Shown here one piece after another: positions 1 through 33,218 of a DNA stretch of 33,218 nt. Within the stretch, counting starts at the first letter, position 1. Each line of letters begins with the position of its first letter. The notes beneath the pieces were generated by a model. The model had not been told where the DNA came from, searched no databases, and worked only from the letters and a program-made list of their open reading frames with translations. The DNA is taken from the NCBI GenBank assembly GCA_016286345.1, contig JAEESL010000009.1:1-33218 (forward strand). Reading direction: 5' to 3'. The position numbers were made by a program, and so were the translations under genes. Source of the stretch: Dehalococcoidales bacterium. Its GTDB lineage: Bacteria > Chloroflexota > Dehalococcoidia > Dehalococcoidales > UBA1222.

Positions 1-770
1 CGCTTCATAGCAGTTCTGCCGTCCTGAGGGATTCTTCGCTCTGTGATATTCATATCACACATAACTTTAAAATATGAGATGACTGTGTTCTGAAGTTCTT
101 TAGGTATAGAAAGGATTTCTTCAAGACGTCCGTCAACTCTGATCCTGACTCTCATGGCATCAGACATCGGTTCAATGTGGATATCTGAAGCCTTGGCAGA
201 AATACTTCGTTCAAGAATACTGTTGACTAGTTTAACAGTAGGAGCAGATTCATCATCGACAGCGGCCATTCTGAGGGAATCTCGTTCCTCAATGGTCATG
301 TCTCTTTCCTGCTGCATCTGCTTTATGGCCTGGGAAGCACCTTCATTTTCATACAGAACGCCAAGAGCTTTGCTGATGGCATTGCTGTATGCGATCATAG
401 GAGTTATTCGCTTTTTACTGTATGTTCGGGCAGCTTCTATGGCTCTGAAGTTCAGAGGATCATCCATTGCGACAAACAGACGATCGCCTTCAAGTTTTAC
501 AGGAACCATTCTGAACTTGAATGCCTGGTTCTTAGGTATGAATTTAATCAAATCAGGATCGATCTTTTCATTTACCGGATCAACAAAATCTATACCAAGC
601 TGCATCTGCAGTGTTCTGACCAAATCATGCGGTGTGATAATTTTATTATCAATCAGAACATCGCCCAAATGCTTGCCGGTCTCTTTCTGCTGTCTTAGAG
701 CTTCTTCGAGTTGCTCCTGAGTAATTACTTTTTCATCAATCAGCATTTCGCCGAGTCTTTTGTTCTTCAT
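1..770 (-). CDS. pilB: Type IV pilus assembly ATPase PilB (GspE family), N-terminal part, cut by window edge
   Basis: The reading frame is open from the ATG at 770 to the left edge, so about 256 residues are visible. It begins MKNKRLGEMLIDEKVITQEQ. Residues 1-150 form an MshEN (GSPII_E N-terminal) domain with two copies of the RLGxxLxxxxxIxxxxLxxxLxxQ-type motif, at about residues 5-28 and 38-61. After a linker comes the start of the T2SSE ATPase domain, with KLVNSILERSISAKASDIHI near residue 180-200 and the ITERRIPQDGR segment at the edge. The Walker motifs lie outside the window. Proteins of this family are cytoplasmic hexameric ATPases that power pilin polymerisation. The ATG overlaps the TGA of the upstream prepilin gene (ATGA), so it is the last visible gene of the pilus operon. 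MshEN domains of this motif type bind cyclic di-GMP in other bacteria, so binding here is an inference. Confidence 0.93.
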   Translation of the reverse strand, partial: MKNKRLGEMLIDEKVITQEQLEEALRQQKETGKHLGDVLIDNKIITPHDLVRTLQMQLGIDFVDPVNEKIDPDLIKFIPKNQAFKFRMVPVKLEGDRLFVAMDDPLNFRAIEAARTYSKKRITPMIAYSNAISKALGVLYENEGASQAIKQMQQERDMTIEERDSLRMAAVDDESAPTVKLVNSILERSISAKASDIHIEPMSDAMRVRIRVDGRLEEILSIPKELQNTVISYFKVMCDMNITERRIPQDGRTAMK

Positions 771-1342
771 CTGCCCAGCAACCTTTCCTTATTGAACGAA
801 CTTATTGTGATTGGTTCACTTAAGACCACTTCTCCTGTTTCGCTATCTACAATAGACAAAGTAAAGCTGACCTCACCGGTATAAACAATTCTATCGTCTA
901 CTGTTTCCGTTACAAAGTTAAGATTATCACATCTTGTATACAAATTGTGATTGTTTCCTGAATCAGCATCCAGTTTAAACGTTTTATCTGACGACTGAAG
1001 CTCTATCCCTTCAGTCAGCTCTTCATAATCATATCTAAAACGCGGCTCATTAAATCTGACCCATGTGCCTCGGGTTGGTGTCAAAAACAACACATAAAAT
1101 TCTTCATGACCACTGGGAGTATCTGTTGTGCTGGCCTGTCTTATATCCGTAATATTTCTGATATCTTCTGTCAGTTCGGTGACTGCGGTCGAAAACATGA
1201 TCTGAGCATGTGACTGACGATCAATATCTTTACTCACATTCAAAGCAGTCGTAATACCTGTCACCACTGCAACAAAGATAATTGCAATCAACACTGTAGT
1301 AATCAAAGTCTCTGCCAAAGTAAAACCTGCATTACGCCTCAT
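767..1342 (-). CDS. Prepilin-like minor pilin (PilW/GspJ-like)
   Basis: This 191-residue protein starts MRRNAGFTLAETLITTVLIA. It has a textbook class III signal: a short basic leader, Gly at the cleavage point, Phe at +1 and Glu at +5, then a hydrophobic helix to about residue 30. The rest is a soluble domain predicted to be beta-rich, with no further recognisable motif. PilD would cleave after Gly6 and methylate Phe1. It sits between two other prepilin-like genes, with 4-base overlaps on both sides (1339-1342 and 767-770), which indicates translational coupling. Size and place in the row suggest a PilW/GspJ-like minor pilin that helps initiate or cap the fibre. The exact minor pilin class is an inference. 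Confidence 0.85.
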   Translation of the reverse strand: MRRNAGFTLAETLITTVLIAIIFVAVVTGITTALNVSKDIDRQSHAQIMFSTAVTELTEDIRNITDIRQASTTDTPSGHEEFYVLFLTPTRGTWVRFNEPRFRYDYEELTEGIELQSSDKTFKLDADSGNNHNLYTRCDNLNFVTETVDDRIVYTGEVSFTLSIVDSETGEVVLSEPITISSFNKERLLGR

Positions 1343-1683
1343 TGTTCTGACTCCTCAAACAAAGAAAACACAGGTCTGCCGTTTTTATCATTCAAAGTTT
1401 GTATATCAATATTAACGTATATCTGAAAAGCTTCGATACCTGAACCATTTACAACTATTTGACTTGACAGGGTAGTAGCTGAAGCCATGTTTTCATTTTC
1501 AACTTTATTTCTGATAGAGATATAGTTACTGACTCTGTCTCTTGATTTTTTAACCATTGAGGTCGCAGCATTTACTGCAGAAACCACCATAATCAGGCCT
1601 AATGAGATTACAAGCCCCGCAACCAGGACTTCTGCCATGGACTCTCCGCGTTTTGAACGTATTTTCTTAATCAAATCCTTCAT
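1339..1683 (-). CDS. Short prepilin-like protein (PilV/GspI-like)
   Basis: This 114-residue protein begins MKDLIKKIRSKRGESMAEVL, followed by a hydrophobic stretch to about residue 37. The leader is basic, the presumed cleavage follows Gly13, and Glu is at +5. The +1 residue is Glu rather than the usual Phe or Met, but the SMAEVLVAGLVISLG pattern is typical of the PilV/GspI group. The soluble part is only about 70 residues, so this is a small minor pilin. It overlaps the genes on both sides by 4 bases. PilV/GspI-like proteins form part of the tip complex that starts pilus assembly, and that role is inferred from family and context. Confidence 0.78.
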   Translation of the reverse strand: MKDLIKKIRSKRGESMAEVLVAGLVISLGLIMVVSAVNAATSMVKKSRDRVSNYISIRNKVENENMASATTLSSQIVVNGSGIEAFQIYVNIDIQTLNDKNGRPVFSLFEESEQ

Positions 1684-2306
1684 AATGCCTGTGCCTCGGA
1701 AAGAATTGATTCATGGTACCAGGTAACCGACAGAGGTATCCTTGTTGCTTCAGAGCCTCCATCGTGAGCATATATGATCGGAGAGTTTGGATCTATGTTC
1801 TCGTAAGGTGCTGCTTTCATGGAAAGCACAAGTTTTTGTTTAGAAGCAGGATGAGAAAAAACTCCTACAAGATCATAATTGCCATACATAATAAACTGCG
1901 CTGTTACATTACCGCTAAGTGCAGTATTCAAACCCCCAACACTAAAAGTTACTGTTTCAACGGACTGTATATCTTCACCGGTCCCTACCATCAGTTTTGA
2001 ATTTATATCCTCAGAGAGAATATCCAGAATATGGGGCAAACCGGAATGAACTACTTTGTTTTCTCCTGAAGCGTTGAAATAACACGTTGTTCCGTCAAAT
2101 TCATCAGAAAACAATTCAGCACTGGAGACCAATGTGTAAATACTCTGGTCATCCTGATTTATATTGCTTACAGACCCGTTGGCAACAGAACCGGAAGCCA
2201 ATATGATGGAAGCAGCCGCTGCACAGATAACAAATACCATCAGAGCGATCGCAAGCGATGTTCCCTTTTTGTCTTTTAGTTTATTTATAATCTTAGAGTT
2301 CTTCAT
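1680..2306 (-). CDS. Prepilin-like protein without Glu5 (PilX/GspK-like candidate)
   Basis: This 208-residue protein has a lysine-rich leader ending KDKKG, then TSLAIALMVFVICAAAASII as the hydrophobic helix. Cleavage after Gly15 is plausible, but position +5 is Ile instead of the conserved Glu. In type II pseudopili the GspK tip subunit also lacks Glu5, so this protein may sit at the fibre tip, which is an inference. The remaining 170 residues have no motif I recognise. Start and stop overlap the neighbouring genes by 4 bases, within the same operon as the giant prepilin upstream and pilB downstream. Confidence 0.75.
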   Translation of the reverse strand: MKNSKIINKLKDKKGTSLAIALMVFVICAAAASIILASGSVANGSVSNINQDDQSIYTLVSSAELFSDEFDGTTCYFNASGENKVVHSGLPHILDILSEDINSKLMVGTGEDIQSVETVTFSVGGLNTALSGNVTAQFIMYGNYDLVGVFSHPASKQKLVLSMKAAPYENIDPNSPIIYAHDGGSEATRIPLSVTWYHESILSEAQAL

Positions 2307-5098
2307 GGCTGATGAATTTCACCTGATGTCACATTATCAACTAAAACAACATAAGTATTATGATCTTCATCGTTGTTTGTATCTATATCACCGCATTTGA
2401 TCCACGGACCAGATTCACTTCCTGATGGGATTTGCCATGCATTGTAATTAAAGTAGTCACGAGCGACATATAATCCATCTGCAATGAGTCCCGACCCAAC
2501 ATCAAGATTTTCAAAATAGGCAAAATATCCAGTTCCATACGATACAGTCCAACTCATAGTTGAGGCATTGAGATCATTCTGAGTCAGTAACACCGGTTCT
2601 GCCAGGTTTCCGTAATCGATAACGGTCATTCGAGAAGAAAAATCACTCGGTGTAGGATCTGAATCCAAATTGTACCAGTTGTTGTAACCAGTAATATAGT
2701 ATTCTCCGTTATATGAGAACACTGTCGCCGGAGCAATGGAGACCCCATTACCTGCACCTTCAATCAATTCTTCCCATGTCGGAATATTAATTCTAATCTT
2801 AGTTCCATCGTTTGCTGTAAACGTCAGGCCATCATCCTCCTCCTGAACAACAGACGGCCAGTCGCCATAATGGGTAGGAAGATCCGTACCGCTTGCTATA
2901 CCGGTAATTACAGCGCCAAAAGGATATTCATCCGGGAGAGCTGGATCGGTATGAATACCAACTGCCGTCGACTGATCCAAAGAATTCCAGGACGAAACAA
3001 TTTCATTTAATTCAGATCCAGTCTTTGCTACAGCTAAACTATCACTACAGGTATTGATACCTGCAAGATAATAAGCATTGTCGACAGACGGATGCCCCGT
3101 TGCATTACCGACAAAAGCTTTGGGAGATGATCCGGTCACTAACCCTGTGCAGTATGCATTGTTTACTCTGACTTTTTGAACTCTTCCAAGGAAACCTCCG
3201 GCAGTCGAACCATCGACAGAAGCTGTTGAATAACAGTTGTTTATATTAATACGGCCACTTCCTACGCCAACCGTGTAACCAATAAATCCACCGGCAGTCG
3301 AACCTGAAACATTTGCAGATCCGACGTAAGTTCCATTCGTCGTTTTTCCTCCGACATAGCTGTTGCTGATCGTACTATTGGTTCTTATTTCTCCAACCAA
3401 ACCACCTGCTACGTCCTCACTGGTTACTGAAACAGAACTGAAACTACTATCGATGGTAAACACATCATCATCTTTGCTATGGTCTTTACCAACACGTCCA
3501 ATCATGCCTCCGGCATAATCAGATCCGTTTATGAAGGAGTCTCTGTTTCCGATTATTCCGCTGTTGTTTATATTAACTCTCCATGAAGACCTACCCTTAC
3601 TATCAACCAGACCAAGGATTCCTCCGCATGTCGATCCTGTAATTCTAATGTCGCCTGTTATAAATACATTACTCAGTGTGATTTTTTTGGCATCTCCTAC
3701 AGTACTTAAAACTGCACCACAGTTGTCACCATTAACTGTAACGTTATTCATTGTCAGATTGCGAATAGTAAGATTGCTATCCTCCACTAATTCTGCGAAC
3801 AAGGCTGCATTATTATCATCATCTTCGACAATCGTAGCTCCGCTGATCACATGATTATTTCCATTAAAATCAATGATTCCTTCATTGTGTAGCGGAGTAA
3901 AAGCATTAGGCATATCAAAGTTGCAAATCAATTCAACATTTGTGAAAGAAGCAGCTGATATTCCAGAACTTCTCGTAGAAGTTGAATCAAGTGTCTCAAG
4001 ATTCTGAAGATGTCTTTCAGCACCGATATATGCAGTATGCGTCTGTTCTTCAATGGAATCGAACAATGAATTTGTTGACTTAGTAATTATGCCTGTTTCA
4101 TATTCATCGCCGCTTGCCCTGACGGTGATTATCAGGTTTTCGCCGGGAGAAAAACCTGTGAAAATATCTCGGAATCGCCTGTTTGCATTAACAACATCAT
4201 CTATGACAAGCGTAAATGTTTTTGTTCCGTCACCATTGTCGATGACAGTCAAAATATTCGGAAGAGGCGATGCTGTACCTACAGCATTATTCTGCCATAT
4301 GTTGAATGTTTTGATCTTTCCTGAAGCCTGACCTGTCACTGTCAAATCGATCATCAGTGACGGTTTGATTTCGGCAGTAACAACTGCACTTAATGTTGCA
4401 TCATTGTTTATAGCCAAAGAAAGAGCAGGTTTTTCGGTGCTGGCAGAAACCACCGGTAAAGCATTCCCACCATAGTAGCCAATAACAATACTTCTGTTTT
4501 TATTATCTCTGAACTTACGGAATTCTTCCGGATGTAAACGTGCATTTTTAGTTTTGCAGAGATAGACAATATCCGCAGCACTTATGATTTTGTCACTGTC
4601 AGTATAGAAAACACCATAAACAGTTCCTGTGACTAGATCCAGCTCAATAAGATACTGCCCTTTTTCTCTGATCTTCCCATCAATAGAACCATTGGGCAGG
4701 ATTATATCTAATAGTTCCGTCTCAGCGCCACCACCAGGATGCATTACAAAGAAAAAATCGTGCTCCGCGAATGGCCCGCCAAGAGATGTATCATAATCAT
4801 TGATAACAGTATCATCATTTGAAACACCCAGCCCCTGATTGGAATATCTTCTGAAATTGCTCACGTCATGATCAGCAAGATAAGCATACCAGGAACCATC
4901 TGCCTTGGCCTTGGTAAGATGATTCTGCGCAGCCAAAAAGATAGATTTGGCTGCATTTGTACTGTCTGCATTTTTAAACTGAGTATCATACTGAACAAAC
5001 GCTCCCATCCCAAATGCCATCAGAATTAGCATCAGGGCCATAACAATCAGCATCTCTCCAAGAGAGAATCCTTTATTACGGTTATTCAGTATACTCAT
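2303..5098 (-). CDS. Giant prepilin with GLUG-repeat beta-helix (probable pilus adhesin)
   Basis: This 931-residue protein opens with a clear class III signal, MSILNNRNKGFSLGEMLIVM (cleavage after Gly10, Glu at +5), and a helix to about residue 36. Residues 40-215 resemble a large pilin head. Residues 220-350 look like an Ig-like beta region. From about 355 to 670 there is a repetitive beta-helix with GLUG-type motifs: CGAVLSTV (460), CGGILGLV (491), AGGMIGRV (529), AGGLVGEI (564), AGGFIGYT (602) and AGGFLGRV (633). A HYGDWP segment (743-748) ends the repeats, and an unrecognised 175-residue C-terminal domain follows. GLUG repeats are typical of secreted adhesins. As the first and largest prepilin of the operon, it is likely displayed on the pilus and may bind surfaces or cells. 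It could also act as a tip protein in place of PilY1. Function is inferred; the prepilin and repeat features are seen directly. Confidence 0.88.
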   Translation of the reverse strand: MSILNNRNKGFSLGEMLIVMALMLILMAFGMGAFVQYDTQFKNADSTNAAKSIFLAAQNHLTKAKADGSWYAYLADHDVSNFRRYSNQGLGVSNDDTVINDYDTSLGGPFAEHDFFFVMHPGGGAETELLDIILPNGSIDGKIREKGQYLIELDLVTGTVYGVFYTDSDKIISAADIVYLCKTKNARLHPEEFRKFRDNKNRSIVIGYYGGNALPVVSASTEKPALSLAINNDATLSAVVTAEIKPSLMIDLTVTGQASGKIKTFNIWQNNAVGTASPLPNILTVIDNGDGTKTFTLVIDDVVNANRRFRDIFTGFSPGENLIITVRASGDEYETGIITKSTNSLFDSIEEQTHTAYIGAERHLQNLETLDSTSTRSSGISAASFTNVELICNFDMPNAFTPLHNEGIIDFNGNNHVISGATIVEDDDNNAALFAELVEDSNLTIRNLTMNNVTVNGDNCGAVLSTVGDAKKITLSNVFITGDIRITGSTCGGILGLVDSKGRSSWRVNINNSGIIGNRDSFINGSDYAGGMIGRVGKDHSKDDDVFTIDSSFSSVSVTSEDVAGGLVGEIRTNSTISNSYVGGKTTNGTYVGSANVSGSTAGGFIGYTVGVGSGRININNCYSTASVDGSTAGGFLGRVQKVRVNNAYCTGLVTGSSPKAFVGNATGHPSVDNAYYLAGINTCSDSLAVAKTGSELNEIVSSWNSLDQSTAVGIHTDPALPDEYPFGAVITGIASGTDLPTHYGDWPSVVQEEDDGLTFTANDGTKIRINIPTWEELIEGAGNGVSIAPATVFSYNGEYYITGYNNWYNLDSDPTPSDFSSRMTVIDYGNLAEPVLLTQNDLNASTMSWTVSYGTGYFAYFENLDVGSGLIADGLYVARDYFNYNAWQIPSGSESGPWIKCGDIDTNNDEDHNTYVVLVDNVTSGEIHQP

Positions 5099-5118
5099 TT
5101 AAGCAACCTTTGACTCTA

Positions 5119-5682
5119 CTACTGATTCAAACCCTCAGTGCTTTCAGCTCCAGTTATCGTTTCAAAGAAAGTTAAGCTTACATTAACTGTAATAACTCCA
5201 CTTTCAACCATAGAATCAGCAGAGCCAAGTGTTATATCGTTAATTACGAGTTTGTATCGGCATTCACTAAGACTCGTAAGTATCTGACGGACTTTATCAT
5301 AGCTGTCAGTCTTACAATCAATGGAAACCACCCTTCGTACAAAGGTTTCATCGAGAACTGGTGCATTCCAGTTCAAACTGATCCCAGTACACTTTCCGGT
5401 CAGTATCTCATTGATTGCCAGTATTTCATTTGTCTGGTTATTATAAACAGCAATCTCTCCAGTTGACTCAATGTCAGCATTTTCAATAGCTTCTCTCATA
5501 TTCTTGAGACTGGCCGCTTTAGCCTGTTCCAGAGTCATTTCATCCTGAAACACCGTTGGATCATATGTCATTTTCTGCTCTTGGAAGTATGAATAAGTGA
5601 ATCTGTAATAGATCATACCGACAGCTACAAGAGCTAATAACAGTAAGAGAATCTTTTCACGGGTAGTAAAAGTGTGGTTCAT
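5119..5682 (-). CDS. pilO: PilO-like pilus alignment protein
   Basis: This 187-residue protein has a short N-terminal cytoplasmic segment, one membrane helix at about residues 10-30 (KILLLLLALVAVGMIYY), a helical or coiled stretch at 45-75, and a C-terminal alpha/beta domain of ferredoxin-like size. That layout matches PilO/GspM, which pairs with PilN and links the cytoplasmic PilM-PilB machinery to the extracytoplasmic pilus. Sequence identity to known PilO is not obvious by eye, so the call rests on topology and its place directly after pilN, with a 4-base overlap at 5679-5682. A 20-base gap separates it from the giant prepilin. Confidence 0.68.
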   Translation of the reverse strand: MNHTFTTREKILLLLLALVAVGMIYYRFTYSYFQEQKMTYDPTVFQDEMTLEQAKAASLKNMREAIENADIESTGEIAVYNNQTNEILAINEILTGKCTGISLNWNAPVLDETFVRRVVSIDCKTDSYDKVRQILTSLSECRYKLVINDITLGSADSMVESGVITVNVSLTFFETITGAESTEGLNQ

Positions 5683-6389
5683 GAATTTTCCTCCTCTGTC
5701 TGTTCTTCAGGTTTATAATCAGGATTGTATGTTATTTTAAAATCAGCAGTAACTTCTTCACCCTCTGGATTATCAGATGAGTTGATCGTAACAGTAACAT
5801 ACTTATTTCGAGGATCCTTCTGCATCAGTTCAAGCAGTTCAGAAACCTTCACCAGATCAGTTCCCTCAGCTTCAACAGTGATGCTCAATCCAGAGATACT
5901 AACGTTCTTTACAGGAAGTTCATATAGAATATCATCCTCAAGCATCTTGATCATATCCAAGTGAAGAAGATTATTCTGTTCATTTTCAGTCATATACTTG
6001 CCAAGAATTTCGGTATACTTAGCCTTTACTTCATTGTAGTCGGCATTGTTTTCCTTGAGAGCATTTAACTGACTCTCTGTCTTGTTGTATTCATCCTGAA
6101 GGCGCTGGATCTCCATCATAGGCTTATAAACACCAAAGAATCCCAGTAATCCGATACCTATCAGAAGCAACCCCAAAACGATCCAGGTCTTTCCGTCTCT
6201 CTTCTTCTTTCGTTTTTGGGCAAGATTTATCGTTCGCTTTTTGATCAAAGCGTTCTTTTTACCGGATTTTTTTTCTTTCTTCTTATCTTTTTTATTGTCT
6301 TTTTTATTATCAGCAACAGTATCAGCAGAATTCTCAGCAGGGATTTCTGCCGTTTGTTCTAATACATTTTCTTTATCAACATCACTCAT
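5679..6389 (-). CDS. pilN: PilN-like pilus assembly protein with lysine-rich N-terminus
   Basis: I place the start at the ATG at 6389 (MSDVDKENVLEQ, 236 residues), because GGCGGTGG lies just upstream and a longer frame from 6434 would run deep into pilM. Residues 1-35 are acidic and polar. Residues 28-63 are extremely Lys-rich (KKDNKKDKKKEKKSGKK). The TINLAQKRKKK segment near residue 52 matches the position of the PilN motif that binds the PilM groove. One membrane helix follows (about 69-88), then a coiled coil (92-125) and an alpha/beta domain. PilN spans the membrane and joins PilM to PilO. The gene overlaps pilM by 8 bases and pilO by 4. The charged N-terminal extension is longer than usual. 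Confidence 0.75.
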   Translation of the reverse strand: MSDVDKENVLEQTAEIPAENSADTVADNKKDNKKDKKKEKKSGKKNALIKKRTINLAQKRKKKRDGKTWIVLGLLLIGIGLLGFFGVYKPMMEIQRLQDEYNKTESQLNALKENNADYNEVKAKYTEILGKYMTENEQNNLLHLDMIKMLEDDILYELPVKNVSISGLSITVEAEGTDLVKVSELLELMQKDPRNKYVTVTINSSDNPEGEEVTADFKITYNPDYKPEEQTEEENS

Positions 6390-7368
6390 TTTCCACCGCC
6401 TGCAGTGCAATACCGACAGCCGCAGGGCCGTCAATTAATGCATCGTTTAGGTTAAGCTTTTCACTAAGGGATGACAAAGGTTCAATGGGCAACGGTACAG
6501 TTTCTTTCAGAGCACGGATCAGAGGTTCAATCCTCGATCCTCCTCCGCAGTAGTACAGCCTTTCAAGCGTGTTATCCCTGTTTTCATATGTGTAGTAGTT
6601 GATAGCTCTCATGACTTCCGTTGCAATTGATGCATATACGTTCATACACTGCTGACTGTTCTGAACATCCTTGGAGTTGTTGCGGAGATATTCATCTGCG
6701 ACATGTTCGTCGCATTCAAGCACCTCGGCAACCTGAGCTATAACATCCTTTATGCCTAAATCGATTGTTCTGGTAACTTCATACACACCAGACGAATAAA
6801 TATCCACTTTTGTATCGATAAAACCGATATCAAGGAAGGCAAAATCTTTTTCGTGATCACAGTCTAATTCCGGCAGGAGCGCACCAAGCGCCAGCACTCT
6901 CGGAGTCGCTTTGATCAGTTTGTATCCGACCTTGGAGAACATATTCATATATGATTCCATGATATCCCTTCGGATAGCGGCACCGAATATGTCCATCTCC
7001 TTGGCCTCTTCATCCATCTTTATCAAAGCATAATCAAATATATATGCATCTTCCTGACCTTTAATGACATCACTGAATTCATAGGGAAGATTCACTGCAA
7101 GCTGTGCATGAGTCATGGCCGGAAGATGTAAACGTCTCAAATATGACAGACTGTCCGGCAATGCAATTGCAACGTTGCCTGTCTTAATAGACCCTTTTGC
7201 CTGTTTCTGGAGGAAACTGGCCATACCGTCGAAAGCAACAAGATTTCCACCCTGAGTCATTCCCTCAGGGATCTCCAATGAATTGAATAACTTAATCTGA
7301 CTGTTTTTTGCCAGAGCGATCTTCAAACGGTAGGCACCAATCTCTATACCTGTAAGTGTCTGTGCCAT
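6382..7368 (-). CDS. pilM: Type IV pilus assembly protein PilM (actin-like ATPase)
   Basis: This 328-residue protein begins MAQTLTGIEIGAYRLKIALA, an actin/FtsA-type phosphate-1 loop. It continues with AFLDIGFIDTKVDIY (about residue 175) and YYCGGGSRIEPLIRAL (about 272), the other nucleotide-binding elements of the PilM fold. PilM is a cytoplasmic, ATP-binding ring-forming protein that connects the PilB motor to the N-terminus of PilN. A strong ribosome site (AGGAGAAGGAGG) lies just before the ATG. It follows pilD after 15 bases and overlaps pilN by 8 bases, the usual pilM-pilN-pilO order. Confidence 0.93.
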   Translation of the reverse strand: MAQTLTGIEIGAYRLKIALAKNSQIKLFNSLEIPEGMTQGGNLVAFDGMASFLQKQAKGSIKTGNVAIALPDSLSYLRRLHLPAMTHAQLAVNLPYEFSDVIKGQEDAYIFDYALIKMDEEAKEMDIFGAAIRRDIMESYMNMFSKVGYKLIKATPRVLALGALLPELDCDHEKDFAFLDIGFIDTKVDIYSSGVYEVTRTIDLGIKDVIAQVAEVLECDEHVADEYLRNNSKDVQNSQQCMNVYASIATEVMRAINYYTYENRDNTLERLYYCGGGSRIEPLIRALKETVPLPIEPLSSLSEKLNLNDALIDGPAAVGIALQAVENE

Positions 7369-7383
7369 AGTCCTCCTTCTCCT

Positions 7384-8166
7384 CTAAAAAAACAAACTTA
7401 AATACCAATTAATTACCGGCGTACCGATAAATAAAGTCATAACAAATGCCACACTGATGGCCGGTCCGAACGGTATCCTGTTCTGCTTCATAACGGCAAC
7501 CATGATAAGTCCAATAATACTGGCCAACAACAAACAGAAAACTCCCTGCCCCAGACCAAGAACCAGACCCGCAAGGAAAAACAGCTTTATGTCACCGCCT
7601 CCCATCGAGTCCTTCTTCAGTATCCTATCCATTATCAGTGAGATCACCAATAATCCGCCTGCCAGGACAAAACCGCCGATAAGGCTGTCTTTAAGTTCTC
7701 CCCATATATCTCCGCTGGACAGAATATACAACAGCTGAAGAATAATACCTGAGATGGGAAGTCCGTTGGGGATCTCGTAGGTCATGAAATCAGTAATCGT
7801 GACAGCCAGCGCAATGACTATCATCCCCCAGTCCCTCACGGTCACAAATCCAATTCCGCCATCCCTCAGTATTACAAGGGCGAACAATATGCCTACCAGC
7901 AATTCTATCAGAGGATATTTTACGGGTACTTTGCTGCCACAGTAACGGCATTTTCCCCGGCTGAAGAGCCAGGAAAAGACAGGAACCAGATCCCTGACAC
8001 CCAGCACATGGTGACAGCTGTCACATTCGCTGCGTCCGCGAAGCCAGCTCCTTCCTGCCGCCATCCTTTCCGCCATACATGTTCCAAAGCTGGCCATTAT
8101 GGTTCCAAGAACGAAAGCAAAGACCATAAGATATATCAATAATCCCTGATCAAGTTCTGTCAGCAA
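7384..8166 (-). CDS. pilD: Prepilin peptidase / N-methyltransferase PilD (family A24)
   Basis: This 260-residue integral membrane protein has about eight hydrophobic segments. After the first helix there is a cytoplasmic loop with two CxxC pairs (CDSCHH at about 48 and CRYCGS at about 74), the zinc-binding loop of bifunctional PilD enzymes. The catalytic aspartates of the GXGD-type protease are visible in TITDFMTYEIPNG (about 143) and MGGGDIKLFF (about 190). It removes prepilin leaders and methylates the new N-terminus, here for the four prepilins downstream. The start is TTG at 8166: an in-frame TAG lies just upstream, and the next ATG (8127) would cut the first membrane helix. It is the first gene of the pilus operon. 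Confidence 0.94.
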   Translation of the reverse strand: MLTELDQGLLIYLMVFAFVLGTIMASFGTCMAERMAAGRSWLRGRSECDSCHHVLGVRDLVPVFSWLFSRGKCRYCGSKVPVKYPLIELLVGILFALVILRDGGIGFVTVRDWGMIVIALAVTITDFMTYEIPNGLPISGIILQLLYILSSGDIWGELKDSLIGGFVLAGGLLVISLIMDRILKKDSMGGGDIKLFFLAGLVLGLGQGVFCLLLASIIGLIMVAVMKQNRIPFGPAISVAFVMTLFIGTPVINWYLSLFF

Positions 8167-8214
8167 CCTTATCTACACCGCCAATCTATTAAAGACCTTT
8201 TTACTTAACTGTTT

Positions 8215-8243
8215 ATTCTAGCATTAACGTATAACCGTGTACA
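8215..8243 (-). promoter_or_regulatory. Candidate promoter of the pilus operon
   Basis: On the minus strand there is TGTACA (8243-8238) as a -35 element, a 17-base spacer, and TAGAAT (8220-8215) as a -10 element, about 50 bases before the pilD start. The match to the housekeeping consensus is 4/6 and 5/6. It lies in the only sizeable gap (8167-8321) between yajQ and pilD. No hairpin terminator for yajQ is obvious in that gap. Confidence 0.35.
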
Positions 8244-8321
8244 TTAGCACAACTTTTGTTCACTTCTAAAAAATGTTCAGCAAACGCCATTTTGTTGCAC
8301 GTTAAACAATCAAATAATAAA

Positions 8322-8816
8322 TTAATCGCGCTTTAAATTAACGAACTGCAAAGGAACCCCGTAATCCTGTTCTTTCAGTTTTCCCATTACAGTCTGAAGG
8401 TCATCGATCTGCTTTCCGGATACTCTGACCTGATCATCCTGAATGATAGCCTGTACCTTGAGATTGAGACCCTTTATAAACTTGACCATCTTCTTGGCAC
8501 TGTCCTGAGAAATACCTTCCTTTATAAAAATATCCCTCTTGGCCTGTCCCTGAGATGTAGGTTCGATATTCTTGGGATCGAGGCATTTCGGATCAAGCTT
8601 CTGCTTTACCATCTGACCGTTAAGTGCTTCCGTGATGGTCTTGACCTTCCCGTCATCTCCGCTGAGAATATGAATCTTCTTTTCTTTCTTTGAATATTCG
8701 ATCTCAGTTTTACAGTTTCTGAAATCGTATCTGTTGCCGATCTCTCTCTTGAGATTGTTTACGGCATTGTCCATTGCCTGTGTATCAATCTGGCTGACCA
8801 CATCCATTGACGGCAT
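8322..8816 (-). CDS. yajQ: YajQ-family nucleotide-binding protein
   Basis: This 164-residue protein matches the YajQ/UPF0234 family over its full length. It has the N-terminal MPSMDVVSQIDTQAMDNAVN, then NRYDFRNCKTEIEY, SGDDGKVKTITEAL, and the C-terminal GKLKEQDYGVPLQFVNLK. The fold is a pair of RNP-like domains that bind nucleotides or RNA, and a Xanthomonas homologue is reported to bind cyclic di-GMP. The ATG at 8816 is preceded by a perfect AGGAGGT ribosome site lying inside the end of the upstream gene. It is the last gene of the glyA-prs-secA operon and sits next to the pilus operon. Confidence 0.93.
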   Translation of the reverse strand: MPSMDVVSQIDTQAMDNAVNNLKREIGNRYDFRNCKTEIEYSKKEKKIHILSGDDGKVKTITEALNGQMVKQKLDPKCLDPKNIEPTSQGQAKRDIFIKEGISQDSAKKMVKFIKGLNLKVQAIIQDDQVRVSGKQIDDLQTVMGKLKEQDYGVPLQFVNLKRD

Positions 8817-8818
8817 AA

Positions 8819-9478
8819 CTATGACCTCCTGTATTTTTCCAGCCAGTCAAGAGCACGCTTTGTATCGCTTGCCACTCTGGCCGGTTCCTGATTTTTAACT
8901 CTCTGTTTGAAGAGCCAGTAATAAAACTCTTTTATCGCACGTGAATTCATTGCATCTGCAATAATATAGCCCTTTTCCTCACAGAATTTGCTGAACAGAG
9001 TCTCCCTGGACTGATTGTATATCTGAATAAATATCTGGGGAGTCACATCGACTTTATCAGTGTATCCTGTGCTTAAATGATCTTTATGAAGAGCCTCTTT
9101 GTATAGCTGGTGCAGGATCTCTTCCAGAGTTACTCCATAGAAGAAATTAAGATACCTGACGTAATTATCTTCACCAAGCAGACTTCGCATCTCGGAATAC
9201 GTATGTCCTCCAAGATAATCTCCTGTTGTCAGATATTTATCCAGTATCTCACCGTCAATAAGATCACTTATGACAGGAAGTGCACGTGCAGCAATGGCTG
9301 AGAGATCAAGGGCTTCCCCGTCAATGATGTACTGAAACTTGGTTGCACCTACCGTTTCAGATTCAATATTCCATACGGAAGCCATCTCGAGGAAGGCTTT
9401 ATACCAGTTTTCCCCGTCCTTGATTGACTGTCTCAGCTGCCTGATCAGGTCATCTGCGGTAACTTTACTAATTGCCAT
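8819..9478 (-). CDS. Unrecognised 219-residue protein between secA and yajQ
   Basis: I do not recognise a family. The protein starts MAISKVTADDLIRQLRQSIK, is largely alpha-helical by composition, has no signal peptide or membrane helix, and ends with a basic segment (RALDWLEKYRRS). Aromatic residues are frequent, for example YVRYLNFFYG near residue 107 and KEFYYWLFKQRV near 183. It starts 3 bases after the secA stop, with a GGAAGA ribosome site inside the secA end, and stops 2 bases before yajQ, so it is tightly coupled in the operon. Such coupling suggests a housekeeping cytoplasmic role possibly linked to secretion or translation. This is context only, with no functional evidence. Confidence 0.85.
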   Translation of the reverse strand: MAISKVTADDLIRQLRQSIKDGENWYKAFLEMASVWNIESETVGATKFQYIIDGEALDLSAIAARALPVISDLIDGEILDKYLTTGDYLGGHTYSEMRSLLGEDNYVRYLNFFYGVTLEEILHQLYKEALHKDHLSTGYTDKVDVTPQIFIQIYNQSRETLFSKFCEEKGYIIADAMNSRAIKEFYYWLFKQRVKNQEPARVASDTKRALDWLEKYRRS

Positions 9479-9481
9479 GAG

Positions 9482-12421
9482 CTATCTTCCGTGACAGTAT
9501 TTATATTTCTTACCGCTGCCGCACGGACATGGATCATTTCGGCCGGCCTTTTTGAAATCAGATGCAACTTTCTGTGTGTCAGGCATAACCTGCTTCATAG
9601 GAGATTGCATTGCCTTCATCTGGGCGGGAGGAGGAGTATTCTGCTGTGTTCCATCATTTATGACGATATTGATTCGAAGAATATTCTCAGCTACTGTCTC
9701 TCGGATACCATTCGTCAGTTCTTCGAACATTTCCCCGGCCATCTTCTTGTAGGTGACCAGAGGATCCTTCTGTGCAACTGCACTCATGCCGATACCCTGT
9801 CGCAGATAATCAATTGCGGTAAGATGATCGATCCAAAGCTGATCGATGGTCTTGATCATTACCTGACGTTCAACTATTCGCATCACTTCGGCAGGCAGAT
9901 CTTTCTCTCGTTCTGCATATATATCACGTGCTTTTTTATTGAGGTATTCCTTAATTGTTTCTTCGTTACTGAGGGCAGCCAATTCTTCCTCTGTAACAGT
10001 TCCGTTTTTACCGAGAATGTTGTTCATCCTGTCAGCAATAGACTTAAGTGAGGGTACTTCATTCTTCTCGTAATCGAATCCTGATTTCACAACATCATTA
10101 ATGGTCTGTTCAACCATATCCAAAACATTGCTTCTCAGATTGAAACCTTTCAGGACCTTGCGTCGTTCATCATAGATGATCTCTCTCTGCTTGTTGATAA
10201 CATCATCATATTCCACGATATGTTTTCGCATATCAAAGTGATATCCTTCCACTCTGATCTGTGCGTTCTCGATAGATTTTGATATCATTCCGTTTTCAAT
10301 CGGACTGTTCTCATCAAAACCGGCTCTCTCCATAATGCCCTGCACACGTTCGCCACCGAACTTGCGCATGATATCGTCATCAAGTGCAACAAAGAATCTG
10401 GATGTTCCGGGATCTCCCTGTCGGCCGGCACGGCCTCTCAGCTGATTATCGATACGTCTTGCTTCATGTCGTTCCGTACCGAGCACATATAGACCGCCGA
10501 GAGAAATAACTTCATCATGTTTCTTCTGCCATTCATCCATTCGTTTCTGGAATGCGGCATCGGTTTCTCCTTCTTCTTTTTCAGGAGTCTTTCCGCCAAG
10601 GATGATATCCACACCTCGGCCTGCCATATTTGTAGCAAGAGTGATGGCTCCTTTTTCGCCGGCTTTTGCAATGATCTCAGCTTCCTTAAGATGGTTCTTT
10701 GCATTAAGAAGATTGTGTCTGAGCCCCTTCTTTTCAAGCATCTTATGAAATTCTTCGTTCTTTTCAATGGAAACAGTACCTATAAGGATAGGTCTGCCGG
10801 TCTTGTGTATCTCTGCTATTTCCTTGAGCAAAGCATTATACTTTGCTTTCTGATCGACAAAGATATAATCGGTGAGATCTTCTCTCTGAATAGGTTTATT
10901 GGTAGGAATAACAAGTACATCAAGGTTATATATCTTATTGAATTCTTCAGCTTCGGTTTCAGCTGTACCTGTCATACCTGAAAGCTTGGAGTACATTCTG
11001 AAGTAGTTCTGAATGGTCACGGTAGCATAGGTCTTTGATTCATTCTGGACTTTGACGCCTTCTTTGGCTTCGATTGCCTGATGAAGACCTTCTGAATATC
11101 GTCGTCCAAGCATAAGTCTGCCGGTAAGAGCGTCAACGATAACGATCTCACCGTCTTTTACGATATATTCAACATCTTTTTTGAATAATTCCTTAGCATT
11201 AAGAGCATTTCGGAGATGCCTCATAAGATCTGTATTTGCCAGATCATAAAGTGATTCTCCCTGAATAAGCCCTTCACGCTTGAGAAGTTCTTCCACATGA
11301 GCATAACCGGAGTTGGTCGGTTCAACAGTTCCGCCCTTCTCATCGACAACATAATCGACATCCTCGTCTTCATTATCTCCACGTGTTCCCAGCATGGATT
11401 TCTGGACATCTTCATCAGGTGTCTTGTGTCTGCCCTTGAGACTTCTTACCAGTCTGGCAAAAGTCTGATATTTCTGACTTGATTCCTTGTCAGGTCCGGA
11501 AATGATAAGCGGAGTACGAGCTTCATCAATGAGCAGGTTATCGACTTCATCGACGACTGCATAATAAAGCGATCTCTGAACGAGCTGTTTGACATCCTGA
11601 GCCATATTGTCTCGGAGATAGTCAAAACCAAATTCCGCAGAAGTTCCATATGTGATATCAGCCATGTATGCTTCTGCTCTTTTGACAGGTCGGAAATGCG
11701 GCCCTGGGTTCTTCGGATCATCAGAAGTATAGTCCGGATCATATAATCGTGCAGGAGTATGTTCATCGGTTGACTGCATAGGATAGATACTGGCGACAGT
11801 GACACCCAGTGCATCGTACAAAGGCCCCATCCAGTACGGGTCTCGTCTGGCAAGATAATCATTCACTGTTACAAGGTGGACTCCACGTCCGGACAGACAA
11901 TTCAGGTACAAGGCCAGTGTTGCGACAAGAGTCTTGCCTTCACCTGTTCTCATTTCAGCAATAGTTCCATGATGAAGAGCAATACCACCAATCAGCTGTA
12001 CATCGTAATGTCGCAATCCCAGAGTTCTTCGGGATGCTTCTCTTACTGCTGCAAATGCCCTGGGAAGCAGTTCATCAAGTATTTTTCTTTCTGCTTCGAT
12101 CAGTTTCTTTTCTGCATTATCAGCTGAATTCTGTGCATCCCTGATCTCTTCAGAGAGTTCTTCTCTTGCTTCAAGAGATTCGAGAGTCTTTAGTTTTTCA
12201 TTGAGGACTTCGATCTCATTGTTAATATCATCCAGAGCCTTTCTCTCTTCAACAGTCTTGTCTGTGATATAACTTCTGAACTCCTGAGTTTTATTCTTGA
12301 GTTCATTATCAGTTAGGGCCTGGAATTCAGGCTCCAGTTTATTGATCTCGTCAATGATCGGCTGCATCTTTTTGATCTGCTTTTCATTTGAATCAAACAT
12401 GGATTCTAAAAACTTAAACAT
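9482..12421 (-). CDS. secA: Protein translocase ATPase SecA
   Basis: SecA drives preproteins through the SecYEG channel with ATP. From the ATG at 12421 it has 979 residues, longer than the E. coli protein (901). I chose this start because AGGAG lies 5 bases upstream; the ATG 21 bases earlier would place the ribosome site inside the coding region. Motifs include MRTGEGKT (Walker A, about 157), VNDYLARRD, DEVDNLLIDEARTPL (Walker B), the FGFDYLRDNM region, the motor motifs MAGRGVDIILGG and LRGRAGRQGDPG, and a C-terminal zinc motif DPCPCGSGKKYKYCHGR. An extra charged, probably coiled-coil segment lies at about residues 55-111, and another insertion (YDPDYTSDDPKNPG) precedes the FRPVKR segment. 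It follows prs and is followed immediately by the unrecognised gene. Confidence 0.98.
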   Translation of the reverse strand: MFKFLESMFDSNEKQIKKMQPIIDEINKLEPEFQALTDNELKNKTQEFRSYITDKTVEERKALDDINNEIEVLNEKLKTLESLEAREELSEEIRDAQNSADNAEKKLIEAERKILDELLPRAFAAVREASRRTLGLRHYDVQLIGGIALHHGTIAEMRTGEGKTLVATLALYLNCLSGRGVHLVTVNDYLARRDPYWMGPLYDALGVTVASIYPMQSTDEHTPARLYDPDYTSDDPKNPGPHFRPVKRAEAYMADITYGTSAEFGFDYLRDNMAQDVKQLVQRSLYYAVVDEVDNLLIDEARTPLIISGPDKESSQKYQTFARLVRSLKGRHKTPDEDVQKSMLGTRGDNEDEDVDYVVDEKGGTVEPTNSGYAHVEELLKREGLIQGESLYDLANTDLMRHLRNALNAKELFKKDVEYIVKDGEIVIVDALTGRLMLGRRYSEGLHQAIEAKEGVKVQNESKTYATVTIQNYFRMYSKLSGMTGTAETEAEEFNKIYNLDVLVIPTNKPIQREDLTDYIFVDQKAKYNALLKEIAEIHKTGRPILIGTVSIEKNEEFHKMLEKKGLRHNLLNAKNHLKEAEIIAKAGEKGAITLATNMAGRGVDIILGGKTPEKEEGETDAAFQKRMDEWQKKHDEVISLGGLYVLGTERHEARRIDNQLRGRAGRQGDPGTSRFFVALDDDIMRKFGGERVQGIMERAGFDENSPIENGMISKSIENAQIRVEGYHFDMRKHIVEYDDVINKQREIIYDERRKVLKGFNLRSNVLDMVEQTINDVVKSGFDYEKNEVPSLKSIADRMNNILGKNGTVTEEELAALSNEETIKEYLNKKARDIYAEREKDLPAEVMRIVERQVMIKTIDQLWIDHLTAIDYLRQGIGMSAVAQKDPLVTYKKMAGEMFEELTNGIRETVAENILRINIVINDGTQQNTPPPAQMKAMQSPMKQVMPDTQKVASDFKKAGRNDPCPCGSGKKYKYCHGR

Positions 12422-12444
12422 AAATACTCCTAATATATACACGC

Positions 12445-12476
12445 ACGGCGGACCGGAGAATCCCCCGGTTCGCCGT
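12445..12476 (-). promoter_or_regulatory. GC-rich hairpin in the secA leader
   Basis: Arms 12445-12456 (ACGGCGGACCGG) and 12465-12476 (CCGGTTCGCCGT) pair over 12 positions with one mismatch, around an 8-base loop. It lies between the prs stop and the secA ribosome site, ending about 14 bases before AGGAG. No run of T follows on either strand, so it is not a standard intrinsic terminator. It could be an mRNA stabiliser or processing element, or a translational control element of secA. The rest of the gap (12477-12524) is AT-rich with nothing further that I recognise. Confidence 0.6.
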
Positions 12477-12524
12477 CATCATCAGCTAATAATTAGAATA
12501 GCTTAAAAATAATTAAATTCTCAA

Positions 12525-13466
12525 TTAATCAAAAAGTTCACTCATTGATCTGCCATCGTGGATTCGCTTGATTGCTTCAGCGAACAAAGGTGCGATAGAC
12601 AGAACTGTGATCTTATTCAGTTTTTTCTCAGGAGGAAGATAAATCGAATCAGTTACGACGACTTCCTTCAAAGGTGATTCTGCAATACGCTGGATAGCTG
12701 CACCGGAGAATACACCGTGTGTTGCACATGAATAAACTTCCTTTGCGCCTGCTTCGAGCATGGCACTGGCGGCATTGCAGAGAGAGCCTGCGGTATCGAT
12801 CTCATCATCATAGATAAGAGCAGTCTTTCCTTTGACATCACCGATAAGATTAAGTGTCTCAGTTTTATCGATATTGCCGACTCTTCGCTTTTCAATGATC
12901 GCAAGAGGAGCATCAAGCTTTGTTGCAAAGTCTCTTGCCTTCTTTGAAATACCGACATCAGTTGCAACGATGCAGAGATTCTGCAGATTCTTCTTCATAA
13001 AGTAATCGCAAAGGAGTTTTTCAGCTTCAAGTTCATCAACAGGTACATTGAAGAAACCCTGGATCTGTCCGGCATGGAGATCCAGCAGAATCGCTCTCTG
13101 TGCACCTGCGGTGACCAGTAGATCTGCCACCAGTCTGGCAGTAATAGGGATTCGGGGCTGGTCTTTCTTATCAGACCTGCCGTAACCATAATATGGGATA
13201 ACTGCAGTGATTCGATTTGCAGATGATCGTCTGCAGGCATCGAGCATTACAAGCATCTCCATAAGGTTATCGTTTGTTGGTCTGCTGATTGACTGGATCA
13301 GAAATACATCACAACCTCGGACCGGCTCTTCAAACTTAACGAAGGTATTATCGTTGGCAAACTTCATTGCAGTAAGCTTGCCTACCGGAACTCCCAGATA
13401 TTCACAAACCTTGTTTGTAAAATCCACGTTGGAATTTCCGCCAAAGATCTTCAAATCATTCATCAT
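12525..13466 (-). CDS. prs: Ribose-phosphate pyrophosphokinase (PRPP synthetase)
   Basis: This enzyme makes PRPP from ribose 5-phosphate and ATP for nucleotide, His and Trp synthesis. It has 313 residues, the usual length. Visible motifs are KIFGGNSN at the start, FVKFEEPVRGCDVFLIQS, PYYGYGRSDKKDQPR, the ligand loop LLDLHAGQIQGFF, and the PRPP-binding loop as YDDEIDTAGSLC, where most family members have DDxxDTAGT. Two ATGs are adjacent (13466 and 13463) and either may be used; no strong ribosome site is close. It lies 35 bases after glyA, a metabolically sensible pair since both feed purine synthesis, and upstream of secA. Confidence 0.96.
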   Translation of the reverse strand: MMNDLKIFGGNSNVDFTNKVCEYLGVPVGKLTAMKFANDNTFVKFEEPVRGCDVFLIQSISRPTNDNLMEMLVMLDACRRSSANRITAVIPYYGYGRSDKKDQPRIPITARLVADLLVTAGAQRAILLDLHAGQIQGFFNVPVDELEAEKLLCDYFMKKNLQNLCIVATDVGISKKARDFATKLDAPLAIIEKRRVGNIDKTETLNLIGDVKGKTALIYDDEIDTAGSLCNAASAMLEAGAKEVYSCATHGVFSGAAIQRIAESPLKEVVVTDSIYLPPEKKLNKITVLSIAPLFAEAIKRIHDGRSMSELFD

Positions 13467-13501
13467 AATCTGATATAAACCCGTCCTTCCGTTTATATTA
13501 A

Positions 13502-14746
13502 CTAGATGTCAATTCCGGGAACCGGGAACGGTTTGCAGAAATTGATCACCTGTTCTTTGATACTTGCTTCGAGTGAAGGATTGTCGCAGTCCTTGATCAC
13601 GGCAACGATCCATTTTGCGATCTGCTTTGCCTGTTCTTCTCCCATGCCTCTGGTAGTCATGGAGGCTGTACCGACTCGGAGACCGCTGGTAACTCGAGGT
13701 GAAACATGTGAGAACGGAACAGAGTTTCTGTTGACGACAATGTTTGCTCTGCCAAGTGACTGTTCAACCTGTAAGCCGTTAACGCCGTCTTCACCGAGAT
13801 TGATAAGGATCAGATGATTGTCTGTTCCGCCTGTGACCATGTGGATGCCTTCAGCCTTGAAGACTTCTGCCATGGCTTTGCAGTTTGCAACGATCTTCTT
13901 CTGATATTCAACAAATTCAGGCTGCATTGCTTCGTGGAAACAGACAGCTTTGCCTGCGACCACATGCATAAGAGGACCACCCTGGGTTCTCGGGAATACA
14001 GCAGCATCGATTGCCTTGGCAAGTTCCTGTTTGCACAGGATAAGACCGCCTCGAGGACCTCTTAATGTCTTGTGAGTGGTAGTAGTAACGATATCACAGT
14101 AAGGAACGGGAGAAGGATGAACACCGGCTGCTATAAGACCGGCAATGTGAGCCATATCGACCATTAATAAACAGCCGACTTTGTCAGCAACATATCGCAA
14201 TCGTTCAAAATCAATGATTCGGGGATATGCGCTGGCACCTGAAACGATCAGCTTGGGTTTGCATTCAAGAGCAAGCTTTTCCAGTGCATCATAATCGATT
14301 CTTTCAGTTTCAGGATTAAGACCGTAAGGTACGAAATTATATGATTTACCTGAGAAGTTTACAGGCGAACCATGAGTAAGGTGACCGCCATGGGATAATT
14401 CAAGACCCATAATGGTGTCACCGTAATTGACTGTGGCAAAATATGAAGCCATATTGGCCTGGGCGCCTGAATGAGGCTGGACATTTGCATGTTCTGCACC
14501 GAACAGTGTGCATGCTCTTTCAATTGCCAGCTTTTCAATCTCATCTACATTTTCACAGCCGCCGTAGTATCTCTTTCCGGGATAACCTTCTGCATATTTG
14601 TTGGTAAGGAAGGTTCCCATAGCTTCGATTACGGCATGACTTGCATAGTTTTCAGAAGCAATAAGATTGACTGTATATCGCTGTCGGTCTTTCTCCTTTT
14701 CAATATACTTGTAAACCTCAGGATCGACCTGGCTCAGTTCTTTCAT
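13502..14746 (-). CDS. glyA: Serine hydroxymethyltransferase
   Basis: This PLP enzyme converts serine and tetrahydrofolate to glycine and methylene-tetrahydrofolate. Its 414 residues match the usual length. Motifs include [11 protein letters not shown], the [15 protein letters not shown] loop, [26 protein letters not shown], and the PLP-lysine segment [15 protein letters not shown]. The ATG is preceded by CTAGGAGAGAAA, a good ribosome site. It is the first gene of the minus-strand glyA-prs-secA operon and is transcribed away from the RDD gene. All 16 arginines are encoded by CGA (8) or AGA (8), which illustrates the odd arginine codon use of this genome. Confidence 0.98.
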
Positions 14747-14783
14747 TTTCTCTCTCCTAGTAAAACAAAATGTTTAGTAGTTA

Positions 14784-14813
14784 ATTCTAAGCTAATATAC
14801 CGCTCAATAGCAA
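14784..14813 (-). promoter_or_regulatory. Candidate glyA promoter
   Basis: On the minus strand TTGCTA (14813-14808), an 18-base spacer, and TAGAAT (14789-14784) lie about 40 bases before the glyA start. The match to consensus is 4/6 and 5/6. The -10 is the same TAGAAT hexamer as in the pilus operon candidate. Confidence 0.35.
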
Positions 14814-14848
14814 GGCTAAAACACTGAAAAACATGTATTATTTAGTTG

Positions 14849-14854
14849 TATAAT
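14849..14854 (+). promoter_or_regulatory. Consensus -10 element just before the RDD gene
   Basis: A perfect TATAAT lies 5 bases before the first ATG (14859) and 14 bases before the second in-frame ATG (14868). There is no Shine-Dalgarno sequence. A transcript starting the usual 6-8 bases downstream would begin between these two ATGs, so the gene would have almost no leader. No good -35 is visible; CTGAAA at 14824-14829 is the closest, with a long 19-base spacer. Confidence 0.5.
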
Positions 14855-14858
14855 TAAT

Positions 14859-15638
14859 ATGGAATATATGGAAAACAATACTGAACATATAGAGGATTAT
14901 TTCTACGGTGAAGAAATCGTTGACGGTGAATTCACCGAAACCGATTATATTCCTTCAACCTCATATGAGTCATACGAAGATGAGGATAATGACTTCGATA
15001 GCGACATCGAAGATGACACTGTTTATTATGATGAATCCGACGAAAGTGACGACGATGAGACAGACACCGAGAGCGAAGAAACAGAAGATGACTCAGCTGA
15101 AGAAGACGAGGATGATGCCGAAGAGGCTGATGGATCCGATGATCCTTCCGATTTCGATTATGCTCCATGGTGGAAACGTCTGGTGGCATTTGCGATCGAT
15201 ACGGCAGCTATCGGGATAGTTTTACGACTGATCTTTCCTAACTTCCATAAAAAATCCCCGGGTTTTCTGCACAGTCTGAACTGGCTGTTCGACCTTGCGG
15301 TCTCGATCCCAGGCATAATCAACCTTGTAGCTGAAGCTTTTTATTTGATCTATTTCTGGACAGACAAGGGGCAGACTCCCGGCCAGATGGTAATGGGAAT
15401 CAAGGTAGTAAAGAAAAACGGCGATCCTCTTACACGCACAGACAGCATGGTAAGATTTGTCGGATATATAATATCTGGAGCAGTCCTTGGACTTGGTTTC
15501 ATTTGGGCTGCATTTGATGAAGATAAACAGGGTCTGCTGGATAAAATGGCCGGAACTGTTGTCGTAAACTGCCGGACTGCGACAGAAGAGACAGCTGAAA
15601 CGGTTTCAGCAGATAATTTAGAAACAGAAAGTATTTGA
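14859..15638 (+). CDS. RDD-family membrane protein with long acidic N-terminus
   Basis: The protein has 259 residues. Residues 1-100 are a low-complexity tract dominated by Asp, Glu and Ser. From about 101 (APWWKRLVAFAIDTAAIGIV) an RDD domain begins, with membrane helices at about 108-125, 142-170 and 203-220. The family motifs are TDKGQTPGQMVMGIKVVKKNG and AAFDEDKQGLLDKMAGTVVV. RDD proteins are small integral membrane proteins, some proposed to be transporters or ion antiporters, but the function is mostly unknown. The true start may be the second ATG (14868), given the -10 element just upstream. gltX follows after 14 bases. The acidic tail could bind cations or proteins at the inner membrane face, which is an inference. 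Confidence 0.85.
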   Translation: MEYMENNTEHIEDYFYGEEIVDGEFTETDYIPSTSYESYEDEDNDFDSDIEDDTVYYDESDESDDDETDTESEETEDDSAEEDEDDAEEADGSDDPSDFDYAPWWKRLVAFAIDTAAIGIVLRLIFPNFHKKSPGFLHSLNWLFDLAVSIPGIINLVAEAFYLIYFWTDKGQTPGQMVMGIKVVKKNGDPLTRTDSMVRFVGYIISGAVLGLGFIWAAFDEDKQGLLDKMAGTVVVNCRTATEETAETVSADNLETESI

Positions 15639-15652
15639 TAAAGGAAAGAATT

Positions 15653-17110
15653 ATGACAGAAGAAGTCCGAGTTAGATATGCACCGTCCCCTACAGGTTTT
15701 CCTCATGTTGGAAACATCAGAACAGCTTTGTTCAACTGGCTTTTTGCCCGAAGCTGCGGAGGAAAATTCATAGTCAGGATCGAAGACACTGATGTTGCCA
15801 GAACTGTTCCCGGAGCTGTTGAAAATATCCTCGACAGCCTCAAATGGCTTGGGATCGACTGGGATGAAGGACCTGAAGTCGGCGGAGATTATGGTCCGTA
15901 CTTCCAGTCCCAGAGACTTGATATTTATCAGGCTATCGCTAAGGATCTTGTTGCAAAAGGCTATGCATATTACTGCCACTGCTCTTCAGAGAGACTCGCT
16001 GAAATGCGAGCCGCACAGGAAGCGGCACATCTTCCTCCCGGATATGACAGACACTGCCGTGACCTTGGTCTCGGAGATGCTCCCGGTGCAGTCATAAGAC
16101 TAAAGGTCCCTGACAGCGGTACCACGACATTCCACGACCTGATCAGAGGCGATATTACATTTGAAAACAGACTGCTTGACGATATGGTCCTTCTAAAAAG
16201 TGACGGATATCCGACATATCATCTTGCCAATGTTATTGATGACCATCTGATGCATATCACTCATGTTATGCGTGCAGAAGAATGGATCTCGAGCACTCCC
16301 CGACACATCATGTTATACAACGCACTTGGCTTTGAACCACCTAAGTTCGCACATATGCCCATGATCCTCGGTCCTGACCATTCCAAGCTGTCAAAGCGAC
16401 ACGGATCTGTTTCATTAACAGAATACAGAGAACAGGGTTATCTTCCCGAAACAATGATCAACTTCCTTTCTCTGCTCGGCTGGTCATATGATGACAAGAC
16501 CGAGATCATGACATCTGAAGAGATCCAGCAGAGATTCTCAATTGAAAGGATCAATCCGACATCAGCAGTATTCGACAAGAATAAACTTGACTGGATGAAC
16601 GGAGTCTACATCCGACAGCTCAGTGAAGATGAGCTTGTCGATAAGGTAATGCCTGTCCTTGAAAAGAACCTTCCTGAATCAGTCAAACGCCCCATCGACA
16701 GAGATTATGTTCGAAAGGTCATGCCTCTAATGCATGAAAGACTGAAGACCCTTCAGGAATCAGCTCTGCCTGAAACTACCTGGTTCTTCTTCACAGATGA
16801 CATCAGTTACGATGCAAAGCTTCTTCCGGACAAGAAACTCGGACCTGAAGGCACACTTGATATGCTGAAGACCGTTCTTCCCAAGCTTGAGGCACTTGAA
16901 GACTTCACTGCAGAACCTCTCGAAGCTCTGCTCCGACCTCTGGCCGCAGAACTCGGGCTCAAAGCAGGACAGGTCTTCGCTCCCATCAGAACTGCAGTAT
17001 CAGGTCTGACAGCCACTCCTCCGTTATTCGGAATGATGGAAGTACTCGGTAAAGACAAGTGCATAAGAAGAATTAGAGAAGCAATAAAAATCCTGGAAAA
17101 TGAGTTATAA
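15653..17110 (+). CDS. gltX: Glutamyl-tRNA synthetase
   Basis: This class I aminoacyl-tRNA synthetase charges tRNA-Glu and, in bacteria lacking GlnRS, also tRNA-Gln. From the ATG at 15653 it has 485 residues, typical of the family; AAGGAAAG lies 5 bases upstream, so the in-frame ATG at 15635 is less likely. The HIGH-type motif is PSPTGFPHVGNIRTALFNW at about residues 9-27, followed by GKFIVRIEDTD. The KMSKS-type motif is HSKLSKRHGS at about 245. The C-terminal helical anticodon-binding region is present. It lies 14 bases after the RDD gene, and its end overlaps the radical SAM gene by 11 bases. Confidence 0.97.
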   Translation: MTEEVRVRYAPSPTGFPHVGNIRTALFNWLFARSCGGKFIVRIEDTDVARTVPGAVENILDSLKWLGIDWDEGPEVGGDYGPYFQSQRLDIYQAIAKDLVAKGYAYYCHCSSERLAEMRAAQEAAHLPPGYDRHCRDLGLGDAPGAVIRLKVPDSGTTTFHDLIRGDITFENRLLDDMVLLKSDGYPTYHLANVIDDHLMHITHVMRAEEWISSTPRHIMLYNALGFEPPKFAHMPMILGPDHSKLSKRHGSVSLTEYREQGYLPETMINFLSLLGWSYDDKTEIMTSEEIQQRFSIERINPTSAVFDKNKLDWMNGVYIRQLSEDELVDKVMPVLEKNLPESVKRPIDRDYVRKVMPLMHERLKTLQESALPETTWFFFTDDISYDAKLLPDKKLGPEGTLDMLKTVLPKLEALEDFTAEPLEALLRPLAAELGLKAGQVFAPIRTAVSGLTATPPLFGMMEVLGKDKCIRRIREAIKILENEL

Positions 17111-18071
17111 AGAACTTCATAAAAGCGGAGAATTGAAACTAAGAGCCGAGCGACTGATGTCCCGGCTCTTTTCCTGTGATATCTGTCCGAGAAAATGCGG
17201 AGTCAACCGTCTGAACGGAGAAACGGGTTTCTGCCGTTCCTCAGATTTACCGTTGGTATCCTCATACTGCCCGCATAAGGGAGAGGAACCTCCGATCTCA
17301 GGCACCAAAGGAGCAGGAACGATCTTCTTCACCTACTGCAATCTGAAATGTGTCTACTGTCAGAATTATCAAATCAGTCAGCCTGAAGAAGATCAGTCAT
17401 TCAAAGCCGTCAGTATAGAACGATTAAGCGATATCATGATCGAGCTTCAGGATATGGGATGCCACAACATCGATCTGGTCACTCCAACCCACTTTGTACC
17501 GCAGATCGTAGCGGCTCTGGACATCGCATCTGAGAAAGGTCTTAGTATTCCCATCGTATACAACTCAAACGGATATGAATCCATTGAAACGCTTAAGGAA
17601 CTGGACGGGGTTGTCGATATTTATCTTCCCGATCTGAAGTATTCAAAAAACCAGAACGGCGAAAAATATTCCAGAGTGAAAGACTATCCGAGGATCGCCA
17701 GAGCAGCAATAAAAGAAATGTGGGATCAGGTCGGACCTCTTGAAACTGATGCAGAAGGCATCGCCATAAAAGGAATCATCATAAGACATCTTATACTTCC
17801 GAATTTTATCGATGGACCGAAGGAATGCCTCAACTGGATATCAGATGAGATATCAATGTTTGCTGATGTCAGTCTTATGAGCCAGTATTACCCGGAGCAT
17901 GAAGCTTTCAATTATCCGGAACTGTCTCGAACGATTACAGAAAAAGAATACAAAAAAGCCCTGAATATTCTCTCGAATGCAGGGCTCAATGATGGTTGGA
18001 CTCAGGAACTTGATTCATCAAAAACTTACAGACCGGACTTTGATGATCAAGAGCATCCCTTCGAACACTAG
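17100..18071 (+). CDS. Radical SAM protein, PflA/PflX-like (COG1313 type)
   Basis: This 323-residue protein has the radical SAM cluster motif FTYCNLKCVYCQNYQIS at about residues 79-95. Before it is a Cys-rich segment, SCDICPRKCGVNRLNGETGFC, as found in PflX-type relatives of pyruvate-formate-lyase activase. SAM-binding features such as the GxIxxxG region and the IVYNSNGYES segment are present. These enzymes cleave S-adenosylmethionine to make a 5'-deoxyadenosyl radical; the target of this subgroup is not established. It starts inside the end of gltX (11-base overlap), so it is translationally coupled. Its TAG shares the palindrome CTAG with the stop of the small gene on the other strand. Confidence 0.88.
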   Translation: MSYKELHKSGELKLRAERLMSRLFSCDICPRKCGVNRLNGETGFCRSSDLPLVSSYCPHKGEEPPISGTKGAGTIFFTYCNLKCVYCQNYQISQPEEDQSFKAVSIERLSDIMIELQDMGCHNIDLVTPTHFVPQIVAALDIASEKGLSIPIVYNSNGYESIETLKELDGVVDIYLPDLKYSKNQNGEKYSRVKDYPRIARAAIKEMWDQVGPLETDAEGIAIKGIIIRHLILPNFIDGPKECLNWISDEISMFADVSLMSQYYPEHEAFNYPELSRTITEKEYKKALNILSNAGLNDGWTQELDSSKTYRPDFDDQEHPFEH

Positions 18072-18214
18072 CGAGCTTTTCGCTTGCGGCGAGTGAAGTG
18101 GAATGCAATTCGTCGGCCATTTCTGGTTGTACCTTCATGGTCGGCTTTTTCAATAAACTTTTCAACATCTTCGTTCAAAGCGTTGACTTTTACTTCTTCA
18201 GTCTTTTCAGCCAT
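18068..18214 (-). CDS. Small basic protein of 48 residues, unknown function
   Basis: The ATG at 18214 opens a 48-codon frame starting MAEKTEEVKVNALNED and ending with a strongly basic tail (TRRKRKAR). The first half is acidic and helical (EDVEKFIEKADHEG); the second half carries RNGRRIAFHF. A clear ribosome site TTAGGAG lies 7 bases upstream, and a promoter-like pair is present at 18246-18275. Arginine codons are CGA, CGC and AGA, in line with the neighbours. It lies 103 bases downstream of mutM on the same strand and is convergent with the radical SAM gene. The basic tail suggests nucleic acid or ribosome binding, but I recognise no family. Confidence 0.72.
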   Translation of the reverse strand: MAEKTEEVKVNALNEDVEKFIEKADHEGTTRNGRRIAFHFTRRKRKAR

Positions 18215-18245
18215 TGAATTCTCCTAACTTGAAAACTAGATTGTT

Positions 18246-18275
18246 ATGATAACACACATTATCAGGTTCTGTCAC
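18246..18275 (-). promoter_or_regulatory. Candidate promoter of the 48-residue gene
   Basis: On the minus strand GTGACA (18275-18270), an 18-base spacer, and TATCAT (18251-18246) each match the consensus at 5/6. The predicted start is near 18239, giving a leader of about 25 bases with the TTAGGAG ribosome site. Confidence 0.5.
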
Positions 18276-18317
18276 ATCAGCCGTCATCAATCAGTGAATT
18301 TTGATCTGTAATAGATA

Positions 18318-19133
18318 TTATTTCTGACAGTTGGGGCAGAAATAAGTTCCCCTCTGCCCTACGACTTTACGATGTATCCTGCCTCCGCAGATCTCACATA
18401 TCCCGTCTTTGTTATGAGCAACTTTGTATGCTTCCTGGGCATTGCCCTTCTTGCCGTCAGGCCTGAAATAATCATGGACACTGGCACCTCCAGCTTTGAT
18501 TCCTGCTTCAAGAACTTCTTTTATGGACTTGCATAAAAGCTTTGTTTCTTTTGCAGTAAGAGAGCCTGCCTTTCTTTCCGGATCGATTTTGGACTTATAC
18601 AAAGCTTCATCTGCGTACATGTTGCCGACACCGGCAATCATGGACTGATCAAGCAGCAGAGTTTTAATTGCAGTTGATTTATCTTTAAGCAGTTTACCCA
18701 GGTATTCTGCATTAAATTCGTCTTCAAGTGGCTCGATCCCAAGTTTTTCGATCTCAGGACAGCAATTACCAAGCATGACTTTCCCGAATTTTCTCGGGTC
18801 AAGAAAATAAAGAACTCCGCCTTCTTTAAATCTTATGATCGTTCTGGTGAATCTGGGAAGGTCCTCGGAGTGAGACCAGAACAGTGAGCCTGTCATTCTC
18901 ATATGCAGAAGAAGTTTGTCATTCTTATCCCTGTCATCAAGATGAATAATGATATATTTGCCTCTTCTTGCGACTGATTCGATCTTTCTTCCTTTTATAC
19001 TTTTATTGAATTCCTCGGGTGAAGGATACTGCAGTGTATTCTTCCAGAGAAACTCTATATTCTCGATATGTAAACCAGTGATAAGCGGCCGTATATCATC
19101 GACCATAGTCTGTACTTCGGGCAATTCAGGCAT
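18318..19133 (-). CDS. mutM: Formamidopyrimidine-DNA glycosylase (Fpg/MutM)
   Basis: This enzyme excises oxidised purines such as 8-oxoguanine and nicks the abasic site. The frame is open upstream, but the true start is the ATG at 19133, because the mature enzyme must begin MPELPEVQTM with the catalytic Pro2 and Glu3. This gives 271 residues, the family norm. Visible are the lysine region GKYIIIHL (about 58), the H2TH region DQSMIAGVGNMYADEALY, and the C-terminal zinc finger CEICGGRIHRKVVGQRGTYFCPNC. Its ATG shares one base with the polA stop (TAATG), so the two repair genes are translationally coupled. Confidence 0.97.
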   Translation of the reverse strand: MPELPEVQTMVDDIRPLITGLHIENIEFLWKNTLQYPSPEEFNKSIKGRKIESVARRGKYIIIHLDDRDKNDKLLLHMRMTGSLFWSHSEDLPRFTRTIIRFKEGGVLYFLDPRKFGKVMLGNCCPEIEKLGIEPLEDEFNAEYLGKLLKDKSTAIKTLLLDQSMIAGVGNMYADEALYKSKIDPERKAGSLTAKETKLLCKSIKEVLEAGIKAGGASVHDYFRPDGKKGNAQEAYKVAHNKDGICEICGGRIHRKVVGQRGTYFCPNCQK

Positions 19134-21841
19134 TATTGCAAGCTCCCCCAGTTCTTTCCCTGTTTTATTTCTACCAACAGCGGAATACTCAGTTCCAGAG
19201 CTGTTTCCATTTCCTGTTTTATCAGTCTCTGCATGACCCACTGCTCGGGTTCAGGAACTTCAAATATCAGTTCATCATGGACCTGAAGAATAAGCCTGGA
19301 TTTGAGATACTGTTTTTTCATTGTTTTATCGAGTTTCAGCATTGCCATCTTTATGATGTCAGCACTGGTACCCTGTACCGGCATATTGATGGCTTCTCTT
19401 TCCGCTCTTTCACGGATATTTCTGTTTTCTGAATAGATATCAGGAATACTGCGTCTTCTTCCCAGCAACGATTCCACATATCCTCTTTCCCTTGCCTGAG
19501 CCTTGACATTATCAAGATATGTTTTAACACCCGGGAATCTTTCAAAATACTGTTTGATGAACTCACTGGCCTCAGATCTGGTGAGAGCGGTCTGTTGCTC
19601 GAGTCCATAGCTGCTCATTCCGTAAATGACTCCGAAATTGATAGCTTTCGCCGCGCTTCTCATTGACTTAGTGACTTCTTCAGGTTTGACTCCATAAATA
19701 TTGGCTGCCGTGGCAGTATGAATGTCCTGTCCTTCTCTGAATACTTTCATTAGTGCTTCATCCTGTGACAAATGGGCAAGAGATCTCAGATCGATCTGTG
19801 AATAATCTCCGGAAATAAGTACACATTTGGGTGATGCAACAAAACACTTCCGTATCTCATTTCCGAGCTGACTTCTTACCGGTATGTTCTGCAGATTAGG
19901 ATTGCTCGATGATAATCTGCCGGTTGAAGTTCTGGCCTGGTTAAAGGTTGTATGTATCCTGCCGGTCCTGCCGTTTATCATTTCAGGAAGTGCGCTGACA
20001 TATGTTGAATCAAGCTTGAACAATGATCTGTATTCGAGAATCAGAGGAACTATCGGATTCTCATCCTTTATGGATTCAAGCATATCGGCATCAGTGGATC
20101 TCTTCTGCTTTCCTATATTGATCTTCATCTCGTCGAAAAGCACTTCGCCCAGTTGCTTGGGGGAATTGATATTGAACTCGTGTCCTGCCTTCTGATAGAT
20201 CTCTGATGTCAGCTTACCGATGTCCTGTCTGAAATCCTGTGACATGGCTTTCATGGCATCAGGATCGACAGCCACGCCCGTTTCCTGCATTTCAACAAGT
20301 ATCGGAACCAGAGGCATTTCCACCTTGTCATAAAGCGACCACATCCCCTGACGTCTGAGTTCATCAGTCATAATCGAATAAAGGCTCAGGATACATGTGG
20401 CATTAACTGACGCAACCGGAGCAATCGATGCGATTTCAAGTGCTGCCACACTGGTTTTGTTCTTTTTAGCAACATCTGCATATGTCGGAAGCTCGATCCC
20501 CAGTCTGTTGAAAATCAGAGGTTGAAGATCGTTACTGTTATCTCCCAGCAGATGTGCACCCAGCATTACATCAAAGGCATTTTCTCCGAAAGTAAAACCC
20601 TTATCGCCAAGACTCGTCATCAGAAAATTGGAATTATAAGAACACATTACCTGTTTGCATGAGAAAAGGGTCTGGATCGGTCCTTTCACATCGTCAAACG
20701 GAATCTGATTCATTGCATCAAAGCACATATGTCCAAGCGGAAGATAATATGCATTGTCATTGCTTGAGAAAGCTATTCCGACCAGATGGCAGTTCATGGG
20801 ATCCGTACCCTGGATAACAGGTTCAACGGCATACGGACCTTTCATGCAGTCTTCGACCATCTTCTTCAGATCTTCAACTGTCATGACATTGATCTGGGGC
20901 TTGGTGGCAGCTGGAATTCCTACGGATGCAGGTTTTACAGTCTCTCCGCTTCTTTCGTCTGCTACAGACCTGGGAAGCCTGTTCAGAAGAGTGGCAAATT
21001 CATATTTTTTCAGTATATCGACTGCATCTGCCCTTGAATAGGAAGACATGGACATTTCATCAAGATCAAGTTCGATTGGAACATTGGTGACAATGGTCGC
21101 CAGCGTCTTTGAATGATATGCACTGTCCTCGTTTTCCTGAAGCAGAGTTTTGACCCTGACCGGAGCAACTTCATTCAGTCTGGCATATATCGATTCAATG
21201 CTTCCGAACTGCTGTATCAGCTTGGCAGCACTTTTGGGACCGATACCGGGAACTCCCTTATAATTATCGGAAGTATCACCGACCAGAGCCTTGTAATCTG
21301 CGACATATGCAGGAGAAACTCCGAATTTTTCTATAACTCCGTCCTCATCATATGTCTTTGTATCTGCAAAGCTTTTGCCCGGTCTGGGAGCAACAACAAA
21401 CACATTCTTCGTCACCAGCTGAAGCGCATCAGCATCACCTGAAAGAATAAGGGTAGTAAGGCCTCTCTGTTCGCCCTGGACCGATAAAGTCCCAAGTATG
21501 TCATCTGCCTCAAAGCCCTGTCTTTCATATATTGGAATATGAAATGCTCTGACAATCTCCTTGACCATGTCGAACTGCGGCACAAGATCATCAGGAGTCT
21601 CAGAACGGTTGGCCTTGTATTCGCTGTCCATCTCATGACGGAAGGTCGGTCCGTGAAGATCAAAAGCTATTGCACAGTAATTCGGTTTGTTGGCAGCAAA
21701 TGCATGCAGAAGCATTGAGGTAAATCCGAATGCGGCATTGACCTGCATTCCATTGGATTTAAGAGATAGAGGAGGAACTGCATGATATGCTCTGTGAACA
21801 AGGTTGTTTCCGTCAACGATCATCAATACTTCTTTTGCCAT
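19133..21841 (-). CDS. polA: DNA polymerase I (5' nuclease and polymerase, proofreading site lost)
   Basis: This 902-residue enzyme serves repair and Okazaki fragment maturation. Residues 1-290 form the 5' nuclease (MIVDGNNLVHRAYHA, GFEADDILGTL, LSGDADALQL, and the GIGPKSA helix-hairpin-helix). Residues 320-500 are a degenerate 3'-5' exonuclease domain: the DTE position reads AVEP, so no proofreading is expected. The polymerase domain has motif A SGDYSQIDLRSLAHLS, motif B RSAAKAINFGVIYGMS and motif C QVHDELIFEVPE. Motif A has Asp where most bacterial enzymes have the sugar-discriminating Glu. The enzyme keeps Phe in motif B. The ATG at 21841 lies behind an extended -10 promoter, and mutM follows. 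Confidence 0.97.
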   Translation of the reverse strand: MAKEVLMIVDGNNLVHRAYHAVPPLSLKSNGMQVNAAFGFTSMLLHAFAANKPNYCAIAFDLHGPTFRHEMDSEYKANRSETPDDLVPQFDMVKEIVRAFHIPIYERQGFEADDILGTLSVQGEQRGLTTLILSGDADALQLVTKNVFVVAPRPGKSFADTKTYDEDGVIEKFGVSPAYVADYKALVGDTSDNYKGVPGIGPKSAAKLIQQFGSIESIYARLNEVAPVRVKTLLQENEDSAYHSKTLATIVTNVPIELDLDEMSMSSYSRADAVDILKKYEFATLLNRLPRSVADERSGETVKPASVGIPAATKPQINVMTVEDLKKMVEDCMKGPYAVEPVIQGTDPMNCHLVGIAFSSNDNAYYLPLGHMCFDAMNQIPFDDVKGPIQTLFSCKQVMCSYNSNFLMTSLGDKGFTFGENAFDVMLGAHLLGDNSNDLQPLIFNRLGIELPTYADVAKKNKTSVAALEIASIAPVASVNATCILSLYSIMTDELRRQGMWSLYDKVEMPLVPILVEMQETGVAVDPDAMKAMSQDFRQDIGKLTSEIYQKAGHEFNINSPKQLGEVLFDEMKINIGKQKRSTDADMLESIKDENPIVPLILEYRSLFKLDSTYVSALPEMINGRTGRIHTTFNQARTSTGRLSSSNPNLQNIPVRSQLGNEIRKCFVASPKCVLISGDYSQIDLRSLAHLSQDEALMKVFREGQDIHTATAANIYGVKPEEVTKSMRSAAKAINFGVIYGMSSYGLEQQTALTRSEASEFIKQYFERFPGVKTYLDNVKAQARERGYVESLLGRRRSIPDIYSENRNIRERAEREAINMPVQGTSADIIKMAMLKLDKTMKKQYLKSRLILQVHDELIFEVPEPEQWVMQRLIKQEMETALELSIPLLVEIKQGKNWGSLQ

Positions 21842-21872
21842 AATTAATACCCTCGCTCCATCAGTTCAAAAA

Positions 21873-21881
21873 ATTATACCA
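21873..21881 (-). promoter_or_regulatory. Extended -10 promoter of polA
   Basis: The minus strand reads TGGTATAAT, a perfect TGnTATAAT extended -10, about 32 bases before the polA ATG. No convincing -35 is present, as is common with extended -10 promoters. Confidence 0.6.
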
Positions 21882-22033
21882 TCATTGTTTTACTGAGAAC
21901 GGTGAAAAGCATAAAAAAAGGGCTCAAAATATTTAATATACATTTCTTAACATTTTTATAGATTTGGCATTTTCAGAAAACATTTATGGTCTTTTTATAT
22001 AAAACTTTTATTCAATCTATACGCGTTTTTATA

Positions 22034-22062
22034 TTGACATTGCCCATAAAAGCCTCAATAAT
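22034..22062 (+). promoter_or_regulatory. Promoter of the octaheme cytochrome gene
   Basis: A perfect -35 TTGACA (22034-22039), a 17-base spacer and AATAAT (22057-22062, 5/6) form the best sigma-70-type promoter in the window. The predicted transcript start is near 22069, with a leader of about 37 bases holding the ribosome site AAGGGG. The remaining gap from 21882 to 22033 is AT-rich and shows no other feature I can support. Confidence 0.65.
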
Positions 22063-22105
22063 AGACTCAAAACTAGGACATTCTTCGATAAGGGGACAAT
22101 TGCCC

Positions 22106-23449
22106 ATGAAAAAGTTTTCTATTCTATTCGCATGTCTGGTTGTCACTGTTCTTTCATTGGCCTGCGCAGTATCTCTGCAGGCAGCCGATGATGCGCTGAC
22201 CATCCAGATAACTTCAACAAAAGCACCACAGAACTGTGAATTGTGCCATTCTACCGGAACAGCCGGAATTGTAAACCAGTTCCACAATTCAGCTATGTTC
22301 ACAAACGGTGGCGTGACCTGTGTGGATTGCCATGGTGATCATCACGCTGACAAAACATCCGCACCGACAGTTGACACCTGTGCAAAATGCCATCAGGACA
22401 AAGTTGATGATTACATGGCCGGAAAACATTCCAAAGCATGGGATGCCATGATCAACTGTCCTGTTTCAACAGTATCTTCCGATGTTCTGACCGGACTTGC
22501 CAATGGTATGAAAGGCTGCAACCAGTGCCACACAGTTGGCGTTATCCCCAACGATCAGATCGCAGCCAAGGGCATTACTTCAGACGTAAATCCCTGCGAC
22601 ACCTGTCACGTAAGACATCAGTTCTCAGCTGAACAGGCCAAAGATCCAGAAACCTGTGCACAATGCCACATCGGTTTCGATCACCCTCAGTATGAAATGT
22701 GGACCGATTCAGCCATGGGTACAGCATGGAAAGCCGGAGTTGGCGGACCTTCATGCCAGGATTGCCACATGGTCGATGGAACCCACAACAACATTACTGC
22801 ATGGGGTTTCCTCGGACTCCGATATCCTGAAAGTGACGAAGCATGGCTGGCTGACAGAGTTGAGATACTCAAGTCCATCGGTGTATTTGCCAACGGCGAT
22901 TTCACTGACAGACTCAACGGCTATGTTGCAAAGTATGATGTAGCACGACTCACTGAAGAGTCATTCAATACTCTCTATGCTCAGGAAAAGAAGAACTGCC
23001 AGCGATGTCATTCTGCATCCTATGTTGAAACTCAGTTCAAGGCAGCAGAAACAGTCCTCAAGCAGGCTGATGACATGATGGCAGAAGCTATCGATATCGT
23101 TATTAAGCTCCATGAAGACGGTCTCATTGTCAACAACGAAGGCTGGACATACAATCCTGATCTGCTCTACTTCTTTGAATCCGACAGCACCGTAGATGAT
23201 GAACTTTTCAAGATGTTCCTCAGCTATCGTAACCGAGCATTCCAGAGTGCATTCCACATGAATGCAGATTACACCTATTGGTATGGTATCTCCGCAATGG
23301 GTGAATCACTTAACAAGATTAAGGAAATCGATGCAAATCTCCGAGCCGACAAGGGAACCGGAACACCTGTATTCACATACATCGCCCTTGCAGTAGCTAT
23401 TATTGCATTGACAGTTGCAGCATTTGCACTGCTCAAGAAAAAAGCGTAA
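22106..23449 (+). CDS. Membrane-anchored octaheme cytochrome c, hydroxylamine oxidoreductase-like family
   Basis: The start is the ATG at 22106 (447 residues): AAGGGG lies upstream and a signal peptide follows directly (MKKFSILFACLVVTVLSLAC, likely cut after LQA near residue 26). Eight CxxCH haem sites are present: CELCH, CVDCH, CAKCH, CNQCH, CDTCH, CAQCH, CQDCH and CQRCH. The order and the segments CHVRHQFSAEQA, HIGFDHPQYEMW, DCHMVDGTHNN, AWGFLGLRYPE and HMNADYTYWYG match the HAO-like octaheme group. A C-terminal helix (about 421-442) followed by LLKKKA anchors it to the membrane, facing out. Likely a multi-electron redox enzyme or electron conduit; the substrate is unknown. It is transcribed alone, with its own promoter and terminator. 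Confidence 0.92.
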   Translation: MKKFSILFACLVVTVLSLACAVSLQAADDALTIQITSTKAPQNCELCHSTGTAGIVNQFHNSAMFTNGGVTCVDCHGDHHADKTSAPTVDTCAKCHQDKVDDYMAGKHSKAWDAMINCPVSTVSSDVLTGLANGMKGCNQCHTVGVIPNDQIAAKGITSDVNPCDTCHVRHQFSAEQAKDPETCAQCHIGFDHPQYEMWTDSAMGTAWKAGVGGPSCQDCHMVDGTHNNITAWGFLGLRYPESDEAWLADRVEILKSIGVFANGDFTDRLNGYVAKYDVARLTEESFNTLYAQEKKNCQRCHSASYVETQFKAAETVLKQADDMMAEAIDIVIKLHEDGLIVNNEGWTYNPDLLYFFESDSTVDDELFKMFLSYRNRAFQSAFHMNADYTYWYGISAMGESLNKIKEIDANLRADKGTGTPVFTYIALAVAIIALTVAAFALLKKKA

Positions 23450-23478
23450 CAGAATAGAATAAAACTATCTTTAGATTC

Positions 23479-23508
23479 AAAAGGGGAAGTTCAGAACTTC
23501 CCCTTTTT
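23479..23508. terminator. Intrinsic terminator after the cytochrome gene
   Basis: Arms AAAAGGGGAAGTTC (23479-23492) and GAACTTCCCCTTTT (23494-23507) are perfectly complementary. The two innermost pairs would open to form a loop. A run of five T follows on the plus strand, and the A run gives a T run on the other strand, so it could work in both directions. It lies 29 bases after the cytochrome stop. Confidence 0.9.
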
Positions 23509-23546
23509 GATTAGGACTCCGGCCAATATTAAATTAGCATTTAAGC

Positions 23547-23552
23547 TATAAT
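23547..23552 (+). promoter_or_regulatory. -10 element before the glycosyltransferase gene
   Basis: A perfect TATAAT lies 42 bases before the ATG at 23595, after the cytochrome terminator. No good -35 is visible at the expected distance. A ribosome site AAGGA lies about 12 bases before the ATG. Confidence 0.45.
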
Positions 23553-23594
23553 TGAGTTAATATTCTTATATTTGAACTAAGGAATTGTTACGGC

Positions 23595-24692
23595 ATGACA
23601 GAAAAGTTTTCAATTGTCATTCCTACATATAACGAGCGCGATAATATCGCTCCTCTTCTGGAAGAGATCAGCAATGCGCTGGGTGATAAGTACACCTATG
23701 AAGTCCTCTTTATTGATGATAACTCACCTGACAAAACTTCAGAGGTCATTAATGAACTGTCATCAAAATATCCTGCAAGGGTAATCGTCAGGACTGAGGA
23801 AAAAGGACTTTCAACAGCGGTCATACACGGCTTTAATAATGCCAGATATGATACGATAGTGGTCATGGATGCAGATCTTCAGCATCCTCCCGTTGTCATC
23901 CCCAGGCTTATACAGGCAATTGAAGACGGAAATGAAATAGCTGTAGCATCACGTTATATTTACGGCGGAGGTTGTGAAGGCTGGAGCAAGTTCAGAGTCC
24001 TCACTTCCAAAGGAGCCACTCTTCTCGGCCATCTTCTGCTCCCTCCCAGCCGCAGGGTCAACGATATCATGTCAGGCTATTTTGCATTCAAAAAAAAGCT
24101 GCTTGACGGTATAGTACTCAAACCAATCGGCTACAAGATCCTTCTTGAGATACTGACTCTCTGCCCAAAAGCTCCTGCAAAGGAAGTCCCTTTCATGTTC
24201 AGGTTGCGTGAAAGAGGCGAGAGTAAGCTCAAGGCTAATACATATATTGAATATGTCAAACATATCTTCAGCCTGATGATCAGGACAGGAGAATTACTGA
24301 GAATCGTTAAATTTGCCCTGGTAGGCGCAAGCGGAGTTATAGTGAATGAAGGTATCCGCAAGATCCTGACCACAGTTTACGGAATGAACTCTGACGTATG
24401 GGCTGCTCCTGTCGGCATCGAAGTATCGATCATCACCAATTTCCTCCTGAACAACTTCATTACGTTTAAGGACAGGAAAGCGACCGGGGCTTCATCACTT
24501 GGGAAGAAGCTCATCCGCTATAACATATTCAGCATAGTGGGAGCACTGATCCAGTTTGGAGTGTACATGCTGCTGACACGAGTCGCAGGTATGAATACGG
24601 AACCGTGGGATACAGTTGCCAACCTGATCGGCATAGCCGTCGCAATGTTCTGGAATTTCTTCTCTAACAGTTGGTGGACATGGAAGGAATAA
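23595..24692 (+). CDS. Polyprenyl-phosphate mannose synthase-like glycosyltransferase with GtrA domain
   Basis: This 365-residue protein has an N-terminal GT2 domain (residues 1-230) like dolichyl-phosphate mannose synthase. It shows SIVIPTYNERDNI, LFIDDNSPDKT, the metal-binding DADLQHPP near residue 93, and the acceptor-loop basic residues near 145. Residues 236-365 form a GtrA-like domain with four membrane helices (RIVKFALVGASGVIVNEG at its start, NSWWTWKE at its end). Such fusions make a lipid-linked hexose, usually mannose or glucose, at the inner membrane face. The next gene, which overlaps it, encodes an enzyme that would use this donor, which supports the mannose reading. A ribosome site AAGGA precedes the ATG, and a -10 element lies further upstream. 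Confidence 0.88.
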   Translation: MTEKFSIVIPTYNERDNIAPLLEEISNALGDKYTYEVLFIDDNSPDKTSEVINELSSKYPARVIVRTEEKGLSTAVIHGFNNARYDTIVVMDADLQHPPVVIPRLIQAIEDGNEIAVASRYIYGGGCEGWSKFRVLTSKGATLLGHLLLPPSRRVNDIMSGYFAFKKKLLDGIVLKPIGYKILLEILTLCPKAPAKEVPFMFRLRERGESKLKANTYIEYVKHIFSLMIRTGELLRIVKFALVGASGVIVNEGIRKILTTVYGMNSDVWAAPVGIEVSIITNFLLNNFITFKDRKATGASSLGKKLIRYNIFSIVGALIQFGVYMLLTRVAGMNTEPWDTVANLIGIAVAMFWNFFSNSWWTWKE

Positions 24693-26209
24693 ACAAAAAT
24701 AAAAAGTGGAACAATACCAGATGGCAGAATATCGCGCTGGTCATACTTCTGCTTTTCAATTTCTTCCTCCATATTGCGATCATCACATATCCCAATGAAC
24801 CGGTATTTGATGAACTGTATTACGTCACTGACGGACAGAAGATCATAGACGGCGAAGGAACCGAAAGGGTTGAGCATCCGCCTGTCGGAAAACTTTTGAT
24901 CAGTCTCGGAATGCTGGTCAGAAATGATTCCATCGGCTACCGAATGCCCGCAATAATCCTCAGCACCCTGATGTTGCTGATGTTCTATGATCTATGCCGC
25001 AGACTTGGAATGAAACACCGTTTTGCATTCCTGGCAACGATGTTCCTTACGTTTGATAATCTTGCTTTCGTTCATGCCGGAATGGCAATGCTCGATATTT
25101 ACGTGGAATTCTTCACTATCCTCGCTTTCTGGCTGTATGTAAAACGCTGGTGGATCCCGGCTGCAGTTGCAGTAGGCCTTGCAGGCTTATGCAAACTGAG
25201 CGGTGTTTTATCTATCATACCCATCGGCCTCCACTGGCTATTTGTTGAATTCAAACAGAGCTTGAAGAAATTACCTGAAGGCAAAAATTATTCAATGCTT
25301 CAGAGACTGGTAATCAAATACGGCGATGCAGCCATGTTCGTTGCATCAATGTGTCTGGCTCCTATTGCATTTGTACTTTTGATGCCTGTTTTTGACTGGA
25401 TCATCTGGGGACACTGGATAAACCCTGTTGAGCAGATAACAAATATGGGATCAATGACAAAGGCTATCGGATTCGATGCGTACATCGACCCTGCAACCGG
25501 CTTGTATAAAGCACCAATTCCTTCCAGACCATGGGAATGGCTCCTTTCCCCTACCGGTTCGTTCTATTTCTACGGGTGGCTTGTCAACAGTAAAAAATAC
25601 ACTATGTGTGTTCTGGGATACTGGGGCAACCCTCAGTGGATCGGAATGATCAATCCGAGCACATGGCTTGCAGCACTGGCATCCATTCCTTTCGGTATCT
25701 GGAAATGGATCAAGACCAAACGATCAGATGTCATCTTCATGATCTGCTGGATCATCGGAACGTGGGCTATATGGATACCAATCAGCATCATTACCTACAG
25801 ATCAAGCTTTATCTTCTACCTGCTTCCTACCATTGGAGCCTTCTGTATGTCAGCCGGACTGATAGCAGAACAGTTCATGTCCAAAGTAGTCACATCAAAA
25901 GCCAAATCCATCAGAATAATAAATCTCATAATTCTTATCATACTTGTAGTCGGTCATATGGTCTCATTCTGTGTTATGTCACCAGTCAAACTGTGGTTAT
26001 CGATCCCGGCAAGCGTGATCATCGTGGCGCTGACACTCGATCAGCTCGGATTCAACTGGAAACTCGGTATTAAAGATACAAATGACTTTATTGAGAATGA
26101 ACCTGTAAAACAGATAACTGAATATGACAGCATCCTTGATATGCCGGATTCAGAATTTGATTTCGATCCGGATTTCGATGATGACGAAGATTGTGTGATA
26201 GAGCATTAA
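24680..26209 (+). CDS. Protein O-mannosyltransferase (Pmt/GT39 family)
   Basis: This multi-pass membrane glycosyltransferase has 509 residues from the ATG at 24680, which has GGTGG upstream; an in-frame TTG at 24671 is the alternative. The first extracytoplasmic loop has the FDELYYV segment with the DE pair essential in the Pmt family, then ERVEHPPVGKLLI. Later family features include FLTFDNLAFVHAGMAMLDIY and the WLVNSKKY and WGNPQWIG loops. It would move mannose from a polyprenyl phosphate to Ser/Thr of exported proteins. It overlaps the donor-synthase gene by 13 bases. The C-terminus is strongly acidic (DFDPDFDDDEDCVIEH). Possible targets in this window are the pilins or the cytochrome, which is an inference. 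Confidence 0.88.
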   Translation: MEGINKNKKWNNTRWQNIALVILLLFNFFLHIAIITYPNEPVFDELYYVTDGQKIIDGEGTERVEHPPVGKLLISLGMLVRNDSIGYRMPAIILSTLMLLMFYDLCRRLGMKHRFAFLATMFLTFDNLAFVHAGMAMLDIYVEFFTILAFWLYVKRWWIPAAVAVGLAGLCKLSGVLSIIPIGLHWLFVEFKQSLKKLPEGKNYSMLQRLVIKYGDAAMFVASMCLAPIAFVLLMPVFDWIIWGHWINPVEQITNMGSMTKAIGFDAYIDPATGLYKAPIPSRPWEWLLSPTGSFYFYGWLVNSKKYTMCVLGYWGNPQWIGMINPSTWLAALASIPFGIWKWIKTKRSDVIFMICWIIGTWAIWIPISIITYRSSFIFYLLPTIGAFCMSAGLIAEQFMSKVVTSKAKSIRIINLIILIILVVGHMVSFCVMSPVKLWLSIPASVIIVALTLDQLGFNWKLGIKDTNDFIENEPVKQITEYDSILDMPDSEFDFDPDFDDDEDCVIEH

Positions 26210-26228
26210 TCAAGTTTATTGAATGCAA

Positions 26229-26253
26229 AAGGCCGGAAGGAACTTCCGGCCTT
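26229..26253. terminator. Bidirectional terminator between convergent genes
   Basis: Arms AAGGCCGGAAG (26229-26239) and CTTCCGGCCTT (26243-26253) pair perfectly around GAA. The hairpin lies between the ends of the Pmt gene (plus) and the DUF134 gene (minus). A short T run (TTTTG) follows on the minus strand, and a weaker one on the plus strand. Confidence 0.8.
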
Positions 26254-26284
26254 ATCAATTTCCGAACTTATAGCTGACGACGGA

Positions 26285-27013
26285 TTAATGTCCGCAGCAT
26301 CCGCCTTCATGATGATGAGGTTCATCGCCATGATCGCATGAATTCTCACCGGTAGCATCAAGATTGCCTTCCAAATAATCCAGAACTGCCTTTTCAGGGT
26401 CGGTTTCAGCAACACCGAGAACTACTTTTATTCCGTTATTTTCAAGGGCTGCACGGGGAGGTGCTCCCATGCCGCCTGCGAGGACGATCTCAACACCGTT
26501 CTGAATAAGAAGCTGCGGCAGTGAAGCACAGCCTGATGCAGAAGGAACGACTGATTTCTTGCTGATGATATTGCCCTTTTCAGCTTCAATTATGATGAAT
26601 TCTGATGATTTACCGAAATGAGGACAGAGTTTGCCGTAAATACCTGGAATACCGAATTTCATATTCTTTTTTTCTCCTTGTTTATTTTCGTGCATCTGAC
26701 CTTCCCGCCGGTCAATACACGTTCTGAACTCATAATTGCCCCCTTCGATACGGATGGCCTTTCCGTTGATAAGAGCATCAGCGACCTGCTTATGAGCATT
26801 ATCCAGTACTCTCTGATATGTTGCCCTTGAGACATTCATCTCCTTGGCAGCATCTGTCTGGGACATATTCTCAACATCACTCAGACGCAGTGCCTCAACC
26901 TCTTCGATCGAAATGCCAACCTCTTCCAGCTGACTTACCGGTATCCCGGCAGGCTTGAAAAAAAGATAATCAGGTATACCGTATACCTTTCTGTCTATCT
27001 TAGGTCTGGCCAT
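26285..27013 (-). CDS. DUF134 HTH regulator fused to a NifX/NifB-type metal-cofactor-binding domain
   Basis: This 242-residue protein has two known parts. Residues 1-105 match DUF134 (COG1342): MARPKIDRKV, EALRLSDVENMSQTDAAKEM and the HTH helix NVSRATYQRVLDNAH. Residues 117-222 form a dinitrogenase iron-molybdenum cofactor-type domain (KFGIPGIYGKLCPHFGKSSEF, AGGMGAPPRAALENNGIKVV). The last 20 residues are rich in His and Cys (SCDHGDEPHHHEGGCCGH), probably metal-binding. Together this suggests a transcription factor that senses an Fe-S, Mo or other metal centre. It is single, convergent with the Pmt gene, and starts 13 bases from a 22-base palindrome that is likely its own operator. The ribosome site is weak. 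Confidence 0.9.
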   Translation of the reverse strand: MARPKIDRKVYGIPDYLFFKPAGIPVSQLEEVGISIEEVEALRLSDVENMSQTDAAKEMNVSRATYQRVLDNAHKQVADALINGKAIRIEGGNYEFRTCIDRREGQMHENKQGEKKNMKFGIPGIYGKLCPHFGKSSEFIIIEAEKGNIISKKSVVPSASGCASLPQLLIQNGVEIVLAGGMGAPPRAALENNGIKVVLGVAETDPEKAVLDYLEGNLDATGENSCDHGDEPHHHEGGCCGH

Positions 27014-27025
27014 ATCAACGATCCA

Positions 27026-27047
27026 ATTATGAGCATATGCTCATAAT
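27026..27047. promoter_or_regulatory. Perfect 22-base palindrome, probable operator of the DUF134 gene
   Basis: The half-site ATTATGAGCAT is followed directly by its exact reverse complement, ATGCTCATAAT. On the minus strand its end gives CATAAT, a 5/6 -10 element 12 bases before the DUF134 ATG, so a bound regulator would block transcription. A further partial half-site, CATGAG, follows at 27052-27057. Autoregulation is an inference. Confidence 0.75.
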
Positions 27048-27095
27048 ATAGCATGAGTGAATTTATAATTCAAATCACAGCAGAATAATAATGTA

Positions 27096-27125
27096 TTGTC
27101 CGTCTACTGTCATGAATAGTATAAT
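27096..27125 (+). promoter_or_regulatory. Promoter of the HTH gene, nearly touching its start codon
   Basis: TTGTCC (27096-27101, 4/6), an 18-base spacer, and a perfect TATAAT (27120-27125) lie directly before the gene. The ATG at 27135 is only 9 bases beyond the -10, so the transcript would start at or within a few bases of the ATG. Confidence 0.6.
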
Positions 27126-27134
27126 GTGAACATA

Positions 27135-27761
27135 ATGAGAGCGACTGATAACAATTGGATATCCATTGGAGAAGCCAGCAGGATGCTTGGCGTATCAGAA
27201 GTTACCCTGCGTCAGTGGTCAGACAGCGGAAAGATTCGTGTATTTGTCACACCAGGAGGGCACCGACGTTATAACATCAATGAGATCAAGTCATTGGTCA
27301 GTTCCGGTGTCGCCGCAGTGAGTCGCAGTGATCTTTCAACAGAATTGTCCAATAATCTGCAGCCTCACTATGAGATCGGGCATGCTGAGATGAACTTCTA
27401 TCAAAGCAATGTAAAATTTGATGACAAAGTACTTCATCAGCTAGCTGTTGAGGGCCGAAAAACGCTCAAGCTTCTAACCGATTACATTAATTCTCCTGAT
27501 GATTATGAAAACCTTCTTAAAACAGCTGAAGACATCGGGAACGAGTACGGCGAAATCCTTCTGGGGGCTAATCTTTCCCTGCCGGAAGCAGTTCAGTCAT
27601 TTGTATCTCACAGAGCACCTGTCATCTCAAAGATCATGAGCGTTCTGGACAAAAACGAATCTGTTGTTACGGAAGACTTTGTTGATGCTGTTCCTCACAT
27701 TGACAATCTGCTCAATCTTTCTCTTACAGCAATGGTCAAATACTATACCGATCACATTTAG
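27135..27761 (+). CDS. MerR/excisionase-type HTH protein with unknown helical C-terminal domain
   Basis: The protein has 208 residues from the ATG at 27135. An in-frame GTG at 27126 directly follows the -10 element, so it is unlikely to be transcribed with the start codon intact. Residues 8-58 form a winged HTH of the MerR/excisionase type: WISIGEASRMLGVSEVTLRQ, then FVTPGGHRRY. A linker follows, and residues 85-208 form an alpha-helical domain (LHQLAVEGRKTLKLLTDYIN, LSLPEAVQSFVSHRAPVISK, NLLNLSLTAMVKYYTDHI). This region recalls helical sensor domains of the RsbR type, but I am not certain. No Shine-Dalgarno sequence is present. It is likely a transcription factor for an unknown signal; the adjacent trk operon is one possible target. 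Confidence 0.8.
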   Translation: MRATDNNWISIGEASRMLGVSEVTLRQWSDSGKIRVFVTPGGHRRYNINEIKSLVSSGVAAVSRSDLSTELSNNLQPHYEIGHAEMNFYQSNVKFDDKVLHQLAVEGRKTLKLLTDYINSPDDYENLLKTAEDIGNEYGEILLGANLSLPEAVQSFVSHRAPVISKIMSVLDKNESVVTEDFVDAVPHIDNLLNLSLTAMVKYYTDHI

Positions 27762-27800
27762 TGATCCGGTACTTTTTATATTACAGAACAGGGACATTTA

Positions 27801-27829
27801 TTGACTTTTGTATTTATGCTTAATAAAAT
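27801..27829 (+). promoter_or_regulatory. Promoter of the trkH-trkA-mscS-ybaK operon
   Basis: TTGACT (27801-27806), a 17-base spacer and TAAAAT (27824-27829) each match the consensus at 5/6. The predicted leader before trkH is about 37 bases. No terminator for the upstream HTH gene is visible, so read-through is possible. Confidence 0.55.
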
Positions 27830-27872
27830 GCCTTATTGCCTGTATTGATAATAGAGAGAAATAGTATTTAAT

Positions 27873-29297
27873 ATGGCGAATTCAAATAATACATATGGTC
27901 GTAACTACAGAGTATACAGACCGCGTAACACCCGGACAGTTGAGGTTGAACTACCCAGCATACCGCGTAAAACGACCGTGCTGCCTCCTTTTCTGATAAT
28001 CGTCTTCGGCTTCTTACTTCTTATTTTGATAGGCACCATCCTTCTTTCCATGCCTTTTGCATATGCAGACGGAATGCCGCATTCTTTGCTGAATGCCGTT
28101 TTCACATCCACGACATCAGTATGCGTGACAGGACTGTCTATTGTTGAAATGGGAACATACTGGTCAACCGCCGGACAGGTAATAATAATGCTCCTCGTCC
28201 AGGTGGGTGGTTTCGGTTTCATGTGTTCATCAACGCTTATTCTTCTTCTGCTTGGGCAGCATATAGGCATCAGGGAAAGAAACCTTACAAGGACTTCTCT
28301 TGATCTTCTTGAGGGAGAAGATCTTAAAAATATCATTTTAAAGGTCGTTCAGTTTACTTTATTCATAGAAATTGCCGGAATGGTGCTGCTTTATGTTTGT
28401 TTTTTAAAGTATTTCGAACCCTCTCAGGCATTCTTCTTTGCCATGTTCCACTCTGTTTCTGCATTCAATAATGCCGGCATCGATATTCTTGGCAACGGAA
28501 ACAGTGTTGCGATGTTTGCCCATGATAACGCAATACTTATGATCCTTGCGATTCAGACTTTTCTCGGAAGTCTTGGTTTTGCAGTAATTGCAGATCTTAT
28601 TTCAGATGCCAAATTCAGACATACCCGACTGGATACCAAAGTTGTTGTATCCTTTACAGCTTTGCTGATCGTTGTCGGAATGGTATATTTCATTCTTAAC
28701 GAATGGAATAATCCCGCCACCATCGGGAATTATTCTTTCATAGATAAACTGGTTTCAGCTTTCTTCCATTCCGTCCAGGGAAGAACAGGTGGATTCAGTA
28801 CTGTTCCGTGTGCTGACACAAGACTGGGTACAGTATTACTGTTTATTCTTCTCATGAGTATTGGTGCATCCTCCGGATCACTCGGAGGCGGCATAAAGGT
28901 CAATAACGTAGGCCTGCTGTTCTTTTCAGCAATCAGCACCCTTAGAGGCGATGAAAGGCCCAAGGCTTTCGGAAAAGAATTCGCTCCCGATCAAATAAAC
29001 AAATCTCTTACACTGGTCATCTCATACTACGTGGTATGTTTCGTACTTACGCTTCTGCTCAGCTGGATGGAAGACTTCTCTGTTGTGGAAATATTGTTCG
29101 AGGTTTTCTCAGCATTCAGTACAGTAGGAGCATCAATGGGAATAACTCCTCTGTTGTCAACAGCAGGAAAGATAGTTGTAGTATTCATCATGTTTATCGG
29201 ACGTTTAGGACCAATGACCTTGGTATCTTTCATGATGTCCCGAAACAAATATACCAGTTACAGATACCCTGTCGAGTACATTAGGATCATGGGTTAG
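27873..29297 (+). CDS. trkH: Potassium uptake channel subunit TrkH/KtrB
   Basis: This 474-residue integral membrane protein shows the four-fold pore repeat of the TrkH/KtrB superfamily. The filter glycines are visible in TSTTSVCVTGLSI (about 80), VSAFNNAGIDILG (about 198), SVQGRTGGFSTVP (about 304) and SAFSTVGASMGI (about 418). A basic cytoplasmic N-terminus (about 35 residues) precedes the first helix. With TrkA it takes up potassium. The length is closer to KtrB/TrkG-type proteins. trkA starts 11 bases later. The ribosome site before the ATG is weak (AGAGAG). Confidence 0.95.
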   Translation: MANSNNTYGRNYRVYRPRNTRTVEVELPSIPRKTTVLPPFLIIVFGFLLLILIGTILLSMPFAYADGMPHSLLNAVFTSTTSVCVTGLSIVEMGTYWSTAGQVIIMLLVQVGGFGFMCSSTLILLLLGQHIGIRERNLTRTSLDLLEGEDLKNIILKVVQFTLFIEIAGMVLLYVCFLKYFEPSQAFFFAMFHSVSAFNNAGIDILGNGNSVAMFAHDNAILMILAIQTFLGSLGFAVIADLISDAKFRHTRLDTKVVVSFTALLIVVGMVYFILNEWNNPATIGNYSFIDKLVSAFFHSVQGRTGGFSTVPCADTRLGTVLLFILLMSIGASSGSLGGGIKVNNVGLLFFSAISTLRGDERPKAFGKEFAPDQINKSLTLVISYYVVCFVLTLLLSWMEDFSVVEILFEVFSAFSTVGASMGITPLLSTAGKIVVVFIMFIGRLGPMTLVSFMMSRNKYTSYRYPVEYIRIMG

Positions 29298-29308
29298 GAG
29301 GAAGCATC

Positions 29309-29995
29309 ATGCGTAAACAAGTTGCAGTAATCGGTTTAGGCCGTTTTGGTACAAGTCTGGCGGAGACACTGTCTCAGCTGGGTTATGACGTACTTGCTAT
29401 CGACAGCGATATGGAGAAAGTACAGGAAATCGCACCTAAAGTCTCCCATGCAGTACAGGGTGATGTCCGTGAAGAACAGTTTTTAAAGAGCCTGGACATC
29501 GGAACGATGCACGCTGCTGTAATTGCGATCGGAAGCAACATTGAAAGCAGTGTATTATGCACCCTGCTCCTGAAACAGCTGGGCGTACCTTATGTAATCG
29601 CCAGAGCTGACAATTCCTCCCACCACTTCATCCTGAACAAGATCGGTGCAGACCAGATCGTTTATCCTGAGAAGCAGATGGGTATCAGATGGGCACATAT
29701 GCTTATGCTGAGGAATGCCATAGATTACATCCCTCTTTCCTACAAATACGGTATCACCCAGATCACTGCCCCTGCCAGCATGGTCAATGACACTGTCGGA
29801 AAAGCAGGCTTCGGAAAAGGCGAGAAGGATACTGATATAGTAAACCTGCTCATGATCATGCGTAAGTCACAAGGTCAGGATATCATCATCAATAATCCTT
29901 CAACTGCAGAAATAATAAAGCTTGGCGACATACTTATTGCCGCCGGACCTGATGACAGACTTGAAGAACTTTTAACCGTAAAAAAGAACGTCTAA
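29309..29995 (+). CDS. trkA: Potassium channel regulatory subunit TrkA/KtrA
   Basis: This 228-residue cytoplasmic protein has an N-terminal RCK_N Rossmann domain (VAVIGLGRFGTSLAETLSQL with GxGxxG, then LAIDSDMEKV ending in the ribose-binding Asp) and a C-terminal RCK_C domain from about residue 145 (ITAPASMVNDTVGK, LIAAGPDDRLEEL). It binds nucleotides and gates the TrkH channel as a ring. A single RCK unit of this size is the KtrA form rather than the doubled E. coli TrkA. A strong ribosome site AGGAGGA precedes the ATG. Confidence 0.96.
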   Translation: MRKQVAVIGLGRFGTSLAETLSQLGYDVLAIDSDMEKVQEIAPKVSHAVQGDVREEQFLKSLDIGTMHAAVIAIGSNIESSVLCTLLLKQLGVPYVIARADNSSHHFILNKIGADQIVYPEKQMGIRWAHMLMLRNAIDYIPLSYKYGITQITAPASMVNDTVGKAGFGKGEKDTDIVNLLMIMRKSQGQDIIINNPSTAEIIKLGDILIAAGPDDRLEELLTVKKNV

Positions 29996-30010
29996 TTTTG
30001 AAGGAAAACT

Positions 30011-31267
30011 ATGGATTATATCGCTTGGATCGGTGACCATTCATTTCAGATCATACTGATATCGGGTATCGTTTTGTTCCTGCTTCTATTCCTCAGAAGA
30101 GCAGGTCTTGAAAAAGCTATTCAAAAACTTATCGATAAGAAAACCCAAAAAGATCTGAATGAACATCTTGCAAAGAATCCGAATATGACAATTGAAGAGC
30201 AGGAAGAATTTAAAGACAAAAGATCTTCCAGCTATTCAAACCTGTATAAAGCACCTTTCGCTATTGTCAGCACAATCGGCATTCTTTTTCTCATGCTTGC
30301 CATTGTTTCCATATGGCTGAATCAGAAAGGTGAAGATGAACTCACGCAGGACATTATAGGCAAATGGCTCGTTGAACACGGAACTGTGATCATTGTCCTT
30401 ATTGTGGTTGCTTACCTGATAACAAGCTTCCTCAAGATCATCATTCCAAAACTGATCACAAAAATCCTGAACAGAAGAAACAAGCATCAGAACAAATATG
30501 ACGAAGAACACAAGAAAAGAACCAAGACCATCTATGAAGTGATCGTTGACACACTGAACACGGTCATCTGGGTAGTTGTGATCTTCATTATTCTTGCAAA
30601 TATAGGTCTGAACATAACACCGCTCCTTGCCAGTGCCGGAGTCGTCGGTATTGCAATTTCACTCGGTGCACAGAGTCTTATCAAAGATGTGATTGCAGGT
30701 CTTTTCATTTTCATAGAAGGTCAGTACAACGAAGGCGATTACGTCACAATAGCCGGCGTATCCGGTACTGTTGAAGACATCAATTTCAGAAGAACAACAG
30801 TACGAGCCAATGATGGTGTTCTCCACTCCATACCTAACGGACAGATATCCATGTCATCCAACTTCACCAATGAATTTTCCAAAGCTACTCTAAAGATCCC
30901 TGTTTCTTATGATTCCGATCTTGATAACGTTGAAAAGACACTGAATAAAGTCGGTGAAGATCTGGCCAATGATGAAAAGTTTGCAGAATACTTCATTGCT
31001 CCCATCAAGTTTGTGCGCGTGGATAATCTGAGTGACTCCAGCATCGATATCCTTGTAAGCGGCATCACAAAGCCGGGCCAGCAGTGGGCAATCCAGGGTG
31101 AATACCGCAGAAGAGTGAAAAAAGCATTTGAAGAGAACGGAATCGAACTTCCGTATGCTCACACCAATGTTATCATCGAAGGCAACAAGAATGGTGCCCC
31201 GGTCAGCATAACTTCAGAAAAGTGTCCTTACTGCGGCAAACCGGTCGACGAAAAGAAACCGGAGTAA
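30011..31267 (+). CDS. MscS-family mechanosensitive channel with C-terminal CxxC knuckle
   Basis: The protein has 418 residues. Membrane helices lie at about 12-30, 77-100, 118-142 and 175-200. The pore helix is rich in Gly and Ala: LASAGVVGIAISLGAQSLIK. The MscS beta domain follows (EGQYNEGDYVTIAGVSGTVEDI, then HSIPNGQISMSSNFTN) and the alpha/beta cage domain. The final 20 residues add CPYCGKPVDEKKPE, half a zinc ribbon, which is unusual for MscS. Such channels open under membrane tension to release solutes. The gene lies 15 bases after trkA with an AAGGAAA ribosome site, so the operon combines potassium uptake with emergency release. Confidence 0.93.
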   Translation: MDYIAWIGDHSFQIILISGIVLFLLLFLRRAGLEKAIQKLIDKKTQKDLNEHLAKNPNMTIEEQEEFKDKRSSSYSNLYKAPFAIVSTIGILFLMLAIVSIWLNQKGEDELTQDIIGKWLVEHGTVIIVLIVVAYLITSFLKIIIPKLITKILNRRNKHQNKYDEEHKKRTKTIYEVIVDTLNTVIWVVVIFIILANIGLNITPLLASAGVVGIAISLGAQSLIKDVIAGLFIFIEGQYNEGDYVTIAGVSGTVEDINFRRTTVRANDGVLHSIPNGQISMSSNFTNEFSKATLKIPVSYDSDLDNVEKTLNKVGEDLANDEKFAEYFIAPIKFVRVDNLSDSSIDILVSGITKPGQQWAIQGEYRRRVKKAFEENGIELPYAHTNVIIEGNKNGAPVSITSEKCPYCGKPVDEKKPE

Positions 31268-31272
31268 ACGTT

Positions 31273-31746
31273 ATGGCAGACAAAACAGTTGTGATGAAAC
31301 TTCTTGATAAGAAGGGCATCAAATATATCCCATATATCTATGACTGTCCGGAAGCAATCAGTGCGGAAGACCTTGCCGTTAAGCTGGGAAAGCGAAACTG
31401 CGATGTCTTCAAGACTCTTGTTACAGTTGGAAAGACCGGCAAAAACTACGTGTTCGTACTGCCTGCAGGCAAAGAACTGGATCTGAAAAAAGCCGCAAAA
31501 TGCGTCGGGGAAAAATCCATCGACATGCTGAAAGCAAAAGATCTTCTGCCGCTGACAGGATATATCCACGGCGGATGCTCCCCTATCGGAATGAAAAAAT
31601 TCTTTCCGACAACGATAGACATTTCCTGCAATGATGTCCCTACGATAACTGTTTCTGCCGGCGCACTGGGACATCAGGTTGAATTAACGACAGATGAACT
31701 GGCAAAAGTAATCAAATTTACGATCGCTGATATTACAGCTGAGTAG
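31273..31746 (+). CDS. ybaK: Cys-tRNA(Pro)/Cys-tRNA(Cys) deacylase YbaK
   Basis: I place the start at the ATG at 31273 (157 residues), 5 bases after the mscS stop and behind GGAG; the longer frame from 31222 would lie inside mscS. It is a full-length YbaK/EbsC domain, with FKTLVTVGKTGKNYVFVLPAG carrying the essential Lys at about residue 38, and GYIHGGCSPIGMKKFFPTTID with the GxxSPxG loop. It hydrolyses wrongly charged tRNA, chiefly Cys-tRNA-Pro made by prolyl-tRNA synthetase. It is the last gene of the trk operon; the link to ion transport is positional only. It is convergent with the UbiA gene, and no hairpin is visible in the 42-base gap. Confidence 0.94.
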   Translation: MADKTVVMKLLDKKGIKYIPYIYDCPEAISAEDLAVKLGKRNCDVFKTLVTVGKTGKNYVFVLPAGKELDLKKAAKCVGEKSIDMLKAKDLLPLTGYIHGGCSPIGMKKFFPTTIDISCNDVPTITVSAGALGHQVELTTDELAKVIKFTIADITAE

Positions 31747-31788
31747 CTTTTTCTTTCCTCATGACATTCTGCTAATCATCTTTTCAGG

Positions 31789-32736
31789 CTAAATACCAAG
31801 CCAGCCGCTGAGCAGATAGGTAAGAATCAATAAAGCAGGAATAAGGAGCATTCCTCTGAACCCGTATTTGCAGGCTTTAACAAGATGTTCCCTTTCCTTC
31901 CATTTACCACCGATCATTTCGTAGAAGCTCATGATCAGGAAAATCATTGCAGGGATATTAAGCAGTACAAAAACTGATTTCGTCATGAGAATTATAGGAA
32001 TATATCCGAGAAGCGCCAGAACGGTCATTACGTCATAAATAACGGCAGCTTTTTCCTTACCGATGACTACAACAGAAGTTCTCTTATTTGCCATTCTGTC
32101 TGCTTCACAATCAGGAATGTTTCTGAGGAATTTAAGAGAACCCACGGTCCATATTCTCGGAAGCGAAGCAATGATAGGGAACCATGAAGGCCCGCCTATC
32201 AGATAATACGCAGTGAACAGAAGAGCAATATAGCCCATCATCATGAACAGCTCTCCCATCCCATGATATGAAGCCTTAATGGGAGGATTCGAATAGCTGT
32301 AAGTGACAATGACTCCGAAAATGCCCAGAGGAAGAGTCAGCGGCCCGGTATGAAAGCCAAAATAAATGATGAGTCCCAGAGGGATACACAGCAGAAAACA
32401 TACTATTCCGGCAATATAAACTGCTTTTCTGGATAATAATCCGTTTACAAGTACACGGGTCCCGCCAGTCGTTTCAAGACCCATACCCTTATCTGTCCCG
32501 CCGATACGGTTGCTGTTGACTTTATCGCTTTCATAATCCTCAACTTCATTTGTAAGATAAATGCCATTAGCAATCAGAAAAACTGCAAGAGTACCCAGTA
32601 TCAGAATGCCCCAGTGGAACTTTCCCGTATTGTACCAGGCAAGAACAACTCCAAGTATAAAAGTGAGCACATCACTTGAATGTCTCGGAAATTTCTGAAC
32701 AGATATCCATGCTTTTAATTTTTCATAAGAGCCCAT
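31789..32736 (-). CDS. UbiA-family prenyltransferase
   Basis: I prefer the ATG at 32736 (315 residues, MGSYEKLKAWISVQKFPRH), because AGGA lies 6 bases upstream; an earlier in-frame ATG at 32763 has no ribosome site. There are about eight to nine membrane helices. The two Asp-rich sites of the family are visible as NEVEDYESDK (NxxxDxxxD, about residue 60) and PDCEADRMANKR (DxxxD, about 205), which bind the Mg-prenyl diphosphate. Such enzymes attach a polyprenyl chain to an aromatic acceptor in menaquinone, ubiquinone, haem or tocopherol pathways. The acceptor is not evident here; a menaquinone role would fit the redox genes. It lies alone, 215 bases after the ABC permease gene. Confidence 0.88.
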   Translation of the reverse strand: MGSYEKLKAWISVQKFPRHSSDVLTFILGVVLAWYNTGKFHWGILILGTLAVFLIANGIYLTNEVEDYESDKVNSNRIGGTDKGMGLETTGGTRVLVNGLLSRKAVYIAGIVCFLLCIPLGLIIYFGFHTGPLTLPLGIFGVIVTYSYSNPPIKASYHGMGELFMMMGYIALLFTAYYLIGGPSWFPIIASLPRIWTVGSLKFLRNIPDCEADRMANKRTSVVVIGKEKAAVIYDVMTVLALLGYIPIILMTKSVFVLLNIPAMIFLIMSFYEMIGGKWKEREHLVKACKYGFRGMLLIPALLILTYLLSGWLGI

Positions 32737-32951
32737 AACTAATCCTACTGTATCATTTTCCATTTACGGAATAATTATTTATATCGCTTCCTGTGAGAAA
32801 AGACTCTCACATCTTCTCTTGTGAACAAGCTCAGTACATCAATCAATGGTCATTTCAGGCCCATTTGCAGACAGAATTTGGAGCAATTTTATGGGTTATC
32901 AGCCTTAGTGTATTGAGACCTCAAGTCCTACTTATAAATGCAGTTTTTTTA
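32737..32951. other. Gap upstream of the UbiA gene
   Basis: This 215-base stretch has no gene I can support. It contains a small hairpin (TGTGAGA at 32792-32798 with TCTCACA at 32805-32811, loop of 6) and a TATAAA on the minus strand (32783-32778) that could be a -10 for the UbiA gene, without a convincing -35. A run of seven T precedes the ABC permease stop on the plus strand (32944-32950), which is A-rich in that transcript, so it is no terminator. Confidence 0.4.
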
Positions 32952-33218
32952 TTAAACTGATTTCTTCGGAATCTGCCATTTTCTGATTATGCGTGACTCG
33001 ATCCGGCCAAGGATAAGACCGTCAACGATAAGCATCATGACAAGCAGAATGATAGTCCAGCTGAGAATCCTGACCACCTGGAAACCATCATATGCAAGAG
33101 AGATCATATAACCTATTCCATTGAAAGCACCGTACATCTCGCTGAGGACGATCATTTTCCAGGCAAAGGACAGGGAACTCTTGACTGCAGAGAAAATGAA
33201 AGGTACGACCAAAGGGAT
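32952..33218 (-). CDS. ABC transporter permease, C-terminal part (NitT/TauT-type), cut by window edge
   Basis: The frame is open to the right edge, so only the last 88 residues are visible. It begins IPLVVPFIFSAVKSSLSFAW and ends ESRIIRKWQIPKKSV. The pattern resembles the end of SsuC/TauC/NrtB-type permeases: the stretch after the EAA loop, then a segment ending EMYGAFNGIGYMI, a last membrane helix (about residues 50-70) and a short cytoplasmic RxxxRKW tail. These permeases import nitrate, sulfonates, thiamine precursors or similar small solutes; the substrate cannot be told from this fragment. The ATPase and binding protein should lie outside the window. Confidence 0.8.
   Translation of the reverse strand: MPLVVPFIFSAVKSSLSFAWKMIVLSEMYGAFNGIGYMISLAYDGFQVVRILSWTIILLVMMLIVDGLILGRIESRIIRKWQIPKKSV

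Follow-up and report, generated by a model that had tools for sequence, protein, structure and literature searches.

Known modular pilins and pilus tips

The minor pilins H, I, J and K form the tip complex of type 4 filaments, in which the capping subunit lacks Glu5 (PMC10191384; for the Com model, PMC12153270). In the type IVa pili of diderms, these minor pilins present a large modular tip adhesin, PilY1/PilC, which is itself a non-pilin protein. In the monoderm Streptococcus sanguinis, PilABC replace HIJK in the type IV pilus (T4P), and the modular pilins PilB and PilC, in which a small pilin module bears a large vWA or lectin module, are adhesins (PMC8179133, PMC9934059). Raynaud et al. 2021 listed 264 modular-pilin architectures, the most extreme multi-domain pilin having 860 residues; one of these architectures, a pilin module combined with IPR011493, is given a single sentence as a predicted M26 peptidase (PMC8179133). 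Thermus thermophilus ComZ is a large minor pilin with a beta-solenoid, a proposed tip location and a proposed role as DNA receptor (PMC6561018). Among gut Bacillota, the T4P of Ruminococcus albus and R. flavefaciens are expressed and linked to cellulose adhesion, and the available part of that report describes small pilins and no large modular one (PMC3672088).

We analysed a stretch of 33,218 nucleotides from the genome of a Dehalococcoidales bacterium (hereafter the window), which encodes a prepilin of 931 residues (P0001). Its layout is that of the modular pilins of Raynaud and Pelicic: an N-terminal pilin module, with a beta-helix downstream that is not specific to T4P. As in S. sanguinis PilB and PilC, a small pilin module bears a large non-pilin module and the setting is one of monoderm minor pilins; unlike in S. 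sanguinis, the graft is a GLUG-type beta-helix, and the large pilin lies in the H slot of an HIJK set. It resembles PilY1 as a large modular protein encoded with H-I-J-K minor pilins, but is a pilin and gave no match to the PilY1 C-terminal domain (PF05567). We consider it likely that this protein is a modular H-position minor pilin, belonging to the four-subunit HIJK tip complex of a monoderm-type T4P.

The large prepilin and its operon

The prepilin gene occupies positions 2303..5098 on the minus strand, a strand left unstated in the original prediction, and its ATG is preceded by AAAGG, which is like a ribosome-binding site. Both the open reading frame (ORF) call and a match to Pfam N_methyl (23.1 bits, cut-off 21.2) confirm the prepilin with a Glu5 leader that had been predicted there. 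The N-terminus reads MSILNNRNKG followed by FSLGEMLIVMALMLILMAFGMGA, which is a class III prepilin leader (G/FSLGE, the slash marking the presumed cleavage site) with Glu5 present, and the protein has the full type IV prepilin signature of a short basic leader ending in Gly, Glu5 and about 20 hydrophobic residues. The leader, read from the sequence, comprises residues 1-10 (5069..5098). Next comes the pilin module (residues 11-222; 4433..5068), whose boundary was taken from pilin-only homologues of 189 and 191 residues in the same slot (L117, L118), and then a family-conserved linker or Ig-like segment (residues 223-350, NAExL ... PGENI ... NSLF; 4049..4432), for which there is a weak Big_7 match in one relative and a low-confidence fold prediction. 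The beta-helix with its six GLUG-like units (residues 395-690; 3029..3916) is followed by the motif HYGDW (residues 743-747; 2858..2872), which in the family alignment ends each rod module and of which H, G, D and W are invariant in five family members. The C-terminal region (residues 750-931; 2306..2851), all of these features being on the minus strand, matched no Pfam family, has no counterpart in the closest relatives and gave a low-confidence structure model, as befits the unassigned C-terminal domain of the original prediction.

The minus strand carries one operon in the order pilD-M-N-O-large prepilin-K-I-J-pilB, the last gene being cut by the contig end; from pilM on, the genes overlap or almost abut, several with a 4-bp stop/start overlap. 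PilD, the prepilin peptidase (7384..8166), is identified by PF06750 (1.3e-26) and PF01478 (9.2e-13), and PilM (6382..7368) by PF11104 (E = 3.7e-16), whereas PilN-like (5679..6434) and PilO-like (5119..5682) proteins are assigned from their position and from homologues in L052 (2.5e-27 and 1.2e-32, respectively) and, for PilO, also in L116. Beyond the large prepilin lie a K-type minor prepilin of 208 residues that lacks Glu5 (KKG/TSLAI), is GspK/PilX-like and has homologues in the same slot (1680..2306; L073, 2.8e-12; L108, 2.4e-8), an I-type one of 114 residues (G/ESMAE; 1339..1683; homologues in L073 and L112) and a J-type one of 191 residues (G/FTLAE; 767..1342; homologues in L073 and L109). 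The three small prepilins that had been noted beside the large one are therefore real, and the joint assembly then proposed for all four is supported by the operon with its 4-bp overlaps and by the same order in unrelated gut Bacillota.

The N-terminal 256 residues of the assembly ATPase PilB (3..770, minus strand) include an MshEN c-di-GMP-binding domain above cut-off, so that pilus assembly may respond to c-di-GMP. The gene continues on another contig of the same genome (G000:C107), which carries the rest of the operon: the C-terminal part of pilB, pilT, pilC and a 149-residue major pilin (pilA). Aligned to the PilB of one relative, the two pilB pieces (window 3-770; L048 4140-4913) cover its residues 1-253 and 301-556, so that some 47 codons are missing between contigs C87 and C107. 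Outside the operon, the same genome has three more orphan prepilins (L049 2393-2923 and 5290-5991, L050 8114-8782, all on the minus strand), two of which resemble a pilin at L073 10169-10747.

Probable assignment to the H position

The large prepilin is encoded with I, J and Glu5-less K minor pilins, as is expected for the H subunit of HIJK. Against Pfam, its pilin module gave the N_methyl match, weak N-terminal matches to ComGE and ComGD and no H-specific match, so that gene order and exclusion are the grounds for calling it H: with K, I and J present, the large pilin is the remaining subunit of the block. Its gene completes a conserved H-K-I-J block of four, and a pilin-only version of 190 residues occurs in the same slot, as expected of a core tip subunit; both argue against a position outside the tip complex, at low frequency along the shaft, where it would decorate the side in the manner of the system-specific minor pilins of Neisseria. 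Such a placement could be accommodated by long linkers, as PMC8179133 allows, and agrees with the retention of Glu5 by the large pilin, unlike the capping K subunit; overall, we regard it as unlikely.

The original prediction had suggested that the large pilin may be an adhesive tip or side subunit that replaces PilY1. As in the S. sanguinis T4P, PilY1 was not found in the window genome, nor in the 19 others reached via the pilus searches (20 genomes in all, in a search without a positive control); since the control set gave no match, we do not claim strict absence. We infer replacement of PilY1 by the large pilin, together with leader cleavage, tip location and a binding function.

A predicted beta-helix with GLUG-like repeats

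The original prediction included at least six GLUG-like repeats. The Pfam GLUG model (PF07581) scored only 11.1 bits (E = 0.6) on the 931-residue protein, below its cut-off of 20.5, and for this reason we term the units GLUG-like. The closest relative (P0005) scored 38.5 bits (E = 1.1e-9), far over the cut-off, and its helix region aligns to that of the 931-residue protein at E = 5.6e-17. A repeat profile trained on the relatives only, with 1,000 shuffled sequences as control, found six units of the GGL.G type, at residues 488-510, 525-545, 562-584, 599-622, 630-654 and 662-678, with a score of 17.5 bits against 11.3 for the best of the shuffles. The count of repeats is thus upheld by the relatives' profile, at residues 488-678, although not by the Pfam cut-off.

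Residues 395-690, folded alone as a single sequence, gave an all-beta model of a beta-helix (pLDDT 72.7, pTM 0.79), in agreement with the fold that had been predicted. The best match of this model in the PDB was 3n6z, a putative IgA1 protease beta-helix from Bacteroides ovatus (E = 1.3e-3, probability 1.00), which the family sequence profile also retrieves (E = 0.003); M26 IgA1 proteases with a beta-helix were also among the top matches. The full-length model had a mean pLDDT of 45.6 and was poor except for the N-terminal helix and the beta-helix, because its input was limited to proteins of the window plus a handful of partial relatives. These models, which were built on one to three sequences, support the view that a beta-helix has been grafted onto a pilin base.

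The large pilin thus has a GLUG-type beta-helix in common with 3n6z and the M26 IgA1 metalloproteases, and it counts against an adhesive pilin that some enzymes, too, use GLUG beta-helices as scaffolds. The ectodomain might then be an enzyme on a pilin carrier, such as an M26-type protease or, via the beta-helix, a polysaccharide lyase or hydrolase; a weak match to Glyco_hydro_49 (E = 0.009, under the cut-off) points the same way, as does the view of the pilin-plus-IPR011493 architecture as a peptidase (PMC8179133). Unlike the M26 proteases, however, the large pilin has neither HExxH nor a protease domain, and since this zinc motif is absent from all 16 family members, the M26 identity was dropped. 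Neither the 931-residue protein nor its relatives matched any catalytic family above cut-off, and the part of the IgA1 protease that is matched is the gating beta-helix rather than the catalytic domain (PMC9637739). Protease activity is not expected given this match and the missing HExxH, and we find an enzymatic ectodomain highly improbable. By analogy with the modular pilins that have been studied, the large pilin is probably adhesive.

A size series of pilins in gut Bacillota

A search with the full protein found nothing convincing in the bacterium's own order or phylum and almost nothing in named genomes; weak matches in G005 and G282 were set aside as GLUG-only, the G005 ORF having no prepilin leader. 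The family was reached through a PilB scan of named genomes, which led to pilus loci of gut Bacillota, and a protein search there. The homologues found have 753 residues (L073), 809 (L074), 3,966 (L076, a Gemmiger MAG) and at least 2,826 (L075, where the ORF runs off the contig), and common to them are the leader, the pilin-module motifs IFxAAQNHLT and GYYGG, the Ig-like linker, the beta-helix and a closing HYGDW-type motif. Prepilins of similar layout, for which the original prediction suggested a search in related genomes, exist as a family in gut Bacillota.

A pilin-plus-linker profile was then searched against 391 genomes of the relatives' class. Most of the profile was matched in ORFs of 3,752, 2,224 and 3,284 residues, and a smaller part in further ORFs of 1,891-2,780 residues in the same kind of slot; the same genomes yielded the pilin-only homologues of 189-191 residues. 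Prepilin ORFs of 2,780-3,966 residues lie at L076 3696-15596 (minus), L108 4997-16246, L110 3345-13199 (minus), L075 6376-14855 and L114 6056-14398; all belong to pilus operons, and several contain more than one beta-helix module. Across gut Bacillota, the same slot thus holds proteins of about 190 (the pilin module alone), 753, 809, 2,219, 3,749 and 3,966 residues. The L109 locus, for example, reads giant pilin (2,219 residues)-K-I-J-pilB-pilT-pilC-pilA-pilD, and the run from the big pilin to pilA is as in the window genome. At another locus (L111 13229-17231, minus), eight major-pilin-like genes stand in tandem upstream of pilB.

Gene order is shared among these relatives, and the pilin module often is. 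A pilin-module profile from which the N-terminal helix had been removed matched L108, L109, L113, L116, L117, L118 and L058 (E from 1e-11 to 5e-4); L110, L111, L112, L114 and L115 fell below significance, and for these five we do not claim common descent of the pilin module despite the shared slot and leader. L114 and L115 share the rod module. By the rod-module profile, the 931-residue protein, L073 and L074 have a single copy each and L075 has two; several copies are present in L108 and in L076, which have five and six HYGDW-type closings, respectively. These repeats indicate that tandem duplication of a single module accounts for at least part of the size series. The giant ORFs are predicted proteins known from metagenome assemblies, and the in-frame repetition of a homologous module argues that they are real. 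Judged by sequence, the 931-residue pilin is a smaller member of a gut-bacterial pilin family whose largest proteins attain about 4,000 residues through rod repetition.

In L114 and L115, the pilin bears InlB-type repeats (PF09479) fused at its C-terminus; in L073, L074, L111 and L112, a neighbouring gene encodes such repeats as a separate secreted protein, and very large secreted InlB-repeat ORFs lie directly beside the large pilin (L073 1-6217, minus; L074 5321-12000; L112 6559-10641; L111 1-2306, minus). This fused-or-adjacent pattern suggests that the pilin and the InlB-repeat protein work together, and the separate protein is a possible non-covalent tip partner. Fused InlB repeats and an up to sixfold variation in copy number fit a spacer or adhesin better than they fit a beta-helix that binds DNA for uptake. 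The latter reading draws on ComZ, a large minor pilin whose beta-solenoid and proposed tip receptor role (PMC6561018) recall the large pilin in description, and on the binding of DNA by H/J minor pilins of Com pili (PMC12153270). The ComZ solenoid, however, is inserted within the pilin sheet (PMC8179133), whereas the graft here follows the pilin module, and we give DNA uptake very little credence.

Origin of the pilus operon

The window contig belongs to its genome, as its gltX is 85% identical to that of a congener and 65-69% identical to those of family members. A chimeric contig was rejected on this ground and because GC and tetranucleotide usage show no sharp island, the pilus half not departing from the remainder of the genome. 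The window also encodes a multihaem c-type cytochrome (21986-23449) that is rich in CxxCH motifs and has a membrane anchor at its C-terminus.

The operon's PilC shares 52% identity with the PilC of a goat-gut MAG (L052) but only 28% with the one found in the bacterium's own family. In the PilC tree, the window PilC is sister to L052 (100/100) inside a Bacillota pilus clade (100/100), and nine PilCs from its own order form a separate clade (100/99) apart from it. PF11104 matches in that order are mostly PilM-like ORFs of about 500 residues from other pilus systems; order-mates L004 and L006-L034 have such a different system, whose PilM-like protein is possibly a PilM-PilN fusion. The whole pilus operon clusters with gut Bacillota rather than with the host's own order, which makes lateral acquisition, followed by amelioration, probable.

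A proposed adhesive fibre at the pilus tip

The evidence suggests an adhesive fibre at the pilus tip. PilD would remove the leader of ten residues, and the N-terminal helix would enter the filament as with other pilins. The ectodomain, consisting of the Ig-like linker, the GLUG beta-helix rod and the private C-terminal domain, would project from the tip as a stiff spacer with a binding surface, the putative ligand being most likely a surface polymer or glycan. Multiplication of the rod unit, up to about sixfold in the family, yields pilins of about 4,000 residues, and some relatives also have InlB-type repeats, whether fused to the pilin or on a secreted protein encoded next to it. Our broader proposal is a tentative one: the T4P tip could possibly end in a stiff fibre formed by one giant H-type pilin, its length set by tandem duplication of an Ig-plus-beta-helix unit (one to six copies, up to about 4,000 residues) and in some lineages capped by InlB repeats (fused or secreted), in gut Bacillota and, by lateral transfer, in the window bacterium.

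Modular pilins themselves are already established; the novel features here are a giant size, duplication of modules, conservation of the H slot and an InlB partner. We take IPR011493 to be the InterPro entry for GLUG, in which case the combination of pilin with GLUG was already catalogued. The rod, slot, module duplication and giant sizes are not described by Raynaud et al. (PMC8179133), and the relatives are about four to nine times larger than S. sanguinis PilB (454 residues processed). Open-licence papers, searched both for pilins of giant or unusual size and for the pairing of GLUG with a pilin, yielded no description of the family, and the literature searched does not describe a tip fibrillum inside one pilin for type IV pili. 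Giant pilins would escape PilFind, a predictor for Gram-positive bacteria that accepts only sequences shorter than 350 residues (PMC3244431).

Should pilins of 2,000-4,000 residues prove to be genuine tip subunits, T4P must export huge folded loads and anchor them by one transmembrane helix. The size series in one conserved slot (about 190 to 3,966 residues) is directly testable in cultivable relatives. If the proposal is true, gut Bacillota have an adhesive tip of tunable length, which could explain attachment to fibre or mucus.
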